The translations under genes were made by a program, and so were the position numbers. DNA of 45,911 bases from Elusimicrobiota bacterium (lineage in GTDB: Bacteria > CAYTYR01 > UBA6262), in NCBI GenBank assembly GCA_003153935.1, contig PMCA01000007.1, positions 11,918-57,828 of the forward strand, given 5' to 3'. The notes beneath the pieces were generated by a model that made no database searches, was not told the origin of the DNA, and worked only from the letters and a program-made list of their open reading frames with translations. Of this stretch, positions 1 through 45,911 are shown piece by piece; the first letter of the stretch is position 1; each line of letters starts with the position of its first letter.

Positions 1-8
1 TTTTTCAT
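1..8 (-). CDS. Start of a truncated tandem paralogue of the secreted protein gene (runs off the left edge)
   Basis: An ATG read on the minus strand at position 8 is followed by AAA before the window ends. It is preceded by the same ribosome binding site and start context as the next gene upstream: positions 1-26 match 611-636 exactly. The stop of the upstream gene is only 31 bases away. This suggests a second copy of the small secreted protein gene in tandem. Only two codons are visible, so the product cannot be described. Confidence 0.5.
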
Positions 9-39
9 ATTATCTCTCCTTTTTTTATTTTTATGCTTC

Positions 40-618
40 TTACGGAGCGAGCGTCAGAGTTACTACGCCTGCGTATGTGCCGGCAGCCTGCGTGGCTGGA
101 ATTATCACAACACCAGTCGCATCTCCGGAACCAGTAGCTAAACCGTAAGTCAGTCTTAACCAGCCGCCGGTGGTAATATCAGTCTTGTTGATCACTTTGC
201 CTGCACTGGAGGCATAAGACAATTTAGCAAGTTGTACACCAGTGGTGGAATTCTGTTGATTCGTGAAAACTACGTTTACATTGTTATTCAGATTTACAGC
301 TCCATTGGCGATGGCGCTGATCGTATGGGTCACGGTCCAGGAAGAAGCGTTGGAGTTAATGCCCACATCGACTACGTAGTAGCTGTTATCAGAGGTTTTA
401 AACAGATTGTTGGTCGTATCCAGAACCAGGTTGCCAAAATTGACGGCTGAGGCCGTAGTAAAGGTCGTGCCGATGACCTTGCTGATGGCTACGCTTAAAG
501 TGTTCTGTGTGGGAATCGTAGCGCTTACGTTGACAGTTTTGACGTCTCCCGCGAAGGATACGGAGGCGATCAGTATGGCTATTACGATGGTTGTTACTAA
601 GGTTAACATCTTTTTCAT
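40..618 (-). CDS. Small secreted beta-rich protein of unknown function
   Basis: The 192-residue product starts with a clear Sec signal peptide (MKKMLTLVTTIVIAILIASV, cleavage probably after SFA near residue 23). The mature part is rich in Thr, Val, Asn and Ser, has almost no charged clusters and no cysteine, and ends in a strand-like AGTYAGVVTLTLAP segment. That ending resembles spore-coat-U, WxL or fimbrial beta-sandwich proteins, but I cannot assign a family. The start is supported by AGGAGAG seven bases before the ATG. A promoter-like element lies about 175 bases upstream, giving a long leader. The next gene downstream begins with an identical start region, so it is probably part of a tandem family of surface or pilus-like subunits. 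Confidence 0.75.
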   Translation of the reverse strand: MKKMLTLVTTIVIAILIASVSFAGDVKTVNVSATIPTQNTLSVAISKVIGTTFTTASAVNFGNLVLDTTNNLFKTSDNSYYVVDVGINSNASSWTVTHTISAIANGAVNLNNNVNVVFTNQQNSTTGVQLAKLSYASSAGKVINKTDITTGGWLRLTYGLATGSGDATGVVIIPATQAAGTYAGVVTLTLAP

Positions 619-928
619 ATTATCTCTCCTTTTTTTTGGCTTTAAGTGCTAAAAGCTTGCAAAAACTTGTTAAAAACCATCTGATGCTAAGCGGCATCAC
701 CTCCTGTTTTATGTATTTTTGACTACCCTGCCCAAAAAAGCTATAAACCCGGGCCAAATCTGGTAAATCCATTTCTATTTGTGTGTGGCATAAAAGTAGC
801 ACGAGAATCGGATCTTGTCAAGCGGTTTATATTTTTCTATTTTAGTATAAAAGGGGTCATGTGTAAAGGGTCTAATTCTCCTTTTTTTTGACGTTTCTCT
901 ACTTATAGATAAAAAACCTGGATAATAG
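619..928. other. 310-base intergenic region with leader of the secreted protein gene
   Basis: No gene is supported here. Read on the minus strand it holds a promoter-like pair (793-821), then a leader of about 175 bases. The leader has a small hairpin (GATGC arms at 683-687 and 694-698) and an AGGAGG closely followed by a 25-codon frame whose stop lies just before the secreted protein start. The part nearest the ACR3 gene (about 830-928) is AT-rich and has no clear terminator. Confidence 0.6.
793..821 (-). promoter_or_regulatory. Putative sigma70 promoter of the secreted protein gene
   Basis: On the minus strand TTGACA (821-816) is followed after 17 bases by TACTTT (798-793). The -35 box is perfect but the -10 box is weak. 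The perfect -35 box and its place ahead of a gene with no other upstream partner support it. Confidence 0.45.
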
Positions 929-1981
929 TTACGTTACCGGAGAGAAATACTTCTTTTTAAATTTTAAGGCGACATTTACCAGCAGGATCAGGACAGGAAC
1001 CTCCACCAGGGGCCCTATTACCGCCGCAAAAGCCGCGCCGGAATTGATGCCGAAAACAGCGACAGCCACGGCTATAGCCAGCTCGAAATTGTTGCTGGCA
1101 GCCGTGAAAGACAAGGTAACCGTCCTTTCATAGCTGGCACCGGCTTTTTTGCCCATGTAAAACGACACCAGGAACATTACGACAAAATAGATCAACAATG
1201 GTATAGCTATCCGTATCACATCGAACGGTATTTTAACTATATATTCCCCTTTCAAGGAGAACATTACCACTATAGTGAACAGAAGCGCTATCAGCGTTAG
1301 GGGGCTTATCTTCGGTATGAATTTGGTCTCATACCATTCTTTGCCCTTAAGCTTGATCAGGGTAAATCTGGTTATCATGCCGGCCAGAAACGGGATTCCC
1401 AGATAGATGAACACGCTTTTAGCTATCTGGCTGATAGTAACATTCACTACCGTCCCGTGCAATCCAAACCAGCTTGGCAACACGGTTATAAAGACCCAGG
1501 CATAGACAGAATAGAACAGTACCTGGAATATGGAATTCAAGGCCACCAGGCCGGCGCAGTATTCAGTACAGCCAAGGGCCAGTTCGTTCCAGACGATAAC
1601 CATAGCGATGCAGCGTGCGATCCCGATCATGATAAGGCCAATCATATATTCCGGATAGTTGTGCAGGAATATGATGGCCAGGAAGAACATCAAAACGGGG
1701 CCGATGACCCAGTTCTGGATGAGCGATAGCGCCAGCACTTTTTTATCCCTAAATACGTCACCCAGCTCTTCGTATTTTACTTTGGCCAGGGGCGGGTACA
1801 TCATCAGTATCAGGCCGATGGCGATGGGAATATTAGTAGTGCCAACCTGGAATTGGTTCCAGAAACCGGCTACTGCCGGATACAAATATCCGGATAAAAC
1901 CCCGATAGCCATGGCCAGAAATATCCAGAGAGTCAGATATCTGTCGAGAAATGATAATTTTTTTGTCACTGTTTCATTCAT
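929..1981 (-). CDS. acr3: Arsenite efflux permease, ACR3 family
   Basis: The 350-residue integral membrane protein has about ten hydrophobic segments and matches the ACR3 branch of the BART superfamily, which exports arsenite (and sometimes antimonite) across the inner membrane using the proton gradient. The conserved cysteine of the family is present in [15 protein letters not shown] (Cys124), and the conserved glutamate lies in [14 protein letters not shown] near the C-terminus. Two further cysteines, 138 and 142, lie just after. The ATG is preceded by AGGAGA at a good distance. It is the last gene of an operon arsR, flavoprotein, acr3, so it should be induced by arsenite through ArsR. No arsenate reductase gene is in the window. 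Confidence 0.93.
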
Positions 1982-2053
1982 GATCGCTTATCTCCTTGAT
2001 AAATATTTTCACCTTCGCTTTCATCTGGTTGCGTTATTGTATTTTGTCTTCCC

Positions 2054-3394
2054 CTATTCCCAGGCTTGTGCCGCCATTTGTGTCGGATCCCAGGGGCTGC
2101 TCAATGGCGGCGTATAACTCAAATCCATCTGAATAAACTCAGGTATGGTAACGTTTTTGTGAATTGCCATGGCAATAATATCAATGCGCTTGGAAATCTC
2201 CGCGTCAATATGCCCCAATATCTGGCAGCCGAGTATGCGTTTTGTTCTTTTGTCGGCAGTGAAGCGTATTCTTGTTTTGTATGCCGGCGAATAATAAACT
2301 TTGTGATCCCATGCTTCAAAATCATTTGTCCGCGCGTCAAACCCTGCCGCCGCTGCTTCCGTGTCATTCATGCCGGTACGAGCGATAACCAGGTCAAATA
2401 GCTTTATAGACTGGGTACCAAGCGTTCCCGGATATTCAGAATTCAATCCGCAGATATTTTCACCGATAATTCTGCCATGTTTGTGAGCGGTTGTGCCAAG
2501 GGCGATGTAGGTGGGCAGCTTCGTAATATTGTGCAGCGATTCGGCGCAATCGCCTCCGGCGTATATGTGCTGAATGTTCGTTTCCATTCTAGTATTTACT
2601 TTTATGGCGTTTTTAATCCCGGTAAGTACCCCTGCTTTACGGGCCAATTCAGTTTCGGGTATAGCACCGACAGCGACTAGAACAAAGTCTGTTTCAATAT
2701 TGAAATTTGGCGTCGCTGAAACGCTTAATATCTCAGTTTTTTGTTCTATCGACTGCACTGTTTTACCTGTGATGATCCTTATTCCTTTTTCTTCAAGTTT
2801 GCCTTTAACAATTTCGCTGAATTCTTTATCAACCGTAGTCAGAATTCTACCGGCAAATTCAATTAATGTCACGGAGATTCCGCGTCTTGTAAGTGCCTCG
2901 GCCATTTCCAGACCGATATACCCGCCGCCAACAACAACGGCACTTTGCGGTGTTTGTTCTTTCAAATACGCCTCAAAGTTCAAGCAGTCATCAATCCAAC
3001 GCATGAAATATACGCCGGGCAGATCAATACCCTTAATACCTGGTTTTATTGATTTACCACCTGTACCTATGATCAACTTGTCATATCCCATTACTTTTTT
3101 TGTCCCATTTTTACTTAAGGCAGTTACTTTTTTACCTATTACATCAATTTCCGCAGCTGTTGTTTCCAATATAAGCTCAATTCCCCTTGCTATTATGTCG
3201 TCAGCGGTACGGTGCGCAAGATCTTTATAGTGTTTTACTTCGCCGCCAAGATAAAAGGGTATCCCGCAGATACTGTAGTTCGGGAATCTATTATTTGAAA
3301 TTATGGTAACTTCAGTATCTTTATCGAGCTCCCGTATTCTTAACGCCGCACTGATACCGACATCACTGCCACCGATAATAACTATTTTTTTCAT
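2054..3394 (-). CDS. CoA-disulfide-reductase-like FAD/NAD(P) oxidoreductase in the arsenic operon
   Basis: The 446-residue protein is a pyridine nucleotide-disulfide oxidoreductase. It has an N-terminal FAD loop (VIIGGSDVG, residues 5-13), an NAD(P) loop (VVGGGYIGLE, 154-163), the second FAD motif AGGDCAE (279-285) and a C-terminal dimerisation domain with DLSYTPPLSSPWDP (424-437). A single redox cysteine lies at position 43 in SICGIP, the place of the active-site Cys43 of CoA-disulfide reductases; there is no CxxxxC pair as in glutathione or mercuric reductases. I chose the ATG at 3394 because it has AGGAGTG just upstream and starts MKKIVIIGG; a longer frame from 3469 adds 25 residues with no family resemblance. 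It lies between arsR and acr3, so a role in thiol or arsenical redox chemistry is inferred. Confidence 0.85.
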   Translation of the reverse strand: MKKIVIIGGSDVGISAALRIRELDKDTEVTIISNNRFPNYSICGIPFYLGGEVKHYKDLAHRTADDIIARGIELILETTAAEIDVIGKKVTALSKNGTKKVMGYDKLIIGTGGKSIKPGIKGIDLPGVYFMRWIDDCLNFEAYLKEQTPQSAVVVGGGYIGLEMAEALTRRGISVTLIEFAGRILTTVDKEFSEIVKGKLEEKGIRIITGKTVQSIEQKTEILSVSATPNFNIETDFVLVAVGAIPETELARKAGVLTGIKNAIKVNTRMETNIQHIYAGGDCAESLHNITKLPTYIALGTTAHKHGRIIGENICGLNSEYPGTLGTQSIKLFDLVIARTGMNDTEAAAAGFDARTNDFEAWDHKVYYSPAYKTRIRFTADKRTKRILGCQILGHIDAEISKRIDIIAMAIHKNVTIPEFIQMDLSYTPPLSSPWDPTQMAAQAWE

Positions 3395-3501
3395 AAATTC
3401 ACTCCTATAAATATAATTTATGTTCCTTGAATGATAGCTGGCCAAAAGCGATCCGGGTATAAGAGCCAAAACTTAGTAGGAGAATCAGTCAGCAAAGAAT
3501 T

Positions 3502-3867
3502 TTAACATTTATTCCTTCCCCGGGTTTGGGAGGCGCACATACTCCTGCGATCAGCTTTCTCTGCGACCGATCTGTCCTTTATAATGATGGGATCTGCATT
3601 TGCCCGGCCGTGGATAAGCTTAAGTAAGGACCTGGCAAATTGTTCATTCCCGGTCAATTTGTAATCGGTCCACAGCTCCTGCTGGATATCCTCCACTAGC
3701 CCCGCGTCCTTTAAGATCTTAAGATGCTTGGAGACCGTAGGCTGGGCTAGGCCGAGTACTTCCCTGATCTCGCATACGCACATAGACTCTTTCTGCAGCA
3801 TCTTTACGATCCGCAGGCGGTTCTTATCCGCCAGCGCTTTCATTACTTTTTCCAGTTGGTCAAGCAT
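3502..3867 (-). CDS. arsR: ArsR/SmtB-family metalloregulatory repressor
   Basis: The 121-residue protein is a winged-helix repressor of the ArsR family. The metal-sensing motif appears as MCVCEI with Cys30 and Cys32 at the start of the recognition region, followed by the helix-turn-helix AQPTVSKHLKILKDAGLV. Two more cysteines lie near the C-terminus (RSMC and the last residue). The gene has a GGAGG site and is first in the operon. Its promoter carries overlapping dyads (3879-3905) that fit an ArsR operator, so self-repression relieved by arsenite is the likely control. About 107 bases separate it from the flavoprotein gene. Confidence 0.93.
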   Translation of the reverse strand: MLDQLEKVMKALADKNRLRIVKMLQKESMCVCEIREVLGLAQPTVSKHLKILKDAGLVEDIQQELWTDYKLTGNEQFARSLLKLIHGRANADPIIIKDRSVAEKADRRSMCASQTRGRNKC

Positions 3868-3878
3868 ATTGCCTCCGT

Positions 3879-3905
3879 ATAGCCATATTGCTATATAGCG
3901 ATATA
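3879..3905 (-). promoter_or_regulatory. Putative ArsR operator (overlapping inverted repeats)
   Basis: Two overlapping dyads, ATAGC(N6)GCTAT at 3879-3894 and the perfect palindrome GCTATATAGC at 3890-3899 extending as TATATCGCTATATAGC on the minus strand, lie between the arsR -10 box and its ribosome binding site. Such AT-rich dyads over the transcription start are typical of ArsR operators. Confidence 0.65.
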
Positions 3906-3931
3906 ATACAATAGGCAGGTAATTTTGTCAA
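3903..3931 (-). promoter_or_regulatory. Sigma70 promoter of the arsenic operon
   Basis: On the minus strand TTGACA (3931-3926), a 17-base spacer and TATTAT (3908-3903) precede arsR. The -10 box overlaps the edge of the putative ArsR operator. The -35 box also overlaps the T-tract of the terminator of the gene upstream. Confidence 0.75.
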
Positions 3932-3963
3932 GAAAAAAACCTGCATTTTTAGTTTGCAGGTTT
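3930..3963 (-). terminator. Rho-independent terminator after the GIY-YIG gene
   Basis: Arms AAACCTGCA and TGCAGGTTT (3955-3963 and 3937-3945) form a perfect 9-bp stem with a 9-base loop, followed on the minus strand by a run of T. It lies 25 bases after the GIY-YIG stop and just before the arsR promoter. Confidence 0.85.
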
Positions 3964-3987
3964 CTTAGGGTGTGGCGTGTCGCTGAT

Positions 3988-4260
3988 TTAAACGGAACGT
4001 TTTTTGGTGTTGACCAGTTTTTCTTTTTCTTCCCGAGTTAGGCTCTTTATTTCTATTTCTGTCTTTAGGGCCTTACTTAAGCTATTACAGCCTCTCTTAT
4101 AGACCAACCTGACCGGTCCCCTGCCACGGGTATATTTCGCGCCTTTACCGCTATTATGCAGCTTTAAACGCCGCTCCAGGTCATTGGTATAGCCGGTATA
4201 GTATGTGCCGTCTTGGCACAGAACAATATAAACGCAATATTTACCTGTTATTGAGGTCAT
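3988..4260 (-). CDS. GIY-YIG domain protein, UPF0213/YhbQ-like
   Basis: The 90-residue protein is a single GIY-YIG nuclease domain. The two tripeptides appear as VYIVLCQDGTYYTGYTNDLERR (around residues 10-31), followed by LHNSGKGAKYTRGRGPVRLVY and a conserved glutamate in the ALKTEIEIKSLTREEKEKL helix. This is the full length of the UPF0213 family (YhbQ and relatives), which are small DNA-acting proteins of poorly defined biological role. The ATG follows AAGG. It lies 26 bases after the PilZ gene and is probably co-transcribed with it, ending at a strong terminator. Confidence 0.9.
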   Translation of the reverse strand: MTSITGKYCVYIVLCQDGTYYTGYTNDLERRLKLHNSGKGAKYTRGRGPVRLVYKRGCNSLSKALKTEIEIKSLTREEKEKLVNTKKRSV

Positions 4261-4286
4261 TACCTTACCTGAAGAAATCAGGGGAT

Positions 4287-4646
4287 TTATTCCTGGTCGA
4301 TCATGGTGCGGACTAGGTTAGATAAGTATTGTTTTAACTTAATCTTGCTTTCTATGTCCAAATCGCAGAAGTTAATGCCAGTTTCGTGCAGGACCTTCCC
4401 TTTCTTGATTACCTGCTCTTGCCAGGCCACTTCTCCCTTTGCCTTCAACCAGCTTCCTTCGCCCGGCAGCATTATTTCGATACCGATCACGGTTTTGGGC
4501 TGGAGCGACTCATTGAGTTCAATCCTGACACCGCCAATACTTAAATCCTTGGTATAGGTTTCCGGAGCAGCGCTGCCCCCAGACAAACTATTGCATTTCA
4601 CTTTTACTAATGTTTCCAGTCTGACATATTTGCGTTTTTCTTCCAT
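4287..4646 (-). CDS. PilZ domain protein (putative c-di-GMP receptor)
   Basis: The 119-residue protein is a stand-alone PilZ domain. Both binding signatures are seen: the RxxxR box as RKYVR near the N-terminus and the D/NxSxxG box as DLSIGGVRIEL near residue 34. The rest forms the expected beta barrel and ends in a helix (LDIESKIKLKQYLSNLV). PilZ domains bind cyclic di-GMP and usually control surface properties or motility. The gene has a strong AGGAGG site and follows the stop of the giant SH3-repeat gene by 24 bases, so it is likely expressed with it; a role in regulating that surface protein is inference. Confidence 0.88.
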   Translation of the reverse strand: MEEKRKYVRLETLVKVKCNSLSGGSAAPETYTKDLSIGGVRIELNESLQPKTVIGIEIMLPGEGSWLKAKGEVAWQEQVIKKGKVLHETGINFCDLDIESKIKLKQYLSNLVRTMIDQE

Positions 4647-4670
4647 AAGAAACCTCCTTAAAATTTGTGC

Positions 4671-7600
4671 CTACCAGCTCTTGTCGATGGCTTCGGTCAG
4701 GATAGCGAGATAATTCGCGGGTGATATCTTATACTTGTGGAAAACTTCCAGCAGGTATTTCTCTTCAATAGTTTGCTGGTAATATATTTTTTCCTGCAGC
4801 TCCTGCTGGGTGCTGACCGCCGGGTATTTGGCGTTGGCATCGCTCATGGCGCGGTCCTTGGCGTCGACGACGCTGTCATATATTTCCTTGCGGGTGGACT
4901 CACCCTTGGGCGGCTGTGGCGGCGTATTGGTGCCCTGGCAGGCGGATTTGCGTATATAACGGGTTTCTCCGGAGAATGTCAGTATGTGGTACCAGCCGGT
5001 CTCCTGACCGTTATATTTGAAAACATCGCCCTTTAAACCGACAAATAATGCCGGAGCTGTCATATCGGGAACGGTCCTGATCTCGGCGTATGCAGCTTTG
5101 ACCATGACATAGGCGTATTCGGTTTTGTCTTCAGTTGCTTCTTCCAGCTTAGCTTTGGCTAATGCTTCATCCTGGGCTTTAGAAGCTTCCGCGGTGGCCT
5201 CTGGCGTTGGTTTGCTCTCCGCCTGGTTCTGGGCGTTTGCCGCCAGCAGGTTCTTCTCCACCTTAGCTGTTTGTTCTGCTTCCGCCTTGGCCTTTAATTC
5301 CGCGTCCTTGGCGGCTTGAGCTTGTGCTTCCAGCTTAGCCCTGAGTTCGCTTGCTTCTTTGGCTTTAGCTTCCGCTTCTTCCCTGGCTTTGCGCCCTTCT
5401 TCCAGTTTAGCTTTGAGTTCGGCTTCGCGCTTAGACTTGGCTTCAGCTTCAAGGCGCGCCTTTTCTTCCAGGGCCTTGCGCTCGGCTTCTATGCGCGCCT
5501 TTTCCTCCGCCTCTTTTTTAACCTTGGCTTCGGCTTCCAATCTGGCTTTTTCCGCTTCCAGCCTGATCTTTTCCAAGCGGGCCTTTTCATCGGCACCGCG
5601 CTTGGCAGTAAGTTCTTTATCGGTCAAGACCCTGCCGGCTGGTGCCGGTACATACGCCGTCACTGTAGCCGTGCCGGAGGGCACCTTAATTTCATACCAG
5701 TTGCCGTTGATCCAGTTCAGTTTGAATGATTCATCGATCTTAGCTGAGCCAATGGTGTTGGCGCTCATGCCCGGTGTTTCTTTAACGTCGGTAATGGCGG
5801 CGGTTATCAATACATACTTATCTTTAACGTAAGCGGTCATTCTGGCTTTCTCTTCCGCATCCTTGCGGGACTGCTCTTCCCTGACCTTACGCGTGGCCTC
5901 TTCCTGGGCTTTCAGTTCCGCTTCACGGCGGGCTTTTTCTTCCGCTTCCTGCCTGGCTTTGAGATCAGCTTCTTCTTTGGCTTTTCTTTCCGCATCGTCT
6001 TTAGCTTTCAATTCGGCTTGCAGTTTAGCAATGTGTTCGGCATCGATGCGGGCTTTTTCTTCCGCTTCCCGTTTGGCCTTGGCCTCCGCCAATAGTTTAA
6101 CTTTTAACTCTTCTTCTTCCTTGGTCTTTTCCTGTGCCGCCCGGTAATCGGCCAGTTCCTGCGTATTTATCAGCTTGGTCAGGGTAGAAACAATGTAACC
6201 GTCCACTGTTTGGGTTCCGGAAGTTACTGCTACCCGGTACCATTGCATATTTTGCTGATCTGTTTGCACCCAGGTAAGTTTGAAGGAATCGTCATATTCA
6301 GCCTTGGCAAGAACCAGTGATTTATCGCTGGCGGATGCTCTCAGGGGAGCGGTTTCAGTGGTGATCAGGACGTATTTATCTTTAACGAAGGCGTCCATCT
6401 GCGCCCGGGCTTCGGCCTCACGCCGGGCTTTTTCATCCCGGGTTTTTTGTTCCGCCGCCAGTTTGGCTTTTTGCTCCGCTTCCGCTTTGGCGTTGGCAGT
6501 GGCTTCCATCTGCGCTCTTAGCTCAGAGGCTTCTTTAGCTTTGGCTTCCGCTTGTTCCCGTGCTTTCTGTTCGTCGGCCAGCTTAGCTTTTAATTCATCG
6601 GACTTCTTAGTCTGCGCGTCTGCTAACTGGCGCGCCTTTTCTTCCCTGGCTTTTTGCTCCGCCGCCATCAGCGCTTTCAGTTCCGCTTCCTGGCGGGCTT
6701 TTTCCTCGGCTGCTACCCTAGCTTTTTCCGCCGCTTCCAGCCGCGCCTTGGTTTCCGCTTCCGCTCTGGCGTTGGCCTGGGCGACCAGGTAATCATTCAG
6801 TTCCTGTTGCGAGTAGATCCTGGCCAGGTTGGTTGAGACATACGCCGTGCCTGCCGGCGTGGCGATCTGATACCAGTTTTTGTTGGCGCGGGAAAGTAGT
6901 TTGAAGCTGTCGTCAGCTTTAGCCGTGGCCAGGCTCTTGGAGGCGTCTTTAGGCGCTGATAGCAGATGTGTTCCGTCATTCATTATAAGTATATATTTAT
7001 CGCTTAACCATGTATCCTCAATAGCCTTTTCTTCGCCGCGCCGCTTGGCTTCCGCCGCGGCGACTTTTTGCTCCTCATCCTGCCTGGCTTTAAGCTCGGC
7101 TTCAGCTTGGGCCTTTTTCTCCTCTTCCTGCTTGGCTTTCAATTCAGCTTCGGCCTGGGCTTTCTGTTCGGCTTCCTGGCGGGCTTTGAGCTCTTCCTGC
7201 ATCTTGGCGACGCGTTCCACTTCACTGCGCGCTTTTTCTTCGGCCTGCAACCGGGCTTTCTGCTCGACCTCTAATTTAGCCTGTAGTTGGGCTTCCTCTT
7301 TGGCCTTTTGCTGGGCCAGCCGGTGATCGTCCAGTTCCTGGCTGCTCATCAAAGTGGTTAAGTTGGACATTACATAAGCTGAAACTACTTCCGTTCCTGA
7401 TGAAACTTCTACCTGGTACCACTGGTTATTCTGGTCATCAGTTTCTATCCAGGTTAATTTAAGGTCTTTGTCTTTATTGACTTTAGCGACAATGGCGGCT
7501 TTCTTGTTGGGTTTTTGCCTTAAATTGGCGAAATCATTCGTTATGAGGACGAATTTATCTTTTACCATAGCCTCCACACGGGCCTTGGCTTCTTCTTCTT

Positions 7601-10600
7601 TGCGTTTCTTTTGCTCCTGTAATTGCGCCGCTGCTTCTTCCTGGACTTTCAGTTCAGCGGCGCGTTTAGCTTTAGCTTCGGCTTCCAACTTGGCTTTGTT
7701 GAGAGCGGCTTCCTCTTCCCTAAGTCTGGCTTCTTCCTGGGCTTTTTGTTCCGCTTCCAGTTTGGCTTTTATCTCCGCTTCTTTCCTGGCCTGTTCCGCC
7801 GCCGCTAAACTGGCCTGACGTTCGGCTTCGTCCTTCTTGGCTTGCAAGTACGCCGTCAACTCTGGTTCCGATATGGCCTTTACCAGCGTGGAAGCGACAA
7901 AAGCGGTGCCGGTGGAATAATCTATCTCGTACCATTCTCTGACGATTGCATGTAATTTGAAATTCTCATCGATCCCGGCTTTCTCCAGGATGGGAGCGTC
8001 TTTTACCGGCGCTGACCTGATGTTGGTCTTATCTATTATTATAAGAGCGTACTTGTCTTTCAGCCATTCCTGTTCCCTGGCTTTGGCTTCGGCTTCTTTT
8101 CTGGCTCTCTCTTCCGCTGCCTGCCTGGCTTTCAGCTCGGCTTCCTCACGGGCTTTTTGTTCCGCTTCCAGTTTGGCTTTCAGGTCGGCTTCGCGCTTGG
8201 CCCTGGCTTCTTCTTCCAGCCTGGCTTTCTCTTCACGGGCCTTTTGTTCAGCTTCCTGTTTGGCTTTCAGCTCGGCTTCGGCTTGGGCTTTTTGTTCAGC
8301 TTCTTGTTTGGCTCTCAGCTCGGCGGCCGCTTTGGCTTTGCTCTCCGCTTCCGCTTTCGCTTGGGCTTCAGCTTGCCGCAATTCATCCAACTTTTGCCGG
8401 GTCATGACCACTGTTAATTCGGCAGAAACGAAAAGCGGCCCTGATGAAGTATCAATTTCATACCAGTCTTTGGTTTCGCGGGAAAGTAACTTAAAACTCT
8501 CGCCGGGCACAGTTTGGGAGATTACGGCGGAGTTTTTCCCGGCGGTTTTTCTTAACTTAATATTATTGGCGTTAGTATAAATGTATTTGTCCTTAAGCCA
8601 GTCTTCCTCCATAGCTTTGGCTTCCGCTTCTTGTTTTGCCTTAAGCTCGGCAGCTTCTTGCGCTTTACGTTCCGCTTCCGCTTTAGCCAGTTGCTCAGCT
8701 TCAAGTTTGGCTTTAAGTTCCGCTTCACGTTTAGCTTTCGCTTCCGCTTCCAAGCGTGCTTTCTCTTCAAGCTCCTTTTGTTTGGCCTCTTGCCTGGCTT
8801 TAAGTTCCGCTTCACGGCGGGCTTTGGTTTCGGCTGCAAGTTTAGCTTTGAGATCAGCCTCTTCCTTGGCTTTCTGTTCAGCCTGCAACCGGGCCTGTTC
8901 CTGTTGCTGACGGTAAGCGGTTAGATCCTGTTCGGTAATGACTTTCGTAACAGTAGCAGAGATATATGCTGTCCCTGAAGAGAGCTCAACCTGGTACCAT
9001 TCTTTAGCGCGTGACAACATTTTAAAAGACTGATCTATTTTTGTTTTACCAATTATCTGCGCGTTTTTACCCGCCGATTTCCTTAAATTACTATTATCTA
9101 TGGTAATCAGTACATATTTATCTTTAAGCCAGTCGGTTTCCTGGGCTTTGGCTTCTGCTTCGAGTCTGGCTTTTTCTTCAGCAGCTTTTTGTGCAGCTTC
9201 CTGCCTGGCTTTCAATTCTGCTTCTTTTTGCGCCTTAGCCTCGGCTTCCTGTTGCGCTTTCAGTTCAGCCGCCGCTTTAGCCTTAGCTGCTGCTTCTTCT
9301 TTGGCTTTCTGCTCCGCTTCGAGTTTTGCCTTCAGTTCCGCTTCGCGCGCGGCTTTTGCTTCAGCTTCCTGTTTAGCTTTGAGATCAGCCTCTTCCTTAG
9401 CTTTCTGTTCAGCCTGCAACCGGGCCTGTTCCTGTTGCTGACGAGAGGCTGCCTGCGCCTGCCGGTAGTCATTCAAGGCCTGCTCGGTAATCAATTTAAC
9501 CACCGGCGCGGAGACAAAAGCGGTACCGGAAGAAATTCCGACCTCGTACCAGTCTTTAACGCGTGATACCAATTTAAAACTTTCATCTACTTTTGCCTTG
9601 GATATTATAGAGGCATTCTTACTGGCGGCTTTTCTGAGATTGGTATTATTTATAGTAGTTAGTACATATTTATCTTTAAGCCAGTCGGCTTCCTGGGCTT
9701 TGGCTTCTGCTTCGAGTCTGGCTTTTTCTTCAGCAGCTTTTTGTGCAGCTTCCTGCCTGGCTTTCAATTCTGCTTCATTTTGCGCCTTAGCCTCGGCTTC
9801 CTGTTGCGCTTTCAGGTCAGCCGCCGCTTTAGCTTTGGCTGCCGCTTCTTCTTTAGCTTTCTGCTCCGCCTCGAGTTTTGCCTTCAGTTCAGCTTCGCGA
9901 GCGGCTTTCGCTTCGGCTTCCTGTTTAGCTTTGAGATCAGCCTCTTCCTTGGCTTTCTGTTCAGCCTGCAACCGGGCCTGTTCCTGTTGCTGACGGTAAG
10001 CGGTTAGATCCTGTTCGGTAATGACTTTCGTAACAGTAGCAGAGATATATGCTGTCCCTGAAGAGAGCTCAACCTGGTACCATTCTTTAGCGCGTGACAA
10101 CATTTTAAAAGACTGATCTATTTTTGTTTTACCAATTATCTGCGCGTTTTTACCCGCCGATTTCCTTAAATTACTATTATCTATGGTAATCAGTACATAT
10201 TTATCTTTAAGCCAGTCGGTTTCCTGGGCTAAAGCTTCGGCTTTAGCTTTTTGTTCTGCGTCTTGTTTGGCTTGGAGTTCAGCTTCTTTCTGGGACTTGG
10301 CCAGAGCTTCCTGGCGGGTCGCAGCGGCCTTGGCGTCAGCTTCCTGCTGGGCCTTGAGGTCAGCGGCTTCCTTAGCTTTTTGTTCCGCTATTTGTCGTGC
10401 CTGATCCTGTTGCTGGCGGTAAACAGCCAGTTCCTGCTCCGTTATTAATTTAACCGCGGGGATGGCTACGAACCCAGTTCCGGTGGAGACTTTAATTTCG
10501 TACCAGTCGTTGGTGATCCATTTAATTTTATAGTATTTATCCTTTTTGGCTATAAACAGCTCTTTGGCTTTACGCTCCGGTTTATGCCTGACACTAGTGT

Positions 10601-13600
10601 CGGCATTTACGATTAGGACGTATTTGTCCGCCAGGTAGCTTTCCATCTTAGCCTTGGCTTCGGCTTTCTTTGCCTCCTGCTGGGCTTTGGCTTCTTGTTC
10701 TTTGCTCCGGGTCAACCGACGGTCATTCAATTCCAGTTCCGTCACTACTTTCACTAAAGGAACCGAGACAAAAGCCGTACCGCTGGATAAGGAGACTTCA
10801 TACCATTGGCCGGTACGGGCAAGTAATTTATAATCATCATCTAGTTTTGCCTTGCTGACTACGGCGGCGCTCATTCTGGCCGCTTGCCGGAGATTGGTTT
10901 TATCGGTAGTGATCAGTACATATTTGTCTTTCAGCCATTCCTGTTCCTTGGCGTTGGCTTCGGCTTCCTGGGCATCTTTTAGTGCCGTGGCTTCCTTAAC
11001 TTTCTGTTCGGTTTCCGCTTTGGCTTTTTGTTCCGCTTCTTTGGCTAGTCGCTCGGATTCCTGTTTTGCTTTTAATTCTGCCTCTTTCTTGGCTTTGGCA
11101 TCTACTTCCTGTTGGGCTTTTAGTTCGGCGGCTGCTTTGGCTTTTTGCTCTGCATCAACTTTGGCCTGTTCCTGTTGCTGGCGAAGAGCGGTTAATTCCT
11201 GCTCGGTAACGATCTTGGCCAGCGGCGCGGCAATATAGGCTGTACCGGAAGAGACCGCTATCTTGTACCATTCTTTGCCGCGGGCCAGAAGTTTAAAACT
11301 TTCATTGGCTTTTGCCGTTGCTACTACATGCGCGGTTTTCCTGGCCGTCTTTCTTATGTTGGTGTTAGCGGTGACCACCAGGATATATTTATCTTTGAGC
11401 CAGCTATCTTCCAGGGCTTTAGCTTCTTCCTCCGCCTTGGTTTTGAGCTCAGCTTGTTTGGCCTTTTTTTGCAGTTCATTTATTTGCCGGTCGCGCAGGT
11501 CATTTAGTTCCTGCTCAGTTACTACTTTAGCCGCGGTGGTCCTTACATAGCCCAGTCCGTTCCCCGACGATACTGCCACCTGGTACCAGTCCTGGTTCCT
11601 GGCCAGAAGCTTATAGTCTTCCTGGGCGTCAGCTGTTTCCACAACTTCGTCGGTATTATTGGGCCTGATCCTGATCTTGGTATTATCTTGGGCGATCAGG
11701 ATGAATTTATCTTTGAGCCACTCAGCTTCCTTGGCTTCCGCTTCCGCTTTGAGCCGGGCTTGTTCTTCCTGCGATTTTTGCTGGGCAGCTAGTTTCGCCT
11801 GTTTGGCTTCTTCCAATGCCTTGGCTTTGCGCTCCGCGTTCAGCCTGACCTGGTCCTGTTTCTGCCGTAACTCCGCTAATTCCTGGCTGGTCAGGATGCG
11901 CACCAGTTGCCTGGATACGAAAGCCGTGCCGGTGTAGACTTCTATCTCATACCATTCCTTATTGCGCGAGACGAGTTTGAAGATCTGGTTCTTTTCGGCT
12001 TTCCCGGCCAGGGGACTGTTCTTCTTCGGCGATTTCCTTAAATTAATGGCTGATTTTTCTACTATTACATATTTATCGTTTAGCCATTCCGCCTCCGGAT
12101 TTTTGATATTGGGATGGGATGGCGTAACGGTAGCCGCGGTTGGGACTTCTGCCGTCGGAACTTCTGCCGTCATCGTAGATATGACGGTCTCTGGCGCAGC
12201 TTCAGGAGCGGATGATGCAGGAGGGGTCTCTGGCGCTTTGACCTCAGTGGCCGCCTGTGGCGCATTCCCCGATAAGGCCGCTAATTCTTCTTCAGTTATG
12301 ATTTTACAGGCATAGGCTTTGACGAAAGCCGTACCGTAAGGACTTTCCACTTCAAACCAATCTTTTAAGCGCCAGATCAGTTTGTAATGGTCCCCTTTCT
12401 CCGTGCGGCCCAGGACTTTGGAATTGGGGCTGGCCTTTGATTCCAGCAGAATATTATGCTGCATTATGAGCACATAGCGGGCTTTATATTTGGTGACTGG
12501 CGCCGCCGGTTCGGGTACGCTTACCGGAGTTGCCCCTGCGGGATGCGGCGGCTCGGGCAAGACTTGTTTAGCTACCGGGGCAGGTAACGGTTTGGGTTCA
12601 ACTGGCGGCGGAGCCGGCGCGGCCGGTGCGATCTTGGCTGGCTTGACTGTTTCCAGCAGTTCCTTCTCCGTGATTATTTTAGCTAATTTTTTTGAAATGA
12701 AAGCGTTCTGGTCCGGCGGGAAAAATATTTCATACCATTCTTTCGACCGGGACAGAAGTTTGAAGCTATCACCGGTCTTGGCTTTGGCAGGGATAGCTGC
12801 GCGCTGGCTCGGTTCACTGCGCAGGTTTGCCACCTTGACCGTAACCAGCACATACTTATCTTTCAGCCATTCTTCTTCCTGAGCTTGTGCTTCTTTCTTC
12901 TTCTGCTCTTTTATGCCAGTAATGGCAGGTGTTGGTTGCACCTGAGGTGCCGGCGCAGGTTTAGATATTTCCGGGGCCGGCGCAGGTTTGGGTATGGCTG
13001 GCGCGGGTTCAACCGGTTTGGTCTCTGCGGGTATTGGTGGCTTATGACCTTTTAGCGCGGCATATTCATCCGCTTTGATGATCCGGGAAATATTGGCTGG
13101 TATGTAACATTTCTGTTTAGTGGGAAGTTGGACCTTATAATAATCACCGGATTGGCCCATATACGGGAAAGCGTTGTTAAGCTTGGCCTGGGCCACAGTT
13201 TTGGCGGCGGCATTCGGGGCATTTCTTATAAAGGAGCCGGTACTGATAATAAGTACGTATTGCGGCTCTTTGACTTTTGTTATAACGGGTTTCGACGGAG
13301 GCGCGGGCTTAGCCTTGACGGTCGTGTCCGGTTTGGGGTTGGTGTGTTTCTTGGCTACGTAACCGGTTTTACCTAAGGAAAGGTCGATGGCGTACCAATC
13401 GGGATAATCTGCTACTACTTTAAAGACGTCGCCCTTTTTGGCGGTGGCTGCTACTTCCGCTGACGGTGACGGTTGATCCATTATATCCGCTTTTTCCGTG
13501 GTGATGGTAATCTGGCCGGTTTTGTTCTCGTTTGTCTTGACTCTGGTCAGGGAGGCGCGCACATAGCCATGTTTGCCGGAAGATAATTCTACTTCGTACC

Positions 13601-13826
13601 AGTCGCCGGTCTTCCTGACCAGTTTTAAGGTTTCCCCGGTATTGACCTGGGTGATCTTGGGTGCGGCGATGTCTGGCTGCAGATGGATATTGGTGCGGTT
13701 TTTCGTAATGGTAACAAATGCCGGCTCCGCCGATATCAGCAGAGGGGTAAGGATGAACAATGTTAAGAGGGAGAAACCAAGTAGGAATACTGTGGATTTA
13801 AAAATAGTTTTTATTTTTTTCCCCAT
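4671..13826 (-). CDS. Giant secreted protein with about 20 SH3-like modules and coiled-coil linkers
   Basis: The product is 3051 residues long with a signal peptide (hydrophobic segment to about residue 32, ending SAEPAF). I count about twenty SH3-like modules of 65-80 residues. Typical landmarks are WLKDKYVLI, NLRK, a SFKLLSRxKxWY core, SSGTAYV and VITEQEL. Modules 1-3 lie close together at the N-terminus; modules 4-6 are separated by Pro/Ala-rich linkers; from module 6 on the linkers are long TolA-like helices of Ala, Lys, Glu and Gln repeats. The last module (about residues 2900-2965) is followed by a 75-residue helical tail without repeats. SH3b modules often bind cell-wall peptides, so a long periplasmic or cell-surface fibre is likely; no enzyme domain or C-terminal anchor is seen. 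A good promoter precedes it, with a weak ribosome binding site. PilZ follows. Confidence 0.85.
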   Translation of the reverse strand: MGKKIKTIFKSTVFLLGFSLLTLFILTPLLISAEPAFVTITKNRTNIHLQPDIAAPKITQVNTGETLKLVRKTGDWYEVELSSGKHGYVRASLTRVKTNENKTGQITITTEKADIMDQPSPSAEVAATAKKGDVFKVVADYPDWYAIDLSLGKTGYVAKKHTNPKPDTTVKAKPAPPSKPVITKVKEPQYVLIISTGSFIRNAPNAAAKTVAQAKLNNAFPYMGQSGDYYKVQLPTKQKCYIPANISRIIKADEYAALKGHKPPIPAETKPVEPAPAIPKPAPAPEISKPAPAPQVQPTPAITGIKEQKKKEAQAQEEEWLKDKYVLVTVKVANLRSEPSQRAAIPAKAKTGDSFKLLSRSKEWYEIFFPPDQNAFISKKLAKIITEKELLETVKPAKIAPAAPAPPPVEPKPLPAPVAKQVLPEPPHPAGATPVSVPEPAAPVTKYKARYVLIMQHNILLESKASPNSKVLGRTEKGDHYKLIWRLKDWFEVESPYGTAFVKAYACKIITEEELAALSGNAPQAATEVKAPETPPASSAPEAAPETVISTMTAEVPTAEVPTAATVTPSHPNIKNPEAEWLNDKYVIVEKSAINLRKSPKKNSPLAGKAEKNQIFKLVSRNKEWYEIEVYTGTAFVSRQLVRILTSQELAELRQKQDQVRLNAERKAKALEEAKQAKLAAQQKSQEEQARLKAEAEAKEAEWLKDKFILIAQDNTKIRIRPNNTDEVVETADAQEDYKLLARNQDWYQVAVSSGNGLGYVRTTAAKVVTEQELNDLRDRQINELQKKAKQAELKTKAEEEAKALEDSWLKDKYILVVTANTNIRKTARKTAHVVATAKANESFKLLARGKEWYKIAVSSGTAYIAAPLAKIVTEQELTALRQQQEQAKVDAEQKAKAAAELKAQQEVDAKAKKEAELKAKQESERLAKEAEQKAKAETEQKVKEATALKDAQEAEANAKEQEWLKDKYVLITTDKTNLRQAARMSAAVVSKAKLDDDYKLLARTGQWYEVSLSSGTAFVSVPLVKVVTELELNDRRLTRSKEQEAKAQQEAKKAEAKAKMESYLADKYVLIVNADTSVRHKPERKAKELFIAKKDKYYKIKWITNDWYEIKVSTGTGFVAIPAVKLITEQELAVYRQQQDQARQIAEQKAKEAADLKAQQEADAKAAATRQEALAKSQKEAELQAKQDAEQKAKAEALAQETDWLKDKYVLITIDNSNLRKSAGKNAQIIGKTKIDQSFKMLSRAKEWYQVELSSGTAYISATVTKVITEQDLTAYRQQQEQARLQAEQKAKEEADLKAKQEAEAKAAREAELKAKLEAEQKAKEEAAAKAKAAADLKAQQEAEAKAQNEAELKARQEAAQKAAEEKARLEAEAKAQEADWLKDKYVLTTINNTNLRKAASKNASIISKAKVDESFKLVSRVKDWYEVGISSGTAFVSAPVVKLITEQALNDYRQAQAASRQQQEQARLQAEQKAKEEADLKAKQEAEAKAAREAELKAKLEAEQKAKEEAAAKAKAAAELKAQQEAEAKAQKEAELKARQEAAQKAAEEKARLEAEAKAQETDWLKDKYVLITIDNSNLRKSAGKNAQIIGKTKIDQSFKMLSRAKEWYQVELSSGTAYISATVTKVITEQDLTAYRQQQEQARLQAEQKAKEEADLKAKLAAETKARREAELKARQEAKQKELEEKARLEAEAKAKREAELKAKLEAEQLAKAEAERKAQEAAELKAKQEAEAKAMEEDWLKDKYIYTNANNIKLRKTAGKNSAVISQTVPGESFKLLSRETKDWYEIDTSSGPLFVSAELTVVMTRQKLDELRQAEAQAKAEAESKAKAAAELRAKQEAEQKAQAEAELKAKQEAEQKAREEKARLEEEARAKREADLKAKLEAEQKAREEAELKARQAAEERARKEAEAKAREQEWLKDKYALIIIDKTNIRSAPVKDAPILEKAGIDENFKLHAIVREWYEIDYSTGTAFVASTLVKAISEPELTAYLQAKKDEAERQASLAAAEQARKEAEIKAKLEAEQKAQEEARLREEEAALNKAKLEAEAKAKRAAELKVQEEAAAQLQEQKKRKEEEAKARVEAMVKDKFVLITNDFANLRQKPNKKAAIVAKVNKDKDLKLTWIETDDQNNQWYQVEVSSGTEVVSAYVMSNLTTLMSSQELDDHRLAQQKAKEEAQLQAKLEVEQKARLQAEEKARSEVERVAKMQEELKARQEAEQKAQAEAELKAKQEEEKKAQAEAELKARQDEEQKVAAAEAKRRGEEKAIEDTWLSDKYILIMNDGTHLLSAPKDASKSLATAKADDSFKLLSRANKNWYQIATPAGTAYVSTNLARIYSQQELNDYLVAQANARAEAETKARLEAAEKARVAAEEKARQEAELKALMAAEQKAREEKARQLADAQTKKSDELKAKLADEQKAREQAEAKAKEASELRAQMEATANAKAEAEQKAKLAAEQKTRDEKARREAEARAQMDAFVKDKYVLITTETAPLRASASDKSLVLAKAEYDDSFKLTWVQTDQQNMQWYRVAVTSGTQTVDGYIVSTLTKLINTQELADYRAAQEKTKEEEELKVKLLAEAKAKREAEEKARIDAEHIAKLQAELKAKDDAERKAKEEADLKARQEAEEKARREAELKAQEEATRKVREEQSRKDAEEKARMTAYVKDKYVLITAAITDVKETPGMSANTIGSAKIDESFKLNWINGNWYEIKVPSGTATVTAYVPAPAGRVLTDKELTAKRGADEKARLEKIRLEAEKARLEAEAKVKKEAEEKARIEAERKALEEKARLEAEAKSKREAELKAKLEEGRKAREEAEAKAKEASELRAKLEAQAQAAKDAELKAKAEAEQTAKVEKNLLAANAQNQAESKPTPEATAEASKAQDEALAKAKLEEATEDKTEYAYVMVKAAYAEIRTVPDMTAPALFVGLKGDVFKYNGQETGWYHILTFSGETRYIRKSACQGTNTPPQPPKGESTRKEIYDSVVDAKDRAMSDANAKYPAVSTQQELQEKIYYQQTIEEKYLLEVFHKYKISPANYLAILTEAIDKSW
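8840..9147 (-). repeat. 308-bp perfect direct repeat within the giant gene, copy closer to the C-terminus
   Basis: This stretch is identical base for base to 9923-10230, at an offset of 1083 bp (361 codons). It encodes one SH3 module (the thirteenth) plus the start of the following coiled coil. Identity at synonymous sites indicates recent duplication or gene conversion. Confidence 0.9.
9923..10230 (-). repeat. 308-bp perfect direct repeat within the giant gene, copy closer to the N-terminus
   Basis: Partner of 8840-9147, encoding the eleventh SH3 module and the start of its coiled coil. Between the two copies sits a different SH3 module (the twelfth) flanked by linkers that are nearly identical to each other (about 9137-9443 and 9689-9995, offset 552 bp). 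Confidence 0.9.
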
Positions 13827-13860
13827 TATTATCCCTGGAATTTATTTTAGCAATTATATT

Positions 13861-13889
13861 ATTCTACACAATTTGCCGGTATAAGTCAA
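13861..13889 (-). promoter_or_regulatory. Sigma70 promoter of the giant SH3-repeat gene
   Basis: On the minus strand TTGACT (13889-13884), a spacer of exactly 17 bases and TAGAAT (13866-13861) lie about 35 bases before the start codon, between YajQ and the giant gene. Confidence 0.7.
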
Positions 13890-13900
13890 ACAAAATGCCG

Positions 13901-14398
13901 TTAACGGTAATTATTGAACTGCAGCGGTACGGAGAAGTCCCCGTTGCGCAGATGCTCCATGACCGCCTGCAAGTCGTCTTTCTTGGGGCTGGAAACCCGG
14001 AGCTTTTCCCCTTCTATCTGTACCTGTATTTTCAGGTTAAGCTTCTTGATGATCTGAACCAGTTCCTTAGCTTTATCCTTTTCTATGCCCATGGTAATAT
14101 TCGCCAGCTGCCGAACCGTTTCGCCGAACGCTGCTTCTTCCGCTTTGTATACCAGGGTGCGCGGTGAGATCTTGCGTGAGACCAACCGGCCGGACAGGAT
14201 ATCCTTTAAGGCGCGAAGTTTATAGGCGTCACTGGCCAGCAAGGTAATGGTTTTCTCGGTCCGGTTGAACTGGATGGTAGAGTTGGAACCCTTAAAATCA
14301 TATCGTTGGCTGATCTCTTTTAAAGCCTGGTTGACGGCGTTGTCGACTTCCTGCAGGTCAACCTGGGAAACAATATCGAAAGAAAAATTACTGGCCAC
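13901..14398 (-). CDS. yajQ: YajQ family nucleotide-binding protein
   Basis: The 165-residue protein matches the YajQ/UPF0234 family from end to end, starting with ASNFSFDIVSQVD and containing SQRYDFKGSNSTI and NITMGIEKDKAKELVQIIKKL. It has two ferredoxin-like halves. YajQ proteins bind nucleotides or tRNA, and in Xanthomonas a member binds cyclic di-GMP. I chose the GTG at 14398 because AGGAG lies seven bases before it and the product then begins as in known family members; a GTG at 14404 is only one base from that site. It follows the GlmM stop closely and is co-transcribed with it. Confidence 0.92.
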   Translation of the reverse strand: MASNFSFDIVSQVDLQEVDNAVNQALKEISQRYDFKGSNSTIQFNRTEKTITLLASDAYKLRALKDILSGRLVSRKISPRTLVYKAEEAAFGETVRQLANITMGIEKDKAKELVQIIKKLNLKIQVQIEGEKLRVSSPKKDDLQAVMEHLRNGDFSVPLQFNNYR

Positions 14399-14406
14399 GG
14401 ACACTC

Positions 14407-15756
14407 CTAAGCTAATTTATTTTTTACTACCCCGGCAACCTTGGCTGCCAGTTTATCCGCTTTTTCCTGGGTAGAAGCTTCTATCATTACCCGGCACAGC
14501 AGCTGGGTCCCTGAATAGCGCACCAAAATGCGGCCTTGGTCGGCAAGCTCTTTTTCCGCTTCCCTGATTGCCTGCATTATTTCCGGTTCTGCGTTTAATT
14601 CCGGTTTTGATTTAACGTTAACATTTATGATGGTCTGGGGGTAAACTTTCATTAATTGGCAAATCTCCGAGAACGGCTTGTTTTCTTTTTTCACGCTCGC
14701 CAGTAATTGCAGGGCGGTGATCAAGCCGTCGCCGGTATTATGATGCTCCAGGAAGATCACGTGCCCGGAGTCTTCTCCGCCGATGATAGAGCCCTTTTTC
14801 AGCATCTCTTCCAGCACGTAACGGTCGCCGACGTTGGTAGTGATATGGTCGATACCAGCTTCCTTACAGAATATGGAGAGCCCTAAATTGCTCATGACCG
14901 TGCTGACCATGGTATTATTTACGAGCCGGTTTTCTTTTTTCAAAGTGTTGGTGCAGACCGCCAGTATCCGGTCGCCGCTGATAACATTGCCCTTTTCATC
15001 AGCCGCTATACAGCGGTCGCCGTCTCCGTCAAATGCCAACCCGACATCGGCTTTTTCCTCTATGACCACTCGAGCCATGTACTCTGGATAAAGCGCTCCG
15101 CAATTGGCGTTAATATTCTTGCCGTCCGGGTTGACGTTCATCACTTTTACATCGGCGCCAAGCTCTTCGAAGATGCTGGGAGCTATCCGGTAAGTGGCAC
15201 CATTAGCGCAATCCAGTACTATTTTCAACCCTTCCAGGTTCTGTTCCACCGGGAAAGTATTTTTGGCAAAAGTCAGGTAGCGTCCCCGGGCGTCGTCAAT
15301 GCGGAAAGCCTTGCCGACTTCTTCCGCGGTCGGCCGCAAAGCGTCGATGCTCTTGGAAAAGATCATCTCTTCGATCTCGTTCTCAACATCGTCCGGGAGC
15401 TTGAAGCCGTCCCGGTTGAATATTTTAATGCCGTTATCCTGGAATGGGTTGTGGCTGGCCGAGATGACCATGCCTGCGTCCGCTTTCAGGTCAGTGGTTA
15501 AAAAGGAAATACCCGCGGTCGGCATCGGTCCTACTAACAGGGCGTCTACGCCCATGGAGCAGATCCCGGCGACCAAAGCGTTCTCGATCATGTAGCCGGA
15601 CAGCCTGGTGTCCTTACCGATGACGATGCGATGCCGGTATTTATGGTGTTTGCAATAGTGCGCGACGGCCCGCCCGACTTGCATGGCGATCTCCGCGGTC
15701 ATGGGATAGATGTTGGCTACTCCCCTGACGCCGTCTGTCCCGAATAATTTCCCCAT
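14407..15756 (-). CDS. glmM: Phosphoglucosamine mutase
   Basis: The 449-residue enzyme interconverts glucosamine-6-phosphate and glucosamine-1-phosphate for UDP-GlcNAc, peptidoglycan and lipid A synthesis in the cytoplasm. Family motifs are all present: FGTDGVRG at the N-terminus, the phosphoserine loop VISASHNP with catalytic Ser101, the metal loop DGDGDRC, GEDSGH for sugar binding, and a C-terminal phosphate loop. That last loop reads RYSGTQLLCRVMIEA, with Gln-Leu where most members have Glu-Pro or Glu-Asn, a mild oddity. Of two adjacent ATG codons the second (15756) is better spaced from GGAGG; the first, at 15759, would add one residue. A TATAAT promoter lies just upstream. Confidence 0.95.
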   Translation of the reverse strand: MGKLFGTDGVRGVANIYPMTAEIAMQVGRAVAHYCKHHKYRHRIVIGKDTRLSGYMIENALVAGICSMGVDALLVGPMPTAGISFLTTDLKADAGMVISASHNPFQDNGIKIFNRDGFKLPDDVENEIEEMIFSKSIDALRPTAEEVGKAFRIDDARGRYLTFAKNTFPVEQNLEGLKIVLDCANGATYRIAPSIFEELGADVKVMNVNPDGKNINANCGALYPEYMARVVIEEKADVGLAFDGDGDRCIAADEKGNVISGDRILAVCTNTLKKENRLVNNTMVSTVMSNLGLSIFCKEAGIDHITTNVGDRYVLEEMLKKGSIIGGEDSGHVIFLEHHNTGDGLITALQLLASVKKENKPFSEICQLMKVYPQTIINVNVKSKPELNAEPEIMQAIREAEKELADQGRILVRYSGTQLLCRVMIEASTQEKADKLAAKVAGVVKNKLA

Positions 15757-15784
15757 CATTCCTCCAACGATTTATTCTTTGTGT

Positions 15785-15813
15785 ATTATAACAAAAATAA
15801 GCTTTATCTTCAA
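15785..15813 (-). promoter_or_regulatory. Sigma70 promoter of glmM-yajQ
   Basis: On the minus strand TTGAAG (15813-15808), a 17-base spacer and a perfect TATAAT (15790-15785) precede glmM. The -35 box overlaps the stop codon of the upstream mtaB gene. Confidence 0.75.
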
Positions 15814-16976
15814 CAAATTTCTGCCAGGAAATGGTCGGCCTTGATGTTCTTCAGTTTTAACTTCAGCAATTGGTTGCTCAAGTCGGCGCCACTCCTTACC
15901 CGGACCTTCAGATAATTACCGGTGTGACCTTCCCAATACCTGGGATCTTCCTTGACCCGGTTTTCGATCAACACGGCCAAAGTTTTACGCAGGAACTTCT
16001 TTTGGTAGTTCGCCGCAAATTTGTCCGTGGTAAATTTTAATTTCGCCACTCTTTCAGCTACGATTTTAGGATTTACCAGAGGCGTCATTTTGGCGCCGGG
16101 AGTTCCCGGGCGCAGGCTATACGGGAATATGTGGACTTTTAAAGGTTTGGCTATTCTCAGTAGGTTTAAAGTTTCCTGAAAATCACTATCGGTCTCGCCG
16201 GGAAACCCGACCATAATGTCAGTACTGATAGCAAGGTCAGGCATTTTCTTCTTTAATTTTCTGAACAACTTGGCGTATGAATCAAAACTTGATTTTCGGT
16301 TCATGCGCTTCAGGACCATATCAGACCCGCTCTGGATGGGGATATGCAAATGCTGACAAATCTTCTTTGAACCTGCCAGGCAGTCGATAAGTTTAGCCGT
16401 AATATCCCAGGCCTCCAGGGAACTCAGACGAATGCGCTCCAGACCGGATATCTTCTCCATTCGGATAATTATATCGGCCAGGTCTTGCTGCGGTTGCAGG
16501 TCACGTCCGTACAACCCCAGGCACACCCCACAGAGTACTATCTCCTTAAAACCTTTTCCGGCTAATTCTTTAGCTTCCTCTATGACGTCGTTAAGGGATT
16601 TGCTCCGGGAGCGGCCCCGGACCAGGTGTACCTTGCAGTAACTGCAAGAGTTATCGCACCCGTCCTGTATTTTTAGAAAGGCCCGGGTATGCCCCGCGAA
16701 TCCGGAAACTTTTTTAATTTCTCCAGGCACTTTGTTGACTGCGCACCCTGTTACCACTATTCTCGCCCGCGGATTTTGCCGGCGTGAATAATTGATGTAG
16801 TAGCGGGATTTCTTGTCCGCCGCCGCTGTGACCGTGCAGGTGTTGATGATATAAAGGTCGGCCCTTTCTTCCGGCGCCACCTCCTGATAACCCTGCCCTA
16901 AATATTTTTCCCTCAGTACCTGGGTATCATACTGGTTGACTTTACAGCCCAGGGTGTATATTTTAAACGTTTTCAT
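15810..16976 (-). CDS. mtaB: MtaB-like tRNA methylthiotransferase with a shortened N-terminal domain
   Basis: The 388-residue radical-SAM enzyme resembles MtaB, which adds a methylthio group to N6-threonylcarbamoyladenosine at position 37 of tRNA. The three cysteines of the first iron-sulfur cluster are at 11, 47 and 78, and the radical-SAM motif CDNSCSYC gives Cys107, Cys111 and Cys114. HLHIPIQSGSDMVLKRMNR and a C-terminal TRAM-like region (from about 325) follow. Family members usually have about 65-70 residues between the third cysteine and the radical-SAM motif; here only 28 remain, with intact family sequence on both sides (GCAVN and VSGFAGHTRAFLKIQDGC). So about 40 residues of the UPF0004 domain are missing in frame. 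All catalytic cysteines are kept. Confidence 0.88.
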   Translation of the reverse strand: MKTFKIYTLGCKVNQYDTQVLREKYLGQGYQEVAPEERADLYIINTCTVTAAADKKSRYYINYSRRQNPRARIVVTGCAVNKVPGEIKKVSGFAGHTRAFLKIQDGCDNSCSYCKVHLVRGRSRSKSLNDVIEEAKELAGKGFKEIVLCGVCLGLYGRDLQPQQDLADIIIRMEKISGLERIRLSSLEAWDITAKLIDCLAGSKKICQHLHIPIQSGSDMVLKRMNRKSSFDSYAKLFRKLKKKMPDLAISTDIMVGFPGETDSDFQETLNLLRIAKPLKVHIFPYSLRPGTPGAKMTPLVNPKIVAERVAKLKFTTDKFAANYQKKFLRKTLAVLIENRVKEDPRYWEGHTGNYLKVRVRSGADLSNQLLKLKLKNIKADHFLAEIC

Positions 16977-16984
16977 GTGTCTAT

Positions 16985-17021
16985 AATAACAAAAGAGGCA
17001 CTCGGTTGCAAGTGCCTCTTT
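16985..17021 (-). terminator. Terminator after serA
   Basis: A perfect 11-bp stem (AAAGAGGCACT at 16992-17002 with its complement at 17011-17021) and an 8-base loop lie between the serA stop and mtaB. On the minus strand it is followed by TTTTGTTATT. It ends the rex-serC-serA transcript. Confidence 0.8.
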
Positions 17022-17046
17022 CGTTTATCTTTCTGTCAGTTAATTA

Positions 17047-18213
17047 TTAAACCACTCTCACCTTGATAATATTTTCGATCTCGGCGATCTTAGCCGCGGT
17101 TTTCTCGTTCACTTCACCTTCTATGTCGACAATATTATAAGCGTAATCCTTAGCGCTCTTGTTGATCATCTCGATGATGTTAAGATTGGCCTTGTGGAAT
17201 ACCCCCGATAGCTGGGCTACCATACCGGGAACATTTTTGTTAATAATGGTTATGCGTTTTGTGCCCGGCTTGCGCTCCAGTGTACATAAGGGGAAATTGA
17301 CGGAATTGACAATATTGCCGTTCTCCAGGAAGTCCACGATCTGGTCCACTACCATTCCGGCGCAGTTCTCTTCCGCTTCCTCGGTCGATGCGCCCAGGTG
17401 CGGGATGCAGATGACTTTATCCATATTCAATAATTCATCATCCGGGAAATCCGTGACATAACAGGCGACTATCCCGTCGGCTATGGCTTTCTTCAGGTCT
17501 TCATTGTTCACGATGCCGCCACGGGAGAAGTTAAAGATACGCACGCCCTTCTTCATCTGGCCAAATTTCTCGGCGTTCAATAGTCCTTTGGTCTTGTCGG
17601 TTAACGGCACATGGATAGAAATATAATCGGACGTAGCGATGAGCCGGTCCATACCCTTGGCGTTCTTCACTTCATTGGACAGTTTCCAGGCGCTTTCCAC
17701 CGAAATGAACGGGTCGTACCCTTCTACGGTCATGCCTAGTGCCAGAGCATCGTTTGCTACCATGGCGCCAATGGCTCCCAAGCCGATGAGCCCAAGTTTT
17801 TTCCCTTTTAATTCAGTCCCGGCAAACTGACCCTTGTTTTTTTCTACCAGGGGAGGGACATCTGCTCCTTTGCCTTTTAAAGTCTTACAGTATTCTATCG
17901 CCGCGGGCAAGTTCCTGGCTGACAGGAACATAGCTCCCAGCACCAGTTCTTTGACCGCGTTGGCATTAGCCCCTGGCGTGTTAAAGACCACGATACCTTT
18001 GCCCGAGCATTTCTCTACCGGTATGTTGTTAACTCCGGCTCCAGCACGGCCGATGGCTTGCAGGGTATCAGGCAGTTCCATTTCTTTCATTTCCGCGCTT
18101 CTAACCAGGATCGCGTCCGGTGTGGTGATCTCCGTGGCGATCTCATACTTATCCAGGGCAAATTTCTTCAACCCGATCGGCGATATCTTATTTAAAGTTT
18201 TTATCTTGAACAT
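17047..18213 (-). CDS. serA: D-3-phosphoglycerate dehydrogenase
   Basis: The 388-residue enzyme oxidises 3-phosphoglycerate to 3-phosphohydroxypyruvate, the first step of serine synthesis. It has the NAD loop GLIGLGAIG (141-149), the substrate arginine in NFSRGGIVN (Arg231), the catalytic histidine in PHLGAST (His272), and a C-terminal ACT domain (from about 318) that usually binds serine for feedback control. The short form without an intervening domain is common in bacteria. It starts 12 bases after the serC stop with a GGAGGAG site and ends at a strong terminator, so the two genes form one unit for phosphoserine. Confidence 0.95.
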   Translation of the reverse strand: MFKIKTLNKISPIGLKKFALDKYEIATEITTPDAILVRSAEMKEMELPDTLQAIGRAGAGVNNIPVEKCSGKGIVVFNTPGANANAVKELVLGAMFLSARNLPAAIEYCKTLKGKGADVPPLVEKNKGQFAGTELKGKKLGLIGLGAIGAMVANDALALGMTVEGYDPFISVESAWKLSNEVKNAKGMDRLIATSDYISIHVPLTDKTKGLLNAEKFGQMKKGVRIFNFSRGGIVNNEDLKKAIADGIVACYVTDFPDDELLNMDKVICIPHLGASTEEAEENCAGMVVDQIVDFLENGNIVNSVNFPLCTLERKPGTKRITIINKNVPGMVAQLSGVFHKANLNIIEMINKSAKDYAYNIVDIEGEVNEKTAAKIAEIENIIKVRVV

Positions 18214-18225
18214 GGGGTTCTCCTC

Positions 18226-19314
18226 CTAAACTTTGTTTTTAGCTTCGAAATCTTTCATAAATTCAACCAGCTTCTTGACGCCCTCAACCGGCATGGCGTT
18301 GTAGATACTGGCGCGGCAGCCGCCTACACTGCGATGCCCCTTAAGAGTGGTTAGGCCGACTTTCTTGGCTTCGCCCAGGAACTTCTCATCCAGTTCTTCC
18401 GTAGGCAAGGCAAAAGGAACGTTCATGATGGAACGGAATTTGGGATTGGTGACCGGCGCTTTGTACAGTTTCGATCCATCGATAGCCTTGTACAGCATAT
18501 TGGCTTTCATCAGGTTCCGTTCGGCTATAGCTTTCACGCCGCCTTCGGATTTAACCCATTCAAATACCAGTTTGGCAATATAAACGGCGTAACACGGCGG
18601 CGTATTATACAGTGACTCGTTTTCGGCGTGGATCTTATAATCGAGCAAGGTCGGGGTAATGGGCAAAGCTTTGCCTACCAGGTCTTTCCGGACTATTACT
18701 ACCGTGACTCCGGCTGGGCCGATGTTCTTCTGCGCCCCGGCGTAGATCAGGCCGAATTTGCTGACATCCACGGCTTCGCTGAGGATATTGGAGGACATAT
18801 CAGCGACTAAAGGCACTGTCCCGGTGGCCGGCAGGTCCTTGAACACTGTTCCTTCTATAGTATTATTGGTGGTGATATGGAAATAATCGGCATCCTTGGA
18901 GAACATGGCAGGATCCAGGGCTGGTATCTCGGCGAACTTTTGATTTTCTGAAGACGCCACCACATTAACGGTTCCGTATTTTTTGGCTTCGGAGATCGCT
19001 TTTTTTGACCAGGTGCCGGTGTTTACGTAATCAGCTTTCTTGGAGTTGTTGAACAGGTTTAACGGTACCATGGCGAATTGTAGTGACGCGCCGCCCTGGA
19101 GGAACAACACATAGTAATTGTCGGGAATGCCCATGATCTCGCGCAGCGTGGCTTCCGCGCCCTTGATTATTTCCTCAAAAGGTTTGGAGCGGTGACTCAT
19201 TTCCATCACGCTCATGCCGCTGCCCTTGTAATCGAGCATTTCCTCGGCTGCCTTCTTTAATACCGGCTCGGGCAGCATTGCCGGTCCCGCGCTAAAGTTA
19301 AAAACTCTGGCCAT
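18226..19314 (-). CDS. serC: Phosphoserine aminotransferase
   Basis: The 362-residue class V aminotransferase converts 3-phosphohydroxypyruvate and glutamate to phosphoserine and 2-oxoglutarate. It starts with the family signature RVFNFSAGPAMLPEPVL; the pyridoxal phosphate lysine is Lys196 in YAGAQKNIGPAG; the substrate region GHRSVGGCRASIYNA lies near the C-terminus. The start has AGGAGG at a normal distance. It follows rex by 59 bases and precedes serA. Placement behind the NADH-sensing Rex gene suggests serine synthesis may be tied to redox state. Confidence 0.96.
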   Translation of the reverse strand: MARVFNFSAGPAMLPEPVLKKAAEEMLDYKGSGMSVMEMSHRSKPFEEIIKGAEATLREIMGIPDNYYVLFLQGGASLQFAMVPLNLFNNSKKADYVNTGTWSKKAISEAKKYGTVNVVASSENQKFAEIPALDPAMFSKDADYFHITTNNTIEGTVFKDLPATGTVPLVADMSSNILSEAVDVSKFGLIYAGAQKNIGPAGVTVVIVRKDLVGKALPITPTLLDYKIHAENESLYNTPPCYAVYIAKLVFEWVKSEGGVKAIAERNLMKANMLYKAIDGSKLYKAPVTNPKFRSIMNVPFALPTEELDEKFLGEAKKVGLTTLKGHRSVGGCRASIYNAMPVEGVKKLVEFMKDFEAKNKV

Positions 19315-19340
19315 GTTTAGTTCCTCCTTTTATTTGATAT

Positions 19341-19376
19341 GATTACACAGATTAATAAAAACGATTACACCGATTA
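19341..19376. repeat. Two 14-bp direct repeats between rex and serC
   Basis: GATTACACAGATTA (19341-19354) and GATTACACCGATTA (19363-19376) differ by one base and start 22 bp apart, two helical turns. The second copy covers the rex stop codon. They could be a protein-binding site or a remnant of a dispersed repeat. Confidence 0.5.
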
Positions 19377-20000
19377 TCTCTTAAGCAAGCTGATGTTGGC
19401 GGAAATAACTCGCAAATATGTGGTGTAGTCGATATTCCTCAGAATTACTTTTTCCGGGACGCTGATAACCGCGGCGGAACAGTTCAATATTCCTTTGATG
19501 CCGGCGGATACCAGTTTGTCGGCGGTGTTCTGGGCCGCTTCCGGAGGCACGCAGATAATGCCGATCTCAATACCCCTCGAACGGATGACCGCCTCCAGGT
19601 CGCTTATCTGGAATAAGCTAACCGGGGTGACGATGCGTTCTATCTTGTTTATGCTGAGGTCAAACCCCGCCGCTATCTCAAAACCTTCGTTCTTAAATTT
19701 CTCATAAGCCAGTATGGCGGTGCCGATGCGTCCCAGTCCGATAATGCAGGCGCGGCGCGGTTTGGATAACTGCAGGGCTTTGCTGATGTGGCCCTTGAGT
19801 TTCTTTACTTCGTAGTCCCGGCCGGACACGCTGGGCATTCCCAGGTAACTAATGTCCTTACGGACCGTGGCGTTGGTCGCGTTTATATTCCTGCCTATTT
19901 CGCCGGAGGAGATGGCTTTGGTACCCTGGGCCTCCAGCTTCTCGAGCAGGCCATAGATGCTGCATAGTCTATCCACTGCCGGCAAGGGTATTTTAGCCAT
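19374..20000 (-). CDS. rex: Redox-sensing transcriptional repressor Rex
   Basis: The 208-residue protein is a Rex repressor, which releases DNA when the NADH/NAD+ ratio rises and so controls fermentation and anaerobic energy genes. The N-terminal winged helix (residues 1-75) includes ATNATVRKDISYLG, a typical Rex recognition helix. The Rossmann domain has IIGLGRIGTAIL (86-97), and the domain-swapped helix lies at the C-terminus. A textbook Rex operator (20044-20065) sits at the start of its own promoter, which strongly supports autoregulation. serC and serA follow and may be read through under the same control. Confidence 0.95.
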   Translation of the reverse strand: MAKIPLPAVDRLCSIYGLLEKLEAQGTKAISSGEIGRNINATNATVRKDISYLGMPSVSGRDYEVKKLKGHISKALQLSKPRRACIIGLGRIGTAILAYEKFKNEGFEIAAGFDLSINKIERIVTPVSLFQISDLEAVIRSRGIEIGIICVPPEAAQNTADKLVSAGIKGILNCSAAVISVPEKVILRNIDYTTYLRVISANISLLKR

Positions 20001-20043
20001 ATTACGAATACCTCGAATGATAGCGAATTAAGCTAATTAAAAT

Positions 20044-20065
20044 ACCTGTGAAAACTTTCACAGGT
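20044..20065 (-). promoter_or_regulatory. Rex operator at the rex promoter
   Basis: A 22-bp inverted repeat with 10-bp perfect arms contains TGTGAA-AACT-TTCACA, matching the known Rex consensus TTGTGAA(N4)TTCACAA at all inner positions. It lies directly downstream of the -10 box, over the likely transcription start. Confidence 0.88.
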
Positions 20066-20067
20066 AA

Positions 20068-20096
20068 AGAATAACACATATGTCTTTAACTGTCAA
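20068..20096 (-). promoter_or_regulatory. Sigma70 promoter of rex-serC-serA
   Basis: On the minus strand TTGACA (20096-20091), a 17-base spacer and TATTCT (20073-20068) lie directly ahead of the Rex operator. Confidence 0.75.
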
Positions 20097-20108
20097 GAAA
20101 AAAGTATG

Positions 20109-20837
20109 TTAAAGATCTAATTCATATTTAATAATTGCCGCTGCCACCAGTCCTGCTGTCTCTGTCCGTAATATCCGGCGGCCCAGGCTCACCGGGATCG
20201 CGCCATATTCGCGCGCCGCTTGCACTTCCTGTTCGCTGAACCCGCCTTCCGGCCCGATAAATACCGTTATCTCCCGGCTATCAGCCTTCCGTAATACTTG
20301 TTTAATGGACTGGCACTTCTCTTCTTCCCAGGGTATCAGGTTCAAAGACTGTTTTGACAACCCCTTGATAACATCATTAAACGGCCTGACTTCCGTTACT
20401 TCCGGGACTATGGTCCCGTAGCTTTGCTCAGTAGCTGACCGCACGATCTTCTGCCAACGCTCCCTTTTTTTGGCCGCACCCGCTTTATCCAGTTTAATGA
20501 TCGTTCTTTCGGTCAGGCAGGGAATGAACGTGCTTATACCGATCTCCGTGCATTTTTGGATGATCAGGTCCATCTTCTCGCCCTTAGCTATCCCCTGCAC
20601 CAGGGTTATATTAACCCGGTCGAAGGTACTGTTTGGACTTGGACAGATGATATGGCAACTAATGCTCGGATAAAGAGTTTTGATCCTGGCTTTGTATTCC
20701 TTACCGTTCCCGTCAAAAACCAGGATCTCGGCTCCAGGTTTCAGACGCAGGACATTCTCAATATGTTTGCGTTGCTCCTCCGGGATGGTCGCTTCCTCTC
20801 CGGTTATACACTCCGGCGGCACATAAAATCTTTTCAT
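20109..20837 (-). CDS. rsmE: 16S rRNA (uracil(1498)-N3)-methyltransferase
   Basis: The 242-residue SPOUT-family enzyme methylates N3 of U1498 in 16S rRNA using S-adenosylmethionine. An N-terminal PUA-like domain (1-70) is followed by the knotted methyltransferase domain with KGEKMDLIIQKCTEIG, VFIGPEGGFSEQEV and SLGRRILRTETA, the SAM-binding knot. ATEQSYG stands where many members have ATEQSGR. The start codon overlaps the stop of the amidohydrolase gene by four bases, so translation is coupled. It is the last gene of its operon; the rex promoter lies just beyond. Confidence 0.95.
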   Translation of the reverse strand: MKRFYVPPECITGEEATIPEEQRKHIENVLRLKPGAEILVFDGNGKEYKARIKTLYPSISCHIICPSPNSTFDRVNITLVQGIAKGEKMDLIIQKCTEIGISTFIPCLTERTIIKLDKAGAAKKRERWQKIVRSATEQSYGTIVPEVTEVRPFNDVIKGLSKQSLNLIPWEEEKCQSIKQVLRKADSREITVFIGPEGGFSEQEVQAAREYGAIPVSLGRRILRTETAGLVAAAIIKYELDL

Positions 20838-21634
20838 GGCTTCATCCCCAATAACTCTTTAGCGTTGGTGAAAGTGATCTTACTGAGGGTATCCTCGTCT
20901 TTGACGATACCCCGGAGCTGGTTCAGTTCAGCGCTTTGGTCTGTCCAGGGTGAATCGGTACCGAATAGTACCCGCTGGCAGTCATGGTGTTCCAGGAAAT
21001 AATTAAAAGTCCTTTTGCCCATGTAATCCATGGAGAAAGAAGTATCGATATAAACGTTCCGGCCCAACAGCTCTTCCTTGACCTCATCCCACATCTGGAA
21101 GCCGCCCATATGCGCCAGCACTAATTTCAGCTTGGGGAAACTCTTTATCAACCGGGCGAAATGGGCCGGTGTGCCATGCACTCCGCTGAAGGCGATGTCG
21201 CGACCGGCGTGAAAAAAAGCGACCAGGTCCAGTGCGACCAGCTGCTCGTATAATGGGAACAAAGCTGGGTCATCGGGAAAAAAATCCTGGTATTCGGGGT
21301 GAAACTTAACTCCCTTTATGCCGGCAGTCTTTAACCGGTCCATTTCCCGGGTAAAATTCAAATACTGCGGATGAATGGCGCCGAAAGAAATGATCTGCGG
21401 ACTATTAAGCTTAATGGCGAAGTTGTTTATGGTTTCCACTTGGTCGGGCCTGGTGGCTACCGGGACCTGGACGCTGGCGGTGATCCCCGCTTTTTTCATG
21501 GAATCCAGCAGTCCCTGCCTGGTGCCGTCGGTATAGGCGGGAACGTTATCCGCTTCTTTCTGCAGGGCTTCAATTATCCGGGCCGCGCCATGGTCGGGAA
21601 ATATATGAGTATGGCAATCGATAACTTCGGTCAT
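20834..21634 (-). CDS. Amidohydrolase-2 family metal-dependent hydrolase
   Basis: The 266-residue protein is a TIM-barrel metal hydrolase or decarboxylase of the amidohydrolase-2 family. The N-terminal metal pair is IDCHTHIFPD (His8 and His10); further ligands are expected in GVKFHPEY, AFFHAGRD, LAHMGG and FGTDSPWTD. The substrate cannot be named. I took the ATG at 21634; a GTG at 21643 would overlap the stop of the gene upstream and add three residues, and neither start has a strong ribosome binding site. It overlaps rsmE by four bases. Confidence 0.85.
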   Translation of the reverse strand: MTEVIDCHTHIFPDHGAARIIEALQKEADNVPAYTDGTRQGLLDSMKKAGITASVQVPVATRPDQVETINNFAIKLNSPQIISFGAIHPQYLNFTREMDRLKTAGIKGVKFHPEYQDFFPDDPALFPLYEQLVALDLVAFFHAGRDIAFSGVHGTPAHFARLIKSFPKLKLVLAHMGGFQMWDEVKEELLGRNVYIDTSFSMDYMGKRTFNYFLEHHDCQRVLFGTDSPWTDQSAELNQLRGIVKDEDTLSKITFTNAKELLGMKP

Positions 21635-21639
21635 TTCTC

Positions 21640-22038
21640 TCACTTCTTTTCTATCTTGCAGGATTTAGAGCCCTTTAGGATTATCGTCGAATTGTCATAG
21701 ATGATCAAGAAGATATCTATAACAAAAAGAACGGTAATAAAGTCATTGAACTCCAGGGAGAAAAGCCCGGAGGGCAATATAAACCCTACCCCCCAGAGTA
21801 CGAAAATTATCCCCATGAACATGCGCCAGTGATGGTTGTCGGAAATAGCGCAGCCGCGGAAACAAATGGAAAACAGCGCTCCTCCTATCAAGAAAAGGGA
21901 AAGGGCTATAGCCAAGTCATGGAACCGGTAATGGGATTTTAATATCAGGTCGGCGCAAGCGGTGGCGATGCTTATAAAAAGAGCGGCTACAGCCCCAGCT
22001 TCCGTGAAAAAAAGCCGTACAGTGTGTAATTTGCTCAT
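21640..22038 (-). CDS. Small integral membrane protein of unknown function
   Basis: The 132-residue protein has four hydrophobic segments (about 14-33, 43-61, 71-88 and 95-113) and a basic C-terminal tail ending SKSCKIEKK. I do not recognise a family. It is probably real: it has AGGAG at seven bases, begins one base after the stop of the metallophosphoesterase gene and ends next to the amidohydrolase, so it sits in a compact operon. Confidence 0.75.
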   Translation of the reverse strand: MSKLHTVRLFFTEAGAVAALFISIATACADLILKSHYRFHDLAIALSLFLIGGALFSICFRGCAISDNHHWRMFMGIIFVLWGVGFILPSGLFSLEFNDFITVLFVIDIFLIIYDNSTIILKGSKSCKIEKK

Positions 22039-22039
22039 G

Positions 22040-23176
22040 TCAATTCTCCTTATCTCGGCTGGATAAGGTTACCAGCGTTATCTCCGGCCTGGCGCCAACC
22101 CGCATGGGCGGTCCCCAGGTACCCGTGCCGCGGCTGACATAGATGGTGGTATTGCCGGAGATGAACTCCCCGTATGGAGTTTTATAGACCATTTTTACAA
22201 TGTAATTAAACGGCCAAAGCTGGCCTTTATGGGTATGCCCGCTTAACTGCAGCTGCACCCCCAGGGATTGCAGTTCTTCAAAGGTAGTGACCGGGGTATG
22301 ATATAACAGGATTATGGGTTTAGAGGGATCGGTTCCTTTCAGGATATCTTTTAGCGGCGGTATGACTTCATCCGTAACCCTGGCGCCAGTCGGATCATCG
22401 CGGCCGGCCAGCTGTATGCCGCCGGCAATCGTCACCCAGCGGTTACGCAGCATGGTTACCCCGGCCGACTCGATAAAAGCTATCGCCTTATCGATGCCCG
22501 CGAAATATTCATGGTTGCCGGTTATGGCGAATATGCCATAAGGGCATTTTAATTCTTTAAGGGGCTTCACCATATCTTCCATATGCAGGGCCTGTTCGTC
22601 GACCAGGTCGCCGGTGATGACGATCAGGTCAGGATGCAATTCGTTGACCATCTTGACGATTTTCTCCAGGCGCTGGCCCCTGACGGTCAGCCCCATGTGC
22701 ACATCGGAAATCTGGGCGATGGTCATGCCTTCCAGCTTTTTGGGCAAGTTACTTATCTTCACGTTAAGCCGCGTTACCCCTATGTTACCAGCTTCTATTA
22801 AACCATAGACGGTGACAGCCAGTACTATCGTAGTAACCGCCAGGCTGAATATCCGGGGATTCTGCGGCATACCGCTAACCAGCTTGAAGATACCTACTCC
22901 CAATATCGCCAGCAAGAAATAGACCAGCGTACCGGCCCACACGGAACCAATAAAGTTTATGACAGCGACTAAGGGTCCGTTCTGGTGGCGAAAAAAGAAG
23001 TGAAATAAGGGAAAGGAAAGGAACAACAAAAGAAAAACCAGGCGCACACTATGCAGCAGAACTCCGGTGAGATTAAGCGGGCGTATCAGACGCCAGTAGA
23101 TATAGAAATGGGCGCCGCCATAGACGATAAAAAATATGCTAATGAAAATGCTGAAGAACCAGGCCATACTTTTCAT
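22040..23176 (-). CDS. Membrane-anchored calcineurin-like metallophosphoesterase
   Basis: The 378-residue protein has about four N-terminal membrane segments (residues 1-125) and a metallophosphoesterase domain of the YkuE/YaeI type. The metal-binding motifs run in order: AQISDVHMG, VITGDLVDE, ITGNHEYF, LLYHTP and LSGHTHKGQ. YaeI-like enzymes act on lipid-linked phosphates such as UDP-2,3-diacylglucosamine, but the substrate here is not known. The start has AGGAG at four bases. It follows the GDSL esterase gene by seven bases, and the next start is one base after its stop. Confidence 0.9.
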   Translation of the reverse strand: MKSMAWFFSIFISIFFIVYGGAHFYIYWRLIRPLNLTGVLLHSVRLVFLLLFLSFPLFHFFFRHQNGPLVAVINFIGSVWAGTLVYFLLAILGVGIFKLVSGMPQNPRIFSLAVTTIVLAVTVYGLIEAGNIGVTRLNVKISNLPKKLEGMTIAQISDVHMGLTVRGQRLEKIVKMVNELHPDLIVITGDLVDEQALHMEDMVKPLKELKCPYGIFAITGNHEYFAGIDKAIAFIESAGVTMLRNRWVTIAGGIQLAGRDDPTGARVTDEVIPPLKDILKGTDPSKPIILLYHTPVTTFEELQSLGVQLQLSGHTHKGQLWPFNYIVKMVYKTPYGEFISGNTTIYVSRGTGTWGPPMRVGARPEITLVTLSSRDKEN

Positions 23177-23183
23177 GCGGCTC

Positions 23184-23783
23184 CTAATTCAGGAAAGGTT
23201 TGATCTTCTCGAATACTCTTTGGGCAATTATAGCATATCCCTGGTCATTGGGATGTATTTCATCGCTCTTTTTTGCCGGATCGTCAAAAATATCTTTCAG
23301 CACATTGGGAACTAAAATAGTCTTTCTATCCCTGGCTACCTGCCGGAAAACGGAAGCATACTCATCGGTCAATAAGCCGATCCTGACCCCAACCACCGCC
23401 ACCATGGCGCCCTTAGCCTGGATCAGACTAACGATCTGGTCCAGGTTGGCCATGGTTTCCTTCTGTGGTATTTTCTGAAAAAAATCGTTGCCGCCAAACT
23501 CTACTATCACTAGACGAGGATCCTTGCTAAGGACATCGATGTTCAGCCGCGCCAGGGCCTCCCTGGTGGTGTCGCCGCTGTTACCGGCGTTGATCACGCC
23601 GCGTTTAAGCAATTTTGCCAGAACTGTGGGGTAGTCATTCCCCTGGCTGGCGCCAAAACCGGCGGTCAGGCTATCGCCGAAACAGATAACGTTCTTCCCC
23701 GTTGATCCCGTATTGGCGATCTTGACGCCGCAACCGGCCACGAACAAAATGCCTAAAAACCCCACCATCAGGAACTTTTTCAC
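23184..23783 (-). CDS. GDSL-family esterase/lysophospholipase, lipoprotein
   Basis: The 199-residue protein is a TesA-like SGNH hydrolase. It has a lipoprotein signal peptide with lipobox VAGC (Cys18), then the four SGNH blocks: VICFGDSLTAGFGAS with the catalytic serine, the glycine in NAGNSGDTT, the asparagine in EFGGNDFF, and the Asp-His pair in SDEIHPND. Such enzymes cleave lysophospholipids or acyl esters in the envelope. The GTG start follows AAGGCGG. A strong hairpin lies between it and the COG3014 gene, but it forms one transcript with the metallophosphoesterase downstream. Confidence 0.92.
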   Translation of the reverse strand: MKKFLMVGFLGILFVAGCGVKIANTGSTGKNVICFGDSLTAGFGASQGNDYPTVLAKLLKRGVINAGNSGDTTREALARLNIDVLSKDPRLVIVEFGGNDFFQKIPQKETMANLDQIVSLIQAKGAMVAVVGVRIGLLTDEYASVFRQVARDRKTILVPNVLKDIFDDPAKKSDEIHPNDQGYAIIAQRVFEKIKPFLN

Positions 23784-23804
23784 TAATTACCGCCTTAAAG
23801 CCCA

Positions 23805-23827
23805 ATGCCCTCCGGCGCGGAGGGCAT
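23805..23827 (-). terminator. Strong intergenic hairpin between the COG3014 and GDSL genes
   Basis: A perfect 10-bp GC-rich stem (ATGCCCTCCG and its complement) with a 3-base loop lies 32 bases after the COG3014 stop. The minus-strand tail is TGGGCTTT, poor in T, so it may be a weak terminator or an RNA stabiliser. Confidence 0.5.
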
Positions 23828-23858
23828 CAGCATTTTATCGTCTTACTCGCCGTGAAAA

Positions 23859-25304
23859 CTAGTTAATGCTTTGCACCAGAACAAAGGTTTTCTGGCCTCG
23901 TTTCACCGGAATATTTTCTTTTACATCGGTGTATACCAGATTACCGTTAAGGTTATAATAGTTACACTTAAGAGAATACGTACCTTCGGCCAGGTGAAAA
24001 CGCGCTATCCTGATCTGGTCGGGCAATACCTGCCAGCAGCGCTTATCGGCTTTCTCAGTCATGGCCGCGGCCATTTTTACGGTGCTGGACAGCAGGAACG
24101 CTCCTACCGCGTTATCGGTCTTCTCTTCGATCTTTTGCTGGGCGGCGCGGGTCATGGCGAACTTGATGGCTGCCCGGGCCAAAGCCTTGGCGAATACGCG
24201 GCCCAACCGGTCATCAAGGCTTTTCACCGCGATCTGGCCGATGTTTTCTACCACTTCAGTAGGTACGCTTTTATCGCCTATCTCAACTATGCTGGTAACG
24301 ATATTGTAATTGGTCCCCACATACTTGGGGAAAGCCACGATGATTTGCGTATCGGCGGCGATGGAGCGTATAGCGGTGGCGGCCGTGTTGACGGTTTCCG
24401 CCGCTTCCCCTTCGGTGCGCACGCTGTTGACATAGATCCAGGCTTTACCGAAGGCAAACTCGAGCATATTATCAATTTTATGCGGCACCAGGCCGTTATA
24501 ATGCAGGACCACTATTTCCCCGGTGTCTTTGAAGCGGCCGTCCAGGTCAGCGGCAGCGGCCTGCTTGGGGAAATCCTTGCGCAGTTGGTCCATTTCCTCG
24601 TTAAACTGTAATTTGGCGGCTACGGTCATGGCGCTGTTGAACAGGTCCTGCGGTATCTCCACTCCGAAATACTTTTTCTGGTCCCAGTACGAGTACAGCG
24701 CTTTACGGTACTCTATGAAAGCGTCGTTTTTTTCACCGCCATTTTCATAGATCATGCCCATCAGGTAGCGGACGAAAGCATCTTCCTTATAAGTATTCTT
24801 ATAACCGTAATTGGTCTTCAGCACGGTCAGGTACTGGTCCACGGCCCGGGCTTCCACCAGGGCGTCATCCCATTGGTTCAGGTACATATAGTTCAGAGCG
24901 GCAAATACGTGGGTCAGCGCCTGTTCAAAATCTTCGCCGTAATACGGCCTCATATTATCGCTGATCAGGAAAGTGGAAGCCTCTGTCGTTATGCTCTTAG
25001 TGAAATAATCCTTGGACAGGCGATTGGCTTCCGCCAGCATTTTATTCGATTGCTGGTATTCGCCCGCCAGGTGCTCTATATAGCCGTGGTCCAGATAATA
25101 CAGCAAGAGGTCCTTATTGCCGTAAAAAGTCCCGGCGTTATCTTCTATCATTTTATCGGCTGCGGCGTAATTCTTCTGCGAGATAAGATTATTCAGTGAA
25201 TCGTAATAAGTTAAACGATTTCCCCCGCAGCCGGCCAGCAGAATTGGCAGAAATAGTAAAATTCCATAAAGGAGCTTTTTATTGGCCAAGATATACCTTA
25301 ACAC
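23859..25304 (-). CDS. COG3014-like lipoprotein with TPR-type helices
   Basis: The 481-residue protein has a lipoprotein signal with lipobox LLAGC, a helical N-terminal half with TPR-like repeats (YYDSLNNLISQKNYAAADKMI, ALNYMYLNQWDDALVEAR, YRKAL), and a beta-rich C-terminal half. It resembles COG3014 proteins, which are often encoded beside LpoB-like proteins, as here. It may act in an outer-membrane complex that aids peptidoglycan synthesis, but this is inference. The GTG at 25304 has only a weak site; a TTG at 25289 behind AAGG would give a more standard signal peptide (MANKKLLYG). Confidence 0.8.
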   Translation of the reverse strand: MLRYILANKKLLYGILLFLPILLAGCGGNRLTYYDSLNNLISQKNYAAADKMIEDNAGTFYGNKDLLLYYLDHGYIEHLAGEYQQSNKMLAEANRLSKDYFTKSITTEASTFLISDNMRPYYGEDFEQALTHVFAALNYMYLNQWDDALVEARAVDQYLTVLKTNYGYKNTYKEDAFVRYLMGMIYENGGEKNDAFIEYRKALYSYWDQKKYFGVEIPQDLFNSAMTVAAKLQFNEEMDQLRKDFPKQAAAADLDGRFKDTGEIVVLHYNGLVPHKIDNMLEFAFGKAWIYVNSVRTEGEAAETVNTAATAIRSIAADTQIIVAFPKYVGTNYNIVTSIVEIGDKSVPTEVVENIGQIAVKSLDDRLGRVFAKALARAAIKFAMTRAAQQKIEEKTDNAVGAFLLSSTVKMAAAMTEKADKRCWQVLPDQIRIARFHLAEGTYSLKCNYYNLNGNLVYTDVKENIPVKRGQKTFVLVQSIN

Positions 25305-25309
25305 TTTCT

Positions 25310-25915
25310 TTAGAACTTACCGCTCTTCCGGGTAACCAGTTTCTTGATCTTCTTCTGGCCGATCCATACCTGTTCATTAGTCAGTATATTGGTCATTTCC
25401 AGTTCGATCTGGTAATATTTCACCGCTTGTTTGCCGGCTTCGTCCGTAATGGTGTTGATCTGGCCTATCAGCATGAAATCAGCGCCCTTTTCCTTGCCCA
25501 TGGCTTTGATGGTCGCTGTATCGGAAAAATTGGCCTGGTCGGTCTTCTCATCGCGTACTTCTCCCCTTTGTTCACGGGACGCGACAAATTTCACCATACC
25601 GGAATTGATCAATTCCCTTTCCAAGTCTTTCACGAAGGTTTCGGTATTTATGTGCTCATCTGAGCGGTTCCTCACCGTGCCTACGATAACTGTTGGCGCC
25701 TTGCCGTTTTGGGTACGATAATCACTGACCCAGGGACGGCTCAGTGAATCTTTGATCATTTCCTGCGAAACCAGCTGTGAATCGGTATCGTTCCAGTTGC
25801 CGCTCAGGTCAATCATTTCACCGGAATCCACTCTTTCCACCTTTACTGGCGCGCAGCCGGTAAAGAACGCCGCTGACATTAACAGTATTATTACCGCGCA
25901 TAACATTTTCTTCAT
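25310..25915 (-). CDS. lpoB: LpoB-like penicillin-binding protein activator lipoprotein
   Basis: The 201-residue lipoprotein (lipobox FTGC, Cys21) matches the LpoB/COG3417 family. These outer-membrane lipoproteins reach through the periplasm to activate a bifunctional penicillin-binding protein. Recognisable parts are APTVIVGTVRNRSDEHINTETF, DLERELINSGMVKFV, and GADFMLIGQINTITDE. A strong GGAGG precedes the ATG. The COG3014-like gene follows after five bases, a pairing seen in other Gram-negative bacteria. Confidence 0.88.
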   Translation of the reverse strand: MKKMLCAVIILLMSAAFFTGCAPVKVERVDSGEMIDLSGNWNDTDSQLVSQEMIKDSLSRPWVSDYRTQNGKAPTVIVGTVRNRSDEHINTETFVKDLERELINSGMVKFVASREQRGEVRDEKTDQANFSDTATIKAMGKEKGADFMLIGQINTITDEAGKQAVKYYQIELEMTNILTNEQVWIGQKKIKKLVTRKSGKF

Positions 25916-25943
25916 TGTTGCCTCCCTTTTAAAGTATTAGTTT

Positions 25944-27158
25944 CTACAGATGCCGTGAGATCTTGCCTTTCAACTCTACGAAATTGGGAGTGATATCCTC
26001 GGTCTTGCGGCCGAAACATACGCCCAGTTTCTCATGCAGTTTCACCTGGTCCAGGTCAACGTGGCGCTGTTTGATCGCTTCCGCAGTCGGGATGTACTTG
26101 ATGTCTTTGCCTTCGATCCCGGCTACGGTAACGCCGAAAATACCTTTCTTTAAAAGCAGTACCGCGGCCGCGCCGGCTTCCTTGCCAAAATTCACGTCAT
26201 AGGCCGAGGAATGCCCCGAACGCACTAAGTGTCCCGGTGTTACCGCCCGTATCTCAGGGATCTCATTGATACCCTTCACGTACATATGGTATTTGACCAT
26301 GTTGTCTTTGGTCTGTGGGTCGGCTTTCATTCTCCTGGAGATCTCCTGCACGACGAATTTACCGGCGCCAGCCAGTTTTTTGTGGCCGAAAGCGTCTATG
26401 CCGGCTGATTCATCATAGCACTCGGAGCCATCGGAATTCTTCAGGCCTTCCGCCACCACTATGGTATAGGTACCCGCGTGGACGTCGCTTTCTCCTATGC
26501 GGCGCCAGTACCGTTTGACCGCGTGCTGGTAAAGGTAATCAAAATCCACCGGTATCTCCGGGATCAAAATGGCATCGGCATCCGCGCCGATACCGCCGCG
26601 GAACGCGGTATGGCCGGCATAACGGCCGAATACTTCTATGACCATGATCCGGTTATGGGTGCGTCCGGTGGTCTTTAGTTCCTGGACGAAGGTGGAAATG
26701 CGATTGATCGTAGAATCTGCGCCGACGGAATAAGTTTGCAGGTCCAGGTCCATGGTCTTGGGGGCGTGAACGCAAGGGATACCTTGCTGGCCTAGGTCCA
26801 CTATCACGCTACCGGAGTCGTCGCCACCGCTAATGACCAGCCCATCGATCTTGAACTTGCTCAATCCGTCCTTTATTCTCTTGTATTTATCCGGATCGTC
26901 AATTTTTTTGATCTTGACCCGGGAATGGCCCGCTTCACTGCCGGCCAGGTTGGATTCTACTGAATCAACGCGTTCCGGCAGCAGGTTGACCAGCTTGTCG
27001 AAATCAACCAGGTTGTATAAACCGGCATAGCCGTTGGGGATGACATAACATTCCAGCCCCTGCTTATGCGCCATCTGCGCGGTTCCCTTGACTACAGCAT
27101 TGAGGCCGCCGCAATCACCACCGCTGGTAATAATGCCAATTCTTTTCATTTCTGCCAT
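25944..27158 (-). CDS. pfp: 6-phosphofructokinase, probably pyrophosphate-dependent
   Basis: The 404-residue group A phosphofructokinase converts fructose-6-phosphate to the 1,6-bisphosphate. It has SGGDCGGLNA (12-21), GGDDS (111-115), PKTMDLDL (133-140) and EVFGRYAGHTAF. Two residues decide the phosphoryl donor in this family: ATP enzymes have Gly at both sites (Gly104 and Gly124 in E. coli), while PPi enzymes have Asp and Lys. Here they are Asp114 and Lys134, so pyrophosphate is predicted and the reaction should be reversible. The usual TIDND appears as TMDLD, an Asn to Leu change beside the catalytic Asp. A TATAAT promoter lies upstream. Confidence 0.9.
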   Translation of the reverse strand: MAEMKRIGIITSGGDCGGLNAVVKGTAQMAHKQGLECYVIPNGYAGLYNLVDFDKLVNLLPERVDSVESNLAGSEAGHSRVKIKKIDDPDKYKRIKDGLSKFKIDGLVISGGDDSGSVIVDLGQQGIPCVHAPKTMDLDLQTYSVGADSTINRISTFVQELKTTGRTHNRIMVIEVFGRYAGHTAFRGGIGADADAILIPEIPVDFDYLYQHAVKRYWRRIGESDVHAGTYTIVVAEGLKNSDGSECYDESAGIDAFGHKKLAGAGKFVVQEISRRMKADPQTKDNMVKYHMYVKGINEIPEIRAVTPGHLVRSGHSSAYDVNFGKEAGAAAVLLLKKGIFGVTVAGIEGKDIKYIPTAEAIKQRHVDLDQVKLHEKLGVCFGRKTEDITPNFVELKGKISRHL

Positions 27159-27199
27159 GATGCTTTGTTTCCTCCTTGTTATGGTCTTAATAAACTAAA

Positions 27200-27229
27200 A
27201 TTATAGCAAAAGAATATGCAAAAAGTAAA
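27200..27229 (-). promoter_or_regulatory. Sigma70 promoter of the phosphofructokinase operon
   Basis: On the minus strand a perfect TATAAT (27205-27200) follows TTTACT (27229-27224) after 18 bases. It lies between the upstream terminator palindrome and the start codon, with GGAGG further down. Confidence 0.6.
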
Positions 27230-27259
27230 GAAAAAGACTCCTGCCTACCGGCAGGCAGG
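27230..27259 (-). terminator. Palindromic terminator after the GDT1-like gene
   Basis: A near-perfect 20-bp palindrome of CCTGCC/GGCAGG type (27240-27259, one mismatch) starts one base after the stop codon and is followed on the minus strand by AGTCTTTTTCTTT. A perfect copy of the same palindrome lies at 37390-37409, also next to a stop codon. Confidence 0.75.
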
Positions 27260-27260
27260 C

Positions 27261-27824
27261 TTAATGCTTCAGGACCGAGTATAAGCTGGTTAAACCGAAG
27301 ACAATGAATATCGCTGCGGCGCCGTACCTGATCATTTTTTCAGGGATGCGTTTATGCAGTATTATGCCGATAATAATGGCTAAAGCGTCGGCGGTTACCA
27401 TCCCCAGGACCGTTCCTAAGAGCACCAGATAAACATTGGAATATTCTATGGCCAGGCTGATAGTGGCCAGCTGGGTTTTATCTCCCATCTCTGCCAGGAA
27501 GAACGCTATGCCGACGGTGAGTAGCGGTCCGAATCTGGATACCTTCTGGTCCTCTCCCTCCAGTTTCTCCGGGCGCAGGCCCCATAAACCGAAACCGATG
27601 AAAGATAAGGCGGCAATAGCCTTTATTATATCCAGAGGAACAAACACGGTCAGGAGCTTGCCGGCGGCCACTGCCAGCGTATGATTAAGGGCGGTGGCCA
27701 GGAAAATGCCCAGCAATACCAATCCCGGCTTATATTTGGTGGCAAAGGCCAGGGCTAGTAATTGGGTCTTGTCGCCTATCTCCGCCAGGAAAACGAACAT
27801 GAAAGTGGAAAGAAAGGTCAGCAC
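27261..27824 (-). CDS. GDT1/TMEM165-family cation transporter (UPF0016)
   Basis: The 187-residue protein has two homologous halves of three membrane segments, each with the family signature: FLAEIGDKTQLLA in the first and FLAEMGDKTQLAT in the second. Members move Mn2+ or Ca2+ in exchange for protons. I chose the GTG at 27824 since it overlaps the upstream stop (TAGTG), has AAGGG nine bases before it and gives MLTFLSTFMFVFLAEIGDK, like other members. Frames starting further upstream run through the DUF218 gene. Confidence 0.88.
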   Translation of the reverse strand: MLTFLSTFMFVFLAEIGDKTQLLALAFATKYKPGLVLLGIFLATALNHTLAVAAGKLLTVFVPLDIIKAIAALSFIGFGLWGLRPEKLEGEDQKVSRFGPLLTVGIAFFLAEMGDKTQLATISLAIEYSNVYLVLLGTVLGMVTADALAIIIGIILHKRIPEKMIRYGAAAIFIVFGLTSLYSVLKH

Positions 27825-28438
27825 TAAATGTAACCCTTCAGTATATAGTAAATGCTTTTCATGTATTCTTCTTCGCCGGATATCAGGCCCTTCTCCGACT
27901 GGTACCAGTTGTCCCTGGTCCACCAGCTCTCCTGCACCGGGTAAATAATTATTTTAATGCCTGAGCCTTTAAACACTTTCTTGAAAGTGTAATAAGCGCG
28001 CCTGGTGTGGAACGGCTCGCTGACCACGATCAGGGACTTGTAGTTGTTTTCCAGGCACACTGTTTTGGCCAGGGTAGCGTCATCATGGGTGCTAAGAGAA
28101 TTCAATATAGGGATGATGTCATACTTAGGCACGCCCCGGCTGGCCGCCAGCTTCTGTCCCTGCAGGGCCCAGTGGTATTTAGGCCCATACATTATCTGTT
28201 CGTATTCACCGGTCATCATCATTTTCGGGGCGTATTTGTTTTTATACAACTCTACCCCCTGCAGGACCCTTTCACCGCGGCCCCCGCCGAGTACCAGGAT
28301 ACAGTCCGCTGACGCCAGATCATCCTGGTAGATCAACCAGCCCCCCATCTGCCCCAGCCAGAACTTGTAGAACAGGAGGAACTGGATGATGAAAAGGAAG
28401 ATGATGAAAAATACTATTCTAGATTTTCTCTTAGCCAT
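27824..28438 (-). CDS. DUF218 (YdcF/SanA-like) membrane-anchored protein
   Basis: The 204-residue protein has one N-terminal membrane segment (about 8-27) and a DUF218 domain. Typical blocks are ADCILVLGGGRGERVLQGVELY, MMMTGEY, LSTHDDATLA and LIVVSEPFHTRRAYYTF. SanA and ElyC of this family affect envelope permeability and lipid-carrier use for peptidoglycan. Of two in-frame ATG codons I prefer 28438 (MAKRKSR) with GAGAG at eight bases; the one at 28447 lies directly on that site. Its stop overlaps the start of the GDT1-like gene. Confidence 0.88.
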   Translation of the reverse strand: MAKRKSRIVFFIIFLFIIQFLLFYKFWLGQMGGWLIYQDDLASADCILVLGGGRGERVLQGVELYKNKYAPKMMMTGEYEQIMYGPKYHWALQGQKLAASRGVPKYDIIPILNSLSTHDDATLAKTVCLENNYKSLIVVSEPFHTRRAYYTFKKVFKGSGIKIIIYPVQESWWTRDNWYQSEKGLISGEEEYMKSIYYILKGYI

Positions 28439-28479
28439 AAAAGCCATCTCTCAAAAGATTTATTGGGAGGCGAGCCGCA

Positions 28480-29049
28480 CTACTTCGGCAGGTTGAGGGT
28501 CATGTCGACGTCTTTCTTCTCTTCCTCCGCGATCTGGAACATATCCTTGTCCGTCATGTTCATGGCCCCGGCGATCATCATATCCGGGAACGAATGGATG
28601 CGGATGTTGTAGAGGTTAACGCTGTCGTTATACAGCTCGCGCCGGTCAGCCAACTCCGATTCCAGGCCGCTGATGCGGGTCTGCAGCTGCATGATATTGA
28701 TGTTGGACTTAAGTTCAGGATAAGCTTCCCCAACCGCCCAGATACCGCCGAGGGCCTTGGTTAATTCCCCTTCTTTGGCCGCTTTGGAAGCTACCGAGGT
28801 AGCCTGCATGGCTGCAGTGCGCAGGGATATGACCTTTTCCAGCGTGCCGCGTTCGTATTGGGTGAACTGCTCGCAGATCTTTATCAACTTGGGTATCTCA
28901 TCATGACGTTGTTTTAAGATAACGTCAATATTGGCCCAGGCCTTCTCGATATTACGCGATACCCGTATCAGCCCATTGTATATCGTGATGAAAAAGCTGA
29001 TCAAGCCGATCACCAGGAATAACAGGACTAACAAGACTAAAATTGCCAT
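28480..29049 (-). CDS. lemA: LemA family protein
   Basis: The 189-residue protein has an N-terminal membrane segment (about 3-24) followed by a long helical bundle with family blocks YNGLIRVSRNIEKAWANIDVILKQRHDEIPKLI, YERGTLEKVISLRTAA, AVGEAYPELKSN and LADRRELYNDSVNLYN. The C-terminal tail is acidic. LemA proteins face the periplasm and their role is poorly known; they are often encoded beside GIDE or TPM-domain membrane proteins. Here two GIDE-like genes lie directly upstream in the same operon. Confidence 0.95.
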   Translation of the reverse strand: MAILVLLVLLFLVIGLISFFITIYNGLIRVSRNIEKAWANIDVILKQRHDEIPKLIKICEQFTQYERGTLEKVISLRTAAMQATSVASKAAKEGELTKALGGIWAVGEAYPELKSNINIMQLQTRISGLESELADRRELYNDSVNLYNIRIHSFPDMMIAGAMNMTDKDMFQIAEEEKKDVDMTLNLPK

Positions 29050-29074
29050 TTTCTCCCCCTTTAGTAGTCTACTT

Positions 29075-30082
29075 TCAAATATTCCACCTGTCCTTTTGGC
29101 TTGTTAAAAGACTTATGATAATAAAAAACAGCGCGGCAATTAATATCCCCGCAATAACTGCCTTATTAACGTTATAAGTTCCTAAAATTATATAGGTAGC
29201 AGCGCCAAGAGTAAGAATAGCACTACTGATAATCCTGAATCTGGCTTTCCTGGAAAAGATATTACATAGATCCCGCTTGCTTTTCTTAGAAATAATATAG
29301 ATCTTATCAGTCTCACCCTTTTCCATCACCAAATTGTATAATGATGATCCTGACCCATGACTTCTTTCTTCAGTTTCTAGATCTGTTTTAATACCGTTAA
29401 CCGCTTGGTCCCACTCCTCATCATCTATTTTGCTGTCACCATTGGCGTCAACCTTGGCCATGGCGTCGGGATCGGTTTTAAGATCCTCAAGTTTTTTGCT
29501 TAATTTTTTCTTTAAATATTGTATCAAATTACTATTTTCACTGACTGTGCCCAGGATAAAAAGCCGTTCCCCGGCCTGGATAGCCCATTCGCTATATTCC
29601 GAATTATTTACATCCGGTTTACCCAGGAGCAATTCCGCTCCTTCTGGATTTATTAATACTTTGCTTGAATCATCGCGCAAATAAAACGGAGTTGTTGAAC
29701 ATGTCCTTACATATCCGGTTTCTTTGGAGCATGATTCTTGTAGATTAAGAACGCACGGTGAACCCCATGAAGAGTATAAACCTGACTCGTCAGCATATTC
29801 AGTTATACCAGAGATTTCTACCAGACCCAAAGCCATTGAGGCAATATTGGCAGCCGGGATATTCTCGATTAATCTTTTTCTTCGCCAGCTTTTAAAGCTG
29901 TCGAAATACAAAATAACTCCAACGAGGCAGCAGAAAAAAGCAAACCCATTTATATATAAGAATTCAAAAATGCCGTATTTGGGCCCCAAAATCAAACAAA
30001 TAAAGAGAAACACTATGTAAATTAAGAAACCCAAAGCGCGTTGTTTAAGGATAAACGAAAATATTTTTTCTATTATTTCCAC
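29075..30082 (-). CDS. GIDE-like membrane protein with an EF-hand loop (divergent copy)
   Basis: The 335-residue protein is a paralogue of the next gene upstream. It has two N-terminal membrane segments (about 15-35 and 45-60), the shared RRKRLIENIPAANIASMALGLVEISG block, a GIDE/BAM-like domain with PFYLRDDSSKVLINPEGAELLLG and LFILGT, and two C-terminal membrane segments. A canonical EF-hand loop lies at Asp212 to Glu223 (DANGDSKIDDEE). The usual CxFY block of GIDE domains is degraded to a cysteine-rich stretch (Cys110, 118, 128). The GTG start follows GGAG. LemA follows after 25 bases. Confidence 0.82.
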   Translation of the reverse strand: MEIIEKIFSFILKQRALGFLIYIVFLFICLILGPKYGIFEFLYINGFAFFCCLVGVILYFDSFKSWRRKRLIENIPAANIASMALGLVEISGITEYADESGLYSSWGSPCVLNLQESCSKETGYVRTCSTTPFYLRDDSSKVLINPEGAELLLGKPDVNNSEYSEWAIQAGERLFILGTVSENSNLIQYLKKKLSKKLEDLKTDPDAMAKVDANGDSKIDDEEWDQAVNGIKTDLETEERSHGSGSSLYNLVMEKGETDKIYIISKKSKRDLCNIFSRKARFRIISSAILTLGAATYIILGTYNVNKAVIAGILIAALFFIIISLLTSQKDRWNI

Positions 30083-30128
30083 ATCAACTCCGGGAGCTCA
30101 TTTACATTAACGATTACAGCTAATAAAT

Positions 30129-31073
30129 CTAGAGCAATTTAGAAAGTAAAATTACCAAAAAGGTAACACCGAGTGAAGCGACGATAGCTCCTCCGGGAAT
30201 CTCGAAACAGGCTTGCATGAATAATTTCTGGCAGAAGTCTTTTTCGCTTTTTTCCGAGATGAGGAATATCGTTTCTTCCTCGCCCTTAGCGATAACCAGT
30301 TTATTTTCATTAGCCGAGCCATTCTCCTTGGCCAGTTCTTCTTCCATCATTTTTTGTTTCAGGCTATTGACCCCTTGTTCCCATTCTTCTATGCTGACGG
30401 TGCCATCGCCGTCCGTGTCGAATTTCTTCATCGCCGCCGGGTCAGCTTTCAGCGCGGCCAGCGTTTCATTAAGCTTTATTTTATAATCTGTTATGAAATC
30501 ATCGTTTTTTTCCGCTGTGCCCAGGACAAAGGTTTGCTCATCAGGATAAATATCCCACTCTTGAAAACGCATTCGCTGGTTACCGAAAAGAGATTTATAG
30601 CGGATGTTGTTACTTAGCAGGAAATTTTCCAGATCGGCTGGTATATCCCCGCCAAAAACGCCGCCGGTCTCGTAAGAGAAATCAGGTTCCGCGAAATTTA
30701 TTTCCGCATTCCTGGGATTAACCAGAACTTTGCCGGTGCCGTCTTCCAGGTAAAATGGGCTGATACTGGTATCTCCGGCCACCTTAACCCAGGTGCTGTT
30801 CTTCCCGCGATTCTCATAGCGCTCTACCAGGTATTTGTAAAACACGCAGTCTTTCTTGGTAATGGGGCCTTTTACCGGCACAATGCGCGGTAACGCCTTG
30901 CCGGTTAATTCCACCAGCCCTATGGCCATCGACCTTATCTTGGAGGTCGGGATATTTTCGATGAGCCTTTTACGGCGCCATTTTTTGAACCCGTCAAAAA
31001 ACAGCCAAACGCCCAATACGGAGAAAGCGGCTAACAGCACCAGCGTTTTAAAAGTTTCCGTAGTAAGTCTCAT
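30129..31073 (-). CDS. GIDE/E3-ligase-like membrane protein with an EF-hand loop
   Basis: The 314-residue protein has an N-terminal membrane segment (about 9-27), then a GIDE domain like the BAM domain of mitochondrial MUL1, with RRKRLIENIPTSKIRSMAIGLVELTG (33-58), CVFYKYLVERY (76-86), PFYLEDGTGKVLVNP (106-120) and FVLGTA (182-187), and C-terminal membrane segments near 290-312. No RING domain is present, so ubiquitin-type activity is not implied. A full EF-hand loop lies at Asp219 to Glu230 (DTDGDGTVSIEE), which should bind Ca2+. It forms an operon with its paralogue and lemA. Confidence 0.88.
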   Translation of the reverse strand: MRLTTETFKTLVLLAAFSVLGVWLFFDGFKKWRRKRLIENIPTSKIRSMAIGLVELTGKALPRIVPVKGPITKKDCVFYKYLVERYENRGKNSTWVKVAGDTSISPFYLEDGTGKVLVNPRNAEINFAEPDFSYETGGVFGGDIPADLENFLLSNNIRYKSLFGNQRMRFQEWDIYPDEQTFVLGTAEKNDDFITDYKIKLNETLAALKADPAAMKKFDTDGDGTVSIEEWEQGVNSLKQKMMEEELAKENGSANENKLVIAKGEEETIFLISEKSEKDFCQKLFMQACFEIPGGAIVASLGVTFLVILLSKLL

Positions 31074-31097
31074 AGGCTCCCTATAATTTATGTTAGT

Positions 31098-31133
31098 TTA
31101 AAAAATAACCACTACCGGTTCGTAGTGGTTATT
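31098..31133 (-). terminator. Terminator after the 174-residue secreted protein gene
   Basis: An 11-bp perfect stem (AATAACCACTA at 31104-31114 and its complement at 31123-31133), an 8-base loop and a minus-strand tail TTTTTTAAAC form a good Rho-independent terminator. It separates the response-regulator operon from the LemA operon. Confidence 0.85.
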
Positions 31134-31168
31134 AATATCATACCGGCAGCGGCCATTGGTCTGGTCGT

Positions 31169-31693
31169 CTAAGGCAGTTCTTTTCTTACCAGGGACATGG
31201 TTTTGAGCATCAACGAGTCAATATCCGGGCTGGCGCTCTTGCCCCAAGCCGGAGTTTTCATAACCACATAATCGCCCTTTTGGAAGGCGTAGCGCGGCGG
31301 ATACTCTTCCTGGCTGCCGGCGGGCCGGTTATACTGGGCATTGGTCAGGCGGTTATATTTAATGATTTGTTCCTCGCTCAAAGGCAACTTATAAAAATAA
31401 ACCTCAAAATAGGGGTTATAGTCCTGCTGGTGTTGGGCGTCTTTGGCAACTTTAGCAGTGGTGTCAGTTACCGTCAGTATAAATCCAGGAACCTGGCTGG
31501 CATCCTTTATCTCCAGAGCCGTCGCTGCCCGTTCGAACATCTTTATGCCGCCGGTTTTCACGGTGACGGTCCAGCCCCCAGGCAATATAGCCTGGACTTT
31601 ATTAGCCAGAGTCTGTCCCAGGTCCGCCGCGTTGGCAGTGGCCGCGAAAATTGCGCTTAAAATAAAAATAAAAGCTATCATCAGCTTTCTCAT
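31169..31693 (-). CDS. Secreted protein of unknown function
   Basis: The 174-residue protein has a Sec signal peptide (MRKLMIAFIFILSAIFAATANA, cleavage near residue 22). The mature part has mixed alpha/beta character with no cysteine and no recognised motif; it includes GGWTVTVKTGGIKMFERA and FEVYFYKLPLSEEQIIKYN. AGGAGG precedes the ATG. It is the last gene before a strong terminator, 24 bases after the zinc-ribbon gene, so it probably works in the periplasm with its operon partners, but nothing more can be said. Confidence 0.8.
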   Translation of the reverse strand: MRKLMIAFIFILSAIFAATANAADLGQTLANKVQAILPGGWTVTVKTGGIKMFERAATALEIKDASQVPGFILTVTDTTAKVAKDAQHQQDYNPYFEVYFYKLPLSEEQIIKYNRLTNAQYNRPAGSQEEYPPRYAFQKGDYVVMKTPAWGKSASPDIDSLMLKTMSLVRKELP

Positions 31694-31717
31694 GGTTCCT
31701 CCTGGTTATGATTAGTA

Positions 31718-32251
31718 TCAGCGTTTGTTGATAATTGCGATATCGCCGCCGTTCTGTGCCCGGAAAAAGAGTATAAAATCAGCCATATCCGGGTTATAAA
31801 CTGAAAGCACTTCAAAATTCCCCTGCCGGCCCGGATAGATAGGATTCGCATCCACCTTGTCCACATCCGTGGTAAGCAGGTTGCCTGCTTTATCGTACCA
31901 CCTGACCCCGACTTCCACGTCGGGCAGGATCTTGTCGTCGATATTCTTGACCTGTCCCGAAACGGCGATACGGTCCGGCGCCACCTTGTAACTTTGCGAA
32001 TAGGTAACTTCCAGGCTGGCCACCGGGAACGAAAAAACGTTTTCTTTTTTGGCCCAGTTCTGGTTCAGGATATTATGAACCACGGACATTTTGGTGAGCA
32101 CGATCAGGCCGATCGCCAGGATAATCAACAGAATTATCATCCTGATCTCGGTCTCCATCGATATCTTATGCGGACTCGCGCCGCAATGCGGGCAATAGGT
32201 GGCTTGGGTACTGATCTTATGTCCGCATTCCCTGCAGTGTACTAGGCTCAT
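31718..32251 (-). CDS. Zinc-ribbon membrane protein with an FxLYD-like domain
   Basis: The 177-residue protein begins with a zinc ribbon (CRECGHKISTQATYCPHCG, four cysteines at 6, 9, 20 and 23), followed by one membrane segment (about 36-55). Its outer C-terminal domain of about 100 residues resembles the FxLYD fold (VSGQVKNIDDKILPDVEVGVRWYDKAGNLL). The zinc ribbon would face the cytoplasm. Function is not known. It lies 14 bases after the response regulator gene. Confidence 0.83.
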   Translation of the reverse strand: MSLVHCRECGHKISTQATYCPHCGASPHKISMETEIRMIILLIILAIGLIVLTKMSVVHNILNQNWAKKENVFSFPVASLEVTYSQSYKVAPDRIAVSGQVKNIDDKILPDVEVGVRWYDKAGNLLTTDVDKVDANPIYPGRQGNFEVLSVYNPDMADFILFFRAQNGGDIAIINKR

Positions 32252-32265
32252 AAGCTCCCGCCGGT

Positions 32266-33573
32266 TTAGTGTAAAGAGCTTTCCACCATGATGTCAAAAT
32301 CGCCAATGGTGGAGATCAAAGAAACCAGCATGTATTCGTTCTGCGGGTTTATTTTGTATTTGTTGGCGCTTTTATTGTTAAAGAACGCAGGCGGCAGAGT
32401 GGTAAAATTCAGGCCCACGCTGGATAGTTTGGCGCAGCTGTTGCCGTCAATAATATTCAGGAACTCTTTTACTGCGTCAGCCACCTGGTCGTTGACCTCG
32501 ATGATCTGCTTGTTATACATGACCGAAGCCACCGACAGCAGCACTGTTTGCGACAGGTTCAGGATAAAACAGATCTCCAGGTTGCCTTTGGCTTTCTGCT
32601 CAATAGTGTAATCCTGCAACGTGAAGGTCTTGGCCGCGGGGACGCAGGACCTGACTTTCACCGTTTCTCCCATGATCTTCTGGAATATTTTGATGGTGTA
32701 GTCGATGAAACTCTTGACGATGATCTGGTTCTTGACCTTCTCCAGGCCCTTGGTTATCTCCCATTCTTCCTTGCTTTCCGCTTCCTTATAGGCTTTTAAT
32801 TCCTGATCCAGTTCTTCCATGGTCAAAGCGCCGACCTTTACCAGCGCTTCGCCTATATAGATGCGGCTCTTTTTTTGCTCTTCCATGACGGCGTCTAACT
32901 GTTCCTTGGTCAGGAATTTCTCTTCCAGGATGATCGCCGGCAGGTCTTTATCCAGGTTTCGTTTCTGGACGTTTTTGACCTTCATGATATCCTGGCCGGT
33001 CAGGAGCCCTTTTTCAATCAGTAAGGTTTCCAAACTAATGTTTATATTTTTCTGGAAAGTGATGGCGCTGAGCAGCTGTTCTTTGGTGATCCGGTGCTTC
33101 TCCAGCAGGAACTGACCGAAGAAACGCACCCCCATGATGATACCTTTAAAAGATAAACCGACGGTAACATTGGTATTGGCAGCTGCGGCGTTTTCACTTT
33201 TAGCCTTTACGTCGCGCAGTTCCCTTAAGAAGTGGTCCTGGTCAAACGGCTTCTGGATGAAATGCTTGGCCCCGCGGCGCAGGCAATCCACCACCATGTC
33301 TTCGGTTCCCAGTGATGATACCATGATCACGTTGGCGGTGCTGTCTATATCCAGTATCTTATCCAGGATCTCAGGTCCGGTCTGCTCAGGCAGGACGACG
33401 TCGAGCATGACAATATCCGGACGGGTTTTTTCGAATAATTCGATAGCGGTATTGCCGTCCTGGGCCTGGCCGATGATCTCAAACTCGGTGCCTTTTAACA
33501 TATCGGTAATTACCGAGAGCATGAAGCTGGAATCATCAACGATCATTACCTTACTTCTTTTTTCGCTGGGCAT
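32266..33573 (-). CDS. Response regulator with REC, MshEN-like and CheX-like domains
   Basis: The 435-residue protein has no DNA-binding domain. The receiver domain (8-125) has Asp13, Asp14, phospho-acceptor Asp58 in MLDVVLP, and Lys108 in QKPF. A middle region (about 148-285) has two helical blocks of the MshEN/T2SSE N-terminal type (FLLEKHRITKEQLLSAI and ILEEKFLTKEQLDAVMEEQ), a fold that can bind c-di-GMP in MshE. The C-terminal region (about 290-435) resembles CheX, with the phosphatase ExxN pair in VKEFLNIIDGN. It could be a receiver that carries its own phosphatase, or act on another CheY. AAGGAGC precedes the ATG. Confidence 0.85.
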   Translation of the reverse strand: MPSEKRSKVMIVDDSSFMLSVITDMLKGTEFEIIGQAQDGNTAIELFEKTRPDIVMLDVVLPEQTGPEILDKILDIDSTANVIMVSSLGTEDMVVDCLRRGAKHFIQKPFDQDHFLRELRDVKAKSENAAAANTNVTVGLSFKGIIMGVRFFGQFLLEKHRITKEQLLSAITFQKNINISLETLLIEKGLLTGQDIMKVKNVQKRNLDKDLPAIILEEKFLTKEQLDAVMEEQKKSRIYIGEALVKVGALTMEELDQELKAYKEAESKEEWEITKGLEKVKNQIIVKSFIDYTIKIFQKIMGETVKVRSCVPAAKTFTLQDYTIEQKAKGNLEICFILNLSQTVLLSVASVMYNKQIIEVNDQVADAVKEFLNIIDGNSCAKLSSVGLNFTTLPPAFFNNKSANKYKINPQNEYMLVSLISTIGDFDIMVESSLH

Positions 33574-33600
33574 AGTTGCTCCTTTCGAAAGTGTGCTTCT

Positions 33601-33831
33601 TTACCAGGGGGTGAAGCGATAAATTATGGCCGCTAAACCCATGGCCATAAGCGATCCGCCGAGAACTATATTAATGGTGTAGAACATAAGTCCGGTAATC
33701 AGGAGAATGGTGCCGATCACCAGGGAATAATCTTTCACCGTGTTCTTCGTTTCATCCTCATGTGACTGCCGGGAAATCAGGCGAAATTGTTCTTCCAGCC
33801 GTTTTTCATCTGTGGGTGTTAATTTTGGCAT
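33601..33831 (-). CDS. Small two-segment membrane protein
   Basis: The 76-residue protein has a charged, helical N-terminal half (KLTPTDEKRLEEQFRLISRQ) and two membrane segments (about 35-53 and 55-71). No family is recognised. It follows an excellent promoter by 12 bases and has no ribosome binding site, so its mRNA may be nearly leaderless. The response regulator gene starts 27 bases further down. Confidence 0.68.
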   Translation of the reverse strand: MPKLTPTDEKRLEEQFRLISRQSHEDETKNTVKDYSLVIGTILLITGLMFYTINIVLGGSLMAMGLAAIIYRFTPW

Positions 33832-33843
33832 AGTTATTTAATA

Positions 33844-33872
33844 ATTATAATAAATATAGGCAGCCAAGTCAA
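33844..33872 (-). promoter_or_regulatory. Strong sigma70 promoter of the response-regulator operon
   Basis: On the minus strand TTGACT (33872-33867), a 17-base spacer and a perfect TATAAT (33849-33844) lie only 12 bases before the ATG at 33831. The transcript should start about 5-7 bases before the start codon. Confidence 0.78.
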
Positions 33873-33877
33873 TAAGA

Positions 33878-34930
33878 TTATTTAGGAGGTTCCAGCTGTT
33901 TTTCCTGCACGGCTGATTCCAGCCGGTCGCCGAACCGTTCCAGCTTACTTTCCGATTCCTCGAACTTGTTGCGGGCGTTGACAATATGCGTTCCCACCAC
34001 CCGGAAATCGTCCTTGAACTTGACGAAATCAACTTTCAGCTGGCCGAGGTAGTTGATGATCTCGGCGGCGCCCTTCTCTATCTGCAGGCCGCGCAAGCCC
34101 AGCACGATGATCTGCAGGTAGGCATAAAAACTGTTGGGGGATACCGGTATGACTTTTTTATTCAGAGCGTAATTAAAGATGATCTTTTCTTCGCCCGACA
34201 GTTCATCCTTGATGATCGTTTCGTAATAGACATTCTCGGCGGGAATATACATCAGGGCGAAATCAAAGGTATTCTCATCGGGCAGGATATAATCCCCGGC
34301 TATTTTATCGATATGGTTCTTGATGTCGCGGTAAAAAGCGGTCTTATGCCTGTTCTTGTCGTTTTCATTGGTGCTTTCTACTATTTTCTTGAAATTCTCA
34401 TAGGGGAATTTGGAGTCCACCGGCACCAGGCGGGGACCGATATGAATGACTGCGTCCACCTGCTGGCCGTTCTTAAATTTATGTTTCAGGGTGAAATTCT
34501 GCAGGGGCAGGATCTGGGTGAGCAGGTTCTCCAGCATCAGTTCGCCGATACCGCCGCGGAATGACGGCGCGCGCAGGAGTTCACTCAGCTTGGAGATGTC
34601 TTTGCCCACGTTGAAGATCTGCTGGTTGGATTCGTAGAGCTTGCCCAGGTTGGTGTCTACCCGGCTGATCACCTGGGCGGCGGTATCCAGTCTCTCGCCC
34701 AGGGTCTTGTTGGTGTCCTGCATTATCTGGGTGTGCTCATGCAGGCGCTGGTTCACCTGGGAAACGATAGCGTTCAGCTGGTTATGCATCTGGTCGGATA
34801 TCTGGGACATTTGTTGCTGCAGTAATAAAAGGTTGGCAGTTTCTTTGGGAGGTTTGCCGCTTTTGATTATCAGTATGACTATGGTCGCTAATATGAGCAG
34901 GCCCAGGACAATAATTATCAGGTTAAACAC
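33878..34930 (-). CDS. rmuC: RmuC family DNA recombination protein
   Basis: The 350-residue protein has an N-terminal membrane segment (about 2-22), a long coiled coil (30-110), and the RmuC domain with FRGGIGELMLENLLTQ, VDAVIHIG, PVDSKFPYENFKK, FALMYIPAENVYYE and VIPVSPNSFYAYLQ. It has the fold of a restriction-like nuclease, and RmuC limits inverted-repeat recombination in E. coli. I chose the GTG at 34930, five bases after GGAGG; a TTG at 34942 would place that site inside the gene. Confidence 0.9.
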   Translation of the reverse strand: MFNLIIIVLGLLILATIVILIIKSGKPPKETANLLLLQQQMSQISDQMHNQLNAIVSQVNQRLHEHTQIMQDTNKTLGERLDTAAQVISRVDTNLGKLYESNQQIFNVGKDISKLSELLRAPSFRGGIGELMLENLLTQILPLQNFTLKHKFKNGQQVDAVIHIGPRLVPVDSKFPYENFKKIVESTNENDKNRHKTAFYRDIKNHIDKIAGDYILPDENTFDFALMYIPAENVYYETIIKDELSGEEKIIFNYALNKKVIPVSPNSFYAYLQIIVLGLRGLQIEKGAAEIINYLGQLKVDFVKFKDDFRVVGTHIVNARNKFEESESKLERFGDRLESAVQEKQLEPPK

Positions 34931-34960
34931 GTCTTCCTCCAAACGGAGGGCGGGTAATAG

Positions 34961-35308
34961 TTATTTGGTGTCTCTTTTGCTTTTGCAGGTGATGCACAAT
35001 GTCGCGGTCGGGATGGCTTCCAGTCTTTCCTGGCTGATCTTGCCGCTGCAATCCGCGCATTCGCCAAAGGTCTTATCTTCTATCCGCTGCAGGGCGGCGT
35101 CGATCTCGCTGAGTTGTTTTCTCTCATTATCCGTCAGCTCGAACAGGACTTCCCGTTCATAGGAATTGGAGGCGATATCTACCGAGTCACCGACCTCGTT
35201 GGTTGTGTAATCACGGCCCTCTTCTTTGGTATCTTTGATGGATTTGAGAATTTCTTCTTTCTTGGCTAATAGCAGGTTTTTGAAAAATGTCAGTTCTTTT
35301 TGGTTCAC
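34961..35308 (-). CDS. dksA: DksA/TraR-type zinc-finger regulator
   Basis: The 115-residue protein has an N-terminal coiled coil and a C-terminal four-cysteine zinc finger (CADCSGKISQERLEAIPTATLCITC). At the coiled-coil tip is the DxxDxA motif needed for DksA to act in the RNA polymerase secondary channel (Asp41 and Asp44 in GDSVDIAS). DksA works with ppGpp in the stringent response; YocK/TraR relatives share the same signature, so the exact role is open. The GTG start follows GGAGG at seven bases. Confidence 0.88.
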   Translation of the reverse strand: MNQKELTFFKNLLLAKKEEILKSIKDTKEEGRDYTTNEVGDSVDIASNSYEREVLFELTDNERKQLSEIDAALQRIEDKTFGECADCSGKISQERLEAIPTATLCITCKSKRDTK

Positions 35309-35339
35309 AATACGGCCTCCTTAAGTGTGTTGACTGATC

Positions 35340-35819
35340 CTATTCCCTTAAAGTTCTAAGGTCCTTGCCGATAATAACGATAGCGTCCACATTGTCATTG
35401 CTTTCTATTTTCGTGACAATATTGTTGCAGTTAAGCAGACTGGCCAGTTTCTGGACGCGAACGGTGTCGCCGGAACGGTTGATGATCATGGTCGGCGTGC
35501 TGGAATATTCTCCGGGCAGCTTCTCGATCACAGGCTCGGCGTTGTAGCCCTTCAATTTGCCGGCCAGCAATTCGGTCAGTTCCTGGTCACCGCTGGAATT
35601 CAGGATACGCACGCGGAACCCGGACAGGTCCTCGCTGACCTTTTTGCCGCCGCCAGCGCTGAAGTTATCCAATTCCCGGTAATTCTTAAGCGCCGACAGC
35701 AAAAAAATGACGGTAAATGTCAACATTACCAAAAATATGAAATTTTTGAAAATATAAGTATCGCGGTAACGAGTCGTATGAAATTTGCGTACTATATATT
35801 TACGGCGTCTTCTTCTCAT
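35340..35819 (-). CDS. Membrane-anchored LytR_C domain protein
   Basis: The 159-residue protein has a very basic N-terminus (MRRRRRKYIVRK), one membrane segment (about 26-44) and an outer LytR_C domain (about 67-155) with FRVRILNSSGDQELTELLAGKLK. LytR_C domains occur at the end of some wall-polymer ligases and alone in membrane proteins; function here is unknown. Its start overlaps the stop of the decarboxylase gene by four bases, so the two are translationally coupled. Confidence 0.85.
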   Translation of the reverse strand: MRRRRRKYIVRKFHTTRYRDTYIFKNFIFLVMLTFTVIFLLSALKNYRELDNFSAGGGKKVSEDLSGFRVRILNSSGDQELTELLAGKLKGYNAEPVIEKLPGEYSSTPTMIINRSGDTVRVQKLASLLNCNNIVTKIESNDNVDAIVIIGKDLRTLRE

Positions 35820-37330
35820 GATTCCTTTACTACTTTAAGGGTTTGTAACTTATGTCCTTCTTGGCCGCTCACGCGGATGCCCATTTTTACTAATTCCTGC
35901 AAATAATCGCAAACCTCCCTGGTTATGCGCTCACCCGGTATCAGCACCGGTATGCCGGGCGGATATGGAGACAATATCTGGGCGCTGATCATGCCCACCG
36001 CCTTATTTATCGATACCCGTTTCATGCCCTTTTCCAGGGCCTGCATCGGATTGACCACCATTTCCGTCGCGAAAGATAACGGCGGCAACGGCTTGATCAC
36101 TTTGCGTTTGGCGTATTTGGCGCATATGTCCTGCAGCGCGAACACCAGCTGGTTGATATCCTGTTTGGAAGTGCCTACGCCGCTGATAGCGATGATATTA
36201 TAAAGATCTTCGTAATCTACCTGCAGGTTATATTTCTCGTTAAAGAGCCGCGATACTTCATATCCGCTCAACCCCGATTGCCCCAGCATTACCGTAATCT
36301 TGGTCGGGTCCAGCTGGAATCCCGGTAACAGGTCCTCCTGCCTGAGGCAGGCGATGTGCTCGATCCGGTTTATCTGGCGTCGGCCGGCGTCGCACATATC
36401 AATGAGCTTGTCCAGTATCTCTTCGCCGCGGGTGGCCATCTGCATCCGGGCCAGGTCTATTGATGCCAGGATGATATAACTGGGGCTGGTAGTCTGCAGG
36501 ACCGAGACCACTCTTTTGACCCTCATCGCGTCAACCCGTTTGCCCTTGATCAGCAGCAGCGAACCCTGGCTCATACCGGATAATATCTTGTGGGTGCTTT
36601 GCACGCACATATCCGCGCCGGCGTCGATGGCGCTCTTGGGCAGCCGGTCGGAAAATTTGAAATGCGGTCCGTGCGCTTCGTCCACCAGCAGGATCTTATC
36701 GTACTTGTGCACTACTTCCGCGATGCCCTCCAGGTTGGTGGAGATCCCGTGATAGGTGGGATTGGTAATAATGACCGCCTTGGCCTTAGGATAGCGCTGG
36801 ATGGCGTCCTCTACCTGCTGTGGTGAAACGTTATATACAATATTATTGTTACGGTCAATGATCGGCTGGATGTAGCGCGGTGTCGCGCCGGCCAGGATAA
36901 TGCCGCCTATTATGGACTTATGCGTGTTGCGCGGCAGGATGATCTCGTCAAATGTGTTGCAGGCGGTCAGTATCATCGCCTGGTTGCCCACTGTCGAGCC
37001 ATTGATCAGGAAGTAAGCCCTATCAGCCTCGTAAGCCCTGGCGGCCAGGCGCTGGGCCTCCCTGATGCAATGCGTGGGATCGTGGAGCGAATCCACTTCG
37101 CTAAAAACGGTGACATCCATATAAAAAATATTGCGTCCCGCGAATTTCAGGAAACGCTTATCTATGCTTCGGCCATTTTTGTGTCCCGGCGTATGAAAAG
37201 AAACCATCCTCTTTTTGGCATGCTTGAGGACGGTGTCAAATAATGGAGTGCGCGACTGTTCTGCGTCCAACTTTCTCTTACCTCTTTTTATTTTTGGCCA
37301 CATATCTTTTGGTAGCTCTTTTACCTGCAT
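35816..37330 (-). CDS. speA: Orn/Lys/Arg decarboxylase (AAT fold), probably arginine decarboxylase
   Basis: The 504-residue PLP enzyme belongs to the Bacillus SpeA-like class of fold-type I decarboxylases. It has SFHTPGHKNGR (44-54), the PLP-contacting DEAHG (218-222) and the Schiff-base lysine Lys248 in QSTHKILSG. There is no N-terminal wing domain as in inducible E. coli decarboxylases. Arginine is the most likely substrate for this short form, but lysine or ornithine cannot be ruled out by eye. The linked carboxyspermidine-type genes support a biosynthetic role. A TTGACA promoter lies upstream; the ribosome binding site is weak. Confidence 0.85.
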   Translation of the reverse strand: MQVKELPKDMWPKIKRGKRKLDAEQSRTPLFDTVLKHAKKRMVSFHTPGHKNGRSIDKRFLKFAGRNIFYMDVTVFSEVDSLHDPTHCIREAQRLAARAYEADRAYFLINGSTVGNQAMILTACNTFDEIILPRNTHKSIIGGIILAGATPRYIQPIIDRNNNIVYNVSPQQVEDAIQRYPKAKAVIITNPTYHGISTNLEGIAEVVHKYDKILLVDEAHGPHFKFSDRLPKSAIDAGADMCVQSTHKILSGMSQGSLLLIKGKRVDAMRVKRVVSVLQTTSPSYIILASIDLARMQMATRGEEILDKLIDMCDAGRRQINRIEHIACLRQEDLLPGFQLDPTKITVMLGQSGLSGYEVSRLFNEKYNLQVDYEDLYNIIAISGVGTSKQDINQLVFALQDICAKYAKRKVIKPLPPLSFATEMVVNPMQALEKGMKRVSINKAVGMISAQILSPYPPGIPVLIPGERITREVCDYLQELVKMGIRVSGQEGHKLQTLKVVKES

Positions 37331-37350
37331 GTGACCTATGAATGGACTTA

Positions 37351-37379
37351 ACTTTATATCACTTACGTTAATTTGTCAA
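37351..37379 (-). promoter_or_regulatory. Putative promoter of the decarboxylase operon
   Basis: On the minus strand a perfect TTGACA (37379-37374) is followed by TATAAA at 15 bases (37358-37353), or TAAAGT at 17 bases (37356-37351). It lies right behind the palindromic terminator. Confidence 0.6.
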
Positions 37380-37384
37380 GAAAT

Positions 37385-37409
37385 ATTTACCTGCCTGCCG
37401 GCAGGCAGG
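37385..37409 (-). terminator. Palindromic terminator after the carboxyspermidine dehydrogenase gene
   Basis: A perfect 20-bp palindrome (37390-37409) of CCTGCC/GGCAGG type starts three bases after the stop codon and is followed on the minus strand by TAAATATTTCTT. It is the same element as at 27240-27259. Confidence 0.65.
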
Positions 37410-37412
37410 GTA

Positions 37413-38675
37413 CTATTTAACCGTCTCTTTTTCCAGGGTGACTGGCGCCGGCGCAGTTATCTCCTGTATCTCGGTGGGCAGGCCCATTTTATCCAATAAT
37501 TCCAGGAATGGATCAGGGTCCAACTCTTCGACATTTACCATGGTTTTCACGTCCCAGGTGCCCTTGGAGATGAGTATGGCCGCGGCGATGGGCGGCACAC
37601 CAGCGGTGTAGCTGATGGCCTGCGATTCCACTTCATTGTAACACTCCGCGTGATCACAGATGTTATAAATAAAAACCTCTTTCGGCATGTCGTTTTTGGT
37701 GCCTTTGATCAGGTTCCCGATGCAGGTCTTGCCGGAGTAATTCTTCGCCAGGGAACCCGGGTCAGGCAGGACGGCCTTGACCACCTTGAGCGGGATGACC
37801 TCCAGGCCCTCGGCGGTTTTGACTGATTTCTCCGAGATCAGTCCCAGTTTGGAAAGTACCGTGAAAACGTTTATATAATGATCGCTGAAGCCCATCCAGA
37901 AGCGGATGCTGTTGGCGTCGATGTTCTTGGACAGGGAATGCAGTTCGTCATGGCCGGTCAGGTAAACCGTCTGTTTGCCGACTACCGGGAAGTCATATAT
38001 CCTTTTGGTGGTATGGACTTTCTTCTCCACCCATTTCCGGTCGATGAAGGTCCAGACTTTCTTGAATTCCCGGAAATTTATTTCCGGGTCGAAGTTGGTG
38101 GCGAAATACTTGCCGTGGTTACCGGCGTTAACATCCATGATATCGATGGTGTCGATGGTGTCAAAGAGATGCTTGACCGCGTAAGAACAATACGCGTTGA
38201 CTATGCCGGGGTCAAAGCCGCAGCCCAGCACCGCCGTTATGCCGTTCTCGTGGCAGCGGTCCATCCTCTGCCATTCGTAGTTGCCGTACCAGGGTGGATC
38301 CTCGCAAACCTTGCCCGGTTCCTCATGGATGGCGGTATCCATGTAAGCGACACCGGCCTGGATGCAGGCTTCCAGCACGGACATGTTTATAAAGGAAATA
38401 CCCAGATTGATCACTATCTGGGAATTCGTTTCTTTGATCAGGCTAACTAGCGCCGGTACGTCCATGGCGTCCACCTGGCGAGAGTATAACTTCTTGGTTT
38501 TATCCTTGAGGCTGTCCTTTTTCTTGATGCTTTCGATTATCTTGTCGCATTTTTTTACGGTCCGTGAAGCGATACAGATATCGCCCAAAATGTCATTGTT
38601 CTGCGCGGCTTTATGAGCGGCTACATGAGCCACTCCGCCGGCGCCGATGATCAACACATTTTTTTTCTTTTTCAT
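37413..38675 (-). CDS. Carboxy(nor)spermidine dehydrogenase, saccharopine dehydrogenase family
   Basis: The 420-residue enzyme has an N-terminal NAD(P) loop (VLIIGAGGVAHVAAHKAAQ) and the saccharopine-dehydrogenase-like fold, with VLGCGFDPGIVNAYCSYA and SYTAGVPPIAAAILI. It matches the carboxynorspermidine/carboxyspermidine synthase group, which condenses a diamine with L-aspartate semialdehyde and reduces the imine with NADPH. The decarboxylase that acts next is encoded directly upstream, 16 bases away. A GGAGGG site precedes the ATG. The amine acceptor (putrescine, diaminopropane or agmatine) cannot be read from the sequence. Confidence 0.9.
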   Translation of the reverse strand: MKKKKNVLIIGAGGVAHVAAHKAAQNNDILGDICIASRTVKKCDKIIESIKKKDSLKDKTKKLYSRQVDAMDVPALVSLIKETNSQIVINLGISFINMSVLEACIQAGVAYMDTAIHEEPGKVCEDPPWYGNYEWQRMDRCHENGITAVLGCGFDPGIVNAYCSYAVKHLFDTIDTIDIMDVNAGNHGKYFATNFDPEINFREFKKVWTFIDRKWVEKKVHTTKRIYDFPVVGKQTVYLTGHDELHSLSKNIDANSIRFWMGFSDHYINVFTVLSKLGLISEKSVKTAEGLEVIPLKVVKAVLPDPGSLAKNYSGKTCIGNLIKGTKNDMPKEVFIYNICDHAECYNEVESQAISYTAGVPPIAAAILISKGTWDVKTMVNVEELDPDPFLELLDKMGLPTEIQEITAPAPVTLEKETVK

Positions 38676-38691
38676 GACAGGTTATACCCTC

Positions 38692-39795
38692 CTACGATAG
38701 ACTTTCTAAGAAATCCTTATAGGCGAAATGACGGACCTCTTTGATGGCGCCACCCAGTTGTTTTACGACTATTGCGGGCATGGCCAGGCCGTTAAACCAG
38801 TTCTTCTTGACCATAGTATAACCGGCAGCGTCGGATATCCTGAGCTCGCTGCCGATATGCAAAGGTTTCTTGAATTTGTAGGTCCCGAACACGTCCCCGG
38901 CCAGGCAAGAACGGCCGGCGATCATATATTTATGCTTTCCCTGCCCTGCCGCCTCTATCTTAGCCGGCGTGCGGTATATCAACAGGTCCAGCATGTGCGC
39001 CTCCGTGGAAGCGTCGACGATGGCTATGTCAATTTCATTATGGATGATATCCACTACCGTGGTGACCAGCTCTGCGGAGCGGGTAATGGCTGTTTCTCCT
39101 GGTTCCAGGTAGATCTGGACAGCAAAACGTTCACTGAACTCTTTCAGCTTACGGCAAAACTTGTCCAGCGGGTAACCATCCTGGGTGAAATATAATCCTC
39201 CGCCCAGGCTGACCCACTCCAGCTTCTCCAGGATTGGGCCATAATCATGGCCTATCCTATCTAGGTTAGAGACGAAGTTTGCGCAATCGTTATTCTCACA
39301 GTTGAAATGGAACATCGCTCCGCTGATCAAAGGGAGCGCCCTGGTTAATTCTTTCCGGTCGCTCACCCCCAGGCGGGAGAATTTCCGGGCCGGGTCGGCG
39401 AGATCAAAATGCGAATAACTGAAACCGGGGTTTATTCTTAGTCCAACTTTCAAAGAACCAGCCTGCCGGTGGAACCGTTTTAATTGCGATACTGAATTAA
39501 AGATTATTTTATCCGCGTAGCGTTTGACCGCTTTCACTTCAGCAGCGGAATACCCTACGCAATAAGCATGGGTTTCGCCGCCGAATTTATCCCGGCCCAG
39601 CCGCGCTTCGAACAAAGAACTGCTGGTGGTACCGTCGAGATATGACCTCATCAGGGGGAAAACGCTCCAGGTGGAAAAGCATTTCAGGGCCAGCACGACC
39701 TTAACGCTCGCCCGCTCCCGGACATGCTTAATTATCTTGAGATTCTGCAGTAATTTATTTTCATCAACCAAATAATACGGCGTGCTTAATTTCAT
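38692..39795 (-). CDS. nspC: Carboxy(nor)spermidine decarboxylase
   Basis: The 367-residue fold-III PLP enzyme belongs to the NspC branch of the alanine-racemase fold. It begins TPYYLVDENKL, has the PLP lysine Lys38 in LALKCFSTW, the glycine-rich phosphate site WVSLGGGLYF, YLEPGE, and the dimer-interface active-site cysteine in GRSCLAGDVFG. It removes the carboxyl group of carboxyspermidine or carboxynorspermidine, completing triamine synthesis. It has no ribosome binding site; the -10 box ends seven bases before the ATG, so the mRNA is probably leaderless. Confidence 0.92.
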   Translation of the reverse strand: MKLSTPYYLVDENKLLQNLKIIKHVRERASVKVVLALKCFSTWSVFPLMRSYLDGTTSSSLFEARLGRDKFGGETHAYCVGYSAAEVKAVKRYADKIIFNSVSQLKRFHRQAGSLKVGLRINPGFSYSHFDLADPARKFSRLGVSDRKELTRALPLISGAMFHFNCENNDCANFVSNLDRIGHDYGPILEKLEWVSLGGGLYFTQDGYPLDKFCRKLKEFSERFAVQIYLEPGETAITRSAELVTTVVDIIHNEIDIAIVDASTEAHMLDLLIYRTPAKIEAAGQGKHKYMIAGRSCLAGDVFGTYKFKKPLHIGSELRISDAAGYTMVKKNWFNGLAMPAIVVKQLGGAIKEVRHFAYKDFLESLS

Positions 39796-39801
39796 GGATT
39801 A

Positions 39802-39830
39802 ATATTAACAATAATTATATTTTCTTGCAA
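39802..39830 (-). promoter_or_regulatory. Promoter of the polyamine genes, probably giving a leaderless mRNA
   Basis: On the minus strand TTGCAA (39830-39825), a 17-base spacer and TAATAT (39807-39802) place the transcription start at or next to the ATG of nspC at 39795. Confidence 0.6.
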
Positions 39831-39843
39831 GACTTTTTTTCAT

Positions 39844-41781
39844 TCAATCGTTAAAGGGCAGATTTATCCGGAACCAGTAGGACCGGCCGGGCAGCGGGAA
39901 GAAGTTCCCGAAGCCATCGGTGCGGCTCGCATAGCGCCGGTTAAACAAGTCTTCGACGGTAAAGAACAGAGTGGCATTGTTAACTTTCTTGGCCAGGGTG
40001 GCGTTCCAGATATTGGACGAAGGCACCTTGGTCCCCTGTTCGCCGTTCTGCTCATAGCTTTCGCTGACCCACTGGTCGGTCAGGCTTATCTTGAATGTAT
40101 TTTTCGGAGTGAAATCCAGCGTGTAGTTCAGCTTATGCCTGGGATGAAAGGCCAGCAGTAAATAATCCGGATCATTATCTTTCTTGCCGGTCGCTTGGGA
40201 CGCTGTATAGTTCAGGTTGTGGCTCAGCATCCGGGTCAAAGTTTGCGCCACTTCCACTTCCGCTCCCAGGTTCCTGGCGCTGGCGATATTCTGCGGGGCG
40301 GTCCGGTTAGTTGTTAAAGTTATCATATCAGACTGCCAGACGATCAGGTCCGTACTGTTTATGTAAAAAACAGTCAACTTGCCCGTTAATTTCTCTCCGT
40401 AATTGAATTCCGCACCCGCATCATAAGAAACGGCTGTTTCGGGCCTGAGATTCCTGTTCCCCTGAGTTACATAGGTAGTGCCAAAGAAGGATTCTTCCTG
40501 GCGGGGCCAGAACAGGTCATTCAAAGTTGGCGGACGGAAGCCGCGCGCTACATTGAAGGATGCTTTCCACTCAGGATTAAGTTTGTAGGTCAACCCGAGG
40601 CGAGGATCAAATTGTCCACCCGATATGGAATGATGGTCGTAGCGGGCGCCCAGGGAAAGTACCAGCGGGTCCTGTTCGCTGGTGTACTCGGCATAGAGGG
40701 AATTAAGTGTCGCGGCTTCATCTATAACGTCAACTTGCTGGTCGTTATTAGTATACATCAGCTTGTCCAGGCGATACTCGTAACCCGCGGTCAGTTCCGG
40801 GGTAAGGTTGACCCGTCCGTTAATTCCGTCGGTATAAGTGAGGTACGAATTATCTATGCTGAAATCAACGTTGCGGTAAACCTGGTTGGCCTGGCGATAA
40901 TAGGTCTTGACCTGGACGGCCGTATCCGTCGATATTTTGAGATCATATACCAGGGAGAGCAGATTATTGTGGTCCTCCTGCCGGGCGTTGGGTGAAGATG
41001 ATTCCCTTTCCGCGGAGTTATTCCACTGGTCTATCGGTATATTACTGGGTCCGGGTATCCCCAGTTGTCCGCGGAAATATTCATCTTGAAGAATTAACTG
41101 CCCCATTTCTGCCAGGTCATAACCCAACCGCAGTCCCATGGTGTCATTATCATAGTCGTTATTTTTCCGCCATCCGTCGGCGTACGAACGGCCGCCGGAC
41201 ACCTGGTAATCAAATCGGCCAGGTTTGGCGCCGAAACAAAAACTATAGGTCTTGGTGTTGAAACTGCCGATATAAACATCTATATCCGTAACCGGCGCTT
41301 TTTCCACCGGTTTCCTGGTAATAATGTTCACTACGCCGCCCATGGCGTTGGCGCCATATAGCGCTGACGCGGCGCCGCGGATAACTTCTATTCTTTCAAT
41401 ATTTTCCTTAGGTACCTGAGATATATCCGCTAAACCCAGGGATGGTGAATTGACCGGTGTCCCGTCCACCAAAATTAATACCTGCTGGGCCGGTACGCCG
41501 CGTATCGACAACGATTCGGCATTGCCAAGCCCTGCCTGCCGGGGAATGTTAAGACCGGCCAGGGCATCCAGTATCTGTCCCACATCCTGAGTATCGGCTT
41601 TCATAAGCTGGTCACTGTCGATAACAGTGACATTGGTTCCGCTATTGGTAATAGCCAGAGGTTTCAGGCTGGCGGAGATGACCATGGTGTTCAGGTTGAC
41701 CTCCGCGCCCTCCTGGGCTAAAGCCAGGCTGGCGGGAATTAGCCAGGCCCAGATCAACAGAATAACTGTTTTCTTTTTCAT
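39844..41781 (-). CDS. btuB: TonB-dependent receptor, BtuB-like
   Basis: The 645-residue outer-membrane protein has a signal peptide (MKKKTVILLIWAWLIPASLALAQ), a TonB-box-like MVISAS segment, an N-terminal plug domain (about 45-160) with GLNIPRQAGLGNAESLSIRG and RIEVIRGAASALYGANAMGG, and a barrel ending in the ordinary receptor C-terminal motif LFNRRYASRTDGFGNFFPLPGRSYWF. It imports a large ligand with TonB energy. The B12 riboswitch and the btuFCD genes upstream point to cobalamin or another corrinoid. The ATG at 41781 is preferred; a GTG at 41787 overlaps the btuD stop. No TonB or ExbBD gene is in the window. Confidence 0.9.
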   Translation of the reverse strand: MKKKTVILLIWAWLIPASLALAQEGAEVNLNTMVISASLKPLAITNSGTNVTVIDSDQLMKADTQDVGQILDALAGLNIPRQAGLGNAESLSIRGVPAQQVLILVDGTPVNSPSLGLADISQVPKENIERIEVIRGAASALYGANAMGGVVNIITRKPVEKAPVTDIDVYIGSFNTKTYSFCFGAKPGRFDYQVSGGRSYADGWRKNNDYDNDTMGLRLGYDLAEMGQLILQDEYFRGQLGIPGPSNIPIDQWNNSAERESSSPNARQEDHNNLLSLVYDLKISTDTAVQVKTYYRQANQVYRNVDFSIDNSYLTYTDGINGRVNLTPELTAGYEYRLDKLMYTNNDQQVDVIDEAATLNSLYAEYTSEQDPLVLSLGARYDHHSISGGQFDPRLGLTYKLNPEWKASFNVARGFRPPTLNDLFWPRQEESFFGTTYVTQGNRNLRPETAVSYDAGAEFNYGEKLTGKLTVFYINSTDLIVWQSDMITLTTNRTAPQNIASARNLGAEVEVAQTLTRMLSHNLNYTASQATGKKDNDPDYLLLAFHPRHKLNYTLDFTPKNTFKISLTDQWVSESYEQNGEQGTKVPSSNIWNATLAKKVNNATLFFTVEDLFNRRYASRTDGFGNFFPLPGRSYWFRINLPFND

Positions 41782-41783
41782 GT

Positions 41784-42572
41784 TCACACTGCTCCTTTTG
41801 GTATTAGGCTTATTTGCGGTTTATTGGTTGCCTGGTTCACGGAAACCTGTACGCGATTCCGGTAAACGTCTTGCAGTATCTTTGGCGTAATGACTTCAGC
41901 GGGAGCGCCGTGGGCGAATATCCGGCCCGCCCGCAGTAATAAAAGTTTCTCGCAGTATAAAGAAGCCAGGTTCAGATCGTGGCTGACGACGATTATGGTG
42001 AGGCCATTCTTGGCCTGCTGGTGGAGCAACAGATCGAATATTTCCGTCTGGTAATTTATATCCAGGTGCGCGGTCGGTTCATCCAGGAGCATGATCCGGG
42101 GTTGCTGGGCCAGGGCTTGAGCGATAAAAACCCTCTGCCGTTCTCCTGAAGAGAGTTCATTAATGAAATGGTCTTTAAGTCCCTTGACTCCGGTTTCAAC
42201 CATGGCCAGATCTACGGCCTCCCGGTCGGCCAGGGTCAGGGACGACATGAACGAACGGTGTGGCGCCCTTCCCATCATCACCAGTTGCTCTACGGTGAAA
42301 GGAAAAGTGACCAGGGTTTCTTCGGGCACTACCGCTATCATCCTGGCCAATTCCCGGGGCGAACAGGAAGATATCGGGCGCTGGTTGATCTTTACCTGGC
42401 CCTCACGTGTTTTAAGCAGGCCGGCCAATATGCGCAGCAAAGTGGATTTACCGCTGCCATTGGGTCCGATGATGCCCAGGATGTTTCCCGGCTCAACGTT
42501 GAAACTTATCCCAGCCAGCACCGGGTTGTTTTCGTAAGCAAAATAAATATCAGCTACTTCTATCAGACTCAT
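41784..42572 (-). CDS. btuD: Corrinoid ABC transporter ATPase
   Basis: The 262-residue ATPase of the FecCD/BtuCD importer class has Walker A GPNGSGKSTLL (36-46), a Q-loop near VVPEETLVTFP, the signature LSSGERQRVFIAQAL, Walker B IMLLDEPTAHLD and the switch histidine in VVSHDLN. It powers import through BtuC. Its ATG directly follows the btuC stop codon, and the receptor gene follows. An iron-siderophore role would look the same by sequence; the riboswitch decides for corrinoid. Confidence 0.93.
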   Translation of the reverse strand: MSLIEVADIYFAYENNPVLAGISFNVEPGNILGIIGPNGSGKSTLLRILAGLLKTREGQVKINQRPISSCSPRELARMIAVVPEETLVTFPFTVEQLVMMGRAPHRSFMSSLTLADREAVDLAMVETGVKGLKDHFINELSSGERQRVFIAQALAQQPRIMLLDEPTAHLDINYQTEIFDLLLHQQAKNGLTIIVVSHDLNLASLYCEKLLLLRAGRIFAHGAPAEVITPKILQDVYRNRVQVSVNQATNKPQISLIPKGAV

Positions 42573-43553
42573 TTAAACCTCGGTTATGATCTGGCTCTTC
42601 TTGCGCCGCAGCAGGTACAGGAAAAACGGCGCGCCAAACAAGGCGGTAACCACGCCGATTGGGATCTCCAGCGGGGCCGCAGCCGTCCGGGCCAGGCCAT
42701 CGCATAACAGGACGAAAATAGCGCCCAGGATGGCAGCGGTCGGCATTAACACTTTATGATCCGGGCCAACCAGCAGACGGGCCATGTGCGGGATGATAAG
42801 ACCGACAAAGCCGATCATACCGCAAACGGAAACAAGCAGGGCGATAATTACCGAGACAATGATAAAAAGCAGTCTCTTGGTCAGTTCCACGTTCACTCCC
42901 AGGGTCTGCGCTTTCTCTTCCCCCAGGGTAATAATATTGAGCTGGTCGCTGAAAAAATAAACGGCCAGGCAGGATAACGTGGTGATCGCGCCGGTAAACA
43001 GGATCAGTTTCATATCCGTTTGTCCCAGGCTGCCCATGATCCAGAATATCACTTCATAGAGCTCTTTATGGTTCAGCGTGACCAGCAGGGTGATCAGGCC
43101 GGATAGGAAAGTATTGACGATAACTCCGGCCAGCAGCAAGGTTTGTACCGGCATCTTGCCGTCGAGTTGGGCCATCTGGTACACCAAGACCAGGCTCAAT
43201 AAGGCGCAAACGAAAGCCAGGGCCGGCAGGCTGTAAAAGAAACCGCCCAGCCCCAGGATCAATGCCAGGGCACCGCCCAGAGCCGCACCCGAGGAAGTTC
43301 CCAGGATGTAGGGATCGGCCAGGGGATTACGCAGGATGGCCTGGAACGCCACGCCGCTGACGCTTAAACCAGTGCCAACGAAAATAGCCAGCAGGATGCG
43401 CGGCAGGCGGATCTTATACAGGATCAGCCGTGAGGTTTCGTCCCCTCCGCTGAACGGATTGATCCAGATAACCCCCCAGTACAATGACAGGTAAGCGATC
43501 GCCAGTAATAGCAATAAGGACAGCATCAGGTTTATTTTGGCTTTAGTTCTCAT
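42573..43553 (-). CDS. btuC: Corrinoid ABC transporter permease
   Basis: The 326-residue permease of the FecCD family has about ten membrane segments with family blocks RLPRILLAIFVGTGLSVSGVAFQAILRNPLADPYILGTSSGAALG and CGMIGFVGLIIPHMARLLVGPDH (the ATPase-contact loop), and ends near GAPFFLYLLRR. It forms a dimer in the inner membrane. Its start overlaps the btuF stop by four bases, and btuD begins at its stop. Confidence 0.94.
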   Translation of the reverse strand: MRTKAKINLMLSLLLLLAIAYLSLYWGVIWINPFSGGDETSRLILYKIRLPRILLAIFVGTGLSVSGVAFQAILRNPLADPYILGTSSGAALGGALALILGLGGFFYSLPALAFVCALLSLVLVYQMAQLDGKMPVQTLLLAGVIVNTFLSGLITLLVTLNHKELYEVIFWIMGSLGQTDMKLILFTGAITTLSCLAVYFFSDQLNIITLGEEKAQTLGVNVELTKRLLFIIVSVIIALLVSVCGMIGFVGLIIPHMARLLVGPDHKVLMPTAAILGAIFVLLCDGLARTAAAPLEIPIGVVTALFGAPFFLYLLRRKKSQIITEV

Positions 43554-44389
43554 CTGCTTTTTATCCCGTAGATCTTATCAGCGAGTTGTTCCAGTCCGTC
43601 TACCAGTCGCGGCCCCGGCCGCATTAGCAGGTCGGGGTCAATATCGTCGATAATTTGTTTTTTGGCCACCGCGGATACTTTGGCGAAAACAGGATTCTTT
43701 AGGAAATAATCCCTGGCCCCGGGAGAACTGAGGACCAGCCATTCCGGATCCTGTTCAAGAATAAATTCCTGGTTGACCCGGCAATAGGCTCGTGGCAATG
43801 TCGAACCGATGTTAATAGCCCGGAGCATATTCATCATCTCCGCGATAAAAGATCCCGGCCCCACGGTCATAAGCGGTTGTAACGATATCTCCATAAATAT
43901 CCTGGGTGGTTTGGTACCACGTTCGCTGATTTTCCTGTTCACATCGCTTATTCTGGCCAGCAGGGATTGGTTGAGGATGTAAGCATAGGTTGAGGTGCCT
44001 GTAAGTTTGCCGATCTGGCTTATATTGTCGAAAAGCTGCTGGAAATTATGCGGGTCCACCACCACCACGTTTAACCCGAGCCGTCGCAGGGAATTTACTG
44101 CGGGATCCTGTTCCAGCCCGGTAGCCAGCACCAGGTCTGGCTTCAGGGACACGATCTTCTCAATACTGGGGCTGGTGAAATCCCCGATCTTTTCTTTCTG
44201 CCTGGCCTGGGGCGGATAGTTGCAGTAACTGGTGACCCCTACTATTTTATCGCCCAGGTTCAGGGCGTAGAGAATTTCGGTATTGGCCGGCGCCAGCGAG
44301 ACTATCCTCTGCGGATAATTATCAGCCGCCTGACCGGTGGCTGGGATCACGGCCAGCAAAAATATTAATAATAAAAGTCTTGTTCTCAT
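43550..44389 (-). CDS. btuF: Corrinoid-binding periplasmic protein
   Basis: The 279-residue protein has a signal peptide (to about residue 21, QAA) and a class III binding-protein fold of two lobes joined by a helix. It begins PQRIVSLAPANTEILYALNLGDKIVGVTSYCNYPP, the typical BtuF opening, with DLVLATGLEQDP and LRRLGLNVVVVDPHNF following. It delivers corrinoid to BtuC. It overlaps btuC by four bases and lies eight bases after the 78-residue small gene. Confidence 0.92.
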   Translation of the reverse strand: MRTRLLLLIFLLAVIPATGQAADNYPQRIVSLAPANTEILYALNLGDKIVGVTSYCNYPPQARQKEKIGDFTSPSIEKIVSLKPDLVLATGLEQDPAVNSLRRLGLNVVVVDPHNFQQLFDNISQIGKLTGTSTYAYILNQSLLARISDVNRKISERGTKPPRIFMEISLQPLMTVGPGSFIAEMMNMLRAINIGSTLPRAYCRVNQEFILEQDPEWLVLSSPGARDYFLKNPVFAKVSAVAKKQIIDDIDPDLLMRPGPRLVDGLEQLADKIYGIKSR

Positions 44390-44397
44390 ATTAGTAT

Positions 44398-44634
44398 TCA
44401 GACGGCGTGCATCTCAATGCTGCGCGCGATGGCCTGGGCCTTGTCCGACCCCAAAAAGATGATCAGGGACTCCTGGATACTCTTCACCAGAACGGGCAGG
44501 TCGGCCGGGGATAGGTCCTCCGGCTTTCGGCCCATCACCGCACAATGGATCCTTACCGTAGCCGCAGCCATCTCTTCACCTTGCAGCGGGGATAGAATAT
44601 GCTGCACCCTTTTCATCAATTTGTTTTCAGGCAT
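44398..44634 (-). CDS. Small helical protein, paralogue of the 80-residue protein upstream of the riboswitch
   Basis: The 78-residue soluble protein is predicted to be all helix and has no cysteine pair or signal peptide. I do not recognise its family. It aligns along its whole length with the 80-residue protein at 45633-45875: shared positions include LxPLxGExMA, TVxxxC, MGxKPEdL, DLPxLxKxIE/Q and IIFLGSDKA. AGGAGC precedes the ATG. It lies between the membrane protein gene and btuF in the riboswitch-controlled operon, eight to nine bases from each, so a link to corrinoid supply is inferred. Confidence 0.8.
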   Translation of the reverse strand: MPENKLMKRVQHILSPLQGEEMAAATVRIHCAVMGRKPEDLSPADLPVLVKSIQESLIIFLGSDKAQAIARSIEMHAV

Positions 44635-44642
44635 AAACGCTC

Positions 44643-45437
44643 CTAAACGGATTCAATTAATTCCTTCTGGTACAAACCGCCAATGGCGACCAACAGGTAC
44701 CCCAGATTCCGGAAGACCTCCAGGAAATTACCCGAGCCGTACGTATTGTTCCAGCTTAGATAAGAATGCTCAATGGTAAAAATAGTCAGGCAGAGCAACC
44801 CCATCGCCAGGTAGCGCCAGGGACTCAGGATCCAAGCCTTTTTGTATAAACTGGAGATATAAACTAATAATGCGGCCGGGAAGGTAATGAGCAACCCGCC
44901 GGCGAAATAATAAATATATACGGATTTTGCCAGGTTGCCGGTATCAGCGTCCCGCAGAATAGACAGCAATAATTGATGGACAAACGTGAAGGCTATCAAG
45001 GATAAACCCAACAAGCCGAAGATAAAATTTCTCTTGCTGCCAAAAGAAAACCGGCTTTTCTTGTAGCCAAAGACCAGCATTAATAAACCGGCCAGGACCG
45101 GAATATAGGCGGTCATCCGGAAATAGTCGGCCAGGATCGGGAACCCGTCATTTACATCCCCATTCAAGATAATCTCCAGAAAACCGTTGATTGTCTCCGC
45201 ACAAAAAAACAATGTCACCCCGGTCAGGAGCAAGATCCAGGCCAGCCTGGCCCGGTTCCCTGTCCCAAAACTTCTTACGGCCAAAGCCGTTCCGCCCAAA
45301 GCCACTAGAGCGCATAGTATAGGCAGGATGTCGCTGACTATGGTCATAGCTTTGCCTTCCGGCTTAATCCAGAAGAAAAGGATATTAAAAATGATCAAGG
45401 CGATTGTAAAAATCCAGGTTCTCTGTGATGCCGGCAT
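44643..45437 (-). CDS. Multi-pass membrane protein resembling a 7TM sensor domain without an output domain
   Basis: The 264-residue protein has about eight hydrophobic segments (near 8-24, 34-54, 65-82, 105-124, 137-158, 172-194, 205-225 and 242-256). Blocks such as NDGFPILADYFRMTAYIPVLAGLL and the SYLSWNNTYGSGNFLEVFRNLGYLLVAIG ending resemble the N-terminal membrane sensor regions of some histidine kinases and diguanylate cyclases, but no kinase or cyclase follows. The ATG at 45437 has GAGAGG five bases upstream; a GTG at 45443 overlaps that site. It is the first gene after the cobalamin riboswitch. A paralogue ending KKELIDSV lies at the right edge. Confidence 0.8.
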   Translation of the reverse strand: MPASQRTWIFTIALIIFNILFFWIKPEGKAMTIVSDILPILCALVALGGTALAVRSFGTGNRARLAWILLLTGVTLFFCAETINGFLEIILNGDVNDGFPILADYFRMTAYIPVLAGLLMLVFGYKKSRFSFGSKRNFIFGLLGLSLIAFTFVHQLLLSILRDADTGNLAKSVYIYYFAGGLLITFPAALLVYISSLYKKAWILSPWRYLAMGLLCLTIFTIEHSYLSWNNTYGSGNFLEVFRNLGYLLVAIGGLYQKELIESV

Positions 45438-45456
45438 GTACACCTCTCTACTCTGT

Positions 45457-45485
45457 AAAAAAACTCAACCAAGGGAAAGGTTGAG
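45457..45485 (-). terminator. Terminator of the cobalamin riboswitch
   Basis: A 7-bp stem (CTCAACC at 45479-45485 read on the minus strand, with GGTTGAG at 45464-45470) and an 8-base loop are followed on the minus strand by seven T. It lies between the riboswitch core and the membrane protein start, as expected for control by premature termination when cobalamin is bound. Confidence 0.85.
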
Positions 45486-45544
45486 CATGAACCAGGTTTA
45501 TATGAAGCTTTCACCCGCCCTTCCCTCGAAGGAAATCTTCTATT

Positions 45545-45632
45545 TAGCAAGCAGGTAATCGGACTTGTTCCTCTTACGGAACACACCGTTGCGGGGCAGT
45601 GCCTGATTCACACAGGTCTTCCCCTGCTTGTT
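45545..45632 (-). promoter_or_regulatory. Cobalamin (AdoCbl-type) riboswitch
   Basis: Read on the minus strand, the RNA begins CAAGCAGGGGAAGACC, has GTGTGAATCAGGCACTG, then the conserved CCCCGCAAC core (45588-45599) and a B12-box-like AAGTCCGATTACCTGCTTGC (45547-45566). CAAGCAGG and CCTGCTTG pair perfectly to close the core. These elements in this order are diagnostic of cobalamin riboswitches. It directly follows the stop of the 80-residue gene and precedes a terminator and the membrane protein-btuFCD-btuB operon. Confidence 0.92.
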
Positions 45633-45875
45633 CTATGAATTGATCCTGACTATACTTTGGGATAGTTCCTTGGCTTTATCGGAACCGAGAAAAATGATCA
45701 CGGCTCTTTCAATATTCTTCGCCAGCGTCGGCAGGTCGGGATATCCTAATTCCTCCGGCTTAATGCCCATTTTGGAGCATTGCAGTTTCACCGTCGTTAT
45801 GGCCATTAGTTCGCCTAACAACGGGGTCAGGACTATCTCTATTCTTCTAGCTAAACTGTCAGTCATATTATTCAT
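45633..45875 (-). CDS. Small helical protein, first paralogue
   Basis: The 80-residue protein is predicted to be helical, soluble and without a signal peptide; its family is not recognised. It is a clear paralogue of the 78-residue protein at 44398-44634, sharing the LTPLLGELMA, MGIKPEEL, DLPTLAKNIE and IIFLGSDKA regions. GAGAG five bases before the ATG supports the start. It begins nine bases after the stop of a truncated membrane protein gene, the same order and spacing as the downstream pair. The riboswitch begins right after its stop. Confidence 0.8.
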   Translation of the reverse strand: MNNMTDSLARRIEIVLTPLLGELMAITTVKLQCSKMGIKPEELGYPDLPTLAKNIERAVIIFLGSDKAKELSQSIVRINS

Positions 45876-45884
45876 ATTTTCTCT

Positions 45885-45911
45885 CTAAACCGAATCTATA
45901 AGTTCTTTTTT
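45885..45911 (-). CDS. C-terminal end of a paralogue of the sensor-like membrane protein (cut by the right edge)
   Basis: The minus-strand frame entering the window encodes KKELIDSV and a TAG stop. The membrane protein at 44643-45437 ends QKELIESV. Together with the small gene that follows each of them at nearly the same distance, this shows the end of a second copy of the membrane protein. Only eight residues are seen. Confidence 0.65.
   Translation of the reverse strand, partial: KKELIDSV

Follow-up and report, generated by a model that had tools for sequence, protein, structure and literature searches.

A conserved gene pair for an eight-helix membrane protein and a small four-helix protein, with one copy behind a cobalamin riboswitch

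In the genome of an Elusimicrobiota bacterium, genes for a multi-pass membrane protein (M) and a small helical protein (S) lie side by side, more than once, next to genes for corrinoid uptake. This raises the question of whether the two proteins act together, in what process, and whether their position beside the btu genes reflects their function. We analysed a window of 45,911 nucleotides, the whole stretch of DNA under study (G000:C17:11918-57828), together with its source genome (G000, 1.75 Mb in 36 contigs). Comparisons covered four other genomes of the same class (G001 to G004), a profile search of 386 genomes, and 14 genomes of a second phylum-level group; outside the two groups that hold the pair, sampling extended to only about 400 genomes. 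A literature search found no published work on the pair.

Three gene pairs beside a corrinoid uptake operon

In order of transcription on the minus strand, the locus reads PhoH, PHP, PilZ, M3, S3, M2, S2, riboswitch, terminator hairpin, M1, S1, btuF, btuC, btuD, btuB. At the right edge of the window lies the 3' end of M2 (45876..45911), an eight-TM membrane protein whose gene runs on past the window (G000:C17:57830-58600), followed by its partner S2, of 80 residues (45633..45875). The last 12 nt of S2 are overlapped by the 5' end of an AdoCbl riboswitch (45501..45644; RF01482, 60.8 bits against a gathering score of 50, E 7.5e-9), and its terminator-like hairpin of 8 pairs and a T run (45463..45486) ends 20 nt ahead of the GTG start codon of M1. 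M1 (44643..45443) is a sensor-like protein of eight TM helices with 266 residues from the GTG at 45443, or 264 from the ATG at 45437. S1, of 78 residues (44398..44634), follows after a gap of 8 nt, and another gap of 8 nt separates S1 from btuF.

The genes downstream of M1-S1 form an ordinary btuFCD and TonB receptor set, all on the minus strand: a btuF-like periplasmic binding protein (43550..44389; Peripla_BP_2, E 3.1e-33), a btuC-like FecCD permease (42573..43553; E 4.8e-91), a btuD-like ABC ATPase (41784..42572; E 2.3e-33) and a btuB-like TonB-dependent receptor (39844..41787; E 1e-43, with the plug at E 1.3e-25). The first-pass annotation had placed one pair under a cobalamin riboswitch at the head of btuFCD-btuB and another upstream of that riboswitch, and both placements hold.

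The same annotation counted two consecutive pairs of a multi-pass membrane protein and a helical protein of 78-80 residues, and this number was too low. When the contig was extended to the right, the edge gene M2 proved homologous to M1 over its length (residues 6-260, 42% identity, E 1.5e-62), and a third pair, M3-S3, was found directly beyond the window edge, past M2. Within the source genome the third copies are more distant (M3, 28% identity, E 4.9e-31; S3, 33% identity, E 3.9e-10) and S1 matches S2 at E 1e-18, similarities between copies that are far above chance for both proteins. The M-S unit is triplicated in this genome. Just past the right edge of the window, where M2 has its 3' end, an assembly join is marked by two N (L004 2830-2831), and beyond them another reading frame gives the expected family ending KELIDSV. 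The G+C content of S1 is 56.5%, against 44-46% in S2 and S3.

Joint occurrence of M and S in distant bacteria

An S gene adjoined an M gene in all 14 of the cases found, which come from two distant phylum-level groups. In the class of the source genome, G001 holds two pairs, and G002, G003 and G004 hold one each. The S profile search of 386 genomes added G148 and G285, which belong to the other phylum-level group, and there too S lay next to M. Within this second phylum, S occurs in 5 of 14 genomes as six copies, each of them beside M; M occurs in exactly the same five genomes, and both are absent from the same nine. Across the 386 genomes sampled, the seven with a clear S are the seven with a close M. 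Among the genomes that hold a pair, one lone M turned up (L071, G148:C72), and it is strongly diverged, matching at E 1.5e-24 compared with 6.5e-88 or better for the paired M proteins of the second phylum.

In the home family M precedes S, and in G004 and the second phylum S precedes M. Since the order differs between groups, the neighbourhood is more than inherited synteny. In both the M tree and the S tree, the type-3 pairs of G000 and G001 form one clade with high support, which indicates that the pairs duplicate as units; the branching order of the other copies is unsettled in both trees. Constant neighbours in two distant bacterial groups, M and S are probably partners, and from this genome comparison we regard their co-inherited partnership as real and well supported. 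The small protein had been put forward as a candidate partner of the membrane protein, with chance as the alternative; the joint occurrence across genomes bears out the former and speaks against a chance arrangement.

A query of the collection with the consensus S recovered three relatives only, all already found by the genome search. Matches to S at E 0.001 to 0.1 in other genomes came mostly from short fragments of long frames, and we attributed them to chance. One protein with an S-like C-terminal stretch (G134; L038 1060-1674) reached E 3.4e-4 in the genome search, and its gene directly precedes one resembling V-type ATPase subunit F.

M and S thus represent two co-inherited protein families of distant bacteria, neither of which has an entry in Pfam or NCBIfam. 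Strict pairing in both gene orders fits an obligate complex as well as it fits a sensor. The main alternative to a signalling role, and in our view a somewhat unlikely alternative, is accordingly that S is a structural or assembly subunit of M in a small membrane complex, such as a transporter, a channel or a membrane enzyme, with an activity other than signalling. That S carries no known output domain would suit such a subunit, and the relatives of M described below bear on the same point.

Relatives of M and the nature of S

M has eight predicted membrane helices and a short tail, with moderate model confidence (pLDDT 73.8). Its loop charges show a positive-inside bias, with a summed K+R that averages 9.1 for the even loops plus ends and 3.1 for the odd loops, from which both ends are predicted to be cytoplasmic (N-in/C-in). 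Conserved acidic and aromatic residues lie mostly toward the outer half of the bilayer, at depths inferred from the model; many conserved positions (P102, D106, Y179-P180, D183, Y228 and Y235 in M1 numbering) would be in or near outer loops or outer helix halves. No Pfam or NCBIfam match was found for M, hence no output domain and no transporter family, and neither database gave a kinase or receiver domain in M or S. Fold comparison of M returned weak matches to seven-helix receptors only, which at a TM-score of about 0.4 and an rmsd near 10 are not meaningful. A phage or defence origin of the pair was dropped, as PHROGs and PADLOC gave no credible match.

The M profile matches the N-terminal membrane parts of larger proteins (L072, E 6.5e-28; L075, E 7.5e-16; L067, E 4.5e-9), each of which carries a GGDEF domain. 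L072 was confirmed as an M-GGDEF-EAL protein, and the conserved residues of M are the same there. M is thereby a relative of the membrane modules found in GGDEF-EAL and GGDEF proteins. These modules, which share the conserved residues of M, gave no match to a Pfam model; they are fused to their output enzyme, whereas M stands alone with S encoded beside it. The first-pass annotation had likened M to the membrane part of sensor kinases without an output domain. Because the M profile finds membrane parts of signalling enzymes, this sensor-like impression was right, as was the lack of an output domain; as fused outputs, however, c-di-GMP enzymes were confirmed and histidine kinases were not. In G376, three M matches lie within 6 kb (G376:C1:2554525-2560067; L072, L076, L077) in frames of 781-838 aa, which suggests a tandem family of M-GGDEF-EAL enzymes.

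MASE1-type domains are multi-pass integral membrane input modules of c-di-GMP enzymes. M is also multi-pass, but it has no Pfam match to any MASE model and is a stand-alone protein. Work on MASE1 has been published (PMC3718329).

Some relatives of M also stand alone. The lone M relative in L062 adjoins a DUF4388 (PATAN) protein (Pfam E 1.7e-14), and a lone M lies beside a DUF4388-type protein in L064 as well, by similarity to L062, with L058 a weak case. These loci are like M-S in that a stand-alone membrane protein is encoded next to a separate cytosolic protein, but the partner differs, and S has no similarity to it: the S profile gave no match to the partner proteins in L058, L062 and L064. 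An origin of S as the C-terminal part of PATAN proteins had been suggested by eye and was rejected when the S profile gave no match. DUF4388 was found in none of the seven genomes with S. In L065 (G327) and L066 (G051), a lone M relative follows the same conserved protein of about 220-240 aa, another possible partner.

S, of about 78 residues, is confidently modelled as four helices (AF2, pLDDT 89.5), and two glycines and a cysteine are invariant in its family. It has no sequence match in Pfam, NCBIfam or the PDB, and no convincing fold relative in the PDB, the best being 2hjm at a probability of 0.33. With no known relative and no fold match, an output role for S is a guess.

In the home family the pair usually occurs with a gene for a PilZ protein (Pfam E 1.9e-13) in which the RxxxR and DxSxxG motifs are present on reading of the sequence. 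The PilZ gene immediately precedes M in G000, G001 and G003, three of the family's four genomes, and overlaps M3 by 4 nt in G000 and G001; the pairs of G002 and G004 have no PilZ gene next to them. In the second phylum, where mostly short flanks were read, the pair had no c-di-GMP gene as a neighbour. All seven relevant genomes tested have six to thirteen GGDEF matches, and such proteins are common.

From these data we propose, with about an even chance of being right, that M and S together make up a split membrane sensor, in which S is a separate output or adaptor that possibly feeds c-di-GMP signalling. M would be the membrane input module, with eight TM helices and without an output domain of its own. 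S, which would be cytosolic, most likely binds the cytoplasmic face of M and passes the signal on, or else serves as a scaffold between M and another partner. For this lineage, c-di-GMP signalling is a plausible source of such a partner, since a PilZ gene with an intact binding motif is usually directly upstream of M; the fused relatives of M and the PilZ gene together suggest the connection. The same fusions to GGDEF-EAL and GGDEF domains, which point to sensing, argue against S as a mere subunit of a membrane complex, as does the lack of a match between M and any transporter family in Pfam or NCBIfam. If M needs S, the split sensor would show how an input module that is elsewhere fused to c-di-GMP enzymes works with a separate small output, and M-S would offer a minimal sensor-adaptor pair for study.

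Gene order around the riboswitch in related genomes

We compared the position of the pair relative to the riboswitch within the home family. G001 and G003 carry PilZ, the M-S pair or pairs, and then the riboswitch and btuF, and G002 carries M, S, the riboswitch and btuB. In all three, a promoter-like stretch, TTGACAATATTATT(A/G)TT, lies after S and before the riboswitch. By this shared stretch, the three sister genomes have a B12 unit of its own standing, and the pair lies upstream of it. G000 lacks the stretch before its riboswitch, and no promoter-like site was found within S2 on that strand. The terminator hairpin sequence is common to the window, G001 and G003. From the gene order, the riboswitch of G000 probably works by attenuation within a longer operon, in which M1-S1 follows the terminator and precedes btuF. 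Because the three sister genomes agree with each other, the arrangement in G000 would most simply be the derived one: the pair multiplied in tandem, and M1-S1 would have come to lie behind the B12 riboswitch that belongs to the adjacent btu operon. Between the riboswitch-terminator and btuF, and with gaps of only 8 nt, M1-S1 is probably co-transcribed with btuFCDB and should now be B12-repressible.

Such co-regulation speaks for M-S as a corrinoid sensor or an additional part of corrinoid uptake, as the first-pass annotation had allowed, and within one family, four genomes keep the pair next to the btu unit. Beyond that family the association was not seen. The short contig of G004 reads def-S-M and then a radical SAM gene and carries no btu gene, and none of the six second-phylum pairs has a btu neighbour in the stretches read. 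Inside the family, the three sister genomes keep the pair upstream of the riboswitch while the btu unit has its own conserved promoter-like site, and among the genomes examined a pair lies behind the riboswitch only in G000, as one of its three copies. M and S match no known Btu part. A corrinoid function as the general role of the pair was dropped on this comparative gene order, and we consider a corrinoid role for M-S very improbable. The adjacency to btu genes seems to have arisen by chance within a single lineage and not to reflect function.

The only copy under probable B12 control is also the one that has lost conserved residues, a further point against a corrinoid role. Of 19 positions that are nearly invariant in the family, M1 differs at 7 and every other member at 0-3, and this suggests that M1 may be decaying or re-tuned. 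M1-S1 could on this count be a decaying duplicate, held in frame only through its position in the btu leader, with M2-S2 and M3-S3 as the functional copies; this would be compatible with a split sensor. We nevertheless judge decay improbable, as both frames are intact and S1 departs from no conserved position. Re-tuning belongs to a wider and distinctly unlikely proposal, under which M-S would be an undescribed membrane signalling system of two proteins, found at low frequency among distant bacteria. M, as a stand-alone relative of the membrane module of c-di-GMP enzymes, would signal via a novel four-helix S with an invariant cysteine, and in this species a B12 riboswitch would have captured one copy, re-tuned so that corrinoid status is linked to the pathway. 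The locus itself provides a clear case of a gene pair that came to lie behind a riboswitch while its sister pairs stayed outside.

Two other features of the btu region were observed. In G002, a remnant of the start of btuF lies between the riboswitch and btuB (L017, about 10150-9985, minus strand) and reads AEEKLPERIISLAPANTEI; downstream lie cobalamin synthesis genes together with a full uptake set of the FecCD type. In the window, the region downstream of btuB (37413-39795) holds saccharopine-dehydrogenase-like and carboxynorspermidine-decarboxylase-like genes, named by reading of their sequences, and these hold the same place in G001 and G003.
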